A stretch of 64,000 bases of DNA from Gemmatimonadaceae bacterium (GTDB lineage: Bacteria > Gemmatimonadota > Gemmatimonadetes > Gemmatimonadales > Gemmatimonadaceae), in the NCBI GenBank assembly GCA_947457545.1, contig CANGXD010000002.1:48849-112848 (forward strand). The letters are read 5' to 3'. A program made the translations under genes and the position numbers. The notes beneath the pieces are model-generated. The model was not told where the DNA came from. It saw only the letters and a program-made list of their open reading frames with translations, and did not search any database. Positions 1 through 64,000 of this stretch are shown one piece after another (position 1 is the first letter of the stretch; each line of letters begins with the position of its first letter).

Positions 1-2
1 GT

Positions 3-524
3 GCCGCCGCCGACGAAGCGCAGGCGCGCGCCGAGAAGGCCGTGGAAGAAGCGCGCGTCGAGGTAACGCGTGTGCGCTTGCAGGTGGAGCAGGTCGAACC
101 CGCCCGTGCGCGTGCCGAAGCCGCACGGGCCGAAGCCGAAGCTGCCGCGGCCCCCGTTATTGCGCAGGGTGAAGCACAGGCCAAGGCGCTCCGTGCGGTG
201 CAGGAGCAGATGATGGCGGCGGGCGACCGCGGGTTGTCGTTGCTGTACCTGCAGCAGTTGCCCGATATGATTGATCGCCTGGCAAGCGCCGCGAGTGACA
301 TCAAGATCGACCGTTTGGTCGTGCTCGATGGTGGAGACGGGCAGGGGGCAGCGAATGCCACGCAGCAGCGGCTCGGCGCCATGATGCGATTGCTCGAGGC
401 CGCTAGTGCACAATATGGCATCGATCCCGATACGCTGTTGCAGGGACTGGGCGGACGGTTGGCTGGCGCTACGAACCCCATCGTGGTCGAACCACCGGCA
501 GCGGGCTCAGGCAGTACGAAGTGA
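3..524 (+). CDS. Flotillin/SPFH-like protein, C-terminal part (5' truncated by window edge)
   Basis: Ala/Glu/Arg-rich coiled coil (ARAEAARAEAEAAAAPVIAQGEAQAKALRAVQEQMM) typical of flotillin C-termini; frame open to the window edge. Confidence 0.65.
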   Translation, partial: AAADEAQARAEKAVEEARVEVTRVRLQVEQVEPARARAEAARAEAEAAAAPVIAQGEAQAKALRAVQEQMMAAGDRGLSLLYLQQLPDMIDRLASAASDIKIDRLVVLDGGDGQGAANATQQRLGAMMRLLEAASAQYGIDPDTLLQGLGGRLAGATNPIVVEPPAAGSGSTK

Positions 525-546
525 ACACGAGGTGCCGCATCTGATT

Positions 547-635
547 GCGGAATAATGTTTGCGGAAGAGGAACGGACACGCCGTACAAGACGGCGACCCG
601 TTCCTCTTTTTCGTGGAGTCAATGAATGCGCCTGT
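547..635. repeat. 89-bp direct repeat copy 1 containing a nested hairpin
   Basis: Matches 2731..2819 with one mismatch (gcgAccc vs gcgCccc); contains GAGGAACGG..CGCCGT-ACAAG-ACGGCG..CCGTTCCTC followed by TTTTT. Confidence 0.95.
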
Positions 636-1361
636 TCCAGCGAATCGTCTTCGCGTACGCCGGACCGCACGCCAGCTCCACGTGATCGCTCCGACCGGCA
701 CCACGAGATCCGTGAAGAGCGACATCACCCAAACTTTAGCGCCGTTGTGGGGGGCGAGGCGCACGGCCATCTGCGGCCTGTAGGAGCCAACGGACACACC
801 GATTTCCAAGCTTACCCACGAGCAACGATCGCGGGGGCGCTCTGAGGAGCAGGACGTTCATGATCCCGATTCCGCCGAGAAGACGTGAAGGACTCGGCTA
901 CTGTGCCGAGCACCTCGGCAGGAAATCCGTTTCAGGTGAAACGTTAGTGAAATGCGTTACGACTAGAGTGTAAAGGAAGTGCGATTGACGCGTGCTCACG
1001 TGTGAAGTCTCCAGATTCCGTGCGACGACACGACGCGCCCCTTAGGACCTAGGACTAGTTCAACCCTCCAACGGGGGAAATACGGTCGCGTTAGGGTCGC
1101 AGTTAGCGCGATCTTCTGCGGTCCCGTCGTAGAGATCGTAACTCTTTGACTCTGATAAGGAGAGAAGTTTCAATGAAGGAGCTTGAAGCAGAAGACACTG
1201 GAAAGTTATCCAGAGAAGCGACGGCGCTAGTTGAGAGCGGGGAATGGCTCGCGAAAATGGTCGCCGGGACTGCCGGTGCAATTGTCGGCGTCGCGTTCAG
1301 GAGGGCAAGACAGGAACCCCCAGTGTATCTTGAGAGAGGAATATTTTTCAATTGTAAGCCG

Positions 1362-2156
1362 ATGAATCGGCAGGCGCGAACCGTCACCACCGTACTCGGA
1401 CTTATGATCTTGTCTGCGTGTGCAAGTGAGAGGGCGCTAGCCCCAGCAGCAGCGCTAGAAGAGACGCCGCAGATGGACGTGCCTCGTGTCAAGTCAGATG
1501 CCGAGCTGCTGGTCTTGCTAGATGACGCAGGCGCCGTGCGGCGAGTAATGGTAATTGGCGACAAGCAAGATGGTCGACGACGGATGGTTCTAAGTCTAGG
1601 ATTTCGTTCGCTGACACTGACGAACGTTGCGAACGGTGCCGTAAACGAAGAGATGACCTCGCTCTTCTCCGCTAGCCAGGAGAAGGGGCTCGCTGTTACG
1701 TATCTACGGCTTGCAGGCAAGTGGAGTACGAGCTTGGAAGAAACGCTTGCAATGGAATTGGCGACCGAAAGCGATTCGCGCGCATTCACGAGACTCTCAG
1801 CAGAAAGTCATCAAAGCATTGTCGAGCGGAAGGCGGAGATCAACGCTGCCTTGCGGAAGGCAGAAGAGAACATGAATGTTGCGATTTCGGTCGCAAGAGC
1901 GGGCGGCCCTGCAAAGCGTGCAGCGCTGGGAGGCTTATCGGTACCGGAAGCTGAACTCGAGGGCGAAGACTGCACCAAGAAAGCTCAAAAAGCGATGAAC
2001 GAATCCGCAGACTTTATACTCGCAGCGGGTGCGCTCATTGCCGCTCTCGACGCATGTGGAGCGTCGATGGGACTCACATGTTTCTCGTTCCGGCTGCGCA
2101 CGTTGTCTATATGCGGGAGGGACTCGAGATGGCGGCGGCCTCGGGGGAGCTCTTGA
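1362..2156 (+). CDS. Hypothetical lipoprotein, probably frameshifted near its 3' end
   Basis: MNRQARTVTTVLGLMILSACAS lipobox-like signal; supplied ORF 1146..2156 with more likely internal ATG start at 1362. Confidence 0.5.
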   Translation: MNRQARTVTTVLGLMILSACASERALAPAAALEETPQMDVPRVKSDAELLVLLDDAGAVRRVMVIGDKQDGRRRMVLSLGFRSLTLTNVANGAVNEEMTSLFSASQEKGLAVTYLRLAGKWSTSLEETLAMELATESDSRAFTRLSAESHQSIVERKAEINAALRKAEENMNVAISVARAGGPAKRAALGGLSVPEAELEGEDCTKKAQKAMNESADFILAAGALIAALDACGASMGLTCFSFRLRTLSICGRDSRWRRPRGSS

Positions 2157-2238
2157 AGTGCCTTAGGCAGCCTTGAGTAACGGGACGCATCTACAAAGTG
2201 ATGACCGACGTAACTTTGCCATTCCCACGCTCGACACC

Positions 2239-2499
2239 ATGGATACCGTAACTGTTGTACTCGCGTTCGGTAGCGCTGTGATTTTTTTCGCTCTCGCATG
2301 GCGGACCGAGGGAGCGAGTTCGCTCAGGCGCCGTTACCTCGCAATCGCTGTCATGAACATTGCCCTCGGTGTCTGGAACCTGTTTACGTCTGACCGCTTC
2401 ACGACCGTCAACACCGTGATCGGCGTTCCGCTCACAATTCTCCTTCTAGTGTGGGTGGCTCGTTCGTATGCTCCAGCGGCGAGAAAACGCGACCCCTAG
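2239..2499 (+). CDS. Small hypothetical membrane protein
   Basis: MDTVTVVLAFGSAVIFFALAWR...IALGVWNLF...VIGVPLTILLLVWVARSY: hydrophobic segments; internal ATG of ORF 2173..2499. Confidence 0.45.
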   Translation: MDTVTVVLAFGSAVIFFALAWRTEGASSLRRRYLAIAVMNIALGVWNLFTSDRFTTVNTVIGVPLTILLLVWVARSYAPAARKRDP

Positions 2500-2730
2500 T
2501 GCCCGCTAGCGTAGCAAGCAGGCCGAGCTCGGCCGTTCGCCGCAGATCGCCGAGCGTACCGTCCGTGCCTCTGAAAAGCTGTCGAGCGCTCGAGCTGCTC
2601 CTGTCCGTCATTGAACACGCCTTTATCGGGACGGGGCGCACGACTTGAGGGCGCTGCGAATTCCGTCGTCGTTGAGCCGCGCGCATCGAGCTCGATCGGA
2701 GTCAACTGAGTGAGCGCTCTACGAATGCTC

Positions 2731-2819
2731 GCGGAATAATGTTTGCGGAAGAGGAACGGACACGCCGTACAAGACGGCGCCCCGTTCCTCTTTTTCGTGG
2801 AGTCAATGAATGCGCCTGT
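2731..2819. repeat. 89-bp direct repeat copy 2; its 3' end overlaps the PEP-CTERM gene start
   Basis: 88/89 identical to 547..635. Confidence 0.95.
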
Positions 2820-3385
2820 CACAGCGCGTGATACTCGTGTGCGCCATCCTCATGATGCCCGTCAGCTCGGCGTTCGCGCAGTTGCGATTGAGTGGGAATG
2901 GCACGCTCGACGAAGTACAGTCGCCGTTTACAGCGTTCAGCGTTGGTGCTGTGCAGTTCGAGTTCCTGTTGCCGCAGCCGCCCAATGGTGAAGCGCTCCC
3001 GCCAGCGGCGTTTCTACTCGTGGGCATCACTGGCCGTTTCTCGCAGGGAAGCACGCAGCTTCCGCTACTTGGCGATCTGCTCTTCTACACGAGCGAGTTC
3101 GACGGTGGCTTCGTCTTCGAGTCGCCGGCAGGATTTGCACTGCTCAACACCACCGGAGCACAGCTGTTTACGCGAAGCGTGAACAACCCGGTATTCAGGA
3201 CGGGACGTTTCGCGATCACGGATCTCCCAGGTGCGGCGGGGGTGATCGCCGTCAACGGGAATGTCGTGATTTCGGCGGTGAGCACCGTCCCGGAACCGGC
3301 GTCCGCCGGGCTCGCGATCACCGGTGCACTGCTGTTGATGGCGTGTCGCCGGTGCCGTCCCACGGTGGCACGCGCTGGGGTATAG
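2810..3385 (+). CDS. PEP-CTERM domain secreted protein
   Basis: N-terminal signal peptide (VILVCAILMMPVSSAFAQ) and C-terminal VPEPASAGLAITGALLLMACRRCRP (PEP motif, TM helix, basic tail). Confidence 0.85.
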   Translation: MRLSQRVILVCAILMMPVSSAFAQLRLSGNGTLDEVQSPFTAFSVGAVQFEFLLPQPPNGEALPPAAFLLVGITGRFSQGSTQLPLLGDLLFYTSEFDGGFVFESPAGFALLNTTGAQLFTRSVNNPVFRTGRFAITDLPGAAGVIAVNGNVVISAVSTVPEPASAGLAITGALLLMACRRCRPTVARAGV

Positions 3386-3530
3386 GGCGGACCATCACTG
3401 CATACTCAATGCGAAGTACCGAGACGCGAGCCTCCGTTCGCGCTCGGCGGGGACGGTAGCGAGTCGCCGCACCCCCCTCCCATCCGGCAACCTGTCCGGA
3501 TACAATTCCAGTGCTGCTACGCAGCGCATT

Positions 3531-3603
3531 GGGGCGTTAGCTCAGCTGGGAGAGCACCTGCTTTGCAAGCAGGGGGTCATCGGTTCGATCCCGATACGCT
3601 CCA
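3531..3603 (+). tRNA. tRNA-Ala (anticodon TGC)
   Basis: GGGGCGT...ACGCTCCA acceptor pairing; CTGCT-TTGCAAG-CAG anticodon arm; GGTTCGATCC T-arm. Confidence 0.97.
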
Positions 3604-3605
3604 CT
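3559..3605. repeat. att-like direct repeat, copy inside intact tRNA-Ala
   Basis: TGCTTTGCAAGCAGGGGGTCATCGGTTCGATCCCGATACGCTCCACT, identical to 7560..7606. Confidence 0.95.
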
Positions 3606-3677
3606 CGAGAAACACGCGAGAAGACATCTCGAAGTTTTTGTTTTTCATAGAGATACGCTCGCTAGGTGTAGGTCTAT

Positions 3678-3714
3678 GGGGGAGGGGCGCGGTCACCGCG
3701 CTCCTCCCTCTTTT
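3678..3714 (+). terminator. Rho-independent-like terminator downstream of tRNA-Ala
   Basis: GGGGGAGGGGCGCGG-TCA-CCGCGCTCCTCCCTC followed by TTTT. Confidence 0.7.
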
Positions 3715-4099
3715 GCTCTTGGTACTACTTCTGGTACGACTTTCGCCCGCAACCAGTCCCCTCGATGGAGCAGGGCGTGGCGTTGCTGCCCGCTGTCACC
3801 AAGCGCCCCTATCCTTCTCCGCAGGCGCGGTAGTCGCACCCAACGATAGGGGGAGTGATGGCGGAGAACTTCCTCCGGTCGCTCGGCAAGTCCGAGCTTC
3901 ATCTCTGGCGGTCTCCCACGATGATGATTGTCAGAATCCCTGCGCACGTTTGAGCGCGCGCGACTGACAAGTCACTCCCCCAAGCCTTCGTCACTGCGCA
4001 ATAGCGCATAGATTGACGCCGCCGGCGAGGAACCGTTGCGCCGATTGTCTCCATTCCGTCTATTGATACCGCGATATTTACTCGATTGAGGACGTCGAT

Positions 4100-5575
4100 A
4101 TGGTACGATCGATTTCATGGGCCGCAGGTTGGCGAGGCCTCGCGCGCCGCACACTTGCTCTGGCCAGCGTCTTAGGCGCGCTGCCCTCACTTGCGGCGGC
4201 GCAGGTGCGCGCCCCGCTCACGCCGGAGCAGATCGCAGCCGCTGGGCGGCGCTCGACCGTGACTATCGTCTCGCTCGACGCTGCCGGCGATACGGTGAGC
4301 CAGGGAAGCGGTGTCATTCTTCGAGCGGATGGCGTGATCGCGACCAACTGGCACGTCATGCAGGGGGCGAGCAGTGCGCGCATCAAGTTCGCGAACGGCG
4401 AGGTCATCGACCGCGTGCTGTTCTTGGACGGCGACTCTTTGGCTGACATTGCCCTGCTTCGCGTAGCCGGACTCAACTTGCCGGCCGCGCGAACCACGAG
4501 TGAAGTGCCGGCGGTAGGCGCGCGCGTGCTGGCAATTGGCGCGCCGTTGGGGCTGTCGCAGACCGTCTCCGATGGGCTGCTTAGCGCGGTGCGCCTCGTC
4601 GACGGAAAAACGATCATCCAGACCACCGCTGCCATCTCCCCCGGTAGCTCCGGCGGCCCAGTGTTTGATCTTCAGGGCCGCGTCTTCGCTATCGCCATGA
4701 GCACCATCGGCGAAGGCCAGTCGCTCAACTTTGCGACGCCGATCCGTTACGGGCTCGCGCTGCTACCCCTGGGGACAACGCCAAAACCGCTCGCCAGTGT
4801 TTTTGTCGGCGGCGCCGCCCCGGTGGGAGCCACCCAAACGGCCGCCCCCAGCAAGTCCGCCCGTCCGGCCGAGGGCGCAGGACTCCTGCCACTTCCGGCC
4901 AAGGCCGAGCGCCCCGACACTAGCATTGCCGGCACGTACGTGGTCCGGCATCAGGTCCTCCGGTCGTCGGGACCGTCCACGCCGCGGACGGGGCTCCTCG
5001 TGCTCGATCCCAAGGGCAATGGGTGGTTCATGACGGACCGTAATGATGAAGGGACGGGCATGCGCATCTACGGCGCAATCACCACGCGCACTGGCCGCGT
5101 CGGCTTCAAGCTATCCGGAAGCGAAGTGGTGGGTTACCAAACCGACGACGGGTTCGTGAGCATCTTCGAGCTAGACCGGGCCAAGGCGGACACGGTGCGT
5201 ATGGTCAACACGTGGGTCGACCTGTCGCTTAAGCAACCTGATGGCCTATACGACGTCTCGGGTCGGCTATCGTACTGGCCGGAGCGGAACCGGCGGAGCG
5301 ACTCCTCGCCGGGTACGTGGTGGGGCACGGCGGCCGCTGTTGCCACGACCGACTCCCTCTGGATTACTGTCTACCTCACCAACGAAAGCGGCGGATCGAC
5401 GCGGGTCGACGCGGAAACAAAGCGTGACGCCGACGGCAGCTTCGCGTGGACCGACCCGGAAACCGGCGACGCGATGCGTGGGCGCATCTCCGCGGGCGCG
5501 ATTGAGATTGATTGGGTTGATGCCCGGGACAAGGGCACGTCCTTCCGCGGGCGCTTGGTCGGCAAACGAAGGTAG
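4100..5575 (+). CDS. Secreted trypsin-like (S1C/HtrA-type) serine protease with a C-terminal extension
   Basis: Signal peptide (ALASVLGALPSLAAAQ); catalytic contexts IATNWHV (His), DSLADIALLRV (Asp), PGSSGGPV (Ser). Confidence 0.85.
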   Translation: MVRSISWAAGWRGLARRTLALASVLGALPSLAAAQVRAPLTPEQIAAAGRRSTVTIVSLDAAGDTVSQGSGVILRADGVIATNWHVMQGASSARIKFANGEVIDRVLFLDGDSLADIALLRVAGLNLPAARTTSEVPAVGARVLAIGAPLGLSQTVSDGLLSAVRLVDGKTIIQTTAAISPGSSGGPVFDLQGRVFAIAMSTIGEGQSLNFATPIRYGLALLPLGTTPKPLASVFVGGAAPVGATQTAAPSKSARPAEGAGLLPLPAKAERPDTSIAGTYVVRHQVLRSSGPSTPRTGLLVLDPKGNGWFMTDRNDEGTGMRIYGAITTRTGRVGFKLSGSEVVGYQTDDGFVSIFELDRAKADTVRMVNTWVDLSLKQPDGLYDVSGRLSYWPERNRRSDSSPGTWWGTAAAVATTDSLWITVYLTNESGGSTRVDAETKRDADGSFAWTDPETGDAMRGRISAGAIEIDWVDARDKGTSFRGRLVGKRR

Positions 5576-5723
5576 CGTCACGCGGACGTCATTCGCGACT
5601 GCGACTCGGCCGTCGCGCTCGTCGTCTATGGCATCGTTGCGGTCGACTTCAACAACGCGGGATCGCGAACATGCATGACGCGCCGTTCTACTTCACCGCT
5701 CTCGCATAAGTCTCGCTGGAGCC

Positions 5724-5927
5724 TCAGCGGAGGTGGTGAAACGAGTCTGGCGGGACCGAACAACCGGGCTCGACGGCGCGACGGACCGCGTCGAAGAGGT
5801 CAGAGGGCATGCTGCTCGCTGTCTCCCCTGTGAAGCGGGTCCAGAGCACTGGGGTAATGCATTCGACGATCCCAGCGAGACCATGTTCGTCGGCGGCGAG
5901 AAGCAGCGCGCGCTTGATGCCGTGCAC
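5724..5927 (-). CDS. Small hypothetical protein immediately downstream of Rep
   Basis: Same strand as Rep; MHGIKRALLLAADEHGLAGIVECITPVLWTRFTGETASSMPSDLFDAVRRAVEPGC; could start slightly upstream at a GTG. Confidence 0.4.
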   Translation of the reverse strand: MHGIKRALLLAADEHGLAGIVECITPVLWTRFTGETASSMPSDLFDAVRRAVEPGCSVPPDSFHHLR

Positions 5928-5942
5928 CGGCGCGAGCAGTGC

Positions 5943-7130
5943 CTAGTACCGGCGCGGAATCACAGCGATCACGGTGCCGACTTCGGGCGGCACGTACTTC
6001 GTGGACACCGCCGTCTCGCCGGGCGCCGCTAGGTCAGCGGCGACCGGCGGCGCCACGGGCGCCGCCGTCAGCTGGTCACGTGCGTATGCGGCTGGCGGGG
6101 CCGCAACAACGTCGCTTTGCTCCGCTACGGTCGCACGAGCACCGGCCCGAGCCGCCAATCCCGCCGCGACAGGGTCCGTCCGGTACGCCTTTGTCCAAGT
6201 AGTATCGAGATTCGGTCTCAGTTTGGCCATCGCGTCGAGGTACTCGCGGAACAGCACGACCGCGTGGGAATCGCCGAGTGTGGCGGCGCGCGCGAGCTCG
6301 AATACCGCCGACCCGTGCGGCTCCGACTCGGTACGATGTCGCACGTCACCCTTGGCGGCATAGGCCGGGTGGACGTCGCGGCTCCAGTCCGGATGGCGAG
6401 CGAGCGGCACGCGCGTCCCGCCGCTGGCGCGCTTCAGTGCCTTGACCCACGCCGCGCGCAGCTTCGTCACGACGCGCTCCTCTTCGTCGTCCGCCATGGC
6501 GGGCAGGAAAATCGGGACGTGGAAGTGAGGGTGCCACCCGTGAGCGTCACCGTGCACTACCTCCAGCACCCGCCGGAAGAAGGCACCGCGCTGCTGCAGG
6601 TCGCGAGCGGCGCGAGAGTTCTTGAAGAACTCCCACGCTTTCAGCATGTCACGAAGGACCCACACGAGGCGCTCCTCAACGCGATGGGGGCTAGTGAGCG
6701 TGAGCAGGCGAACGATGCCGCCGGTCGCGATGTGCAAATCGAAGACGGCCTTGAACTCTCGGCGCAGGGCGGTCCACTTGTCCTCGCGGCACGCGGCGCA
6801 CCCGTTCACGGAGCGACAGCGCGCGAGCCCGGTGAGGTACGCGCCCTTTTTCCCCTGTCGCACCGTGACGTCCAGCCGAGCTAGGGGAGCGATACCACAC
6901 GCGACGCCGGCGCGGCAGGTCAGCCCGGCCTCTTGGAGCGCCATCTGCAGCGCGGCCGCGTCGTCATGTCGGTCGGACGCATAGGCGTGATGTATAGGTT
7001 CGCCATGTATAGGTGTGAACGCGTTGCGATCACGGTTGGCGGAGGGGATGGAGGACACAGGCGGCGGCGTTGAGGCTGCGCGCCGGGGCCAGGTGATACG
7101 AGAGGGCGAACGCTGGCCGCGGTCGGACAC
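5943..7130 (-). CDS. Rolling-circle replication initiator (Rep_1-type, HUH endonuclease); start uncertain
   Basis: CRSVNGCAACREDK Cys cluster; LLTLTSPH (motif I); HGWHPHFHV (HUH motif II); FREYLDAMAKLRPNLDTTWTKAYR fits the motif III catalytic Tyr context. Confidence 0.88.
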   Translation of the reverse strand: MSDRGQRSPSRITWPRRAASTPPPVSSIPSANRDRNAFTPIHGEPIHHAYASDRHDDAAALQMALQEAGLTCRAGVACGIAPLARLDVTVRQGKKGAYLTGLARCRSVNGCAACREDKWTALRREFKAVFDLHIATGGIVRLLTLTSPHRVEERLVWVLRDMLKAWEFFKNSRAARDLQQRGAFFRRVLEVVHGDAHGWHPHFHVPIFLPAMADDEEERVVTKLRAAWVKALKRASGGTRVPLARHPDWSRDVHPAYAAKGDVRHRTESEPHGSAVFELARAATLGDSHAVVLFREYLDAMAKLRPNLDTTWTKAYRTDPVAAGLAARAGARATVAEQSDVVAAPPAAYARDQLTAAPVAPPVAADLAAPGETAVSTKYVPPEVGTVIAVIPRRY

Positions 7131-7220
7131 GCATGGCCAGCCTGGAAGGTTCGCGGCCCTTCGCGCCGGTTCAGCGCGAGGCGAGTCTCATCGCGGCATT
7201 CTCGTCGAAAACACGTGTAA

Positions 7221-7244
7221 CCCCGATGCGACGTCGCACCGGGG
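7221..7244. repeat. 24-bp near-perfect palindrome upstream of rep
   Basis: CCCCGATGCGACGTCGCACCGGGG, single mismatch; centre TGCGACGTCGCA is a perfect palindrome. Confidence 0.8.
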
Positions 7245-7436
7245 CCGCGCGCAGAGCACGCGCGCCATTGTGCATACACATTGACCTGCACTCGCAGACT
7301 AGCGTGATCCGCAGGCCGCTCGCCGGGGTGTTTGCCGTAGACGGGGCGTGGCGCCCCGCGGCCGCTACCGGTATACTCGACAGGGCCGGCGCGTGTCTGA
7401 ACGCGCCGCGTCGGCAGCACAGGGCGCGCTGAGCTC

Positions 7437-7462
7437 GGTACTACTTTGGGTACTACTTTCGC
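7437..7462. repeat. Tandem pair of ~13-bp repeats near the right end of the element
   Basis: GGTACTACTTTGGGTACTACTTTCGC; resembles 3721..3746 (GGTACTACTTCTGGTACGACTTTCGC) near the left end in the same orientation. Confidence 0.75.
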
Positions 7463-7559
7463 GCAAACTCCGATACCAATCGCTTGCGTCGCTTACCTGC
7501 AGATCGCCGTTTCCCCTCTGAAGCCTATCGCGCCTTGCGCTGATGGCCTGCGGACAGGG

Positions 7560-7606
7560 TGCTTTGCAAGCAGGGGGTCATCGGTTCGATCCCGATACGC
7601 TCCACT
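7560..7606. repeat. att-like direct repeat: displaced 3' half of tRNA-Ala
   Basis: Identical 47 bp to 3559..3605; lacks the tRNA 5' half. Confidence 0.95.
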
Positions 7607-7624
7607 ATCTCGAGATAGGACAAT

Positions 7625-7664
7625 CACGACGGGCCGCCACTCTCACGAATGGCGGCCCGTCGTG
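7625..7664. terminator. Hairpin terminator, probably the original tRNA-Ala / EAL-gene terminator
   Basis: CACGACGGGCCGCCA-(10 nt)-TGGCGGCCCGTCGTG 15-bp stem. Confidence 0.7.
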
Positions 7665-7681
7665 CGTAAAACGCGCTGTCG

Positions 7682-9523
7682 CTACGCCCCCTTCGCTTCC
7701 ACGCGGCGCGGGCCCCAACCCGGATCAGCACGAAGCGGAAGCCGATTCCGCTCCGCCAATAACGCGGTCATCGCCGCGTACGGCACCGCGTCGCTGAAAT
7801 GCCGCCCCTGCTGCGCAAAACACTGCAGCCGTGCCAGCCGCTGCGACTGTTCGCCGTTCTCCACCCCTTCGGCCACTACATCCAGCCCGAGGCCGCGTGC
7901 CAGCCGCACCATGCTCGCCACGATCGCCTGATCACGTTGGTCGACCAGCCACTGCGACACGAACCGGCGGTCGATCTTGATGCCGTCGACCGGCGCCTCA
8001 CGCAGAAACGTCAGCGACGCATGGCCGACGCCGAAGTCGTCGACCACCAGACGCACCCCGAGTCCCTTGAGCGCCCGCAGCGTTTCCATCGCCATCTCGC
8101 CGTCGACGACAGTACTGTTCTCGGTGAGCTCGAGCGTCAGCGCCTCCGGCGGGCACCCGGTCTCCGCGAGAATCTGTGCCACCCGCCGCTCGAAGCCGTG
8201 CTCGCGCAGCTGCACCGCCGACAAATTCACTGCCACGCGTAACGCACTGTCTACCCCCGACGCCCGCCAACGCACCAGGGCCTCGCAGGCATCCCGAAGC
8301 ACCTGCTCACCAATCGGCACGATGAGCCCCGTGTCTTCGGCCAGCGACAAAAAGCCTGACGGCGACAGGAGGCCGCGATCGGGATCGCGCCAGCGAAGCA
8401 GCGCTTCCGCCCCGATGATCCGGTCGGCCACGACATCGAGCACCGGTTGGTAGAACACCTCGAACTCGCCGCGCGCCGCAGCCGCCCGCAGGCGCGCTTC
8501 ACGGCGGTGCGACATGGACTCGCCGACGTTCGGCGGCTCGATCTCCGGCGCCAGCCCGGGTGATTCCAGCGATAGTGTCAGTGCGCGGTCGCGGCGACGC
8601 TGGTACTTCTCGCGGTACATGTCCGCGTCGGCCGCGTCGAGCAGCTCCTGTGCCGTCGCGCCGTCCAGCGGTGACATGGCACTGCCAATGCTCGCTTCAA
8701 TGGACAACGCGTCACCGGTGGCGGTCTCGATGGGCGCGCGCAGCGAACTGAGAATCGTCTCCTTCACGAATGCCACGTCCCGGCGGCTGGTGACGTCCGG
8801 AAGCAGCACGACGAATTCGTCGCCCCCCAGTCGCGCGACGGCATCGGAGCGCCGGACGCTTTCGAGGAGCCTCGCCGACACCGCCTTCAGCAGGGTATCG
8901 CCGAGTGCGTGTCCGCGGGTGTCGTTGATGGACTTGAAGCCATCCAGGTCGACGAACAACAAGCCGGTCTTTCGCGAGTAACGGGCGCCGAAGGCCAGGG
9001 CACGATCCAGCTGATCGAGGAAAAGCTCGCGATTGGCCAGCCCCGTGAGCGGATCGTGTGTGGCGCGATGCGCCGCCTCCACCCGCGCGGCTTCGAGCAG
9101 GGAAATGCGACGTTGGCGCTCCAACGCAAAGTTCAGCATCCGCGCCAATCCCTCGGGCCGTGTCTCCCGCTTGTCCAGGCACTCATGGGCGCCGGCGCGC
9201 AGGGCGCGAATCGCGAGCGTATCGTCGAGCACGCGCGTGTAGACGATGACCGGTACGGCGGGCGCAGCGCCCCGAATGCCCGCCAGTGTCGCGATCCCCG
9301 ACGCATCCGCCACATCGAGCTCCAGCACCACGGCGTCGAAGCGCTCCTCCATGAGTGAGCGGATCGCCAGGGCGAGGCTCGGCACCTGCGACAGAGCCAG
9401 CTGCTCGCCCAGACGCGCGCGGAGCCCCGCTTCGGAACGCGTGGCCGCCTTTCGATCATTGTCCACCAGCAACACACGCAACACGCCCACGCGGGGCGTT
9501 CCGTGCGGCTCACGATCGGTCAT
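7682..9523 (-). CDS. Response regulator with REC-GGDEF-EAL domains (c-di-GMP turnover)
   Basis: VLLVDNDRKA receiver start; LGGDEFVVLLPD; GAEALLRWRDP and NLSAVQL EAL motifs; start taken at MTDREPHG. Confidence 0.92.
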   Translation of the reverse strand: MTDREPHGTPRVGVLRVLLVDNDRKAATRSEAGLRARLGEQLALSQVPSLALAIRSLMEERFDAVVLELDVADASGIATLAGIRGAAPAVPVIVYTRVLDDTLAIRALRAGAHECLDKRETRPEGLARMLNFALERQRRISLLEAARVEAAHRATHDPLTGLANRELFLDQLDRALAFGARYSRKTGLLFVDLDGFKSINDTRGHALGDTLLKAVSARLLESVRRSDAVARLGGDEFVVLLPDVTSRRDVAFVKETILSSLRAPIETATGDALSIEASIGSAMSPLDGATAQELLDAADADMYREKYQRRRDRALTLSLESPGLAPEIEPPNVGESMSHRREARLRAAAARGEFEVFYQPVLDVVADRIIGAEALLRWRDPDRGLLSPSGFLSLAEDTGLIVPIGEQVLRDACEALVRWRASGVDSALRVAVNLSAVQLREHGFERRVAQILAETGCPPEALTLELTENSTVVDGEMAMETLRALKGLGVRLVVDDFGVGHASLTFLREAPVDGIKIDRRFVSQWLVDQRDQAIVASMVRLARGLGLDVVAEGVENGEQSQRLARLQCFAQQGRHFSDAVPYAAMTALLAERNRLPLRADPGWGPRRVEAKGA

Positions 9524-9649
9524 GGCGCTAGGGATGGGAAGTGGAACGCTCACCGGAAACGGCAGGGCTGCTTTGCTTCTCTCCACACTCGCTCCATTGA
9601 TACGAAATTGTGATCTGTCGGTGCGTGCACCACTCAGCCCAATACAAAC

Positions 9650-10129
9650 ATGACTGCTGCAACCCCCGCATTACCCGCTGCCGGAACCGAAGCGCCAGCG
9701 TTCTCGCTCCCGGCGACGTCGGGTGAGAATATCACGCTTTCCAGTTTCAGGGGCCAGAAGCACGTGCTACTCGCTTTCTTCCCGGCGGCGTTCACACCGG
9801 TCTGTACCAGCGAAATGTGTGCCTTCAGCGACGAATTTGATCGATTCGTCGCCGATGATGTGCAAGTGCTTCCCATTTCAGTAGATACGATGGATGCACT
9901 GACACGCTTTCGAGATCAGCACCACATGAAGGTGGAGCTCCTCTCCGACGCCACAAAGGTCGTGGCGCAGCAGTACGGCGTCCTTTGGGCCGACGGGAAG
10001 ATTGCCAACCGGGCCTACTTCCTGATCGACAAGACCGGCACCGTTCGCTGGGCCCACGCCGAGCAGCACCCGGGCCTCAGTCGTCAAAATGAGGAAATCT
10101 TTGCAGTTATCAAGTCTGTGACCGCCTGA
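9650..10129 (+). CDS. Peroxiredoxin (AhpC/TSA, Bcp-like)
   Basis: FFPAAFTPVCTSEMCAFSD active-site motif. Confidence 0.92.
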   Translation: MTAATPALPAAGTEAPAFSLPATSGENITLSSFRGQKHVLLAFFPAAFTPVCTSEMCAFSDEFDRFVADDVQVLPISVDTMDALTRFRDQHHMKVELLSDATKVVAQQYGVLWADGKIANRAYFLIDKTGTVRWAHAEQHPGLSRQNEEIFAVIKSVTA

Positions 10130-10163
10130 CCGGCCATCGTTGTCGAGGCGATCTTGGAACGTG

Positions 10164-10199
10164 ACACGGGGCGCAGCGAACGATCGCTGCGCCCCGTGT
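10164..10199. terminator. Bidirectional hairpin terminator between convergent genes
   Basis: ACACGGGGCGCAGCGA-ACGA-TCGCTGCGCCCCGTGT perfect 16-bp stem. Confidence 0.85.
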
Positions 10200-10251
10200 G
10201 TGCTACTTCGCTCGATGCCGGCTGGATGCCCGGTCCGGCCGCGAGGCGGAG

Positions 10252-10713
10252 TTACTCCGTCGGCGCGCTGACGGTCGGCGACTGAATCGTGACCGGTACC
10301 CGGCGCGGCTGTGCCGGGGCGATCTTCGCCACCCGGATGCTCAGGACGCCGTGCGCGTAGCTGGCCGAGACCGACTGCAGGTCGGCCACCTTGGGGAGGC
10401 GGAAGCGACGCACGAATTCACCCCCAGCAACCTCACTGAAAACCGCGGTCTCGCCGTCGGCCAGCGCGCGGTGGGCTCGCAAGCCCTTGAGCGTCAGCAC
10501 GCCTTCCTCGGCCAGCAGCTCCACCTTCTGCGGGTCCACGCCCGGGAGATCGACTTCCAGGGTGTAACCGGTCGCGTCTTCGCGCGCCGCGGCCAGTGGC
10601 TGCCGGGAGGGGGCCGCCGCACGCGTGGCGAACACATCGTCGAACATCCGGTCGATTTCACGCCGCAGCGAAGCATTGGGGAACGCAGTGGCGATCGGGA
10701 ACGTGTACGTCAT
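10252..10713 (-). CDS. Hsp20/alpha-crystallin family small heat shock protein
   Basis: EDATGYTLEVDLPGVDPQKVELLAEEGVLTLKG ... SVSASYAHGVLSIRVAK. Confidence 0.9.
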   Translation of the reverse strand: MTYTFPIATAFPNASLRREIDRMFDDVFATRAAAPSRQPLAAAREDATGYTLEVDLPGVDPQKVELLAEEGVLTLKGLRAHRALADGETAVFSEVAGGEFVRRFRLPKVADLQSVSASYAHGVLSIRVAKIAPAQPRRVPVTIQSPTVSAPTE

Positions 10714-11031
10714 GGAAAACTCCTGGGCACTTCGCCCGAAGAAAATGAGACCTGATCGCGGGCGCCCTCGTGATCGGGAGCGCCGCCAGTCTCTGCAACG
10801 TGCAGCCGCCGTGCCCGCGCGCATCGGCCACTCCGGCCACTTGCCGGTGAGGGTGGCGGCCGTTCTGGCAGGCGAACTGCCGTGGTGGCAATGGTCATCG
10901 TTTCGCAATGCAACCGTAACGATCGGTCAGCTTGTCCGACCGGGAGGCGACGCCTAGCTTCTGCATGTCGACCTTTCGTCGCGCGATGCCGCGCGTACAA
11001 GGCGCCAATCGATTCCCGCGACAACTCCACC

Positions 11032-12558
11032 ATGTCCAATTCGCAGGCGGCGACGCTCTTTGATCTGGTGGGAATTCTCGCGGCCAGCAGCGATACCGCC
11101 GGTGGCATCACCGGGGTGCTCGAAGCGTTGGGGCGCGCCCTTCACGTCCACGAGGTTTCCCTCGCGTTCACGGAGCCCGGTATCGCCGCATTGTCGTGGC
11201 GTGCCTCCGGCCGCACCGATGCACCGACCGCCGCGCCCGTTCGCCGCCCCGTCGAATCCGGCGGGGCGCAGGTGGCGACCCTGTCCGTGCGTCGTGACGC
11301 GGCGCTCACGGCGTCCGACGAGCTCCTGCTCACCGGCACGGCCAATGTGCTGGCCGTAGCCGTCAATCGTGAAGCGTACCTCCACGATCTCGAGCGCGAA
11401 CTGACCGCGCGCGTGCGCGAGCTGGCCGAGCAGCGCTCATTCATCGAATGCATCGTCGACTCGCTCCCCCTCGGCCTGTACGTCATCGACCGGCAGTATC
11501 GCATTCACGCCTGGAATCACAAGCGCGAAACTGGACTGCAGGGCGTGGCGCGCGCCGACGCCGTTGGCCGCTCCATTTTCGAAGTGCTCCACCGGCAGCC
11601 TGCCGCGCTGCTCAAGCGGGAGTTCGATGAGGTATTCGCTTCCGGTCGGCTGCAGCAGTTCCAGATGGAGAGCAACGCCTTCGGGGACACGCGCACCTTC
11701 CGCCTGTCCAAGATCCCCATGCGGATGGGCGGAGCCGCCGTCACGCACGTCATCACCGTCGGCGAAGACATTACCGACTGGAAAGCTGCGCTCGACCGTA
11801 CCGCCCAGGCGGAAAAGCTCGCCGCCCTCGGACAGTTGGCCGCCGGCGTCATGCACGAAATCAACAACCCGCTCGCCACGATCGCTGCCTGCGCCGAATC
11901 CATCGCCATGCAAGCCGACATGGGCACCGCGGCGCCCCCGACGGAGCTCCTGCGCATCATCGATCTCGAAGTGCAGCGCTGCAAGAAAATCGTGAACGGG
12001 CTGCTCGATTTTTCGCGGCCAAAGGCCGGTGGCCATGAATATTTCGATCTCAACACCGTCGTGCAGCAGGGGCTCTTTCTCCTGCAGCACCACCCGCGCT
12101 TCAAGCGCGTGAAGGTGGTCACGGAGCTCGAAGAGAAATCGTCGCTCTTGGTAGAGGGAGATGCGGACCAGCTGGTGCAGGTGCTCATCGCTCTCGCCAT
12201 GAACGCGCTCGACGCCACTCCCGAGCAGGGGCGCGTCGTCATCCGCACACGCCTCGATGTCATCAACGGCAGCGGGCATGCCGTGCTCGAAGTCGAGGAC
12301 GAGGGGCCTGGCATTCCGCGTGCGCTGCAAGCGAAGGTGTTCGAACCCTTCTTTACCACGAAACCAACGGGGCAGGGGACCGGCCTCGGGTTGGCCATCT
12401 GCTACGGCATCATTGCCGATCACGGTGGCGCGCTCGAACTCGTCGCCGCCGAAGGGCAGGGTGCCAATTTTCGTGTCACGCTCCCCATGGGCGTCCGTCC
12501 CGCATCGGCGGCGTCGCCGGAACCCTCGTCCGTGGCCCCGTCGGCCGACCCCGTATGA
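11032..12558 (+). CDS. PAS-domain sensor histidine kinase (NtrB-like)
   Basis: LAAGVMHEINNPLATIAACAESI H-box; DEGPGIP and GTGLGLAICYGI ATP-lid motifs. Confidence 0.92.
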   Translation: MSNSQAATLFDLVGILAASSDTAGGITGVLEALGRALHVHEVSLAFTEPGIAALSWRASGRTDAPTAAPVRRPVESGGAQVATLSVRRDAALTASDELLLTGTANVLAVAVNREAYLHDLERELTARVRELAEQRSFIECIVDSLPLGLYVIDRQYRIHAWNHKRETGLQGVARADAVGRSIFEVLHRQPAALLKREFDEVFASGRLQQFQMESNAFGDTRTFRLSKIPMRMGGAAVTHVITVGEDITDWKAALDRTAQAEKLAALGQLAAGVMHEINNPLATIAACAESIAMQADMGTAAPPTELLRIIDLEVQRCKKIVNGLLDFSRPKAGGHEYFDLNTVVQQGLFLLQHHPRFKRVKVVTELEEKSSLLVEGDADQLVQVLIALAMNALDATPEQGRVVIRTRLDVINGSGHAVLEVEDEGPGIPRALQAKVFEPFFTTKPTGQGTGLGLAICYGIIADHGGALELVAAEGQGANFRVTLPMGVRPASAASPEPSSVAPSADPV

Positions 12559-13985
12559 CCCTGCCGTCCGGTTCGTCCGCCATGTCCCCGATGGGGACCC
12601 CCGCCTCCACGCGCGCCATCGAGAGCGGCACGCCTATTCGTGTGCTCATCGCCGAAGACGAGACGCACCTCGGCACCATCCTCGAACAGTTCATGACGGC
12701 GCGCGGGTTCTCCGTGCGCATCGTGCGGGATGGTCGTGCGGCGTTGGAGCAGCTGCGCACCGAAAGCTTCGACGTGGCGCTCCTCGATGTGGTAATGCCC
12801 GAGGTCGATGGGCTCGAGGTGCTGCGCCTCATTCGCGAAGAACCGCTGCCGCCCGAAATCATCGTCATCACCGGTAACGGCACCATCGAAACCGCGATTG
12901 CGGCACTGAAACTGGGTGCGTACGACTTTCTGTCCAAGCCGTACCGCATGGCGGAGATCGAAGCGCTGGTCCGTCGGGCCTGGGAGAAGCGCATGCTCGC
13001 GCGCGACAACATGCACATGGCATCCCGGCTGCTGCGGGCCATGCCGAGCACGTCGTTCGTCACGCACTTCGCGCCGCTTGTCGCCGTACTCTCGATGGTG
13101 GAGAAGATCGCCCCGAGCCCGTCCCCGGTGCTCATCAGCGGCGAATCGGGAACGGGGAAGGACGTCATCGCGCGTCTGTTGCATACCGGCAGCGCGCGCG
13201 CTGAAGGGCCGTTTGTCGACCTCAACTGCGCGGCCATTGCCGAATCGCTCATGGAGATGGAGCTATTCGGGGTGGAGAAGGGCGCGTTCCCGGGAGCCGA
13301 GCAGCGACGCATCGGCCTCTTCGAACTGGCGGCCGGTGGAACATTGTTTCTCGACAATGTCGGTGACCTCGATCTCAAGGTGCAGGGCAAGCTGTTGCGC
13401 GCGCTCGAGTCGGGGACCTTCTATCGTGTCGGCGGTGCGCAGAAAGTGGAAGTCGATGTGCGGGTGGTCGCCTCGAGCACGCGTGATCTGTCGCGCATGG
13501 TGCAGGCGGGGACATTTCGCGACGATCTCCTGCACCGCATCAACACCATTCGGATCGCGCTGCCGCCGCTGCGTGAACGTGTGGTCGATGTGCCTTTGCT
13601 CGCGCAGCACTTTCTCGGGACGTTCGCGCACGCGCGCGCCTTGCGGTTGACCGACGAAGCCATCGGGGCGCTCGAGCGCTATCGCTGGCCCGGCAACGTG
13701 CGCGAGTTGCGCAACGTCATGGAGCGCGCCGCGTTGCTCGCCACCAACGGCGTGGTCGAAGCGACGGACTTGCCGCTGGGCGCGGAGGTCGGCGCCGGTG
13801 CGCGTCCAACACCGGCCAGCGTCCTGTCGCTCGGCGAACTCGAGCAGCGGCACATTGCCGATGTGCTCGAACGGACCAATTGGCATCAGGGGCGCGCCGC
13901 CGAAATGCTGGGCATTTCGCCAAAGACACTCTACCGCAAGATCCGCGAGTACGGCTTCAAGCGGCCGTCGGGGAGAAACGCATGA
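12555..13985 (+). CDS. NtrC-family response regulator with degenerate AAA+ motifs
   Basis: REC (EDE..LLDVVMPEVDG..KP), GESGTGKDV Walker A, KGAFPGAE in place of GAFTGA, GGTLFLDNVG Walker B, C-terminal Fis-type HTH. Confidence 0.92.
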   Translation: MTLPSGSSAMSPMGTPASTRAIESGTPIRVLIAEDETHLGTILEQFMTARGFSVRIVRDGRAALEQLRTESFDVALLDVVMPEVDGLEVLRLIREEPLPPEIIVITGNGTIETAIAALKLGAYDFLSKPYRMAEIEALVRRAWEKRMLARDNMHMASRLLRAMPSTSFVTHFAPLVAVLSMVEKIAPSPSPVLISGESGTGKDVIARLLHTGSARAEGPFVDLNCAAIAESLMEMELFGVEKGAFPGAEQRRIGLFELAAGGTLFLDNVGDLDLKVQGKLLRALESGTFYRVGGAQKVEVDVRVVASSTRDLSRMVQAGTFRDDLLHRINTIRIALPPLRERVVDVPLLAQHFLGTFAHARALRLTDEAIGALERYRWPGNVRELRNVMERAALLATNGVVEATDLPLGAEVGAGARPTPASVLSLGELEQRHIADVLERTNWHQGRAAEMLGISPKTLYRKIREYGFKRPSGRNA

Positions 13986-14650
13986 AGATTCTCGTCATCG
14001 AAGACGATCCGACCGTGGGCGAGTTCGTGCGGCGCGGGCTCGAAGAGCAGCGCTGGCAGACGGATCTCTGCAATAACGGTTTGGAAGGGGAGCGCCTCGC
14101 GACGGCACAGCCGTACGATCTCATCATCCTCGATATGCGTTTGCCGGGCCGCAATGGCCTCGACATTCTGCGCTCACTGCGCGCGAAGGGCTTTGAGCGG
14201 CCGGTGCTGGTGCTCACGGCGCAGGACGCGGTGGATGCGAAGGTGGAGACGCTGCGGGCAGGCGCCGACGACTACGTCACCAAACCCTTTGCGTTCGAAG
14301 AGTTGCTCGCCCGCGTCGAGGCGCTGCTCCGTCGCCCGCGGGCCCTTGCGAGTCCGCAGCTGAAAGTCGGTGACCTCGAACTCGATCAGGGCACGCGCGA
14401 GGTCCGTCGTGGCGAGGAGTTCATCGAACTCACCCCCAAGGAGTTCGCCGTTCTCGAGTATCTCATGCGACATGCCGGTCGCGTCATGAGCCGCACGCTC
14501 ATTACCGAGTACGCGTGGGGGTATCACTTCGATCCCGGCACCAACATCGTGGATGTCGTGATCAATCATTTGCGCAAAAAGATCGACGCGAAGTTCGAAA
14601 AGAAGCTCATCACGACCGTGCGTGGTGTGGGCTACATGATTCGCGCCTAG
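13982..14650 (+). CDS. OmpR/PhoB-family response regulator
   Basis: MKILVIEDDPTVGEFVRRGLEE; LILDMRLPGRNG; winged-helix ELTPKEFAVLEYLMRHAGRVMSR. Confidence 0.94.
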   Translation: MKILVIEDDPTVGEFVRRGLEEQRWQTDLCNNGLEGERLATAQPYDLIILDMRLPGRNGLDILRSLRAKGFERPVLVLTAQDAVDAKVETLRAGADDYVTKPFAFEELLARVEALLRRPRALASPQLKVGDLELDQGTREVRRGEEFIELTPKEFAVLEYLMRHAGRVMSRTLITEYAWGYHFDPGTNIVDVVINHLRKKIDAKFEKKLITTVRGVGYMIRA

Positions 14651-14659
14651 GCACGCCGC

Positions 14660-16195
14660 ATGGCCATGCGCTCCATCCGCGCGCGCCTCACGTTGGCGTG
14701 GACCGCGGCGTCCATCGGGACGCTGCTGATCTTTTCGCTGACGCTGCTGGCGGTACGCCGCGAGATCCTCGTACAGGAACTCGAGTCGCGCGTGCAAATC
14801 GAGGCCGAGCATATCGTGAAGGCCATCGATTTGGCGCGAACCACCGGGACGGAACCGGTGTTCGGTCTCAGCGATCCGCTGGCGGTGCGTACGGTGGGAC
14901 AACGCATGGCGTCATTCCTGTCGCTGCTCGATGGCTATGTGTTGGTGCAGGACAGCACCGGGTACGACATTTACGCCTCGCCGTTGGTCAGTGGTCTCTC
15001 CACGTCCGATCGTGGCCTCTTCAGCGAAGCGGCGCGTGCGTCGCAAGCGGGCAATGAGATGCAACGGGTGGTGCTCTTCAACGACGAAGTGCTACTCGCC
15101 GCGCGCGATGTGCCACTGAGTGAAGATGCCCGCTATCGCGTGTACGCCGCGCTCAGTACGTCGGAGATTGACGCGACCCTCCGGAGCATCGCGTGGACGA
15201 TGGTGGTCATTTCGCCATTCCTCGTGGCGGTCTCCGTCATCTTTGCGTACGTCATCGCGGGGCGCGTCTTCCGGCCGATCGATCGCATCATCGATCAGGT
15301 CGAGGCCATCACGGACGGTCGTTCGCTGCACCGGCGACTGGCCATCGGCGCCGCTGGTGAAGAGCTGTCTCGACTCTCCGCGACACTCAACGCGTTCATC
15401 GAACGCATCGAAACCTCCTTCGGGGCGCTGCGGCGATTCACCGCCGACGCGAGTCACGAGCTCAAGACGCCGCTCGCCGTCATGCGTGCGGACGTGGAGC
15501 GCGCGATGCATCCGGGGGCGAACGAAACCGAGCAGGCCATCGCGCTCGAGGAGGCGCTGCAGCAGGTCACGCGCATGGCCGACCTCGTGGACTCCCTGTT
15601 GACGCTCGCCCGTGCCGACGAGGGGCGCTTCGACTTGTATCGCGAGCCCATCGAGTTGGCGCCGTTGGCCCGTGAAGTAGTGGAAACGGCACGTCTGCTG
15701 GGCGAGGACTCCGGGCTCATCATCGAGGCGTCGTCGTTCGAAAACGCCGAGGTGCTGGGCGACGTCACGCGCTTGCGGCAGCTGTTTCTCAATCTCGTGA
15801 CCAACGCGATCAAGTACACGCCGCGTGGTGGCACGGTCGAGATTTCGCTCACCCGCGACACCGAGGTGGTGCGCTTCGCCGTGCGCGATACCGGCATCGG
15901 TATCGCGGCGGCCGACCTGCCGTACGTGTTCGAGCGGTTCTGGCGCGCCGACCGCGTGCGCTCGCGGGCCAGTGAGCGCGGGGGCTTCGGCCTCGGCCTT
16001 GCGATCTCGCAGTGGATTGCGCAGGCGCACAGCGGCACGCTCGATGTGCAGTCGCGGCTGGGGCGTGGAAGCACGTTCACGGTTACGCTGCCGTTGGCGG
16101 GGGCCCCGGGCTCCGGCATGACTGGTGAATACCAGTCAATTGTCAATAGCACTGAAGGGCCGATCGACATGAGCGGAATGCTAACCTCGGATTAA
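14660..16195 (+). CDS. HAMP-domain sensor histidine kinase
   Basis: Two TM segments; [26 protein letters not shown]-box; [20 protein letters not shown]. Confidence 0.94.
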
Positions 16196-16307
16196 TCCGA
16201 TCCTAATCTTCTTTCCATTGCTGGATCATGCTGGGGGCGTAGAATCGCCAAGTCGCCCTCGGACGCGCTGAGATGCGACATCGTAGCCCGCACCCCGGAC
16301 AAGCGAG

Positions 16308-17024
16308 ATGTTCAACAACCTGCTTGAGTCACAGGCGAAGAAGCAGAAGCGCTTGGGTGGGTCCTTTGCCTCGATTGTCTTCCACACGGCTATCGTAGTC
16401 GGCCTCGTCATCGTGACGAAGAACGCCGGCATCGTGAACGAAAAGCCGAAGGAAGAGAAGGTCGACTTTGTCGAGGTAAAGAAGGACGAGCCCAAGCCGC
16501 CCGAGCCGGAGAAGCCACCCCCACCACCAGACGCGGTGGCGTCTCCCCCGCCACCGAAGGGCTTCCAGGTGCTTTCGGCGCCGGTCGAAATCCCCAACGT
16601 CATCCCCGAAATCGATTTGTCCAAGAAGGTCACGGACGAAGCCGACTTCTCGGGTAAGGGCGTCCAGGGTGGTATCGCGAAGGGTGTCGAAGGCGGCAAG
16701 GGTCCGGTCCCGCAGGGTGACCAGCCCTACTTCGACTTCCAGGTTGAAAAGCCCGTGGTCATGGCGCCTGGTGCACAGGGGCCCGCTTACCCGGACATGC
16801 TCCGGACCGCCGGCATTGAGGGGCAGGTGCTCGCGCAGTTCGTCGTCGATACGACTGGACGCGCGGAAATGGGCACCTTCAAGGCTCTCAAGTCCGACAA
16901 CGATCTGTTCACGACCGCTGTGAAAAACGCACTGGCGCGCATGCGATTCCTTCCCGCAGAAGTGGGCGGACGCAAGGTGAAGCAGCTCGTCCAGCAGCCG
17001 TTCCAGTTCTCGCTCAATCGCTGA
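16308..17024 (+). CDS. TonB family energy transducer
   Basis: N-terminal TM anchor, Pro-rich KPPEPEKPPPPP region, C-terminal YPDMLRTAGIEGQVLAQFVVDTTGRAEMGTFKAL. Confidence 0.9.
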   Translation: MFNNLLESQAKKQKRLGGSFASIVFHTAIVVGLVIVTKNAGIVNEKPKEEKVDFVEVKKDEPKPPEPEKPPPPPDAVASPPPPKGFQVLSAPVEIPNVIPEIDLSKKVTDEADFSGKGVQGGIAKGVEGGKGPVPQGDQPYFDFQVEKPVVMAPGAQGPAYPDMLRTAGIEGQVLAQFVVDTTGRAEMGTFKALKSDNDLFTTAVKNALARMRFLPAEVGGRKVKQLVQQPFQFSLNR

Positions 17025-17057
17025 GCCCCCACCTAACGTTTTGCGGAGATACGACTC

Positions 17058-17789
17058 ATGAACATGTCGTTGATGGAGCTGTACGAATCAATGGGTTGGT
17101 TCGCCAAGGGCATCGTCTTCACGCTGCTTGGCATGTCGGCCTTCTCGTTCACGGTGCTCATCCAGAAGTGGTGGGGCATGCGCAAGGCGCAGGCCGAAAC
17201 GCGTAAGTTCGCCCCCGAGTTCTCGCAGTTCCTCGAAGAGGACAACCTCAACGAGGCCATCAAGCTGGCCGAAGGCTACAAGAAGTCGCACGTCGCGCGC
17301 GTGCTCGGTGGTGCGCTCAGCGAAATCCGTCCGCTCATCCAGGACGGCTCGGTGACGGTCGCCGACATCAACTCGGCCGAGCGTGCGGTCGAGCGTGAAA
17401 TGCTCATGACGGTCGTCGATCTCAAGCGCGGCCTCGGCATCCTCGCGACGGTCGGCGCCACGGCGCCGTTCGTCGGTCTGCTCGGCACCACGATGGGTAT
17501 CGTGAACTCGTTCACGGGTATGGCCAGCTCCGGCGCCGGCGGTATCTCCGCCATCGCCGCCGGTGTTGCCGAAGCCCTGATCACGACGGCCATCGGTATC
17601 GGCGTCGCCATTCCTGCGGTGTGGGCGTACAACTTCTTCCAGACGAAGATTGACAACCTCATCGCCGAAATGACGTACACCTCGAAGGAAATGATCGACT
17701 ACCTCATCAAGGGTGTCTCGGGCGAGTTCGGCCGTTCGCGCTTCACGCGCGAGTTCAACACGGCTGGCCAGACGTCGATCTCGCAGTAA
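17058..17789 (+). CDS. exbB: MotA/TolQ/ExbB proton channel protein
   Basis: GLGILATVGATAPFVGLLGTTMGIVNSFTGMA...ISAIAAGVAEALITTAIGIGVAIPAVWAYNFF. Confidence 0.93.
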   Translation: MNMSLMELYESMGWFAKGIVFTLLGMSAFSFTVLIQKWWGMRKAQAETRKFAPEFSQFLEEDNLNEAIKLAEGYKKSHVARVLGGALSEIRPLIQDGSVTVADINSAERAVEREMLMTVVDLKRGLGILATVGATAPFVGLLGTTMGIVNSFTGMASSGAGGISAIAAGVAEALITTAIGIGVAIPAVWAYNFFQTKIDNLIAEMTYTSKEMIDYLIKGVSGEFGRSRFTREFNTAGQTSISQ

Positions 17790-17810
17790 GCGATCCCCTC
17801 ACGACGATTC

Positions 17811-17845
17811 GCTGGTGGGCGCACCTTCCGGTGCGCTCCTCCAGC
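17811..17845 (+). terminator. Intra-operon hairpin between exbB and exbD
   Basis: GCTGGTGGGCGCACC-TTCC-GGTGCGCTCCTCCAGC. Confidence 0.5.
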
Positions 17846-17867
17846 GGCGTAATCACGGAGTAACGCC

Positions 17868-18335
17868 ATGGGCATGAGTCTCGGCGGCGGCGGCGGCGTA
17901 AAGGCCGAACCGAACGTCACCCCCATGATCGACGTGATGCTGGTGCTGCTCATCATCTTCATGATCACGATCCCGCAGATTAACGCCGGGTTCAAGGCCG
18001 TGCCGCCTGAGGGTCAAAGCCTCAAGCCGCACCCCGAAGAAGATGGTGATCAGGTACTCGGCATCGACGATCAGGGTCGCTATTACCTGAACAAAAAGCC
18101 GGTGCGCAACGAAGATCTCGAGACGCTTGTGCGTGAGATCTACGGCGTCGAAGGCCGCGAAGACTACATCATGTACGTGAAGGCCGATAAGGGACTTCAG
18201 TACCTGAAGGTTGTCGACGCGCTCGGGGTGCTCTCCAAGAGTGGCGTCCGCGTCGCGGCGCTTATCACCGAGCAGAAGCCCGGTACGGAATCCCTCGTGG
18301 AGTCCGATCGCATCAAGCCAGGGGGGAGCCAGTAA
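17868..18335 (+). CDS. exbD: ExbD/TolR biopolymer transport protein
   Basis: EPNVTPMIDVMLVLLIIFMITIPQI motif. Confidence 0.93.
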   Translation: MGMSLGGGGGVKAEPNVTPMIDVMLVLLIIFMITIPQINAGFKAVPPEGQSLKPHPEEDGDQVLGIDDQGRYYLNKKPVRNEDLETLVREIYGVEGREDYIMYVKADKGLQYLKVVDALGVLSKSGVRVAALITEQKPGTESLVESDRIKPGGSQ

Positions 18336-18742
18336 TGGGTATGTCAGCCGGCGGCGGAAGCGGGAGTCTCAATAACGAGATCAACGTGACGCCCATGATC
18401 GACGTGCTCCTCGTGTTGCTCATCATCTTCATGATGATCATCCCGATGAGCCGCAAGGCCATCGACACGCAGCTCCCCGATCCGAACCCGCAGCCCCAGA
18501 CCTCACAGGTCAATCCTGATCAGATCGTCTTGGAAATCCTTCCGGATGACAAGTACGCGATCAATAAGGAGCCGGTGGAACGGGCGCAGCTGTTCAATCG
18601 CCTCAAGACCATCTACGATCCCCGCCCTGAGAAGATCATCTTCATCAAGGGTGACACGATGGCGATCTATGAAAACGTCATCTGGGCCATGGACCAGGCT
18701 CGTGGCGCGGGCGTCAAGGTACTCGGCGTCGCACCCAAGTGA
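18335..18742 (+). CDS. ExbD/TolR biopolymer transport protein, second copy
   Basis: EINVTPMIDVLLVLLIIFMMIIPMS motif. Confidence 0.93.
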   Translation: MGMSAGGGSGSLNNEINVTPMIDVLLVLLIIFMMIIPMSRKAIDTQLPDPNPQPQTSQVNPDQIVLEILPDDKYAINKEPVERAQLFNRLKTIYDPRPEKIIFIKGDTMAIYENVIWAMDQARGAGVKVLGVAPK

Positions 18743-18790
18743 GTAATGGGTGTCCCCACGGGGGCACCCAATCACCACCTGCGGTGTTGT

Positions 18791-18828
18791 ATACGGCGGG
18801 CGAACCCTTTCGGGCTCGCCCGCCGTAT
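18791..18828 (+). terminator. Strong hairpin between exbD2 and the second tonB
   Basis: ATACGGCGGGCGAACCC-TTTC-GGGCTCGCCCGCCGTAT, 17-bp stem with one wobble. Confidence 0.65.
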
Positions 18829-18856
18829 TACGTTGTATTCACCCTTCTTCACGTAT

Positions 18857-19708
18857 ATGGCCGACCTTTCTCCACACGACGCCACTGATCTGCCGCCGCC
18901 AGCAGACGCTCCGCAGCGTCCGCGGTATCGGCCGCCCATCGGCATTCCGGTCGCGAAGCAGAAGCGCACGGGCAGTCTGCTGCTCGCGATCTTCTTGCAC
19001 GTGGCCATTATCCTGCTGCTCATCGTCCCCTTCACCTCGCCGGAACTCCTCAGCGAAGTGCTGGGAGCTGGCGGCGCGGGACCGGCCGGCGGCGGTGGCG
19101 GTGGGAATAATGGCAACGGTGGGAAGATCAAGCAGGAACGTCTGCAGTACGTCCGCGTGGCACCGCCGCCGCCGCCTGCCGTGACCACGCCGCAGATTAA
19201 GCCGCCCGTCATCAAACCACCGGTCGTTCCGCCTCCGGTACCTCCGCCACCGACCCCGCAGCCGGCGCAGCAGCCTACGCCCTCGACCGCCACCCAGACG
19301 GCCGACGTCAAGAGCGCGACGTCGGGCACGGGCGGCGGCGCCGGCACCGATGGCAGCGCCGGCAGCGGCCCTGGCTCGGGCGGTGGCGTTGGCTCCGGTG
19401 TCGGCACCGGTAAAGGCACCTCGGTAGGCCCCGGGACCGGTGGCGGCCCTGGTACCGTCTATCCGCCTGCACCGACCGAACTCTTCCTGCCGCCGCTGCC
19501 CGTGCCCAACAAGGCCAAGGGCACGATCGTCGTCGTCTTCGACGTCGATTCCACCGGCAAGGTGCTCGACCTGCAGTTCAATCCCACCAAAGACGGGTCG
19601 TACAATCGCAAGTTGCGCGATGCCCTCATTGCGATCCGGTTCCGCCCCGCTGTCAATGCGCAGGGCGTCCCCGTGAGAGCGCGGACCGAGATCACCTACT
19701 CGCTGTGA
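18857..19708 (+). CDS. TonB family protein, second copy
   Basis: TM anchor LLLAIFLHVAIILLLIVPF; Pro-rich then Gly-rich linker; GTIVVVFDVDSTGKVLDLQFNPTKDGSYNRKLRDALIAIRFRPAVN. Confidence 0.85.
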   Translation: MADLSPHDATDLPPPADAPQRPRYRPPIGIPVAKQKRTGSLLLAIFLHVAIILLLIVPFTSPELLSEVLGAGGAGPAGGGGGGNNGNGGKIKQERLQYVRVAPPPPPAVTTPQIKPPVIKPPVVPPPVPPPPTPQPAQQPTPSTATQTADVKSATSGTGGGAGTDGSAGSGPGSGGGVGSGVGTGKGTSVGPGTGGGPGTVYPPAPTELFLPPLPVPNKAKGTIVVVFDVDSTGKVLDLQFNPTKDGSYNRKLRDALIAIRFRPAVNAQGVPVRARTEITYSL

Positions 19709-19797
19709 TCGGTGCGGGGCACTAGCTTGCCCCCATACTTGGCCCTCGGGTCACGACCCCTCCGGGCTACGGCCTCCCCTCACATCCCAGACACGTC

Positions 19798-21282
19798 ATG
19801 GGGCTGTTCGATCGTAAGCCGATCGCTGCTGCTGAAGACGGTGAACACGGCATGCGCCGAACACTTGGCGCAGGTGATCTCATCATGCTCGCCATCGGTG
19901 CCGTCATCGGTGCCGGTATCTTCTCGTCGCTTGGAACCGCCGCCGCTGGGGAGACGCTCGCCGACGGCACCGTGGTTCGCTACGGGGCAGGGCCAGCGCT
20001 CGTGTTGTCGTTCGTATTGCTCGGCGCCGTCTGTGGACTGGCCGCCCTCTGCTATGCCGAACTCGCCTCGATGATTCCGCAGGCCGGCAGCGCATACGCG
20101 TATTCGTATGCGACCCTGGGCGAGATCGTCGCGTGGATCGTGGGTTGGGCGCTCATCCTCGAGTACGCCGTCGGCAATGTCGCCGTGGCGATCGGTTGGG
20201 CCGGCTACTTCACATCGCTGCTCAGCGGCTTCGGTATCGATCTGCCCGGATGGCTCACGCACGGCTATTGGAACGTCAAAGCCAGCGGGGATCCAGCCAT
20301 ACGCGGGCTTATGGACACGGCGCCTCGGGTGTTGGGTATTCCGGTCCTCGTGAATCTCCCCGCCTTCGGTATCGTCGCGGCCATTACCGCGCTGCTCATG
20401 CGCGGTGTGAAGGAGAGCACGCGCGCCAATAACATCATGGTCATCGTCAAGCTCATCGTGCTGGGCTTGTTCGTCATCGTGGGCGCACTCCACATCAACC
20501 CTGACAACTACAAGCCGTTCGCCCCGAACGGATTCAAGGGTATTCATCAGGGTGCCGCCATCGTCTTCTTCGCGTACATCGGCTTCGATGCGATTTCGAC
20601 CGCCGCCGAAGAAACCAAAGATCCGCAGCGCAATCTGCCGCGCGGCATTCTCGGCGGCCTCGCCATCTGTACACTGATCTACGTCATCGTCGGCTTTGTT
20701 GCGACGGGATTGGTGCCCTACGATCAGCTCCGCAGCTCCGATCCGTTGGCGAAGGCTCTGTCACTCGCCGGTCTCGACACGGCCAGCTGGATTGTGGCGG
20801 CTGGCGCGGTCGTGTCCATGTCTGCCGTCTTGCTCGTCTTCCAATACGGCCAGCCGCGTATCTTCTACGCGATGGCCCGGGACGGCTTGCTCCCCAAGTT
20901 CGCGGCCAAGCTCGACCCGGTCACGCGCACGCCCAAGGTGACGACCCTCATTACCGGCGTGCTCGTCGCGCTCGGTTCCTTGTTGGCCGACGATGCGGCG
21001 ACGTACGATCTCACCAACATCGGGACGCTCGCGGCGTTTGCCGTCGTGTGCATCGGGGTGCTCGTACTGCGCGTGCGTGAACCGAATCGTCATCGCCCCT
21101 TCCGCGTACCGTTCGTGTGGGGCGTCACGCTCCTTGGCGCCGGTGCCTGCGTCTTCGTGATGAAGGGGCTGCCGCTCAGCGCCTGGATCGCGTTCGGCGT
21201 ATGGATGGCAATCGGGCTCGGACTCTATTTCGTCTACGGCTATCGTAATTCCGTGTTGCGCACGGGCGCCACGGATCGCTGA
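19798..21282 (+). CDS. APC family amino acid permease
   Basis: LGAGDLIMLAIGAVIGAGIFSSLGTAA and about 12 TM segments. Confidence 0.9.
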   Translation: MGLFDRKPIAAAEDGEHGMRRTLGAGDLIMLAIGAVIGAGIFSSLGTAAAGETLADGTVVRYGAGPALVLSFVLLGAVCGLAALCYAELASMIPQAGSAYAYSYATLGEIVAWIVGWALILEYAVGNVAVAIGWAGYFTSLLSGFGIDLPGWLTHGYWNVKASGDPAIRGLMDTAPRVLGIPVLVNLPAFGIVAAITALLMRGVKESTRANNIMVIVKLIVLGLFVIVGALHINPDNYKPFAPNGFKGIHQGAAIVFFAYIGFDAISTAAEETKDPQRNLPRGILGGLAICTLIYVIVGFVATGLVPYDQLRSSDPLAKALSLAGLDTASWIVAAGAVVSMSAVLLVFQYGQPRIFYAMARDGLLPKFAAKLDPVTRTPKVTTLITGVLVALGSLLADDAATYDLTNIGTLAAFAVVCIGVLVLRVREPNRHRPFRVPFVWGVTLLGAGACVFVMKGLPLSAWIAFGVWMAIGLGLYFVYGYRNSVLRTGATDR

Positions 21283-21310
21283 CCGGCTGCACTCTCCCTT
21301 CGACCGTCAC

Positions 21311-22603
21311 ATGGCACATCTCTCCGCCGACACGCCCGCCGCCGCCCCGAAAAAGAAGGGCCTTCTTGGTATTGGCTTTACCAGTTGGATCCTCATCTCG
21401 ATGATCGTGGGCATTCTCATCGGGTGGCTCGCACCGGACTTCGCGCCAAACCTCAAGCCCTTCGCGAACATCTTCCTGCGCATGATCAAGTCGTTGATCG
21501 TGCCGTTGCTCTTCAGCACCTTGGTGGTGGGGATCGCCGGACACGGCGACGACATGAAGAAGGTCGGTAAGCTGGCGTTGCGCTCGATCATCTACTTCGA
21601 AGTGGTCACCACGCTGGCCCTGGCCATTGGTCTGGTGGCCGTGAATATCGCGAAGCCGGGGGTCGGACTTTCCATCTCCGCTGCCGGAGACGCCGAAGAG
21701 TTCAAGGCGCTGGCCGCGAAGACGCCGACGTTCGGTTCGGTACTGGAACACACGGTGCCGCAGAGCTTCTTCGAAGCGGCCGCGCAGAACGAAGTGCTGC
21801 AGATCGTCTTCTTCGCGATCATCTTCGCCGTGGCACTCGCGCGCGTCGAAGGACCGTCGAAGAAGTTCATGCTCGATTGGCTGCAGTCGCTCAGCGACAT
21901 CATGTTCAAGTTTGTCGGCATCGTCATGGCCTACGCCCCCATTGGGATTGGCGCGGCCATCGGGGTCACGGTGGGCAAGAGCGGGCTTGATGTCATGATC
22001 AACCTCGCCAAGCTGGTCGGCACGCTGTATGTGTCGCTGATCATTTTTGTCCTGCTGGTGCTGTTGCCCATCGCCATGCTGGCCAAACTCGATCTCAAGC
22101 GGTTTTGGAAGCTGGTCAAGGAACCCTGGCTCATCGCCTTCTCGACCGCCTCGTCTGAAGCGGCGTTTCCGCAGGCCATGCAGGCGATGGAGAAGTTCGG
22201 CGTGCCGCGCCGGATCGTCTCCTTCGTACTCCCCACGGGCTACTCGTTCAACCTTGACGGCAGCACGCTCTACCTCGCCATTGCATCGGTGTTCGTGGCG
22301 CAGGCCGCTGGTATCGATATGCCAATCGGTACGCAGCTGCTCATGATGCTTACCCTCATGCTCACGTCGAAAGGCGTGGCCGCTGTTCCGCGGGCTTCCT
22401 TGGTCATTCTGTCCGGCGCGCTGGCGCAGTTTGGCCTGCCACTCGAAGGCATTGCCATCATTCTCGGTGTGGATGCCATCATGGATATGGCGCGCACCTC
22501 CGTGAACCTGCTCGGCAATTGTCTGGCAACCGCGGTCATGGCCCGATGGGAAGGCGTGCTGGAAACGCCGAAAGACGGCGCCGACGCCGTAGTGCCGGCG
22601 TAA
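21311..22603 (+). CDS. Dicarboxylate/amino acid:cation symporter (DAACS family)
   Basis: RMIKSLIVPLLFSTLVVGIAGHGD; STASSEAAFPQAM; NLDGSTLYLAIASVFVAQAAG; SVNLLGNCLATAVMARWEG. Confidence 0.93.
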   Translation: MAHLSADTPAAAPKKKGLLGIGFTSWILISMIVGILIGWLAPDFAPNLKPFANIFLRMIKSLIVPLLFSTLVVGIAGHGDDMKKVGKLALRSIIYFEVVTTLALAIGLVAVNIAKPGVGLSISAAGDAEEFKALAAKTPTFGSVLEHTVPQSFFEAAAQNEVLQIVFFAIIFAVALARVEGPSKKFMLDWLQSLSDIMFKFVGIVMAYAPIGIGAAIGVTVGKSGLDVMINLAKLVGTLYVSLIIFVLLVLLPIAMLAKLDLKRFWKLVKEPWLIAFSTASSEAAFPQAMQAMEKFGVPRRIVSFVLPTGYSFNLDGSTLYLAIASVFVAQAAGIDMPIGTQLLMMLTLMLTSKGVAAVPRASLVILSGALAQFGLPLEGIAIILGVDAIMDMARTSVNLLGNCLATAVMARWEGVLETPKDGADAVVPA

Positions 22604-22621
22604 GCGGCGCACCAACGAGCC

Positions 22622-23920
22622 ATGGGGATCATCCAGGCGTCGATCCCGCTGTTCTTTCTGTTCATCACGGTCGAGCTGCTCTATGCGCAGTTCGGCCGTC
22701 GTTCGTTGTACCGACTCAACGACAGTATCAGTGACCTGTCAGCCGGCACGATCAGTCAGATCGCCGGCGTCTTCACCAAGGTGCTCCTGATTGGAGCCTA
22801 CGCATGGGTTGCCGACCATGCATCGCTGCAGCGGGTGATGTCGCTCCCGGCGTGGCCGGCAGGCGCGTGGCGTTCCGACGGCGGGGGAATCCATGTCGCC
22901 AATGTCCTTGGGTGGACGGCAGCCTTTATCGCCGTCGACTTTGCCTACTACTGGTTTCACCGGATCTCCCACGAAGTGAATCTCTTCTGGGCCGGGCATG
23001 TCGTTCACCATAGCAGCGAGGAGTACAATCTGGCGGTGGCGCTGCGGCAGAGTGCCGTCGGGGGATTACTGTCGTGGATCTTCTACGTGCCCCTGGCAAT
23101 TGTCGGCGTATCATGGGAGCAATTCGCCGTCTGCTATGCGCTCAATCTGGTCTATCAGTTCTGGATTCACACCAGGGCCATCGATCGCCTGCCGTCATGG
23201 TGTGAAGCCGTATGGAACACCCCATCGCATCATCGGGTGCATCATGGCGTCAATCCCGAGTATCAGGACAGAAACTACGCCGGGGTGTTCATTGTGTGGG
23301 ATCGCTGGTTCGGGACGTACACGCCGGAACAACAGGAGCCGGTGTACGGCCTGACGTCACCGCTGCGCAGCTGGAATCCGTTGTGGGGGCAGATTCATCA
23401 GTACGTGGCCATCGCGCGCAACGTGTGGCAAGCAGAGTGTTGGTCCGATCGCTGGCACTATGTGTTCGGATCTCCCGGATGGCGTCCGGCAGCGCAGGGG
23501 GGAGCGATCAACGTTCCTGAGGTATCCCGCGCGACGTTCACCGTGTTCGATCCTGCAGTGCCGTCGGAATTGTCGCGTTATGCGTTCGTGCATTTTGTGC
23601 TCACCATACCGGCGGCCCTCTGGCTGCTGACACGCGCGGACGTCCTTCCGCCGGTGCAGCTGGTCGCCGGCGCGTTCTATGTCGTGTTGTCGCTCACGAA
23701 CATTGGGGGCACACTGGAGGCGCGGAGATGGGCGTTCGTTTCCGAGCAGGCGCGCCTGGGCGCATTGCTCGTGGCCAGTGTTGCGCTGCTGATGATGAAT
23801 GGCCTGGTGGCTGGTGTGCTGCTGCTCATTTGCAGCAGCAGTCTCGCATGGCTTTGGCGAGCCCGGTCATCTTTCGTCGTACCCAGTGATGAACGGATGG
23901 ATCTCCATTTGGCGAAATAG
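22622..23920 (+). CDS. Sterol desaturase / fatty acid hydroxylase family membrane protein
   Basis: His boxes HRISHE, HVVHHSSE, HHRVHHGVN. Confidence 0.9.
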   Translation: MGIIQASIPLFFLFITVELLYAQFGRRSLYRLNDSISDLSAGTISQIAGVFTKVLLIGAYAWVADHASLQRVMSLPAWPAGAWRSDGGGIHVANVLGWTAAFIAVDFAYYWFHRISHEVNLFWAGHVVHHSSEEYNLAVALRQSAVGGLLSWIFYVPLAIVGVSWEQFAVCYALNLVYQFWIHTRAIDRLPSWCEAVWNTPSHHRVHHGVNPEYQDRNYAGVFIVWDRWFGTYTPEQQEPVYGLTSPLRSWNPLWGQIHQYVAIARNVWQAECWSDRWHYVFGSPGWRPAAQGGAINVPEVSRATFTVFDPAVPSELSRYAFVHFVLTIPAALWLLTRADVLPPVQLVAGAFYVVLSLTNIGGTLEARRWAFVSEQARLGALLVASVALLMMNGLVAGVLLLICSSSLAWLWRARSSFVVPSDERMDLHLAK

Positions 23921-23933
23921 CTGCGCAAAAACG

Positions 23934-23967
23934 AATCGCGCGCCCGACGTATGCCGGGCGCGCGATT
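23934..23967. terminator. Bidirectional hairpin terminator
   Basis: AATCGCGCGCCCG-ACGTATGC-CGGGCGCGCGATT. Confidence 0.75.
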
Positions 23968-23996
23968 ACCGAGAGAAATCCCGGACGACTGCTCGA

Positions 23997-24947
23997 TTAC
24001 ACCTCAACGCCAAGTAGTCGACGCGCACGACGCACGGCACCGCGGGCCGCGTCCACGTCGTCGTTCTTGACCGTCGCACCCGGTACGGCACTCTTGAGGC
24101 GCTGCTCAAGCCGCTTGCGGACCAGCGACCCGCGCGACAACAGTCCGCCCGCCAACGCCACCGGGATCGCGGCCCGTTCGTCGGTGAAGCACCGACGGGC
24201 GAGTGTCCGCACATGGAGCGCCAGTTCCTCCACACAGAACGAGATCAGCGCATTGGCACGGAGGTCACCGGTCGCCGCGACCTGTGCCACCACAGGCGCC
24301 AGCAACGCATAGGTGGCTGGCGTCGCAGTCGCCGCCCACGGAATCACATCCTCGAGGCTCTCGAGCTCGAGCGCCGTGAGAATGGCACCGGTCAATGCCG
24401 TCTCTGGCTCGCGGCCATCCTGCGCGGCCGTCACGACGCTCAGCGCCCGACGGCCTAGCCAATGCGCGCTCCCCTCGTCTCCCACATTCGGCCCCCAACC
24501 CCCGCACCGCTCGGTACGGCCATCCGTGCTCTTGGAGTACGCCACCGACCCCGTGCCGGCAATCAACAGCACGCCAGCCGACTCGCCGAAAGCGTCGTCC
24601 ATCGCGATCGTCGCGTCGGCCTGCACCGAGACATCGTCCGCGATGCGCCGCTGCGCCAACGCCGACCAGAGCGCCTGCGCGGCACGTTCCTGTCCGGCAC
24701 CGGCGACGCCAACCACGCATACCGCCGGACGTGTCTCCGTACGCTCCGCCTTGGCCAGCGCCTCGCCAATGAGCTGCTTGATGACATCCGCGGCCACGGA
24801 CTCCTGTCCGGGTTGCAACGCGCTGGCCGGCCCTTCGACGCGGGCCAGCGTGGCGCCGCTGGCGTCGCACAGCAGTACGCGGGTGCGACTGCCGCCGCCG
24901 TCTACGCCTACGACAAGCGGGGTCGGGTCCAGTGGTCCGGCGCTCAT
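23997..24947 (-). CDS. BadF/BadG/BcrA ATPase family, N-acetylglucosamine kinase-like
   Basis: VVGVDGGGSRTRVLLCD; GVLLIAGTGSVAYSK; GWGPNVGDEGSAHWLGR. Confidence 0.88.
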   Translation of the reverse strand: MSAGPLDPTPLVVGVDGGGSRTRVLLCDASGATLARVEGPASALQPGQESVAADVIKQLIGEALAKAERTETRPAVCVVGVAGAGQERAAQALWSALAQRRIADDVSVQADATIAMDDAFGESAGVLLIAGTGSVAYSKSTDGRTERCGGWGPNVGDEGSAHWLGRRALSVVTAAQDGREPETALTGAILTALELESLEDVIPWAATATPATYALLAPVVAQVAATGDLRANALISFCVEELALHVRTLARRCFTDERAAIPVALAGGLLSRGSLVRKRLEQRLKSAVPGATVKNDDVDAARGAVRRARRLLGVEV

Positions 24948-26485
24948 GTCCTGCTCCTCGGTGCGGGCGGCGCCCCGGCCGTTCCGCCGGGCGCCGCGTG
25001 AGTAAACGACGACAACATCCCCGTCACGAAGGTAATCGTCAGGCCGATCAGCACGTACCATGGCCAGGCGATCGTCGCCACGCCGCCCAGCGTCGGGGCC
25101 ATGGACGGATACGCCGCGACGATCTGCTTCGCGAACACGATGAACGCCATGCAGCCGATCCCTACGCTCATGCCGAGAATGGCATCCCGCTGGCTGGCGC
25201 GATCCCAGAACATGCCCAGGAAGAACCCGCCTAGCAGCCCACCCTGCGTGAACGACGCGATCGACAACGCGATCACCACGACCGGCGTCCCCTGTTCCTT
25301 GAACAACAGAGCTCCGGCCGTCAGTGCCACGCCCCACGCGAGTGCCAAAAACTTGCTCACCTTGAGGGTGCGCGGGTCGTCCGCACTCCGCCCGGTGAAG
25401 GGCAGGTAGATGTCGTACACCGACGACGCCGCCAACGCGTTGATCGCACCTGAGTGGGTGCTCATCGTCGCCGCGATGATGGCCGCGACGATCAACCCGA
25501 TCAGTCCGTGGGGCATCCGTTCGATGATGAACGTGGGGAAAATCTGGTCGGCTTGCGGAAAGCTCTGACCGCCGTACACCACCCACAGTCCCAGTCCCAC
25601 CATCAGGAACAAGGCCATCTGGGCGAACACCGCAAAGCCACTCCCGATGATCGCCACTTGGGCCTGCTTCAACGACCGGCTCGACAACAGCCGCTGCACG
25701 ATGATCTGATCGGCGCCATGCGAGGCCATCGCGAGGAATGCACCGCCAATGAGCCCCGCGAACATCGTATGCGGTCTGTCGAAGCCGGTGTACCAATCAA
25801 TCGCTTGCAGCTTGCCGGCCGCGCCCGCTCGATCGAGAATGGTCGTCCAGCCACCGTCGACGGCCTGCCCGAGCAGCACGATCGCCGAGATGCCACCAAC
25901 GAGGTAAATGCTCGCCTGCAGTAGCTCGGTCCACACGACCGCCTTCATGCCACCGCGATACGTGTAGATCACCGTGAGCACACCGAGCACGACGATCGCT
26001 GCCGGCATCGTGTACTCACGCGGCATCACCGGCCCGATGATCAGCGCCACGGGAATGGCCGTAGCGAACACGCGCACCGCATCCGCCATGGCGCGAGTGA
26101 TCATGAACACGACGGACGTGAAGCGGCGCGTCGCCAAACCGAAGCGTGTCTCGAGCAGCGCGTACGCGGTGACCAGGTTGCCGTTGAAGTAGCGCGGCAA
26201 CAGCGTGTACGCCACCACGATGCGACCGAGGATATACCCCGCGACGACTTCCAGGAATCCGAGATTGCCCGTATACGACAAGCCCGGAATGCTGATGAAC
26301 GTCAGTGCGGAGGTTTCACTCGCGACGATCGAGAACATCACCGCCCACCACGGAATGGCGCGCTCGGCCACGAAGTACTCGTTGGCCGACTTCTGCGAAC
26401 GCCCAATCCACATGCCCAACGCCGTCGTGCCACTCAGATAGAGCAGCAGCACGAACAGATCGAGCAGGTTGAATCGCCCCGTCAT
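24944..26485 (-). CDS. Sodium:solute symporter (SSS family)
   Basis: NEYFVAERAIPWWAVMFSIVASETSALTFISIPG; many TM segments. Confidence 0.92.
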   Translation of the reverse strand: MTGRFNLLDLFVLLLYLSGTTALGMWIGRSQKSANEYFVAERAIPWWAVMFSIVASETSALTFISIPGLSYTGNLGFLEVVAGYILGRIVVAYTLLPRYFNGNLVTAYALLETRFGLATRRFTSVVFMITRAMADAVRVFATAIPVALIIGPVMPREYTMPAAIVVLGVLTVIYTYRGGMKAVVWTELLQASIYLVGGISAIVLLGQAVDGGWTTILDRAGAAGKLQAIDWYTGFDRPHTMFAGLIGGAFLAMASHGADQIIVQRLLSSRSLKQAQVAIIGSGFAVFAQMALFLMVGLGLWVVYGGQSFPQADQIFPTFIIERMPHGLIGLIVAAIIAATMSTHSGAINALAASSVYDIYLPFTGRSADDPRTLKVSKFLALAWGVALTAGALLFKEQGTPVVVIALSIASFTQGGLLGGFFLGMFWDRASQRDAILGMSVGIGCMAFIVFAKQIVAAYPSMAPTLGGVATIAWPWYVLIGLTITFVTGMLSSFTHAAPGGTAGAPPAPRSRT

Positions 26486-26497
26486 GCGACGAACCGA

Positions 26498-28456
26498 TCA
26501 GGCGATGACATACGCCTCCATGGCGAAATACTCCGCCAACCCGAGTTGATCCAACTGACGGGCCGTGGTCTTGTTTCGCTGCTCGACACGCTGCCAGAAC
26601 TCACGTTCGTCCTGACCGGGGAACGGCGCAGAATCCTTCTGCGATTGATGCTTGAAGATTGCCTGAATCTTGAGCGTCAATTCTTCCTGCGACAGCGGCA
26701 CCAGCACCGTGGCTTCCGTCACGGGCCATTCCTGCCACGCACCACGATACAGCCAGATCTCCGGACACTTCGCCGCCGCGTCGCCACCATACACTTCGGC
26801 AACGGCGAGATCGATCGCTTCCTTGCACATGCGGTGCGTGCCGTGTGGATCGGACAGGTCGCCGGCCACGAAGATCAGATCCGGCTGCAACTCACGCAGC
26901 AGGTCGGCGACAATCGCGACATCGGCCGGGCCAATGGGATCCTTCCGCACTTTGCCGGTCTGATAGAAGGGCAGGTTGAGGAAGCGCGCATGGGCCTTGT
27001 TCAACCCCATCACCTCGATTCCGCTCACCGCTTCCGATTCGCGAATGATCCGCTTGATGTCCTGCACTTCGGCGATATCGACGTCGCCGGCCTGCTTGCG
27101 CTCGAGGAATGCGTGCACGGTGTCCACGAGCGTCTTCACCGCCGTCCCGTCACCGATACGCTCGTCGTCCAGGCGCAGCAGGAAGTCCATGTAGCGACGC
27201 ACATCATGATCGAACACGGCGATGTTGCCGCTGGTCATGTACGCCACGGTCATGTCGTTGTCGTTCTCCACGAACTTGCGGAGAATACCGCCCATCGAGA
27301 TCACATCGTCATCAGGGTGCGGCGAGAAACAGATCGTCTTGAGGCCGCGCGGCAATTTGCTCTTGCCGCGAATCTTGGCACCGAGCACGTTGAACACCAG
27401 ACCGTTCACTGCCCCCGGTGACCCATGACGGGCTACGAGGCTCGTCAGATTGTTCTCGGCGTAGTCTGCCTGCGTGAGCTTGAGAATCGCCTTCTGCTGC
27501 TTCGCGGCGAGCCAGGTCACCGCCCGCACCGCCAGCGGTTCATCCCAGCGCACTTCGTCCAGCAACCACGGTGTGGCGACGCGCGTCAGATCGACAGCGG
27601 CCGCATCGTCGACGTAGAACGTCGTATTCGGGTGGCGCTGCAGGAACGTCGCCGCAACGGCACGGTCGATCTCTCCTTCGACGGCACGACGCACGATTCC
27701 CGACTTGTGTTCGCCCGTCGCCAGAATCGCCACCTCACGCGCGGCCATGATGGTCGCAATACCCATCGTCAGCGCTTCGCGAGGAACGTTCTCTTCGCCG
27801 AAGAAATCGGCGGCGGCATCGCGACGCGTGATCGAGTCCAGGTGCACCAGACGCGTGCGGCTCTGCTCTCCGGAGCCGGGCTCGTTGAACCCGATGTGCC
27901 CCGTCTTGCCGATGCCAAGCAGCTGGAAATCGATGCCACCCGCCGCCACGATCGCTGCTTCGTACGCGTCACACGCGGCATCCACATCCGCCCGGGCGAG
28001 CGCGCCGTCGGGGATATGAACATTGGCCGCATCGATGTCCACGTGCGAGAACAGATTCTCCCACATGAAACGGTGATACGAATGAATGCTGTCAGCGCGC
28101 ATCGGGTAGTACTCGTCCAGATTGAACGAGACCACGTGGCGGAAGCTGAGCCCTTCTTCCCGATGCAGGCGGATGAGCTCGCGGTACACGCCAATGGGCG
28201 TGCTGCCGGTGGCCAATCCAAGCACGAGGGAGCGGCCACCGGCCGCCCGTTCGCGAATGAGCGTCGCAATACGCCCGGCGACAACCCTCGCCATTGCACC
28301 GTGTTCATCGATGATCACGGTGGGGATGCGTTCACGGGCGGTACCGGTCACGCCGGCGTGTACAAAGGGCGATCCCCCAACGCGCGCAGGCCCGGCGCTC
28401 GTATCGAGCGCGCGGGCCTGGGATGCGTCAGAGGCCACCGCGGATGAGGAGGCCAT
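26498..28456 (-). CDS. Fusion of glucosamine-6-phosphate deaminase (NagB-like) and PIG-L/LmbE deacetylase
   Basis: N-terminal LGLATGSTPIGVYRELI, SFNLDEYYP, GIGKTGHIGFNEPGS; C-terminal ICFSPHPDDDVISMGGIL. Confidence 0.92.
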   Translation of the reverse strand: MASSSAVASDASQARALDTSAGPARVGGSPFVHAGVTGTARERIPTVIIDEHGAMARVVAGRIATLIRERAAGGRSLVLGLATGSTPIGVYRELIRLHREEGLSFRHVVSFNLDEYYPMRADSIHSYHRFMWENLFSHVDIDAANVHIPDGALARADVDAACDAYEAAIVAAGGIDFQLLGIGKTGHIGFNEPGSGEQSRTRLVHLDSITRRDAAADFFGEENVPREALTMGIATIMAAREVAILATGEHKSGIVRRAVEGEIDRAVAATFLQRHPNTTFYVDDAAAVDLTRVATPWLLDEVRWDEPLAVRAVTWLAAKQQKAILKLTQADYAENNLTSLVARHGSPGAVNGLVFNVLGAKIRGKSKLPRGLKTICFSPHPDDDVISMGGILRKFVENDNDMTVAYMTSGNIAVFDHDVRRYMDFLLRLDDERIGDGTAVKTLVDTVHAFLERKQAGDVDIAEVQDIKRIIRESEAVSGIEVMGLNKAHARFLNLPFYQTGKVRKDPIGPADVAIVADLLRELQPDLIFVAGDLSDPHGTHRMCKEAIDLAVAEVYGGDAAAKCPEIWLYRGAWQEWPVTEATVLVPLSQEELTLKIQAIFKHQSQKDSAPFPGQDEREFWQRVEQRNKTTARQLDQLGLAEYFAMEAYVIA

Positions 28457-28522
28457 TGATATGAATGAAACGGGGAGTGTGGTGGGAGCCCGCGCAGCAC
28501 GCTGCGCGGGAGTCCTTGCGAA

Positions 28523-28879
28523 TCAGGCCGAGAACGAGCTGCCGCAGCCGCAGCCGCCCGTGCTGTTCGGGTTCTTGAACGTGAAGCCGGAGCCCTGCAT
28601 CGACGACGTGTAATCGATGATCGTGCCGCTGAGATACTGCGCCGAGAACGGATCGACGAACACCTTGATCCCCTCGAGCTCGATCGTCAGATCGTCGTCC
28701 GCCGACTTGTCTTCGATCACTAAGCCGTACTTGAAGCCGCTGCATCCGCCGGGCATAACCGACACGCGCAGTCCACCCTGCTCGACCGTGACGCCCTCGG
28801 CTTCCATGAACTTGCGCACTTCGCCGGCGGCGACAGGCGTGAGAACCACCATGACATCCGGCTGCTGCATCGTGCTCAT
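28523..28879 (-). CDS. HesB/IscA/ErpA-type iron-sulfur carrier
   Basis: GGLRVSVMPGGCSGFKYGLVIED ... NPNSTGGCGCGSSFSA. Confidence 0.94.
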   Translation of the reverse strand: MSTMQQPDVMVVLTPVAAGEVRKFMEAEGVTVEQGGLRVSVMPGGCSGFKYGLVIEDKSADDDLTIELEGIKVFVDPFSAQYLSGTIIDYTSSMQGSGFTFKNPNSTGGCGCGSSFSA

Positions 28880-29091
28880 ACTCGTCCTCCGATACGGCCA
28901 GAGAGGGCTCTGACCCGATAGACTGCGCGGCCGTGGTCCACTCGCCCTCGCGAATGGTCCCTCTGGCAGCGTCAGCACGTCCTTTGAAAAAAATAACGAC
29001 AGGATCACTCCCCTTGCAAGAAACCCGGGGAAACGCGGCAAGATCCCTCGCGTCTCTACGGGCGGCTTGGCAATCGGCACCGTCGTGGCGC

Positions 29092-30282
29092 CTAGGGACG
29101 GGGAAGCGCACCGACAACCGCATCGGCCAGCGCCGTGCGGACCCCGCCGATTATCAGGTTCTGGCGCGTGGGGTTCACGCGGTTGGTCAGGAGCACCACG
29201 AACAGGTTCCGCTCAGGGTCCATCCACACCGAGGTCCCGGTAAATCCCGTGTGCCCGAAGGCCGCCGCCGAGAGCCGTGTACCCGCCGAGTTGCGGCCCG
29301 TTGGCGTTTCCCATCCGAGCGCACGACGCGAAACGGTCGTGTCCTGCACGCGCGTAAAGGCCACGACCGTAGCCGAATCGAAGACCCGCACGCCGTCGAG
29401 CGTTCCGTGGTTCAGATACAGTCTCGCAAAGCGCGCCATGTCGCGAGCCGTCGAGAAAAGTCCCGCGTGACCCGAGACCCCACCGAGTCGCGCGGCATTC
29501 TCGTCATGCACCTCCCCGCGCAGCTTCCGCTGACGCCACGGATCCTGCTCCGTCGGGGCAATGCGCGCGCGCCACGAGCCTGGTGGCAAAAAGCGAGTGT
29601 CCCGCATTCCGGCCGGGCCGAAAACACGTTGAGCGTCGTACTGCGCCAGCGTCATGCCCGTGACCCGCTCAACCAGCGCGCCCATGAGGATGAATCCGAG
29701 GTCGCTGTAGACGAACCGTACTCCGGGAGCCGTATCGAGTGGCGTGGCCAAGACCTGGCGCATGGCGTCGGCCGGGGTGTCCGTCTCCTTGTACAAGGCC
29801 CGCCAGGCAGGAAGCCCCGCACTGTGCGTCATCACGTGGCGCACCGTCACTCGCTCGGCACCCGAGACTTTCCACTCGGGCAGGTACTTGGTGACCGGGG
29901 CATTGAGGTCCACGGCACCGCTTGCCACCAGCTGCAACATGGCACTCGTGGTCCCCACCACCTTCGTGAGTGAGGCCATGTCCCACACGGTTTGTGCGCT
30001 CGGGCGCGCTGCGTCGGCACTATCCAATCGCCCAGCGCCGTACTCGGCGATAATCCCCTCTCTCGTGCCAATCACGGCGTAGGCCCCCGGAAAGGCCCCG
30101 TTGGTCACCGCCGCATCGAGCACGCGCCGCACACTGTCGAGAACAGCCCGCTGGACGGTTACCGGCACCGGCGCAGTCGGCGCGAGTGGCGCAACCGATC
30201 GGTGAGTGCAGGCCAACACCAGGACGGCACCCGACGCCACCTTTCCGATACGGAGCATCCGCTGCCAGTGTAGCTTCAGCAT
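29092..30282 (-). CDS. Serine beta-lactamase-like / PBP-type hydrolase lipoprotein
   Basis: WDMASLTKVVGTTSAMLQL (SxxK); YSDLGFILMGALVERVTG; FGHTGFTGTSVW. Confidence 0.9.
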   Translation of the reverse strand: MLKLHWQRMLRIGKVASGAVLVLACTHRSVAPLAPTAPVPVTVQRAVLDSVRRVLDAAVTNGAFPGAYAVIGTREGIIAEYGAGRLDSADAARPSAQTVWDMASLTKVVGTTSAMLQLVASGAVDLNAPVTKYLPEWKVSGAERVTVRHVMTHSAGLPAWRALYKETDTPADAMRQVLATPLDTAPGVRFVYSDLGFILMGALVERVTGMTLAQYDAQRVFGPAGMRDTRFLPPGSWRARIAPTEQDPWRQRKLRGEVHDENAARLGGVSGHAGLFSTARDMARFARLYLNHGTLDGVRVFDSATVVAFTRVQDTTVSRRALGWETPTGRNSAGTRLSAAAFGHTGFTGTSVWMDPERNLFVVLLTNRVNPTRQNLIIGGVRTALADAVVGALPRP

Positions 30283-30397
30283 GGGGACCGCACGGCCATC
30301 GGGTCGGGTATGGAGCTGGAAAGCGGTCATGTAGTGGGGAGTGGCGGGAGGCGCATTGCAGCGCCTTGAACCTAAGGGAGAAACGCGCGTGAACGCG

Positions 30398-31738
30398 ATG
30401 AAGACGTTGGTGACCTGTGTGACGTTGGCCATCGCTGTGGCCGCGATCGGCTGCGCGGGCGGCAATCGACCGGACGACGGGCCGATTCCTGAGGACATGG
30501 CCGACCTACCACCGGGTATGCGCCTCCGCAACTTCGATCGCAAGGTGCGCCCCGGCATCACGGTGCTCTTGGACGATAGCATCAAGCTCGTGGCGGGCAA
30601 GCGCGTCGCGCTCGTGACCAATCAGACGGGCGTCGACGAAAAAGGGCGGCGGTCGGTCGACCTGCTCTTCGCCGATGCCCGCGCGCAGCGGGCCGGCGTC
30701 AAGCTGGTGAAACTCTTCGCCCCCGAACATGGGGCCGCGGGCACTGCCGACCGCGAGGGTCTCGGCGACGAACGCGACCAGAAAACGGGTTTGGTGGTGC
30801 ACTCGCTCTATCAGCGGCACACCATGGCGCCCGCCGACAGCCTCTTGCAGGATGTCGATGTCCTCGTCGTCGACTTGCAGGACATCGGCACCAGGACGTG
30901 GACGTATGCGGGCGTCGTGTTGTACAGCATGCAGGCCGCCGAGCGTCGAGGGATTCCGGTTCTGGTGCTCGACCGGCCCAACCCCATTTCGGGCGGCGCC
31001 ACCGAAGGCGTTCTCCTCGACTCCGCCCTCGCCAACGCCTCGTACCCAACCCCGACCGGGCGTACGAACGGGTTTGCGATTTTCCCGACGCCGCTGCGCC
31101 ACGGACTCACGATGGGAGAGTTGGCCCGACTCTTTCAGGCGAACCTCAAGATGAGCGCGCGCCTGACGGTGATCCCCATGCGGAACTGGCGTCGCACCAT
31201 GTGGTTCGACGACACCGATCTGCCATGGATCAAGCCGTCGCCCAATATGCCGAACATCACCTCGGCGCTCTTGTATCCGGCGCTGGTGCCGTTTGAAGCG
31301 AGCAACGTGTCCGTCGGCCGCGGCACCGATCAGCCGTTCCAGCGCTTCGGCGCCTCATGGCTACGCGCGGATTCCGTGGTACGACTCCTCGAAGACCTCA
31401 CGTTGACCGGTGTACGATTCCGTGCGGAGCGCTTTACGCCGGAGAAGCCCGGCGACGGCAAGTTCGCTGGGCGCAGTATTCCGGGGGTTCGCATGGAACT
31501 GCTCGATCGCGAGCGCGTCCAGCCGGCACGGGTTGGCGCAGCCATCCTGTGGGCGCTCAACCGGGTACACCCGGACTCCCTCAAGATCACGCCCGCCGGC
31601 TTCGATCTGCGCATGGGCTCGGCCAAGCTCCGGGAGACGCTGATGGCCGGCGCGGACCCGGATGCGGTCCTCGATCGCCTCTTGCCCTCGGTCGTTGCCT
31701 TCGAAAAGGACGCCAGACGCTTTCATCTCTACCGTTGA
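30398..31738 (+). CDS. DUF1343 / NamZ-like exo-beta-N-acetylmuramidase lipoprotein
   Basis: GKRVALVTNQTGVDEKGRRSVDLLF; LFAPEHGAAG; VDLQDIGTRTWTYAGVVLYSMQAAERRGIPVLVLDRPNPISG. Confidence 0.88.
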   Translation: MKTLVTCVTLAIAVAAIGCAGGNRPDDGPIPEDMADLPPGMRLRNFDRKVRPGITVLLDDSIKLVAGKRVALVTNQTGVDEKGRRSVDLLFADARAQRAGVKLVKLFAPEHGAAGTADREGLGDERDQKTGLVVHSLYQRHTMAPADSLLQDVDVLVVDLQDIGTRTWTYAGVVLYSMQAAERRGIPVLVLDRPNPISGGATEGVLLDSALANASYPTPTGRTNGFAIFPTPLRHGLTMGELARLFQANLKMSARLTVIPMRNWRRTMWFDDTDLPWIKPSPNMPNITSALLYPALVPFEASNVSVGRGTDQPFQRFGASWLRADSVVRLLEDLTLTGVRFRAERFTPEKPGDGKFAGRSIPGVRMELLDRERVQPARVGAAILWALNRVHPDSLKITPAGFDLRMGSAKLRETLMAGADPDAVLDRLLPSVVAFEKDARRFHLYR

Positions 31739-31851
31739 CAGTCGGTAAGTTCTAGCTTTCCAAGGCTATTCCCGAACCCGGCCATATCCGGGAACGGCGT
31801 TTCCCGGCCGCGCCGTCGACGGCTCGACCGGGTCCAGTCACTGTTTCCCTG

Positions 31852-32493
31852 ATGAAAGCCTTGTGGAGCGCCATCGTTAGCGGATACCTGCGAGTCATTG
31901 CCCCCGTGGCAGACTGGTTGGTCGCGAAGCGCGTGCGCCCGAACACCATCACCACCGTCGGGACGATCTGTACCTGCACGGCGGGGGTCATCTTTGCCAC
32001 CGGACATATCAGCATCGGTGGCTGGTTCCTCGGACTGACGGCGTTGTTCGACGTGCTCGACGGGACGGTCGCGCGTCGCACCGGCACCACGTCGCAGTTC
32101 GGTGCCTTCTACGACTCGACGCTCGACCGGGTCGCCGACGGGTTTCTGCTGGGCGGACTCGTGGTCTTCTACGCCACGCATCCCATTCATGCCAACAAAG
32201 CCATGGTGATCGTGGCGACGTTGGCTCTCATTGCGGCATTCCTCACGTCGTATACGAACGCTCGCGCCGAAGGGCTCGGATTTTCGGCGCGCGTGGGAGT
32301 GCTGCAGCGCCCCGAGCGCATCACCCTGTTGGCTGCACCGCAGGCCCTCTTTGGTCTCGCGCTGCATGGGTGGGTGCTCGCCGGTATCGTCACGCTGCTG
32401 ATGGTGACCGCCTGGATCACCTTCTTTCAGCGCATGGCGTACGTGCACCGCATCACAACGGCTGCCCCGACATCTACCTCTCCTGGAGAATAA
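31852..32493 (+). CDS. CDP-alcohol phosphatidyltransferase
   Basis: DVLDGTVARRTGTTSQFGAFYDSTLDRVAD motif. Confidence 0.93.
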   Translation: MKALWSAIVSGYLRVIAPVADWLVAKRVRPNTITTVGTICTCTAGVIFATGHISIGGWFLGLTALFDVLDGTVARRTGTTSQFGAFYDSTLDRVADGFLLGGLVVFYATHPIHANKAMVIVATLALIAAFLTSYTNARAEGLGFSARVGVLQRPERITLLAAPQALFGLALHGWVLAGIVTLLMVTAWITFFQRMAYVHRITTAAPTSTSPGE

Positions 32494-32498
32494 TCAGA

Positions 32499-33830
32499 GT
32501 GTCCGACTCGACCCGCGGGACTCCCGCGAATATCGCCCCGGCTACGGGGAAGCTCGCCATCTTTACGCCGGGCCTCGGCGCCGTGGCGACGACCTTTATC
32601 GCCGGCGTCGAGCGCGTGCGCCGCGGCCTCTCGGTGCCTATCGGTTCGCTCACGCAGATGGCGACGATCCGCCTCGGCAAGCGCACGGACAACCGCAGCC
32701 CGCTCATCAAGGAATTCGTGCCGCTGGCCGGCCTCGACGACATCGTCTTTGGCGCCTGGGATCCCATTCCTGATGACGCGTACACGGCCGCCACGAAGGC
32801 CGGTGTGCTGACCAAGGATGATCTCGAGCCGGTCGCCGATTTCCTCAAGGGCATCAAGCCCATGCCGGCCGTTTTCGAAAGCCGCTACGTCACGCGCATC
32901 ACCGGCGCGACCAACGTCAAGACGGGCGCCACCAAGCGCGACCTCGCCGAACAGCTGCGCGCCGACATGCGCAACTTCATGGCTGCCAATGGCGCCACAC
33001 GTGGCGCGATGGTGTGGACCGGTTCGACCGAGACGTACATCAAGGCCGGACCGCAGCACCAGACGATCGAAGCGTTCGAAAAGGCGATGGACGAGAATGA
33101 TGACTCGATCGCGCCGTCCATGCTGTACGCCTATGCGGCCATCATGGAAGGCGTCGCCTACTGCAACGGTGCGCCCAACCTCTCTGCCGATTTCCCGGCC
33201 CTCGTCGATCTCGCCAACAAGCGCGGCGTCGTCATCTCGGGTAAGGACTTCAAGACCGGACAGACGTGGATGAAGACCGTCATCGCGCCGGGCATGAAGG
33301 CGCGTATGCTCGGCCTCGAAGGGTGGTACTCCACCAACATCCTCGGCAATCGCGACGGCGAAGTCCTCGATGATCCGGCGTCCTTCAAGACGAAGGAAGA
33401 GTCGAAGCTCTCCGTGCTGCACACCATCCTGCAGCCCGACAAGTACCCGGAGCTGTACAAGGATTTCTCGCACGTGGTGCGGATCAACTACTACCCACCG
33501 CGCGGCGACAACAAGGAAGGCTGGGACAACATCGACATCAAGGGGTGGCTCGGCTACCCGATGCAGATCAAGGTCAACTTCCTCTGCCGCGATTCCATCC
33601 TGGCGGCGCCGCTCGTGCTCGACCTCGCGTTGTTCTCGGACTTCGCGCAGCGTGCCGGCATGAAGGGCATTCAGGAATGGTTAAGCTTCTATTACAAGGC
33701 GCCTACGACGGCTGCGGGACTTCAGCCCGAGCATGATCTTTTCATTCAGCAGACCAAGCTGAAGAACACGCTTCGCCACCTCATGGGCGAAGATCAGATC
33801 ACGCACCTCGGACTCGAATACTACCAGTGA
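32499..33830 (+). CDS. myo-inositol-1-phosphate synthase
   Basis: GKLAIFTPGLGAVATTFIAGVERV; GWDNIDIKGWLGYPMQIKVNFLCRDSILAAPLVLDLALF; GTG start after an RBS-like CTCCTGGAGAA. Confidence 0.9.
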   Translation: MSDSTRGTPANIAPATGKLAIFTPGLGAVATTFIAGVERVRRGLSVPIGSLTQMATIRLGKRTDNRSPLIKEFVPLAGLDDIVFGAWDPIPDDAYTAATKAGVLTKDDLEPVADFLKGIKPMPAVFESRYVTRITGATNVKTGATKRDLAEQLRADMRNFMAANGATRGAMVWTGSTETYIKAGPQHQTIEAFEKAMDENDDSIAPSMLYAYAAIMEGVAYCNGAPNLSADFPALVDLANKRGVVISGKDFKTGQTWMKTVIAPGMKARMLGLEGWYSTNILGNRDGEVLDDPASFKTKEESKLSVLHTILQPDKYPELYKDFSHVVRINYYPPRGDNKEGWDNIDIKGWLGYPMQIKVNFLCRDSILAAPLVLDLALFSDFAQRAGMKGIQEWLSFYYKAPTTAAGLQPEHDLFIQQTKLKNTLRHLMGEDQITHLGLEYYQ

Positions 33831-34357
33831 TGCTCATGCGCGCGCGTCGGTTCGGTCGTGCGGTTGCCTTTGTCGTAGCCGGTGCGCTCAGCGCCGGGTG
33901 CGACGCGGGTCGCCCGCCCTTGGGTGAGCTCCGTCTTCGCACGGAAGACTTTACCATCCGTGTCTCGCCCGAGACCCGGCCAACGCGCGCGCTGGAGCCC
34001 ATCACCTGGCGCGTCGTCATCCATGACACGAAGACCGGCCTGCCCATTCAGGGCGGGCAGGGCCGGATCTTCGGCACCAACAAAGATCTGAAAACGGTGG
34101 CCAACGGGCTCGAGGAAACGGGCGAGTTGGGCACGTATCGCAGCAATCTCATGTTCGTCACCGCGGGGATGTGGGCGATGGCGGTGCAGTTCCGCCGCGA
34201 CTCCACCCAGATTCTGCAGAAGACGCAGGACTGGACGCAGGATATCCTGTCCGCGGACGAACCCGGCAACATTCAGACACCAACCTCGACGCGAGTCACG
34301 GACACCGCCAAGACACCGGCCGTTGCGCCTGATTCCACCCGGAAGCCGGCTCCCTGA
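33827..34357 (+). CDS. Hypothetical lipoprotein
   Basis: AVAFVVAGALSAGCDAG lipobox; ATGA overlap with the upstream stop. Confidence 0.7.
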   Translation: MMLMRARRFGRAVAFVVAGALSAGCDAGRPPLGELRLRTEDFTIRVSPETRPTRALEPITWRVVIHDTKTGLPIQGGQGRIFGTNKDLKTVANGLEETGELGTYRSNLMFVTAGMWAMAVQFRRDSTQILQKTQDWTQDILSADEPGNIQTPTSTRVTDTAKTPAVAPDSTRKPAP

Positions 34358-34379
34358 CGGGAGTCGACGGAGTATCCCC

Positions 34380-34673
34380 ATGCGGCATTTCCATCGGTGT
34401 TCGCTCTCACCCGACGCGGTGCTCGAGCGGGCCGATCGTTTCTTCGGCGCCCTCGGCCTGACACGCGGGGGCGCCGATGCGCGTTCCCGTACCTTCGGCG
34501 GATCCTTGGGCACGATGACGCTTACCGTGAAAATGGAAGGTGGTCATTACACCTTCGTCGAAGTGCACACCGATCAGGTCGGTGAAAGCCGGATCGACAA
34601 GAATGTCAAAAAGTATTTCAACGAGCTGCATCGCGCCGCTGATCCGCGGCACACGATCGAGGCGGGCTACTGA
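34380..34673 (+). CDS. Hypothetical protein
   Basis: ORF in tight operonic spacing ending in ATGA overlap with E1 alpha. Confidence 0.65.
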   Translation: MRHFHRCSLSPDAVLERADRFFGALGLTRGGADARSRTFGGSLGTMTLTVKMEGGHYTFVEVHTDQVGESRIDKNVKKYFNELHRAADPRHTIEAGY

Positions 34674-35803
34674 TGGCGAAGCGCACCGCGGCGTCGCCAT
34701 CGCCGGTGCGGCCCTCCGACAAGCTCACGCGCGAGCAGAAGCTTGAGCTCTATTACTGGATGCGGCTCACGCGATCACTCGAGGAGCGACTCGTCAACCT
34801 GTACCGACAGACGAAAGTGGTTGGTGGACTCTTTCGTTCGCTCGGGCAGGAAGCCGATGCCGTCGGAAGTTGCTTTGCGTTGGAGCAGCGCGATGTGATG
34901 TCGCCGCTCATTCGCAACCTCGGCGCGATGCTGGTCAAGGGCGCAACGCCCGTCGAAGTCCTTAAGCAGTATATGGCCAAAGGCGATTCGCCCACACGCG
35001 GTCGCGAGTTGAACATTCACTTCGGCGATATCGGCGCGGCGGGCAGCACGCGCGGCTTTCTCGGGCAGATCTCTCCGCTCGGCGACATGGTGCCCGTCAT
35101 GGCTGGCGTCACGCTCAGCTTCCGCATGCGCGGCGAGGATCGCGTCGGGCTCGTGTATGTCGGCGATGGCGCCACCAGCACTGGCGCCTTTCACGAAGGC
35201 ATCAACTTCGCCGCCGTGCAGAAATGCCCGCTCGTCGTCATCGTGGAGAACAACGGCTATGCGTACTCCACGCCTACGCACAAGCAAACGGCCGCGGCAC
35301 AGTTCGTCGACAAGGCCATTGGGTACGGCGTGCAGGGGCTCAAGGCCGACGGCAACGATGTCCTCGCGACGTACGACGTCACGCGGCAAGCGGTGGAGTA
35401 CGCCCGGGCCGGCAACGGGGTCACGCTCATCGAACTCATGACGTACCGCCGCAAGGGACACGCGGAGCACGACAATCAGTCGTATGTCCCCGCTGGGGAA
35501 ATCGAGCAGTGGGCGGCCAATAACGACCCCCTCGACCGTTATCTGGTGGTGCTGCGCGAGCAGCTCGCCGTCACCGACACCGAGATCGCAAACATCGATG
35601 CGCGCGTGCAGCGCGAGATCGACGACGCGACGGACATCGCCGAACAATCCGGCATTCCGACGCCGCTCGATGCGCTCGAAGGCGTGTACGCCGATCCGCC
35701 GCGGGAAACGCCGCTCTGGTTCCGCCGCGACGCGGAGAATGACGCGTACGGGACGGAGCGTCCCGAAAGCTGGGGAACATGGAACGCAGGCGGGAAGTCA
35801 TGA
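34673..35803 (+). CDS. Pyruvate/2-oxo acid dehydrogenase E1 alpha subunit
   Basis: GRELNIHFGD; GLVYVGDGATSTGAFHEGINFAAVQKCPLVVIVENNGYAYSTP (TPP motif). Confidence 0.93.
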   Translation: MAKRTAASPSPVRPSDKLTREQKLELYYWMRLTRSLEERLVNLYRQTKVVGGLFRSLGQEADAVGSCFALEQRDVMSPLIRNLGAMLVKGATPVEVLKQYMAKGDSPTRGRELNIHFGDIGAAGSTRGFLGQISPLGDMVPVMAGVTLSFRMRGEDRVGLVYVGDGATSTGAFHEGINFAAVQKCPLVVIVENNGYAYSTPTHKQTAAAQFVDKAIGYGVQGLKADGNDVLATYDVTRQAVEYARAGNGVTLIELMTYRRKGHAEHDNQSYVPAGEIEQWAANNDPLDRYLVVLREQLAVTDTEIANIDARVQREIDDATDIAEQSGIPTPLDALEGVYADPPRETPLWFRRDAENDAYGTERPESWGTWNAGGKS

Positions 35804-36795
35804 GCAACGCGCCGGAAGCCGGTACCGAGATCACCTACCTCGAAGCCATTCGCGAAGCGCTGTTTGAAGAAATGGCGCGCGACGAAAATGTCTTCTGCCT
35901 TGGCGAAGACATCGGCGCCTTCGGTGGGGCGTTCAAGGTGACCGAAGGATTACTCGCCCGTTTCGGCGAGCGTCGCGTCATCGACTCACCCATCAGTGAA
36001 ATCGCCATCGTGGGGGCGGCCGCGGGCGCCGCGCATATGGGGATGCGTCCGGTGGTCGAGATGCAGTTCATCGACTTCATCGCCAACGCGTACGACATGC
36101 TGACCAACTATGTGGCTACGGCGCGCTATCGCGCGTTCCTGCCGTGCCCGATGGTCGTGCGTGGCCCCAGTGGCGGATACGTGCGTGGCGGTCCGTTCCA
36201 TTCGCAGAATCCCGAAGCCGGGTTTCTGCATACGCCCGGCCTCAAGATCGTCTATCCGGCCACCGCCGCCGATGCCAAAGGGCTCATGAAGAGCGCCATC
36301 CGCGATGACGACTGCGTACTCTTCTTCGAGCATAAGTATCTGTATCGTCGCGTGAAGGATGTCATGCCCGCCGGTGATCATGTCGTGCCCATCGGAAAGG
36401 CGCGCGTGGCGCGGGAAGGCAGTGACGTCTCCATCGTGACGTACGCGAGCACGGTGTGGAAGTCGCTCGAGGCGGCCGAGCAGCTGGCTGCCGAGGGCAT
36501 CTCGGTGGAGGTCCTCGACCTGCGCACTCTGGCTCCGATGGACGAAGAGGCGATCTTCCAGACCGTCAAGAAGACCAACCGTCTGCTCATTGTGCACGAG
36601 GATACGCGCACCGGTGGCATCGCGGGGGAAATCACGGCGCGTGTTTCTGAAACATGTTTCGAGTGGCTGGATGCGCCGATCCTGCGCGTCACGGCAGCGG
36701 ATATCCCGCTACCGTACGCTCCGCCCCTCGAAGATTACGTGCTGCCGCAGACCGCCGACATCGTGCGGGCTGTACGGCGGCTGGTGGCATACTGA
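35800..36795 (+). CDS. Pyruvate/2-oxo acid dehydrogenase E1 beta subunit
   Basis: LGEDIGAFGGAFKVTEGL; VVEMQFIDFIANAYDMLTNYVA; HEDTRTGGIAGEI. Confidence 0.94.
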   Translation: MSNAPEAGTEITYLEAIREALFEEMARDENVFCLGEDIGAFGGAFKVTEGLLARFGERRVIDSPISEIAIVGAAAGAAHMGMRPVVEMQFIDFIANAYDMLTNYVATARYRAFLPCPMVVRGPSGGYVRGGPFHSQNPEAGFLHTPGLKIVYPATAADAKGLMKSAIRDDDCVLFFEHKYLYRRVKDVMPAGDHVVPIGKARVAREGSDVSIVTYASTVWKSLEAAEQLAAEGISVEVLDLRTLAPMDEEAIFQTVKKTNRLLIVHEDTRTGGIAGEITARVSETCFEWLDAPILRVTAADIPLPYAPPLEDYVLPQTADIVRAVRRLVAY

Positions 36796-36797
36796 TC

Positions 36798-37100
36798 ATG
36801 GCAGGAACGGAGCAGACTCCGGCCTCGCATTCCGAAGACCGGGTGGGGCGGAATATCGGCGTCGGATGCTTTACGTTTTTCATAGGCGCGGTGAGCGGCG
36901 CGATGTCCGGGGTAGGCATCGGCAAGCTCTTGGGCTTTTTTAACCGTTGTACGCCGGCTCCCGGCTTACCTGCCTGTGAATGGTGGGTCTTTGCAGGATA
37001 CGGTGCGGCCATCGGCGCGCTTTCGCTGCCGGTGTTGGCGTTGTGGCGCCTCAAGCGTCGCGACCAGGCCGAAGACGTAGCTTCCACGAATCGAGGATGA
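36798..37100 (+). CDS. Small hypothetical membrane protein
   Basis: Two hydrophobic segments; located between E1 beta and E2 genes. Confidence 0.6.
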   Translation: MAGTEQTPASHSEDRVGRNIGVGCFTFFIGAVSGAMSGVGIGKLLGFFNRCTPAPGLPACEWWVFAGYGAAIGALSLPVLALWRLKRRDQAEDVASTNRG

Positions 37101-37104
37101 CCGA

Positions 37105-38442
37105 GTGGCTCGTGTAGACGTGATCATGCCGCAGATGGGTGAATCCATCGCGGAAGGGACAGTGTCGCGGTGGCTCAAGAAGGTGGGAGACACCGTCAAG
37201 CGCGATGAGCCCATTTTTGAAATCTCCACCGACAAGGTGGATGCTGAGATCCCGTCGCCGTCCGCTGGCGTGCTGATGGAGATCTTGGTCGGTGATGGGC
37301 TCACGGTGGCCGTCAACACGGTGGTGGCGCGCTTGGAGACGGACGCGGCCGCTGCCGCCGCCGCCCCGGCGCCCGCGCCCGCAGAGGCGCCGGCAGCAGC
37401 GCCTGCGACCGCGCCGGCCGCGGCCCCGGCCTCCGTGGTCGTGCCCAGTTCCCCCGTAGCCGCCAGCGCCGCCCCCGCGGCCCCGGCGGGTTCGCTCGAA
37501 GACCGGCTGCGCACCAAGTCGTCGCCACTCGTGCGAAAGATCGCGGCCGAGCACGGCGTCGAGATCGCCGCCCTCTCCGGCAGCGGCATCGCCGGACGCG
37601 TGACGCGCAAGGATCTCGAAGCGTTCCTCGCGGCGCGTCCTGCCGCTGGCGCTGCGCCGCAGCCCGCCGCTGGGGCGTCCATGTACGCGCCGTCGGGCAC
37701 CGAGCAGCACGGTCCGATGCCCACGCCGTGGGCCGGAGACGTGGTCGAACCCATGAGCAAGATCCGACGCATCACGTCGGATCACATGAGCATGGCGCGC
37801 AAGGTCGCGGCGCACGTCACCTCGTTCTTCGAAATCGACCTCACGCGCGTCGCCCGCATCCGTCAGGCGATGCGCCGCGATTTCGAAGCGCAGAGTGGCC
37901 AGAAGCTCACCTACCTGCCGTTCATCCTGCAGGCGGTCACGCAACAGCTCAAGCGTCACCCGGTGCTCAACGCAGCGGTGGCTGGTACCGACGTCATCTA
38001 CCGCAAGCAGATCAACCTCGGCATCGCCGTCGCGCTCGAACCCACCGGACTCATTGTCCCGGTGCTCAAGCGTGCCGATGAACTGTCGCTCACCGGCCTG
38101 ACGCGCGGTGTGAACGATCTGGCGGCGCGCGCGCGAGGCAAGAAGCTCAGCCCGACCGACGTGCAGGACGCCACCTTTACCATCACCAACCCCGGGGTGT
38201 TCGGGTCGCTCTTCGGCACCCCCATCATTCCGGTGGGGACAACCGCCATCCTCGGACTCGGCGCTATCGAAAAGCGTCCCAAGGTCATCACGGGGCCGGA
38301 CGGAGAAGACACCATCGCCATCCGGACCTGCGCGTACTTCTCGCTCTCCTTCGACCACAAGGTGGTCGATGGGGCCGACGCGGATCGCTTCATGGCTGAT
38401 CTCAAGAAGGCGCTCGAGTCCATCCCCGAAACGGGATTCTGA
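37105..38442 (+). CDS. Dihydrolipoamide acyltransferase (E2)
   Basis: Lipoyl motif FEISTDKVDAEIPSP; E3-binding LVRKIAAEHGVEIAALSGSGIAGRVTRKDLEAF; FDHKVVDGADADRF. Confidence 0.95.
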   Translation: MARVDVIMPQMGESIAEGTVSRWLKKVGDTVKRDEPIFEISTDKVDAEIPSPSAGVLMEILVGDGLTVAVNTVVARLETDAAAAAAAPAPAPAEAPAAAPATAPAAAPASVVVPSSPVAASAAPAAPAGSLEDRLRTKSSPLVRKIAAEHGVEIAALSGSGIAGRVTRKDLEAFLAARPAAGAAPQPAAGASMYAPSGTEQHGPMPTPWAGDVVEPMSKIRRITSDHMSMARKVAAHVTSFFEIDLTRVARIRQAMRRDFEAQSGQKLTYLPFILQAVTQQLKRHPVLNAAVAGTDVIYRKQINLGIAVALEPTGLIVPVLKRADELSLTGLTRGVNDLAARARGKKLSPTDVQDATFTITNPGVFGSLFGTPIIPVGTTAILGLGAIEKRPKVITGPDGEDTIAIRTCAYFSLSFDHKVVDGADADRFMADLKKALESIPETGF

Positions 38443-38452
38443 GCGCCCTCGC

Positions 38453-38698
38453 ATGTCCCGCGCGCTGACCATCGTCGAACGCGTCGTGCCCGACGCGGAG
38501 CGCGCGGAGTATCTCGCGGCACTGCCGCTGCGCAAACAACGCGCGGCGTCGGTGCCCGCGCATTTCTGGGTCTTTGAACACGCGAGCGATCGTGGCCGGT
38601 TCATCGAGTTCACCGAGGCCGGTGGCGAGGAAGCACTCGCCGCCGTTCACGGAGCCGATGTCGCAGCCCATTGCTGGCGCGAAGTACAAGGAGGTTGA
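38453..38698 (+). CDS. Small hypothetical protein
   Basis: MSRALTIVERVVPDAERAEYLAAL..., tightly spaced in operon. Confidence 0.6.
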   Translation: MSRALTIVERVVPDAERAEYLAALPLRKQRAASVPAHFWVFEHASDRGRFIEFTEAGGEEALAAVHGADVAAHCWREVQGG

Positions 38699-38699
38699 T

Positions 38700-38966
38700 A
38701 TGCCCACGCGAAGCATCGAGATCGATGGACGCCAGTGGCAGGTGTACCCGTCCGGTTTTCTCACGCAGTACACCGGTGATGAATTCGGATTGATTTTCGT
38801 GGCGGGGAAAGGCGAGGAACGCGAGGTGCGCGTCACGCGCTACTCACCCGTTGGAGTGCGAGCACGCGAGCAGTCGTTGGCCGAGTTTGACGATGCGCAG
38901 TTGCTCGAGCTCTTCCGATCGACACAGCCCAGCGCGCGCTCGCCAGAGGCGGGGTACCGCTCGTGA
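38700..38966 (+). CDS. Small hypothetical protein
   Basis: MPTRSIEIDGRQWQVYPSGFLTQYTGDEFGLIFVAG..., overlaps next ORF. Confidence 0.6.
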   Translation: MPTRSIEIDGRQWQVYPSGFLTQYTGDEFGLIFVAGKGEEREVRVTRYSPVGVRAREQSLAEFDDAQLLELFRSTQPSARSPEAGYRS

Positions 38967-39823
38967 CGGAGACGACCACGGCGCCAGCGCCGGCGTTCGT
39001 GGATCTGCAGGTGCACTCCACCGCCTCCGACGGCGCCCTGACGCCGACGGCCGTCGTCCAGGCCGCCGCCGACGCGCAGCTGTATGCCATCGCCCTCACC
39101 GATCACGACACCGTCGACGGGCTCGATGAAGCCACCGACGCCGGTGAACGGTTGGGGGTGCGCATCGTGCCCGGCGTCGAACTCAGTACGCACTTCGACG
39201 ACGACGAACTCCACTTGCTGGGGCTCCATCTGCAGAGTCGCGATGCCATGCGTGACGCGCTCGCGGATCTGCGTCAGCAGCGCATTGCCCGCGCCGAAAA
39301 GATCGTCGCGACGCTGAACGCGCACAGCATCCCCATCACACTGGACGCGGTGCTGAAGGAGGCCGGAGGCGGTGCCGTCGGACGTCCACACATCGCGCGC
39401 GTCATGCTCGCTGGTGGGTACGTCCGCGAGTTCCGCGAAGCGTTCGACAAGTGGATCGGTTGGGGACGTCCCGCTTACATGGCCAAGGACAAGTGGGATG
39501 TCGCCGACGCCATCGCCCTGGTACACAAAGCCGGCGGCATCGCCGTCTGGGCGCATCCAGGTGAGTCGGCGACTCCGACGCGTATTCAACGGCTCGCTGA
39601 TGCCGGGCTCGACGCGGTCGAAGTCTTGCATCCGAGTCATCCGCCCTATCTCGTGCAGCGGCTGTTCGATCACACCGAAAAGGCCGGCCTGTTGCCCAGT
39701 GGTGGCTCCGACTGGCACGGCACGCAGGAAGGCCCACGAAAACTCGGTGGGCAACTCGTTCCCAAGGTTTGGCTCGACTGGCAGGACGCCAAGGTCTCGG
39801 CGCGCGCAGCCGCCTTGGCGTAG
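38963..39823 (+). CDS. PHP-domain phosphoesterase
   Basis: VDLQVHSTASDGALTP; ALTDHDTVDGLDEA; SGGSDWHGTQEG. Confidence 0.92.
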   Translation: MTETTTAPAPAFVDLQVHSTASDGALTPTAVVQAAADAQLYAIALTDHDTVDGLDEATDAGERLGVRIVPGVELSTHFDDDELHLLGLHLQSRDAMRDALADLRQQRIARAEKIVATLNAHSIPITLDAVLKEAGGGAVGRPHIARVMLAGGYVREFREAFDKWIGWGRPAYMAKDKWDVADAIALVHKAGGIAVWAHPGESATPTRIQRLADAGLDAVEVLHPSHPPYLVQRLFDHTEKAGLLPSGGSDWHGTQEGPRKLGGQLVPKVWLDWQDAKVSARAAALA

Positions 39824-39826
39824 TAC

Positions 39827-40555
39827 ATGTTCCGCAAAACCGCTCTCGTGACCGGCGGTGCCCGACGCGTCGGCGCCGCGATCGTTCGCAGCTTCGCCGC
39901 TCGCGGGTACAACGTCGTGCTCCATCACGGGAATTCTCCTGAGGAGGCGAACGCACTCGCGGCGGAGCTCGAGGCTGAATATCAGGTACGCGTGGTCGTC
40001 GTGCAGGAAGACCTCGTCGATTCATCGGCGCCGGCGCGCGTGGTGCAGGCGGCCATCTCCGCGTTCGATGCGCTGGATGTCGTCGTCAGCTCGGCGTCGG
40101 TGATGGAGTGGCGCGATTTCGAGTCGGTCACTCCGGATGATTGGGCGCGCACGGAAGCGATCAATCTTCGGGCGCCGTTCTTTCTCATGCAGGCCGCCGC
40201 GCGCGCAATGAATGAGGGCGGGGTGATCATCCAGATCGCCGATCACCTCGCCAACGAAACAGGATTCCCGCGACTCATTCCGCATCAGGTCACCAAGTCC
40301 GCGTTGCATCAGCTGGTGCGTACCGTCGCCGATCGGCTGGCGCCACGGATTCGCGTGAATGCCGTGTCCCCGGGTCTCGTGCTCGCCCCCAGTGATCTTG
40401 GCGATGCGGCGGCGGCCGCCTTCATGCGCGACGTTCCGCTGGCACGGAGTGGCTCACCCGACGATGTCATCCAGGCCATTCACTATCTCGTGGATGCCAC
40501 CTACGTGACGGGAACCGTTCTCTCGGTCGATGGTGGACGACATCTCCGCCGCTGA
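39827..40555 (+). CDS. SDR family oxidoreductase
   Basis: ALVTGGARRVGAAIVRSFAARGYNV; TGTVLSVDGGRHLRR. Confidence 0.92.
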   Translation: MFRKTALVTGGARRVGAAIVRSFAARGYNVVLHHGNSPEEANALAAELEAEYQVRVVVVQEDLVDSSAPARVVQAAISAFDALDVVVSSASVMEWRDFESVTPDDWARTEAINLRAPFFLMQAAARAMNEGGVIIQIADHLANETGFPRLIPHQVTKSALHQLVRTVADRLAPRIRVNAVSPGLVLAPSDLGDAAAAAFMRDVPLARSGSPDDVIQAIHYLVDATYVTGTVLSVDGGRHLRR

Positions 40556-41312
40556 GCGAGAAATCGCCGGCCCCGGTCGCGCGACGCCACTCGACTTCGG
40601 TCGCATTGTCGTCATCGGTGGTGGCTGCTACGGCAGCTGGTACACGCAGCAGCTCGATCGCGCGCGCTCACGTGGGGCGCTCACCGCACGCGAAATCGTG
40701 GTGGTCGACCGCGATGCCAACTGCAAAGTCGCGCAGCAGCTGGCGCAAGGCATGTACGAGGGAACGCCAGTGCGACTGGTCGTGTCCACCTGGGATGACT
40801 ATGTCGCGGAGTGGTTGTCAGCGGGGCCGGACGCGCTCGCCGCGGACACGATGGTCCCGTCGCCGCTCATGCCACATCTGTGCCTTGACTGGCTCATGGC
40901 CCGCGCCCGCGCCCGCTGGCCCGGCCGTGCCATGGAAGTCGCGCCGCTCCCCGCCACCCCACCAACCCCGTGGGAACGTGCCGCCCCCGATGCGCGTCAC
41001 TACGTAAGCTTCGCGACGTGGACGTGCCCGGTCAATTGCATCGAGCCGGCCAAGTGTCCCGCCATCCGCGGGCCACGCGATTGGAGCATGCCGGTGACCA
41101 TCCGCGCCATGGCCGACGGGGAACCACGGCTCCGCGGAGCGGCTATCTTTCATTGTGAACACCGCACCTACGGCGTAGGCATGATCGACGCGGCGGCCAT
41201 CGCCGCCGCCGACCAACATGTCGCCGAATGGGGCGGGCAGGGCCCCTGCAATATTCTGGTCGGCACCGTGTCGCACTGTCACGGCGCGTTGGGCGTGCTG
41301 GCCATTTCGTAA
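40530..41312 (+). CDS. Conserved-looking hypothetical protein with N-terminal Rossmann-like motif and Cys motif
   Basis: RIVVIGGGCYGSWYTQQL; TWTCPVNCIEPAKCPAIRG. Confidence 0.75.
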   Translation: MVDDISAAEREIAGPGRATPLDFGRIVVIGGGCYGSWYTQQLDRARSRGALTAREIVVVDRDANCKVAQQLAQGMYEGTPVRLVVSTWDDYVAEWLSAGPDALAADTMVPSPLMPHLCLDWLMARARARWPGRAMEVAPLPATPPTPWERAAPDARHYVSFATWTCPVNCIEPAKCPAIRGPRDWSMPVTIRAMADGEPRLRGAAIFHCEHRTYGVGMIDAAAIAAADQHVAEWGGQGPCNILVGTVSHCHGALGVLAIS

Positions 41313-41372
41313 ATCCAGAACTCAGGTATCACCGCATCCGCGCTGATACGCCTCGATTCGCTTCTACCCATC

Positions 41373-42398
41373 GTGGTCATGTCTGCATCGACTCCCGAGA
41401 ACATCGTCATCATCGGATCCGGCCCCGCGGCATGGACGGCGGCCATTTACGCTGCACGCGCCAACCTCAACCCGCTCGTGTTCGAAGGGGAGCCGGTTGG
41501 AACGGAATTGCCGGGCGGACAGCTGATGCTCACGACGGACATCGAAAACTTCCCGGGCTTTCCCGAGGCCATCAGCGGCCCTGAACTCATGGACCGCGTC
41601 AAGGCACAAGCGGTCCATCACGGGACACGAGTCGTGTCGGAGCTCGTCAAGCAAGTCGATCTGTCGCAGCGCCCCTTCACCATCACGCCCAACTACTCGG
41701 GTGCGGTGACGGCACATACCGTGGTGATCGCCACCGGCGCCGCCGCCAAGTGGATCGGTCTCGAGAGCGAAATCCGGTTGGCGCAACAGGGCGGTGGCGT
41801 GTCGGCCTGCGCGGTGTGCGACGGCGCCATGCCCTTCTATCGCAACAAGCGTCTTGCCGTCGTTGGTGGTGGTGATACCGCTATGGAAGAAGCGATGTAT
41901 CTCACGAAGTTCGCCAGTGAAGTCGTGGTCATCCATCGCCGCGACAGCTTCCGTGCCTCGAAGGTGATGGCCAATCGCGTCCTCACGCATCCCAAGGTGC
42001 GCGTGCTCTGGAACTCGCAGGTTACCGAAGTGCTCGGCGACGAGTTCATCACGGGACTCCGATTGCAGGACACCGTGAACGGCAGCACCAGCGAGATCGA
42101 AGTGGGCGGCTTGTTCGTTGCCATTGGCCACACGCCCAACACCAAGTTCCTCGGCGGGCAGATCGACACCAGCGAACATGGCTACATCAAGGTGGCGCCG
42201 TGGCGCACGTCAACGAACATCGAAGGCGTCTACGCTGCCGGCGATGTCATCGATGACTACTATCGTCAGGCGATCACATCGGCCGGGACGGGGTGCATGG
42301 CGGCCCTTGAAGCCGAGCGGTGGCTGGCACATCACGGCATTGGCGAAGCGCCCGTGCTCGAAACCGGCGAGAGCTCGATCGCCAAGGCCGAGGTCTAG
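41373..42398 (+). CDS. trxB: Thioredoxin reductase-like FAD/NAD(P) oxidoreductase
   Basis: [49 protein letters not shown]. Confidence 0.93.
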
Positions 42399-42402
42399 TC
42401 GC

Positions 42403-43053
42403 GTGGCCGCGTTGCAGGTGCAGCAGCTGACGGTTGGACCGCTCGAGGAAAACTGTTGGCTGCTCACCGATGAGGCGTCGAAGCAGGCGGTTCTCGTCGA
42501 TCCCGGTGACGAAGCGGACCGCCTTGTGGATGCCGTGCAGCGCTCCGGGTGCACGCTGGCCGCCATCTGGCTCACCCACTGCCACTTCGACCATGTCGGT
42601 GGCGTGGCTGGTGTCATGCGCCAGCTGCCGGTACCCATCCTGATGCATCCGGCCGACGCGTTCTTCTATGAGCGCGCGGCCGACAACGCCGCACGGTGGG
42701 GGCTGACTATCGAAAACCCGCCGGCGGCAACGGGACAGTTGGCCGAGGGCGACACGATCTCTCTTGGTGAGCACGCCTTCACCGTGTGGCATGTGCCTGG
42801 CCACGCACCCGGCCATGTCGCCTTCATCGGTAACGACCTCTGCATTTCCGGCGACGTGCTCTTTGCCGGTTCCATTGGCCGCACCGATTTGCCCCTCTGT
42901 GACCCGACGGCCATGCAGCGCTCGCTCATGCGTCTCGCCACTTTGCCCGAGACAGCTCGGGTATTGCCCGGGCACGGTGTTCATACCACTATCGGTCGCG
43001 AACTTGCGTCCAATCCATTCCTGCGTGGTGCCGCCCGTCCGCTCGGGGCCTAG
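42403..43053 (+). CDS. Metallo-beta-lactamase-fold hydrolase (glyoxalase II-like)
   Basis: LTHCHFDHVGGV; HVPGHAPGHVAF; LPGHGVHTTIGRE; GTG start. Confidence 0.92.
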   Translation: MAALQVQQLTVGPLEENCWLLTDEASKQAVLVDPGDEADRLVDAVQRSGCTLAAIWLTHCHFDHVGGVAGVMRQLPVPILMHPADAFFYERAADNAARWGLTIENPPAATGQLAEGDTISLGEHAFTVWHVPGHAPGHVAFIGNDLCISGDVLFAGSIGRTDLPLCDPTAMQRSLMRLATLPETARVLPGHGVHTTIGRELASNPFLRGAARPLGA

Positions 43054-43096
43054 CGCCCGCCGCTTCATCTTGCCGGCTTCCTCAGCTCCACTCAGC

Positions 43097-43906
43097 ATGC
43101 GCATCAGCACGATCTCCGCTCCCCTCAAGCGATCCGCGCGCACGATGGCCGCGTTGCTGCTCGCGGGCTGCTCAAGCATCACGCAAAGCGAAGCCAGCTT
43201 TCAGAAATACGGCGCCGTCAATTTCATCGGGAAGCGAGCGTCGGCCACGCAAGGTCGCGCGGCAGCAACCGTGGTCTTCTTTGAATCGCTATCGCTGCAG
43301 GTACCCAATAGCAGCGCGCAGCAGAGTGACCAATGCGTCTTCGCGCCGGTCGACACGGTGCAGCAAGTGGCGCGCGGTGATCGTCAAGCGGGAACCACTG
43401 TCGGGATCACCATTGGCGGTGCTACCCGGCAGCTTCCCTATTCGAGCACCGATCTCCGCTATGCGACGGCCGCCAACGAACCCATCGTCTACAACGTGGG
43501 CGACGTGGCACAGGTGAGTGTGCCCGGTGACGGCAACAATTTTCCGGCGATCGCCGGATCGGTGAAGCTCGCCGAGCCCATCGAGTTGGGCCCGGTCGCG
43601 ATTCCTGCCGCCGGTGCCGGCCTAACGGTCAACTGGAATGGCACGAACGATCCGACAGCGGCCGTCATTCTGCAGGTCAAGTATGCCAATCCTGCGACCG
43701 CATCGTTCGCCAACGAGCAAGTGTATTGCGCGCTCAAGGACGATGGCAACGTGGTCGTCCCCGCCGGACTGCTGACACAGTTCCTCGCGAGCAGCGCGCC
43801 ACGGCGCTCATTGACGCTCGTACGTTGGCGCACCAATCTCGTGGGTACGACGGCAGGCAACCTGCATCTCACGTCGTCCATCGACACGACGTTCGTTTTT
43901 CCGTAA
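43097..43906 (+). CDS. Hypothetical lipoprotein
   Basis: MRISTISAPLKRSARTMAALLLAGCSS lipobox. Confidence 0.7.
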   Translation: MRISTISAPLKRSARTMAALLLAGCSSITQSEASFQKYGAVNFIGKRASATQGRAAATVVFFESLSLQVPNSSAQQSDQCVFAPVDTVQQVARGDRQAGTTVGITIGGATRQLPYSSTDLRYATAANEPIVYNVGDVAQVSVPGDGNNFPAIAGSVKLAEPIELGPVAIPAAGAGLTVNWNGTNDPTAAVILQVKYANPATASFANEQVYCALKDDGNVVVPAGLLTQFLASSAPRRSLTLVRWRTNLVGTTAGNLHLTSSIDTTFVFP

Positions 43907-43975
43907 GACATTCATCGGGAATGTGACGGGCGCGGCCACCTCGGCGGCGCCCGTTCTCGTTTGACAGGAGCGCTC

Positions 43976-45424
43976 ATGGCACAGTCACAGCCGGCCGGGG
44001 TTCGCACGCGTACCGAAAAGGATCCTCTGGGAACGCTCGAGGTTCCCGCGGACGCGCTGTATGGTGTGCAAACCGTGCGCGCGGCGCAGAACTTTCCCAT
44101 CAGTGGTCTACGTCCACTCGAAGCGTTCGTCGTCGCTCAGGTGTGGATCAAGAAGGCGGCCGCACAAACACATCGCGACACGGGTCGCCTCGATGCGACG
44201 CGCGCCGATGCCATTGTCGCCGCCGCGGACGAAGTCCTCTCGGGATTGCACCGCGATCAGTTCATCGTCGATCCGTACCAGGCGGGCGCGGGTACCTCGC
44301 ACAACATGAACGTCAACGAGGTGCTCGCCAATCGCGCCAACGAACTGCTCGGGGGGGCACGCGGGACATACACGCCCGTGCATCCCAATGATCACGTCAA
44401 CATGGCGCAGAGTACCAATGACACCATTCCCACCAATATCCGTCTCGCCGTCTTGCGTCAGTTGCCGCTGCTCTTGCGCGCGGTTGATGCATTGCACGAC
44501 GCCCTGCGTGATCGCGCACAGGCGTTCGATCATGTGGTGAAGGCGGGACGTACACACCTGCAGGACGCGATGCCGATCCGGCTCGGCCAGGAGTTTTCGG
44601 CGTACGCGGGTACGCTGATCCGCTGCCGACAGCGGCTCGTGCAGGCCGCTGATTACCTCAATGATCTGGGCATCGGTGGTTCGGCGGTGGGCACCGGCGT
44701 AACTGTGCAACCGGAGTTTCCCGCGCGCATGGTGGAACGGCTGCGTGAGATCAGTGGAATCGACACGCTGCGGGTCGGCGACGATCGTATTCAACTCATG
44801 CAAAGCATGGGTGATGCGGCGGCGTTCAGCGCCTCGTTGCGCGGGCTCGCCATCGACCTGTCCAAAATCGTCAGCGACCTCCGGCTCATGGTCTCCGGAC
44901 CGCGGACGGGCTTCGACGAAATCACGCTGCCTGCGGTCCAACCCGGCTCCAGCATCATGCCTGGCAAGATCAATCCCTCAATTCCGGAGATGGTCAACCA
45001 GGTCTGCTTTCAGGTTATCGGCTGCGACACCACCGTCACCATGGCCGCCGAGCACGGCCAGCTCGAGCTCAACGTGATGATGCCCGTTATCGCCCACAAC
45101 GTCCTCCTGTCCATGCAGATCCTGACGAACGCGATCGTCTCGCTGGCGGAACGATGCGTGCGCGGCATCGAAGCCAACGAGGAGATGTGCCGCTACTGGG
45201 TGGAACGCTCCGCGGCGCTGGCCACGGCGCTCATGCCGCAAATCGGCTATGCGGCGGCTGCCGAGCTCTCCAAGCAGAGTGTTCGTGAGGGCGTACTCAT
45301 CCGCGACTTGGTCAAACGGAACCAGGTCGTACCCGCCGATCAGGTCGACGCCATTCTCGACCTCCGTCGCATGACCGAGATCGGCATCCCCGAGGGAACG
45401 CATGGGGCGACCGCCGGTGGGTGA
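43976..45424 (+). CDS. aspA: Aspartate ammonia-lyase (aspartase/fumarase superfamily)
   Basis: TRTEKDPLGTLEVPADALYGVQTVRAAQNFPIS; GAGTSHNMNVNEVLANRANE; GSSIMPGKINPSIPE. Confidence 0.88.
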   Translation: MAQSQPAGVRTRTEKDPLGTLEVPADALYGVQTVRAAQNFPISGLRPLEAFVVAQVWIKKAAAQTHRDTGRLDATRADAIVAAADEVLSGLHRDQFIVDPYQAGAGTSHNMNVNEVLANRANELLGGARGTYTPVHPNDHVNMAQSTNDTIPTNIRLAVLRQLPLLLRAVDALHDALRDRAQAFDHVVKAGRTHLQDAMPIRLGQEFSAYAGTLIRCRQRLVQAADYLNDLGIGGSAVGTGVTVQPEFPARMVERLREISGIDTLRVGDDRIQLMQSMGDAAAFSASLRGLAIDLSKIVSDLRLMVSGPRTGFDEITLPAVQPGSSIMPGKINPSIPEMVNQVCFQVIGCDTTVTMAAEHGQLELNVMMPVIAHNVLLSMQILTNAIVSLAERCVRGIEANEEMCRYWVERSAALATALMPQIGYAAAAELSKQSVREGVLIRDLVKRNQVVPADQVDAILDLRRMTEIGIPEGTHGATAGG

Positions 45425-45478
45425 CCCAACCGCCCGAAGCGCTTGTCTCCACCGCGATTGCGACCTAGACTCTCGGGT

Positions 45479-45970
45479 ATGCGGATAACAACGTGGGCCG
45501 AATACGGGTTGATTTGCGCCCTCCACCTCGCGCGCCGGGCAGGCGACGGGCCAGTGACTGGTCGCGACGTCGCCGCGCGTGAGCGGCTGCCGGGCGACTA
45601 TGTCGAGCAGATTCTCCTCCGGATGCGACGTGCCGGCATCGTCAATAGCACCCGCGGCGCGCGGGGCGGGTACTCGCTCGCCCGCTCGCCAGACGAAATC
45701 ACCGTGCGTGACGTGATTCAGGCTTCGGAGCTCACGACCTTTGACCTCCACTGCGTCACGCATCCCGTGGATGCTGGGCGGTGTGCCGAGGCGGAGAACT
45801 GCAGTATTCGCCCTGTGTGGCTGTTGCTGCAAAAGCGTATCGACGAAGTCCTCGAAAGTGTGAAGCTCAGCGACCTGCTCGACGACGAGTCGGTGGTGCG
45901 TGATCGGGTCGGATTGCCGGCATATGCGGCGCCTGACGTCCCGGGCAGCTTGCCCATACTGCAGCCCTGA
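45479..45970 (+). CDS. Rrf2 family transcriptional regulator
   Basis: WAEYGLICALHLAR; LPGDYVEQILLRMRRAGIVNSTRGARGGYSLARSPDEITVRDVI; C..RC...NC cysteines. Confidence 0.92.
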   Translation: MRITTWAEYGLICALHLARRAGDGPVTGRDVAARERLPGDYVEQILLRMRRAGIVNSTRGARGGYSLARSPDEITVRDVIQASELTTFDLHCVTHPVDAGRCAEAENCSIRPVWLLLQKRIDEVLESVKLSDLLDDESVVRDRVGLPAYAAPDVPGSLPILQP

Positions 45971-45981
45971 GTCTGGTCGTC

Positions 45982-46515
45982 GTGAGCATCTGGACCGATT
46001 GGCAGGCGGCGCGTGCGCGGCGGCAGCGGGTTGAGCTGTATCTCAACCAGGTCCTGCGCGATGTCGATACGACAGGCCTGCCGTGGCTGCTGGCGGCGGT
46101 CGGTTCTGAGAAGGTCGCCCTACGCGAGATCGCCTTTGCCCGCCGGGCGATTGGGCTCATCGTGGCCGAACGAGACGCGCTCGACGACCAGACGGCCGCC
46201 GACGTCTCTCACCAGCTGGCCCCCGTCGTGTCGGCCGAGGCGCGCCGCGACCCGGAAACGGGGCGACTCTGGGCCGAGCGTTGGCGCGGGTACACGGCGG
46301 CCCTCGCCGCACGGGGAAGCCAGGAAACGCCGGTCATGCGCCTCGCCAATGTCCTGCTCGACGGGGCCGGCGTACCGAGCCCGTCTCCGGAACTGCTGCA
46401 GCAGACCACCCGCTACGTCCAGGAAACCAGGGGCGCGCTCAACGAAAGTCTTCGCACCGCGTTCGGTGCGGCATCGCTGCCGGAAGACGTCCGTCCCAGT
46501 GCCTTGCGGGGCTGA
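45982..46515 (+). CDS. Hypothetical protein
   Basis: ORF in operonic position (GTG or later ATG start possible). Confidence 0.55.
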   Translation: MSIWTDWQAARARRQRVELYLNQVLRDVDTTGLPWLLAAVGSEKVALREIAFARRAIGLIVAERDALDDQTAADVSHQLAPVVSAEARRDPETGRLWAERWRGYTAALAARGSQETPVMRLANVLLDGAGVPSPSPELLQQTTRYVQETRGALNESLRTAFGAASLPEDVRPSALRG

Positions 46516-46547
46516 ACGGGACCGCCCGGCGCGTACCCCCACACGAA

Positions 46548-46584
46548 AAACGGGCAACAGCGCGTATGCGACTGTTGCCCGTTT
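46548..46584. terminator. Bidirectional hairpin terminator
   Basis: AAACGGGCAACAG-(11 nt)-CTGTTGCCCGTTT. Confidence 0.8.
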
Positions 46585-46599
46585 GACGTTCTTTTCAGG

Positions 46600-46684
46600 T
46601 GCCGAAGGCCGGACTCGAACCGGCACGTCCTTGCGGACACTGCGCCCTGAACGCAGCGCGTCTACCAATTCCACCACTCCGGCA
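46600..46684 (-). tRNA. tRNA-Leu (anticodon CAG)
   Basis: Reverse strand TGCCGGAGTGGTGGAATTGGTAGACGCGCTGCGTTCAGGGCGCAGTGTCCGCAAGGACGTGCCGGTTCGAGTCCGGCCTTCGGCA; long variable arm. Confidence 0.96.
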
Positions 46685-46828
46685 GATCCCGTCCCGCGAC
46701 CGTTGGTCACAGGAGCGGCAGGGCGAGAAGAATAGACCAAGTCCCCCCGGGAAGTCAACGCCGGAAGCCACAAACGTGACCACCGGATGCCTCGTCCGGG
46801 TGCCGGAGCGATTACGTTACGGACACGT

Positions 46829-47299
46829 ATGGCCAACAAGGACACCGAAGAACCCACCGAGCTGATCGCGCGAAACAAGCGCGCCCGTCACGACTACGAG
46901 ATCCTCGATACGTGGGAGGCGGGCATGGTGCTCACCGGCACCGAGGTCAAGGCGCTCCGTGATGGTCGCGCCAACCTCACCGATGCGTATGGGTTCGTGA
47001 AGGATGGCGAGGTCTTCCTGCTGAATCTCCACATTGGCGCGTACGCGAACGGCAATCTGTTCAACCACGAGGCCACGCGCACACGCAAGCTGCTGTTGCA
47101 CAAGCGCGAGATCCGGCGCCTCATCGGTTCGGTCGAACGCCAGGGGCTCACGCTCGTGCCGCTCGACCTGTATTTCAAGAACGGGCGCGTCAAAACGCGC
47201 ATCGCCCTCGCGCGCGGCAAGGCCCAGCACGACAAGCGTGAGGATCTCAAGAAGCGCGACGCGGAGCGGGAAATCGCGCGGGTGCTGCGCAAGGGATGA
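46829..47299 (+). CDS. smpB: SsrA-binding protein SmpB
   Basis: [57 protein letters not shown]. Confidence 0.97.
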
Positions 47300-48546
47300 G
47301 CATCGCGCTCGCGGCTCTTGGGGTCGTGCTGCAAGTCGCTGCAGCCGCGCCGGCGTCTCCCGCCAGCATTACCGTGCGGCTCGGCGAACGCGTTCGGCAG
47401 GTTCCCATGGTAGCAGCGATCGGTGGGGGGATGGCGCTCCGCGCGGATGTGCTGGCGGAGGCGCTCGGTGGGCAGCTCGTGCGCGATGCCTCCCGCGCCG
47501 GCCGCTATCGTCTTGAGGTCGGGCGAATTGGTGTCGACATCGAGAGCGGCAGTTCACTGGCGGTAGTGGCCGACGACACCCTTCCCATGACCGCCGAAGT
47601 GTTTCGTCGCGCGTCCATGCTCTACGTGCCGTTCGCCTTCGCGTCAGACCTGCTCCCCCGCATTGGCTCCGGCGTGATGTTCGACGCCGAAAAGCGTGAA
47701 CTCCGTCGCTTTGCACCGGTCGCGGCGAGCAAGCGTCCCGTCGATCCCCCAAGGCGTACCGCCCCCTCACCGGCGCGAGCGGAGCCAGATCGGACGGCGA
47801 CTCGCGCGCCCGGCGACGCTCGCACCACCCGCCAGCACGTGGTCGTCGTCGATGCAGGGCACGGTGGTCCGGACAATGGGATGTCCGGACCAATTGGTGC
47901 CGGTCCCAAGGTATACGAGAAGCGAATCACGCTCGCGGTTGCAACACAATTGCAGCGGGCGCTCGAACAGCGCGGGGTACGCGTCGTCATGACGCGCACG
48001 ACCGATACGCTGATTGCTCTGTCCGATCGCGGACGTATCGCCAACGAAGCCAAGGGCGATCTGTTCGTCTCGGTACATGTCAACGCAGCTAACCCCCGGT
48101 GGAAAAACCCGGGCGGGGCCCGTGGATTCGAAACGTATTTTCTGGCCGAAGCAAAAACCGAAGACGAGCGACGCGTCGCGGCCATGGAAAACGAAGCCAT
48201 CCGTTTCGAAACCAAAGCTGATGTGAAAAGTGATGACCCGCTCGGGTTCATCATGCGTGACATGGCGCAGAACGAACACCTTCGCGAGTCGTCGCGGCTT
48301 GCCGATCTCATTCAGGCCGGCATGCGGACGGTGCACCCTGGGCCGAGCCGCGGAGTCAAGCAGGCGGGGTTCCGTGTCTTGGTCACCGCCTTCATGCCGG
48401 CGGTGCTTGTGGAAATCGGCTTCGGCACCAATCGCAGCGAAGCCAACTACATGACCTCGCCAGAGCGTCAGGCGGAGTTGGCGGACAAGCTCGCCGATGC
48501 CGTGATACGCTACCTCGCCGAGTACGAACGGAAGGTTGGCGGATGA
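47296..48546 (+). CDS. N-acetylmuramoyl-L-alanine amidase (Amidase_3)
   Basis: [57 protein letters not shown]. Confidence 0.93.
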
Positions 48547-49934
48547 CTCGCCAGCGTGCGTGGCGTCGCCTCGCGCTGCTGGCGGCCAGTTGGTGCGTCG
48601 CCAACGGCTGCGTGTATTACAACGGCGTGTACAACGCCGAGAAGTCGGCCAAGCGCGGCGACTCCAAACTGCGCCGGAACGAAGACGACGGCGCCCGCGA
48701 AGACTTCCGGCTTTCCGCAGCACACGCGGAGTCCGTCCTCGTGCGCCATCCCACTTCAAAGTGGGTCGCGCGATCGCTGTATCTGGCGGGGCGGGGCGCA
48801 GCACTGGCTGGCGAATGCGATACGGGCCGTGTCCGACTGCAGGCCTTTCTCGCCAATCCAGAAGCGCAGGTAGTCGACCGACAACGCGCCGTCATTGCGA
48901 TTGCCGCCTGTCACCTGCGTTCCTCCGACGCGCCGCGTGCACGGGTGTTGCTCGATTCGCTCCTTCCCGGAATCACCGACACCGAAGTCCGACGCCAGGC
49001 GCGCCTGTGGGCAGCGCGCACCGCGCTCACGCTCGGCGACCTTGCGGCCACGGATCAGTATCTCGGCGACCAGGACTCGGGGATGCTGCCGTGGGAAATT
49101 GCGTCGTCTGCCCTGGGGCAGCGCGATTTCGTGCGGGCAGAGTCGATCCTGGTTCAGCGTGGACGTGCCGGTGATTTTCGCGAGGACGTGGTTCGGGCCA
49201 TCGCCGACTTCAGCAATGGCAATCGCCTGGATGGCGCCGAACGAATCGTGAAGGCGTACGACAATGCGCGTGTGCGTGAAGTCAACCGCGGACGCCTGCA
49301 GTACGCCTTGGGTGACCAGCTTATGCGCGGTGGTCGCGACTCGCTGGCGCGTCTCTACCTCGCACGGGTGCCCACGCTCATTACGCGCGACACGTTGCTG
49401 CGCCGCGAAGTCATGGCGCGGACCGCGTATCTCGAGCTTCGACGCGCCCAGTCCATGCAAACGGTCGATTCCGTACTCACGCGCGTTGACTCATCGGCGT
49501 GGAGCACGGTGTTCGGGCGGCAGATGTCGGAACAGCTGTTGCTCATGCGATTGCTGCTGGGTCGCGATGATCCCAGCGGCGCATCGGCCTTTCTTGCCGG
49601 GGAAGTCGTTCGCGATTCGCTGCGCGCTGCGCCGTTGGCGGGGGCACTGTTCAGCGGCATGGCCCGGCAGAATCCGCAGTCACTCTTTGCTCCGTTTGCG
49701 TGGTACGCGGCCAGTGTGCTTGTCCCCGACTCCGCCGACCGGTGGCGGCAGCGCATTTCGGTCGAGTATCCCGCATCGGCCGTCGCCGCCCGGCTGCGCG
49801 GGGAAGACGTCACCGAATCGCCGGACTTCACCAACGCGCCGCAACTGCTCAAACTGCGGTGGGGCGAAGCGGTGCGCGTATGGAGCGACAGCGTGCGCAA
49901 GCTGCGGACGCGCGCCGCCCCGAGAAATCCGTGA
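48543..49934 (+). CDS. Hypothetical lipoprotein with TPR-like repeats
   Basis: LALLAASWCVANGCVYYNGVYNAEKS lipobox; helical Ala/Arg/Leu repeats. Confidence 0.7.
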   Translation: MTRQRAWRRLALLAASWCVANGCVYYNGVYNAEKSAKRGDSKLRRNEDDGAREDFRLSAAHAESVLVRHPTSKWVARSLYLAGRGAALAGECDTGRVRLQAFLANPEAQVVDRQRAVIAIAACHLRSSDAPRARVLLDSLLPGITDTEVRRQARLWAARTALTLGDLAATDQYLGDQDSGMLPWEIASSALGQRDFVRAESILVQRGRAGDFREDVVRAIADFSNGNRLDGAERIVKAYDNARVREVNRGRLQYALGDQLMRGGRDSLARLYLARVPTLITRDTLLRREVMARTAYLELRRAQSMQTVDSVLTRVDSSAWSTVFGRQMSEQLLLMRLLLGRDDPSGASAFLAGEVVRDSLRAAPLAGALFSGMARQNPQSLFAPFAWYAASVLVPDSADRWRQRISVEYPASAVAARLRGEDVTESPDFTNAPQLLKLRWGEAVRVWSDSVRKLRTRAAPRNP

Positions 49935-50022
49935 TGTCCGCATCCGTCGTTCAGCGTTGGTTCTTCCCTCTATCCTTTCGGCCGTGACCGTCGCCGCACC
50001 GCACACCCCCGCCCAGTCGCCA

Positions 50023-50967
50023 ATGGCCGTGTCCATCGGGACGCCGCTCGGCGTTCGCGTGGGCGGGCTCGACTTTCGCAATCCGGTGGTCCTGGCGTCC
50101 GGCACAGCGGGCTTCGGCATCGAAATCGATGAGGTGATCGACCTCGATGCCATAGGGGGCATCTCGACCAAGGCCGTGAGCATCGCGCCGCGCAAAGGCA
50201 ATCCGGCCTTGCGGGTCAGCGAGTTCGCCGGCGGGATGATCAACGCTATCGGCCTCGCCAATCCGGGTTTGGAGGTGGTCAAGCGCGACTATCTGCCGTG
50301 GTTGCCCCGGCATCACCCCGGCACCCGCGTCTTCGTGAACGTCGTCGGCAACAGCATCGATGACTTCGCAACCGTGGTCGAAGCCATCGACGGAGAGCAG
50401 GGTGTTGATGGCTTCGAGCTCAATGTGAGCTGCCCCAACGTGAAAGCGGGTGGTCTCGAATTCGGCGCCGACCAGCAGGCGTTGGCGGCATTGGTATCGG
50501 CCGCGCGCGCACGAACCACGCGGCCGATCTTCGTGAAGCTCTCGCCAACACTGGGCACGACCATCGTCGACACCGCCAAAGTCGCGGTCGATAGTGGCGC
50601 GACCGGGTTGACGCTTGTGAACACGATGCCGGGTCTCGTCATTGATACGCACCGCCGGAAGCCGAAGATCAGTTTCGGCAGCGGTGGGCTCAGCGGCCCC
50701 GCTGTCCTTCCCATTGGCTTGCTGGCCACTTGGCGTGTCAGCCGGGCGCTGCCGGGCGTGCCGCTCGTCGGTTTGGGGGGAGTCAGCACCGGCGATGACG
50801 CCATTCAGTACCTGCTCGCCGGCGCCTCTCTGGTCGGTGTCGGGACCGCGGCGCTGCGTGATCCGCGCGCGCCTGAGCGCATCATCCGCCAGATGCGGCA
50901 GTGGGCCGACGGGCAGGGGGTGCGCGACCTTACCTCCATCATCGGTACGCTCGAGTGGCCTCAGTGA
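50023..50967 (+). CDS. pyrD: Dihydroorotate dehydrogenase
   Basis: GLDFRNPVVLASGTAGFG; GFELNVSCPNVKAGG; KLSPTLGTTIVDTAKVAVDSGATGLTLVNTMPG; GGLSGPAVLPIGL. Confidence 0.94.
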   Translation: MAVSIGTPLGVRVGGLDFRNPVVLASGTAGFGIEIDEVIDLDAIGGISTKAVSIAPRKGNPALRVSEFAGGMINAIGLANPGLEVVKRDYLPWLPRHHPGTRVFVNVVGNSIDDFATVVEAIDGEQGVDGFELNVSCPNVKAGGLEFGADQQALAALVSAARARTTRPIFVKLSPTLGTTIVDTAKVAVDSGATGLTLVNTMPGLVIDTHRRKPKISFGSGGLSGPAVLPIGLLATWRVSRALPGVPLVGLGGVSTGDDAIQYLLAGASLVGVGTAALRDPRAPERIIRQMRQWADGQGVRDLTSIIGTLEWPQ

Positions 50968-51671
50968 ACTCTGCCGTCGTAACGCCTATCGTCGCCCTCG
51001 ACGTCCCCACCCGGGCCGGGGCGGAAGCGGTTGTCCGCCAGCTCGGCGACGCGTGCGGCTTCTACAAAGTCGGGCTTGAGCTGTTCTCCGCCGAAGGCCC
51101 CTCGGTCGTGGCGTGGCTCCGCGATCAGGGCAAGGAAGTGTTCGTCGACCTCAAGCTCCACGACATTCCCAACACGGTTCGTGGGGCCGCCAGGAGTGTC
51201 GCTCGACATGGGGCGTCGTTGCTCACGGTCCACGCCAGCGGCGGCCGCGAGATGATCGCCGCTGCCGTGGAGGGGGCCAATGAAGGGCGTCCGGACGGCG
51301 GTTGCGGCATTCTGGGGGTCACGATCCTGACCAGTATGGATGCTGGTGGGATCGAAGAAGCCTGGGGACGCGAAGGGGTCGTCGTGGAAACCGAGGTCCT
51401 TCGCCTGGCCGGCCTGGTCGCGGCCGGCGGCGGGGCGGGGATCGTCTGTTCCGGTCACGAGGCCGCCGCGGTGACCGGGGTGTTCGGCGACCGGTTGGGG
51501 CTGCTCATTCCCGGAATCCGGCTCCCGGGCGGGGAGGCACACGACCAGCGACGGGTCATGACCCCTGCCGCCGCGGCCGCCGCCGGCGCCCGCTGGCTCA
51601 TTTTGGGGCGGGCGGTGACCGGCGCCGACGACCCGGTTGGCGCCATGATGGCGGTCCACGCCGCGCTCTAG
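50964..51671 (+). CDS. pyrF: Orotidine-5'-phosphate decarboxylase
   Basis: IVALDVPTRAGAEAVV; VFVDLKLHDIPNTVRGAARS; LGVTILTSMD; overlaps pyrD stop. Confidence 0.94.
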   Translation: MNSAVVTPIVALDVPTRAGAEAVVRQLGDACGFYKVGLELFSAEGPSVVAWLRDQGKEVFVDLKLHDIPNTVRGAARSVARHGASLLTVHASGGREMIAAAVEGANEGRPDGGCGILGVTILTSMDAGGIEEAWGREGVVVETEVLRLAGLVAAGGGAGIVCSGHEAAAVTGVFGDRLGLLIPGIRLPGGEAHDQRRVMTPAAAAAAGARWLILGRAVTGADDPVGAMMAVHAAL

Positions 51672-51736
51672 TCCAGACCGTCCCCTCACTTGCGGGGATT
51701 GTCTAAGTCCGCTAAGCTGCAGGTCTTGCCCGTTTT

Positions 51737-51921
51737 GGGTGCCATTTCATGGCGCCCAGTGGACAGGAATTCACCGGCCAATCCGCTGGCCACATTCGCT
51801 TCGCTCATGCGCGGAATCGGAGAGTTGTGTCGGGCAACCGACACGAATCGCGATGCTTCGTGAGCGATGAACAGCATGGGGAGTCCAGCCGGCTACTGCG
51901 TGCAGTAGTGCGGGAGACTCC
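51737..51921 (+). promoter_or_regulatory. Candidate structured 5' leader upstream of rpmJ (alpha operon)
   Basis: GGGTGCCAT-TTC-ATGGCGCCC; GTGTCGG-GCAA-CCGACAC; GGAGTC...CTACTG-CGTG-CAGTAG...GACTCC in the 277-nt pyrF-rpmJ gap. Confidence 0.5.
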
Positions 51922-51948
51922 GTCGGTGCGGAAGCGCCGAGGTGACCC

Positions 51949-52065
51949 GTGAAAGTTCGCAGCAGCGTAAAGCCGATCTGTGAGCACTGCAAAGTCGTCA
52001 AGCGACAGGGCGTGACTCGCATCATCTGCAAGCGCAACCCCAAGCACAAGCAGCGTCAGGGCTGA
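51949..52065 (+). CDS. rpmJ: 50S ribosomal protein L36 (absent from the supplied ORF track)
   Basis: GTG start; [38 protein letters not shown]. Confidence 0.96.
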
Positions 52066-52080
52066 GGGGAAGCGTAACAT

Positions 52081-52458
52081 ATGGCACGTATAGCTGGCGT
52101 CGATCTCCCGCGCGACAAGAAGATTGAGATCGGCCTGACCTACATCTTCGGCATCGGTCGCAAGACCGCCCAGAAGATCCTCGAAGCGTCCGGTGTGTCG
52201 AGCGCGCAGCGCGTTCGCGACCTGAACGACGTCGATCTCAACAAGCTCCGTCAGGAAATCGAGCGCAATTTCCGCGTCGAAGGTGCTTTGCGCACCGAAG
52301 TCGCGATGAATATCAAGCGCCTCATGGACATCGGCTCGTACCGTGGCACGCGCCACCGTCGCGGGCTTCCCGTGCGCGGGCAGCGCACGCACACGAACGC
52401 GCGCACCAAGAAGGGGCCGCGCCGCGCCATCGCGGGCAAGAAGAAGGTGACCAAGTAA
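52081..52458 (+). CDS. rpsM: 30S ribosomal protein S13
   Basis: [62 protein letters not shown]. Confidence 0.98.
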
Positions 52459-52461
52459 GCC

Positions 52462-52839
52462 ATGGCTACCGCAAAGAAAACCAAGCGCGTCGTCGAGGCC
52501 GAAGGCATCGCCCACGTCAGCGCCACGTTCAACAACACGACCATCACGATCACCGATATGCATGGCAATGCGGTGTCGTGGGGCTCCGCCGGCAAGGCGG
52601 GCTTCAAGGGGTCGAAGAAGTCCACGCCGTTCGCCGCCACGGTGGCCTCCGAGCAGTGCGCGCGCGAAGCGCTCACCGCCGGTGTGCGCCGCGTGCATGT
52701 GCGCGTGCAGGGTCCGGGTTCCGGCCGCGAGTCGGCCATCCAGGCGCTCGCCGCTGCCGGTCTCCAGGTGAAGTCCATTCGCGACGTCACCCCGATTCCG
52801 CACAACGGCTGCCGTCCCCCCAAGCGCCGGAGGGTTTGA
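52462..52839 (+). CDS. rpsK: 30S ribosomal protein S11
   Basis: [48 protein letters not shown]. Confidence 0.98.
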
Positions 52840-52842
52840 TCC

Positions 52843-53478
52843 ATGGCCCGTTATACTGGTCCCAGCTGCCGTCAGTGCCGTCGTGAGGGCGCCAAGCTCT
52901 TTCTGAAGGGCACCAAGTGCTTCACCGAAAAGTGCCCCGTGGAGCGTCGTCCGTACGCCCCGGGTCAGCACGGTCAGGCCACGGCGCGTCGTAAGAAGAT
53001 GTCGGAATTCGCCAAGCAGCTGCGCGAGAAGCAGAAGATCAAGCGCATCTACGGCATCTCCGAGAAGCAGTTCCGCAACACGTTCGAGCGCGTCGCCACG
53101 CAGGCCGGCATCACCGGTCACAACCTGCTCGCGGCGCTCGAAACCCGTCTCGACAATGTGGTGTACCGCATGGGCTTCGCGCCCAGCCGCAAGGCTGCGC
53201 GTCAGCTCATCCGTCACCGCCACATCGAAGTGAAGGGTCGCCTCCTCGACATCCCGTCGTACCAGGTACGCCCGGGCGAGGAAGTGCGCGTCAAGCAGAG
53301 CTCGCGCGAACTCGTGCTCGTCATGAGCGCGATGGAGCAGGCGTCGCGTGGTGGCTCGCTCTCGTGGATCGCGGTCGACAAGGAGTCGTTCAGCGGCCGC
53401 GTGCTCGAGAAGCCGCAGCGTACGAGCATCCCGCTCGCCGCGCAGGAACAGCTCGTCGTCGAACTGTACTCGAAGTAA
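52843..53478 (+). CDS. rpsD: 30S ribosomal protein S4
   Basis: MARYTGPSCRQCRREGAKLFLKG; QKIKRIYGISEKQFRNTFE. Confidence 0.98.
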   Translation: MARYTGPSCRQCRREGAKLFLKGTKCFTEKCPVERRPYAPGQHGQATARRKKMSEFAKQLREKQKIKRIYGISEKQFRNTFERVATQAGITGHNLLAALETRLDNVVYRMGFAPSRKAARQLIRHRHIEVKGRLLDIPSYQVRPGEEVRVKQSSRELVLVMSAMEQASRGGSLSWIAVDKESFSGRVLEKPQRTSIPLAAQEQLVVELYSK

Positions 53479-53588
53479 CGCAGTAGCTGGTCGGGGCCCG
53501 AACCCCTCTACGGGGCTGCCGCGCGTTCGGGGCGAGGCAGCGCGTCGTCGGTACGATACCGGCGTGACCTTTTTCTTCAGATCTCTAC

Positions 53589-54662
53589 ATGGCAACTATC
53601 GATCTTTCCGGGCTGGTCCGTCCGCAGCTGGTTGAAGCCACCAAGCGCGAGGACAATCCCAATCTGGCCGAATTCCGTCTGCAGCCGCTCGAACGCGGCT
53701 TCGGACACACGTTGGGCAACGCGATGCGCCGACTGCTCCTGTCGTCGCTCCGTGGCTCCGCCGTGTGGGCGTTCCGCATCGATGGCGTGGTGCATGAGCA
53801 CCAGACCATTGGCGGCGTTGTGGAAGACGTGCACCAGATCATCGGGAACCTCAAGACGCTCACCCTGTCCCTCCCCGACGAAGTCGAGCAGACCGTGCTC
53901 CGCATCGTCAAGTCGGGACCGGGCACCGTCACCGCGGCAGACATCATCGCCACCGGCGGTGTGCGCGTCATCGACCCGTCGCACCATCTCTTCACCATCA
54001 CCGACGAGCGCGACTTCACGGTCGAACTCTACGTGAACAAGGGACGCGGCTACGTCGAGAGCGACCAGCATCCGGCCGACAAGAACCTCCCGGTCGATGT
54101 CGTACGGATCGATGCCATCTACAATCCGGTCCGTCGGGCCAACTTCACCGTCGCGGAAACCCGCGTCGGGCAGCGCACCGACTACGACCGCCTCACGCTC
54201 ACTGTCGAAACCAACGGCACGATGTCGCCCGAGGAATCCGTGAGCTATGCGGCAGCCCTCGCCCAAACCCACTTCCAGTACTTCGTGGGCTTTGGGTCGT
54301 CGGCCTCCGCGCAGCCCGGCGCGGCCGGCGATGGCGCCAACTCGGATGCCATCCGTCTCGCTGAGCTGTTCCGCACTCCCATCGACGACCTCGAATTGTC
54401 GGTTCGCTCCGTCAATTCACTCAAGAACTCCAACATCCGCTCGCTCGGCGATCTGGTTCGCCAGACCGAGGCGCAAATCCTTCAGGTCAAGAACTTCGGT
54501 AAGAAGTCCCTGCAGGAAATCGCCGCGCTGCTCGAGAAGGAAGGGCTCAATTTCGGCATGCGCTATGAGGAATCCACGGACGGTGTCCGTATCCTCGACA
54601 TGGGCACTCCGCCCAGCCGCGCTGCCGAAAACGCGCCCGACGACGACGAAGACGAGGATTGA
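53589..54662 (+). CDS. rpoA: DNA-directed RNA polymerase subunit alpha
   Basis: PLERGFGHTLGNAMRRLLLSSLRGSAVWAFRIDGVVHE; alpha-CTD SLKNSNIRSLGDLV. Confidence 0.98.
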   Translation: MATIDLSGLVRPQLVEATKREDNPNLAEFRLQPLERGFGHTLGNAMRRLLLSSLRGSAVWAFRIDGVVHEHQTIGGVVEDVHQIIGNLKTLTLSLPDEVEQTVLRIVKSGPGTVTAADIIATGGVRVIDPSHHLFTITDERDFTVELYVNKGRGYVESDQHPADKNLPVDVVRIDAIYNPVRRANFTVAETRVGQRTDYDRLTLTVETNGTMSPEESVSYAAALAQTHFQYFVGFGSSASAQPGAAGDGANSDAIRLAELFRTPIDDLELSVRSVNSLKNSNIRSLGDLVRQTEAQILQVKNFGKKSLQEIAALLEKEGLNFGMRYEESTDGVRILDMGTPPSRAAENAPDDDEDED

Positions 54663-54668
54663 ACTCCC

Positions 54669-55025
54669 ATGCGCCATCGTAAGGCCAACCGCCAGCTTCG
54701 GCGGACCAGTGAGCAGCGCCTCGCGCTGCTTCGCAACCTCGCGACCTCGCTCATTGAGCAGGGCGCGATCGAGACGACCGAGGCCAAGGCCAAGGAGCTC
54801 CGCCCGTTCGTCGAAAAGCTCATCACCAAGGCCCGCTCCGGCACGCTGCACGCGCGCCGGCTCGCCGGACGGCACGTGCACAAGCGTGAAGCCGCGGACA
54901 AGCTCTTCCAGGAGCTCGGCCCCGCCTTCGCGACGCGTCCGGGTGGCTACACGCGCATCCTCAAGACCGGCCACCGAAAAGGTGACGGTGCTGAAATGGC
55001 GCGCATCGAACTGATCCTGAGCTGA
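54669..55025 (+). CDS. rplQ: 50S ribosomal protein L17
   Basis: [46 protein letters not shown]. Confidence 0.98.
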
Positions 55026-55036
55026 GGCAGACACCC

Positions 55037-55258
55037 ATGGCTATCAATCGCAATCGCTGCTACAGCTGCGGCAAGGGTGTTGCCTTCGGCAACAACGTCT
55101 CGCACGCCAACAACAAGACGCGTCGTACCTGGAAGCCCAACCTCCAGGTCGTGCGCACGCTCGAAGCGGGCAAGGTCATCAAGGTGAAGGTCTGCACTCG
55201 CTGCCTCGCCGCCGGCAAGGTGCCGCGTGCACCGCGCGGTCAGGTCGCCGTCGCGTAG
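55037..55258 (+). CDS. rpmB: 50S ribosomal protein L28
   Basis: [32 protein letters not shown]. Confidence 0.97.
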
Positions 55259-55279
55259 TTCGCCCATCGTTGCACACCT

Positions 55280-55313
55280 CGCGGGGAGCTCGCTCACAAG
55301 CGGTCTCCCCGCG
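55280..55313 (+). terminator. Hairpin after rpmB
   Basis: CGCGGGGAG-(16 nt)-CTCCCCGCG. Confidence 0.6.
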
Positions 55314-55394
55314 TCGTGTATCCAACAGCAGGCAAGTCGGGTTCACCGGTGCCACCTCTGTGGCGCACCGCCCGCCACTCGCCTACAACACTGA

Positions 55395-57341
<1,947 letters not shown>

Positions 57342-57358
<17 letters not shown>

Positions 57359-60300
57359 CCTGCACCGGATTCTCGTGATCGGCTCCGGGCCGATCGTGAT
57401 CGGGCAGGCCGCTGAGTTTGATTATTCCGGGACGCAGGCCACCAAGGCGCTGCGCGAGGAAGGCTATGAAGTCATCCTCGTCAATTCCAATCCGGCGACG
57501 ATCATGACCGATCCGGAGTTCGCCGATCGGACGTACGTCGAACCGGTGACGCCGGAGTTCGTGGAGAAGGTCATCGCGAAGGAACGCCCGGATGCCGTGC
57601 TCCCCACCATGGGCGGGCAGACGGCACTCAACGTGGCGCTCGCCCTGTACGACAGCGGGGTGCTCGACAAATACGGCTGCCAGCTCATCGGCGCCAATGC
57701 GCGCGCCATCCGCGTTGCCGAAGATCGCAAGCTCTTCGCCGATGCGATGGAGAAGAGCGGACTCAAGTGCCCCACCGGTACGACGGTCACCTCGATCGAC
57801 GAAGCGATGGCGGCCGTCGAGAACACCGGTTTCCCCGCCATCATCCGCCCGTCGTTCACGCTCGGCGGTACCGGTGGTGGTATCGCGTACAACCGCGAAG
57901 AGTTCGACACGATGGTGCGTCGCGGACTCGACCTGTCGCCGGTGCATTCGGTGCTCATCGAGCGCTCACTCCTCGGCTGGAAGGAGTACGAGCTCGAAGT
58001 CATGCGCGACTGCGCCGACAACGTCGTCATCGTCTGCTCGATCGAGAATCTCGATCCGATGGGTGTGCACACCGGTGATTCCATCACCGTCGCACCGGCC
58101 ATGACGCTCACCGACCGCGAGTATCAGGTCATGCGCGATGCCGCCGTTGCGATCATTCGCGAGATCGGCGTGGATGCCGGTGGGTGCAACGTGCAGTTCG
58201 CCGTCAATCCGGTGAACGGCGAACTCATCGTCATCGAGATGAACCCGCGCGTGTCGCGCTCTTCGGCGCTCGCGTCCAAGGCGACGGGCTTTCCCATCGC
58301 GCGCATCGGCGCCAAGCTCGCCGTAGGGTATACGCTCGACGAAGTCCCCAACGACATCACGAAGACCACGCCCGCGAGCTTCGAACCGGTCCTCGACTAC
58401 GTCATCGTCAAGTGCCCGCGCTTCGCGTTCGAAAAGTTCGTCTCCAGCGATCCGGGACTTACCACGCAGATGAAGTCCGTGGGTGAGTCCATGGCCATCG
58501 GCCGCACGTTCAAGGAAGCCTTCCAGAAGGCCCTTCGTGCCCTGGAGACCGGCCGCAGCGGTTGGACCATCGGCGAGCGTCTGGTCGATGACCGCCTCAC
58601 CGAAGGCTCGAAGGAAGAGCTGCGCGGGGCACTGCGTCGTCCCACGCCCGAGCGCATCTTCCAGCTCAAGCGCGCGATGATGCTGGGTATGTCCACCGCT
58701 GAGCTGTACGAGATCAGCGGGGTCGATCCGTGGTTCCTCGAGCAGATGAAGGAACTGCTCGATGCGGAATCGTGGTACCAGCAGCAGCCGCAGGTCGACG
58801 CCGACACCATGCGTCGCATGAAGCGGTTCGGCTTCTCCGATCGTCAGCTCGCGTCGTTGCGCGGGCAAACCGAGACCGAAGCACGCACGCTGCGCTGGTC
58901 GCTTGGTGTCCGTCCGTCGTACAAGATGATCGATACCTGCGCCGGTGAATTTCCGTCGAGCACGCCGTATCTGTACGGTTGCTATGACGAAGAGAGTGAA
59001 GCCGAGACCGAGGGACGGAAGAAGGTCGTCATTCTCGGGTCGGGTCCCAACCGCATCGGACAGGGTGTCGAGTTCGACTACTGCTGCGTGCGCGCCGTGC
59101 TGGCGCTGCGCGAGCAGGGCTACGAGACCATCATGGTCAACTCGAATCCAGAGACGGTTTCGACCGACTTCGACATCTCCGACAAGCTGTACTTCGAGCC
59201 ATTGACGCTTGAAGACGTCCTCGAAATCGTCCAGCGTGAGAATCCGCTTGGCGTCATCGTGCAGCTCGGTGGACAAACACCCCTCAAGCTGACCCGTCCG
59301 CTCGAGGCCGCCGGTGTCAAAATTCTCGGCACGTCGCCTGACGCCATCGACGCGGCCGAAGATCGTCGGCGCTTCGAAGTCATTGCGCGCGAGCTCGGTA
59401 TCGAGCAGCCCGCGAACGGCACGGCGACCAGCGTCGACGAAGCCGTTGCCATTGCAAAGAGAATCGGCTTCCCTGTCCTGGTGCGTCCGTCGTATGTGCT
59501 GGGTGGACGGGCGATGGAAATCGTGCACGACGAACCGTCGCTGCGTGATTACTTCGAGCGCGCGGCGCGCGTTTCTGAAGATCGCCCGGTGCTGGTGGAT
59601 CGCTTCCTCGAAGACGCCTTCGAAGCCGACGTCGATGCACTTTCCGATGGTACCAATGTGGTGATCGGTGCCGTGATGGAGCACATCGAGAGCGCCGGCA
59701 TCCACTCCGGCGACTCGGCGTGCATTCTGCCGCCGTATCTCATTCCGCCCGAAGCTGTCGCGCAGATGAAGGCGCACACCGTCGCCTTCGCGCGCAAGCT
59801 CGGTGTGATCGGCCTCATCAATGTGCAGTACGCCTATAAGGACGGCGTGGTGTACGTCATCGAAGTGAACCCGCGAGCGTCGCGCACGGCGCCGTTCGTA
59901 TCAAAGGCCATCGGTGTGTCGTTGCCGTCGGTGGCCGCGCGCCTCATGCTCGGGGAAACGCTGGCCGACGTCGGCTTTACCGAAGAGATCATTCCGCCGT
60001 ACACGAGCGTGAAGGAAGCCGTCTTCCCGTTCAACAAGTTCCGCGAGTTCGATCCCGTGCTCAGCCCGGAGATGCGCTCCACCGGTGAGGTGATGGGCAT
60101 CGACGAAGACTTCGGTGCGGCGTTCCTCAAGTCGCAGATTGCGGCGGACAACGCGTTGCCGAGTGAAGGCGCGGTCTTCTTTACCGTGAACGATGCGGAT
60201 AAGCCCGCAGCGGCACGACTCGCGGCGCGCTTCCACGAGTTCGGGTTCACCGTGTACGCCACGAGCGGGACGGCGGCGTTCTTCCGCGCGCAAGGCGTGC

Positions 60301-60602
60301 CGGTCACGTCGGTGCTCAAGGTGCACGAAGGACGTCCGCACGGCGTCGACATGATTCTCAACGGCGAGATTCAGTTGCTCGTGAACACGCCTCTCGGCAA
60401 GCACGCGCAGGTCGACGATGAAAAGTTGCGTCAGGCGGCAATCTCCAACCGCGTCCCCTACACGACGACGCTGACGGCTGCCAGCGCCGCCGTCGAAGCG
60501 ATCGCGTCACGCCGCACCCGTGAACCTGGGGTGCGCTCGTTGCAGGAATGGCACGCCATCCTGGCGACGTCGCAGGCCGCGAAGGCCGCTGGAGTCGCGT
60601 GA
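57342..60602 (+). CDS. carB: Carbamoyl-phosphate synthase large subunit
   Basis: [49 protein letters not shown]; duplicated ATP-grasp halves. Confidence 0.98.
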
Positions 60603-61276
60603 GTACTGGCACGATCCCGGGGATGATTGCCCGCGCCGGCGAAGGACATGTCGGCGCGTCGGTCACCCTCGGTGCCGGGGCCTTGGTGCACGAGTCGGCG
60701 TACGTCGACGACGGCGCCGTTGTCGGCGATCAGTCGCGCGTCTGGCATTTCTGTCACGTGAACGGGGGCGCCGTGATCGGCAAGCGCTGCTCGTTGGGGC
60801 AGAATGTCGTCGTCATGAACGGCGTGATCGTGGGCGACAACGCGAAGATCCAGAACAATGTGTCGTTGTACGAAGGCGTCGAGTTGGAAGACGACGTGTT
60901 CTGCGGACCCTCCATGGTCTTCACGAACGTCTACAATCCGCGCAGTGCGGTGTCGCGTAAGAACGAGTATCGTCGCACGTTGGTGAAGCGTGGGGCCAGC
61001 ATTGGTGCCAACGCCACGATCGTCTGCGGGGCGACCATCGGGCGATACGCTTTCATCGGGGCCGGCGCCGTGATCAATCGTGATGTCCCCGACTACGCGC
61101 TCATGGCGGGCGTGCCGGCCCGTCAGATCGGCTGGATGTCGGAAGCAGGCTACCGGCTCGAGATCGTGGTCCCGGCAGGGAGCGCGGACTCGGCAGAACG
61201 GCTGCGTTGCAGCGGAACCGGCGCGCTCTACGAGCGTCGCGGAACCGTCGTGACGCGCCTCGAGGAACAAGCGTGA
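60599..61276 (+). CDS. Hexapeptide-repeat N-acetyltransferase (WbpD/WlbB-like)
   Basis: [56 protein letters not shown]. Confidence 0.9.
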
Positions 61277-62334
61277 CCAGCAACCACATCCCCGAAGGAC
61301 AGCGGATTCGCATTGCATTACTCGGGTGCGGCCGCATCAGCAAGAATCACTTCGACGCAATCGCCCGCATTCCGGAGCTCGAGCTTGTCTCGGTGTGCGA
61401 CAGCGTCAGCGAGCGCGCCGAGCAGGCGGGGGCGGCGAACAATGTGCCGTGGTTCACCAGCTACGAGCAGATGCTCGCCGACGTACCCAGCGACGCGGTG
61501 GTGATTGCGACACCCAGTGGTTTGCATCCGCAACATGGTATCGTTGCGGCCAAGGCGGGACGTCACGTCATCAGCGAAAAGCCTATGGCCATTTCGCTCG
61601 CTGCCGCCGATGCGCTCGTGCAAGCGTGTGACGACAACCACGTGCACTTGTTCGTCGTCAAGCAGAACCGCCTCAATCCGCCCATCGTGCTGCTCAAGCG
61701 CGCCATCGACAACGGGCGCTTCGGTCGCATCTACATGGCCAATTGCACCGTGCGTTGGACGCGTCCGCAGGACTACTACGACCAAGCGCCGTGGCGCGGG
61801 ACGTGGGAGTTCGACGGCGGGGCGTTCATGAATCAGGCGTCGCACTATGTCGACCTGGTGCAGTGGCTCGTCGGTCCCGTCGAAAGCGTCATGGCCAAGA
61901 CGGCAACGATGGCGCGGCGCATCGAGGCGGAAGATAGCGGCGTCGCCGTGCTCAAGTTCCGTTCGGGCGCGATCGGGACCATCGAGGTCACGATGCTCAC
62001 CTTTCCCAAGAACCTCGAAGGATCGATCACGATCCTCGGCGAGAAAGGGACGGTCAAGATCGGCGGGACCGCCGTCAACAAGGTCGAGCATTGGCAGTTC
62101 GCCGACTACGACGACGATGACAAGCTGGTCGAGCAGTCCAACACGAATCCGCCCAGTGTCTACGGATTCGGTCACGAAGGGTACTATCGCAACGTCGTCT
62201 CCGTGCTGCGTGGACAGGCGAAGCCGGATACGGACGGACGCGCTGGTCGCAAGTCGTTGGAGCTCATTCTCGGTATCTACGAGTCAGCGAAGACGGGGCG
62301 TGATGTGCCCCTCCCGCTGCGCGTGAACATCTGA
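61273..62334 (+). CDS. Gfo/Idh/MocA family oxidoreductase (WbpB/WlbA-like)
   Basis: [62 protein letters not shown]. Confidence 0.93.
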
Positions 62335-62349
62335 TTCGCAGGTTCTCTC

Positions 62350-63462
62350 ATGGCCGTACCTCTTCTCGATCTGAAGGCGCAACATGCGACCATCCGCGAC
62401 GATGTCGTCGCGGCGCTCATGGACGTCGTCGATCAACAGGCGTTCATCCTCGGCGATCCGGTTGCGCAGCTCGAATGCAGCGTGGCGGGGCTGTCGCAGG
62501 TCAAGTACGCCGTCGGGTGCGCCAATGGCACCGACGCGATTCTGCTGGCGCTGCGTGCCTTGGGTGTCGGGCAGGGTGACGAAGTCATCACCACGCCATT
62601 CACCTTCTTCGCGACCGGCGGTGCCGTGCACAACGTCGGTGCTCGACCGGTGTTCGTGGACATCGATCCGCGCACGTACAACATCGATCCCGCGCTGGTC
62701 GGCGCGGCGATCACGCCTCGGAGCAAGGCGGTCATCGCCGTTGATCTCTTCGGGCAGATGGCGCCCATCGAACAGGTGGCCGCGTCCGCCAAGGGCCTGC
62801 CGGTTATCGAAGACGCGGCGCAGTCCATTGGGGCGAGCCGCGTGATCGACGGCAAGACGGTCATGGCTGGCGAAGCCGCGGCGATCGGCACGTACAGCTT
62901 CTTCCCGTCCAAGAACCTTGGCGGGTATGGCGACGGCGGTATGATGGTGACGCAGGACGAAGGGCTGTTCGAGGCGCTGATGAAGCTTCGCACGCATGGC
63001 AGCCGCCGGACGTATTACCACGAGATCGTCGGGTACAACAGCCGCCTCGACGCGCTGCAGGCGGCGGTCCTTCGAGCCAAGCTCCCGCACCTCGAAGCGT
63101 GGAGTGCGGCGCGTCGGCGCAACGCTGCGTATTACGACGCGGCCTTCGCCGATGTGTCCGAGGTGACGACGCCATACGTCGATCCCGCCAACACGTCGAT
63201 CTACAACCAGTACACCATCCGCGTCGCGCAGCGCGATGCACTCCAGACGCATCTCAAGGACCGCGGGATCGGGTCCAACGTGTACTATCCATTACCGCTG
63301 CATCTGCAGCCGTGCTTTGCCTACCTCGGCTATACCGAAGGGCAGTGCCCGGTTGCCGAACGCGCGGCCAAAGAAGTGCTTTCGCTCCCGGTGTTCCCGG
63401 AGCTCACCACTGCGCAGCTGGACGAGGTCATCGCCGCCGTGCGAGGCTTCTTCGGCCGCTGA
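62350..63462 (+). CDS. DegT/DnrJ/EryC1/StrS aminotransferase (WbpE/WlbC-like)
   Basis: YAVGCANGTDAILLALRALGVGQGDEVITTPFTFFATGGAV; FFPSKNLGGYGDGGMMVT. Confidence 0.95.
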   Translation: MAVPLLDLKAQHATIRDDVVAALMDVVDQQAFILGDPVAQLECSVAGLSQVKYAVGCANGTDAILLALRALGVGQGDEVITTPFTFFATGGAVHNVGARPVFVDIDPRTYNIDPALVGAAITPRSKAVIAVDLFGQMAPIEQVAASAKGLPVIEDAAQSIGASRVIDGKTVMAGEAAAIGTYSFFPSKNLGGYGDGGMMVTQDEGLFEALMKLRTHGSRRTYYHEIVGYNSRLDALQAAVLRAKLPHLEAWSAARRRNAAYYDAAFADVSEVTTPYVDPANTSIYNQYTIRVAQRDALQTHLKDRGIGSNVYYPLPLHLQPCFAYLGYTEGQCPVAERAAKEVLSLPVFPELTTAQLDEVIAAVRGFFGR

Positions 63463-63475
63463 GGCTAATCTGCAA

Positions 63476-64000
63476 ATGACTGAAACCGCATCGATGAAGG
63501 ACCAACTCCTCGCCCGCATCTCCGACCGGTCCGCCGTCATCGGGGTGATCGGCTTGGGCTACGTCGGCCTGCCGCTCGCCATGGAGTTCGTGCACGCGGG
63601 CTTTACGGTCATTGGCTACGACGTGAGTCAGCACGTGGTCGACCTGCTCATGTCGGGGCAGTCGCACATCCAGGATATTCCCGCCGAGACGGTGCACGAT
63701 GCCGTCGCCAAGGGGCGCTTCATCGCGACGGCCGTCGAAGACCGGCTGCGCGAGTGCGAAGCGATCTCCATTGCCGTGCCCACGCCGCTCTCCAAGACGC
63801 GTGACCCGGACATGGCGTATGTGCTGAGCGCCGCCGACGCGATCGCGCGGCAGGCGCACCCGGGGCTGTGTGTGGTGCTCGAGAGCACGACCTATCCGGG
63901 CACGACGCGCGAACTGCTGCAGCCGCGCCTCGAGGCGCAGGGGCTCATCGTCGGGCGGGACATCTTCGTGGCGTTCAGCCCCGAGCGGGTCGATCCGGGC
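63476..64000 (+). CDS. Nucleotide sugar dehydrogenase (UDP-GlcNAc 6-dehydrogenase, WbpA-like), 3' truncated by window
   Basis: GVIGLGYVGLPLAMEFVHAGFTVIGYDVSQHVVDLL; ESTTYPGTTRELLQP; frame open to the edge, so absent from the ORF track. Confidence 0.92.
   Translation, partial: MTETASMKDQLLARISDRSAVIGVIGLGYVGLPLAMEFVHAGFTVIGYDVSQHVVDLLMSGQSHIQDIPAETVHDAVAKGRFIATAVEDRLRECEAISIAVPTPLSKTRDPDMAYVLSAADAIARQAHPGLCVVLESTTYPGTTRELLQPRLEAQGLIVGRDIFVAFSPERVDPG

Follow-up and report, generated by a model that had tools for sequence, protein, structure and literature searches.

How an element that carries a rolling-circle initiator gene and no recombinase gene has come to lie in a tRNA-Ala gene, and whether it can still leave it, is the question raised by a locus of about 4 kb in the window (the whole 64-kb stretch of DNA analysed here, from a Gemmatimonadota bacterium). 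The answer has been sought in the integration site, in the gene content, in the structure of the two ends and in related elements that do carry an integrase.

The integrated element and its genes

The site and its boundaries are given by the following features:
3531..3604, + strand: intact tRNA-Ala(UGC) gene (ARAGORN; Rfam RF00005, 66.3 bits), whose 3' half is the left att core copy
3559..3605, + strand: attL core, 47 bp, a perfect direct repeat that begins in the anticodon arm
7560..7606, + strand: attR core, 47 bp, the other copy of the perfect direct repeat, with a right flank that lies directly 3' of the tRNA in the sister genome G309
3606..7606: integrated element, 4001 bp with one att core counted, missing from the exact site in G309

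The perfect duplication of the tRNA-Ala 3' half, from which a sequence-only reading of the window had proposed a small plasmid-like element integrated at tRNA-Ala, has been confirmed: the two core copies agree at 47 of 47 bases with a spacing of 4001 bp. The tRNA-Ala has been restored at insertion, and the duplication of its 3' part bounds both ends of the element. Comparison of the tRNA-Ala loci of related genomes, which the same reading had recommended, has yielded an exact empty attB in the sister genome G309 (locus L051, ∼94.5% DNA identity over 4.4 kb), to which the window flanks, when joined without the insert, align unbroken through tRNA-Ala. What would have spoken against that reading, relatives with no empty site among them, is contradicted by G309. 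The genome G306 (91%) has the identical core followed by the right flank of the window, but a different sequence inside the core, and the same site has thus taken another insert there. Other members of the genus have been found with no DNA or with different DNA downstream of tRNA-Ala, and these varied or absent inserts mark the site as a hotspot. As assembled, the element is integrated in the chromosome.

Two genes have been recognized within the element, one of them together with a former coding segment:
4100..5575, + strand: cargo gene for a secreted HtrA/trypsin-like serine protease of 491 aa (Trypsin_2, E = 2e-25)
5943..7130, − strand: rep, a Rep_1/PHROG 11698-type HUH rolling-circle initiator of 395 aa (Pfam and PHROG profiles)
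5724..5942, − strand: conserved segment beyond the TAG stop of rep that formerly coded for its C-terminus (the bias of changes towards third positions continues through the stop)

The protease, already suspected from the sequence-only reading, is borne out by the Trypsin_2 match and by intact H/D/S triad motifs. Its best matches are HtrA-like (degP_htrA_DO, 3e-29, below the cut-off), and full-length relatives at 40–42% are present in the genomes G272 and G130. The HUH initiator assigned in that reading stands as well: the match to Pfam Rep_1 (E = 4e-5) is below the curated cut-off, PHROG 11698 is matched at E = 7e-23, and the invariants of the profile are present as H149, H200-P-H202-F-H204 (HPHFH) and Y257 (Y257xxK). 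Homologs also occur in Bifilivirus B5, in Pseudomonas phage PMBT54 and in plasmids of Acinetobacter and Streptomyces. The rep reading frame closes at a TAG where the genome G055 has TGG, and the protein lacks a stretch behind YxxK that its kin conserve. No double-strand origin at which it would nick has been recognized. The predicted structure has a mean pLDDT of 71.6, with low values around the catalytic Tyr; its top Foldseek matches are AAV Rep HUH domains, with a probability of 0.97–0.99 but E-values of at least 7e-3, and a search of solved structures by sequence has given no match. Taking into account the missing segment, the TAG stop and the weak AAV Rep match, the activity of Rep appears uncertain despite its metal-binding HUH and catalytic Tyr/Lys residues.

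Missing recombinase and paired sites at the ends

The earlier claim that no tyrosine or serine recombinase ORF is present has withstood each of the searches made over the element. Pfam has detected no recombinase in the main ORFs plus ten minor ORFs; all tested ORFs other than the protease and Rep are without a domain, FtsK/Tra or any other transfer domain included. A tyrosine-integrase HMM, purpose-built from the integrases of the compared genomes and run at maximum sensitivity in six frames with stops masked, has returned only noise where an integrase relic might lie, and so has tblastn within the element with the integrases of related elements and with their accessory proteins (Xis-type HTH, MerR). 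Genes for Zot/pI, coat or morphogenesis proteins are likewise absent from the element, and by the Inovirus prophage criteria it does not qualify as one.

The two ends, by comparison, are rich in structure:
3678..3710, + strand: terminator-like hairpin between the attL core and the left arms (15-bp stem, then a T-run), a consensus match only, from a scan with 3 found in the region against 2.5 expected
3721..3742, + strand: putative left arm-type site pair, GGTACTACTT-CT-GGTACGACTT, by sequence pattern, with a 12-bp period, 115 bp inside the attL core
7437..7458, + strand: putative right arm-type site pair, GGTACTACTT-TG-GGTACTACTT, with a 12-bp period, 123 bp inside the attR core and kept in the genome G252
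7352..7606, + strand: conserved right-end module (94.5% in G252; last 125 bp 97.6% in G055)

Each end thus holds a tandem GGTACKACTT pair. Where 0.08 occurrences of the word GGTACNACTT would be expected in the 64-kb window, 4 are present, and the pair has been found in its own genome only at the two element ends, even at three mismatches. A scan for pairs common to both ends has recovered them here and has matched the both-end layout in none of 100 shuffles. The same 12-bp-period layout, built from other words, has been observed in integrase-bearing elements at tRNA-Lys in G157 (arms +26/−131), at tRNA-Ala in G249 (arms +18/−122) and at tRNA-Ile in the Acidimicrobiales locus L196 (arms +69/−140), each again with 0/100 shuffles. 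In six further Rep and integrase elements the same scan has given weak signals in two and none in four, so that the layout is common, not universal, in the family. The left arms lie 115 bp from the core here versus 18–69 bp in kin.

In Cluster J mycobacteriophages, paired 10-bp direct repeats around a 44-bp tRNA core are arm-type integrase sites (PMC3706429). The arm pairs and tRNA core described here match such a tyrosine-integrase attP architecture, and we regard the pairs as putative arm-type sites. To our knowledge, neither HUH Reps nor Xer recombinases require paired arm sites. Because the pairs would be left unexplained by either, a tyrosine integrase is, on the pattern of the ends, the enzyme that most likely inserted the element.

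Neither the element's own genome, which is 86% complete and could thus lack a helper element in its assembly, nor any of the 399 searched genomes of the phylum has shown the arm word beside an integrase; as an autonomous element with this word has not emerged, we infer the cognate integrase. Among matches of the arm word in viral contigs, those inspected have mostly been coding repeats in other phages, and the remainder non-coding repeats with no tRNA link; candidate arm matches in G220 and G254 lie at unrelated chromosomal places. The left-end DNA has no relative in the genus or family.

Relatives with and without an integrase

The sequence-only reading had advised a search for Rep homologs flanked by tRNA-Ala repeats, and Rep homologs flanked by repeats of other tRNAs exist. 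Two elements from the same bacterial family, of 6.8 kb at tRNA-Leu with a 52-bp repeat (G224) and of 7.3 kb at tRNA-Lys with a 43-bp repeat (G157), carry distant Rep homologs in the order tRNA, Int, Xis, cargo, Rep, att. They resemble our element in the position of Rep at the attR end, in its orientation and in the 43–52 bp duplication of a tRNA core, G157 also in its 12-bp-period arm pairs. They differ from it in the tyrosine integrase that adjoins the tRNA, with Xis-type small proteins, in their size of 6.8–7.3 kb and in a Rep identity of about 24–31%. Over the autonomous kin as a whole, Rep identity is as low as about 23–31%, which places direct descent from them beyond what the comparison shows. 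One Int-Xis-cargo-Rep tRNA element of the same family carries a CAP12/Pycsar-type TIR protein. Literature searches aimed at such elements have not found these same-family, integrase-bearing Rep elements described, a silence that hints, weakly, at their novelty.

When the species genomes of GTDB were searched with a profile of Rep, further loci were revealed, from Burkholderiales, Curvibacter, Acidimicrobiales and Brevibacterium, in which Rep lies together with an integrase and a duplicated tRNA end; two of them have an FtsK-like gene (L221 and, by sequence inspection, L196). In a Gallionellales copy at tRNA-Met the integrase is truncated inside its catalytic domain, and this copy may possibly represent an intermediate in integrase loss.

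The full element is known from one copy only. Its right-end module recurs in G252 and G055 at 94–98% identity versus roughly 68–82% for the flanking chromosomal matches; the module in G252 includes the arm pair, and G055 holds a shorter part. In both genomes it adjoins a piece of the Rep C-terminus, while the HUH part is absent, and by their sequence these copies are right-end remnants. The BlaI-BlaR1 genes beside the G252 remnant have been rejected as cargo, as related genes follow closely on the tRNA-Ala of G182; they probably belong to the local chromosome. Integrase-less inserts at tRNA-Ala have also been observed in G255 (1.4 kb) and G366 (4.1 kb); they have neither Rep nor the arm word in common with our element and have been rejected as its siblings. 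The G366 insert holds genes with pilin-like N-termini plus a masked stretch.

Origin and mobility of the element

We consider it likely that the element belongs to a family of small elements that integrate at tRNAs and carry Rep and a tyrosine integrase, and that it has decayed to a non-autonomous state, its Int-Xis module having been deleted. A tyrosine integrase would have recombined attP, with the 47-bp core between the GGTACKACTT arm pairs, with the tRNA-Ala 3' half, which would have restored tRNA-Ala and left attL and attR. The Int-Xis module, which lies beside the tRNA in kin, would have been deleted, leaving about 500 bp of non-coding DNA and the cargo gene on the tRNA side, while the protease and Rep genes stayed between intact att sites. 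All cis sites for integrase-driven movement are present and the trans functions are absent. The lineage would once have had an integrase of its own, and we infer that the element can no longer move unaided: it would do so only if a compatible integrase entered the cell, or if a neighbour element integrated beside it (cis-mobilisation), after which the circle could be replicated by Rep, provided that Rep has kept its activity. Among the options that the sequence-only reading had left side by side, a lost integrase is favoured by kin with an integrase beside the tRNA and by the retained arm-type sites, and integration by Rep or a host recombinase is disfavoured by the paired arm sites.

The main alternative to a decayed element is a mobile satellite that never carries an integrase, borrows, for excision and integration in trans, that of another element sharing its core and arm specificity, and replicates by its own Rep. 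In its favour are both arm pairs and both cores, intact though nothing in the element now needs them, the recurrence of the right-end module, and the existence of other integrase-less tRNA-Ala inserts. Intact arms, a perfect attR core and a conserved right-end module favour recent activity. Furthermore, an actinomycete integrative and conjugative element (AICE) with a truncated integrase gene has been observed to excise (PMC3218068), so that an absent int gene alone does not mean immobility. Against these points stand the failure of searches of the own genome and of 399 genomes of the phylum to reveal a donor or an integrase that has these arm sites, and the single full copy, the other two being remnants without the HUH part of Rep. 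We therefore hold such a satellite to be rather unlikely, and a Rep-bearing one still moving among Gemmatimonadota on the tyrosine integrase of other tRNA-Ala elements to be a little more doubtful again.

The integration itself could be an artefact, if a free circular plasmid with a tRNA-Ala fragment had been misjoined into the chromosome via the 47-bp repeat by a short-read assembler. With 321 contigs and a completeness of 86%, the assembly is fragmented and possibly short-read, and the contigs of G055 and G252 end near their att sites. The contig analysed here nevertheless spans 112 kb through both junctions, and in usual assemblies the final k-mers or the reads exceed the 47 bp of the repeat; such a misjoin is very improbable. 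HUH proteins of other kinds are able to integrate DNA site-specifically, and Rep, with its catalytic His and Tyr kept, is the sole DNA-cleaving enzyme that the element encodes; that it nicked the tRNA and joined the element without a tyrosine integrase is, however, highly improbable, since this would leave the paired arm sites and the 47-bp tRNA-half core unexplained, kin that share this type of Rep insert at different tRNAs, next to which they encode a tyrosine integrase, and the post-YxxK segment conserved in kin is missing here. Integration by host XerC/XerD, as in Xer-exploiting integrative mobile elements, can be all but dismissed, for although the own genome has XerC/XerD-like recombinases, some filamentous phages integrate via Xer and distant Rep relatives occur in the phages PMBT54 and Bifilivirus, the target is half of a tRNA gene rather than dif, and a 47-bp core with arm sites differs from the Xer layout.

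As a decayed element, it is comparable to cis-mobilizable elements (CIMEs), decayed ICEs or IMEs that keep their att sites (PMC5704250; PMC7563491). It likewise keeps attL and attR, has no gene for recombination or conjugation among the ORFs tested (provided that Rep does not also act as a relaxase) and carries cargo, and its 4.0 kb lies within the classical CIME range of 1.2–13 kb (PMC5704250; PMC7563491). Unlike CIMEs, which lie in tandem with an ICE or IME, it stands alone; no ICE or IME that shares its arm word and could be its parent has been found, its Int-bearing kin having other ends, and it retains a replication initiator gene, which is unusual. By function the element is CIME-like, with Rep retained. 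It shares a rolling-circle Rep and a tRNA-type att site with AICEs of the pSAM2 type, and distant Rep homologs lie on the AICE-like loci L221 and L196 with FtsK-type Tra, Xis and Int. The definition of an AICE, however, requires Int, Rep and Tra (PMC3218068), and our element has Rep only, no integrase or FtsK/Tra, and a Gemmatimonadota host. Rep homology is shared with filamentous phages and small rolling-circle plasmids, from which the element differs in being integrated at a tRNA and in having no coat, Zot or morphogenesis gene.

If the satellite explanation were true, the element would be a rolling-circle plasmid that outsources its integration. The Int-Xis-cargo-Rep tRNA elements of the same family lie outside Actinobacteria but resemble the core by which AICEs undergo rolling-circle replication and integration. 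Searches based on integrase genes miss integrase-less elements of this kind, which the combination of an att core with arm-site pairs can reveal.

Reading frame at the 3' end of the rep gene

The C-terminal part of the Rep rolling-circle initiator and the sequence downstream of it have been compared at three loci:
window 5724-5945 (-), Rep C-terminal/downstream segment
L055 2713-2983, corresponding segment
L052 12560-12796, corresponding segment

The stop codon of Rep is TAG in the window and in G252, one of two genomes carrying right-end remnants of the element, and is replaced by TGG in the other, G055, where the frame runs on. Downstream of the TAG the frame is conserved, with 5 synonymous and 0 nonsynonymous changes over 57 codons between G252 and G055, a substitution pattern that may reflect read-through, a separate small gene or a recent loss.

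Variable DNA around tRNA-Ala

A second insert of ~2.2 kb is found in the window just upstream of the main element, flanked by a direct repeat (120 bp, 89%) that includes a terminator-like hairpin; the sister genome G309 has one copy of this repeat and lacks the insert. G309 additionally contains ~6.8 kb just upstream of the tRNA that is absent from the window, and therefore both sides of the tRNA are variable. The orthologous site in the relative G306 holds a different insert from the window's, with an IS-type transposase gene; neither its second end nor an integrase was located.

window 542-661 and 2726-2845, direct repeat flanking the upstream insert
L051, between matches to window 3298 and 3472, G309 extra DNA
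L058 10184-19901, G306 insert at the orthologous tRNA-Ala

Inserts at tRNA genes of other genomes

Two more tRNA-Ala inserts, in G255 and G366, have core repeats and neither integrase nor Rep; that of G366 encodes predicted proteins with pilin-like N-termini. Among elements with both integrase and Rep, that of G157 encodes an HTH protein resembling MqsA as well as a regulator of the MerR type. In that of G224, a TIR protein of the CAP12/Pycsar type, together with a DUF4145 protein, makes up the likely defence cargo.

L103 4285-5791, G255 tRNA-Ala insert, 1.4 kb
L104 6913-11130, G366 tRNA-Ala insert, 4.1 kb
L150 4364-11628, G157 tRNA-Lys element
L149 3370-10152, G224 tRNA-Leu element
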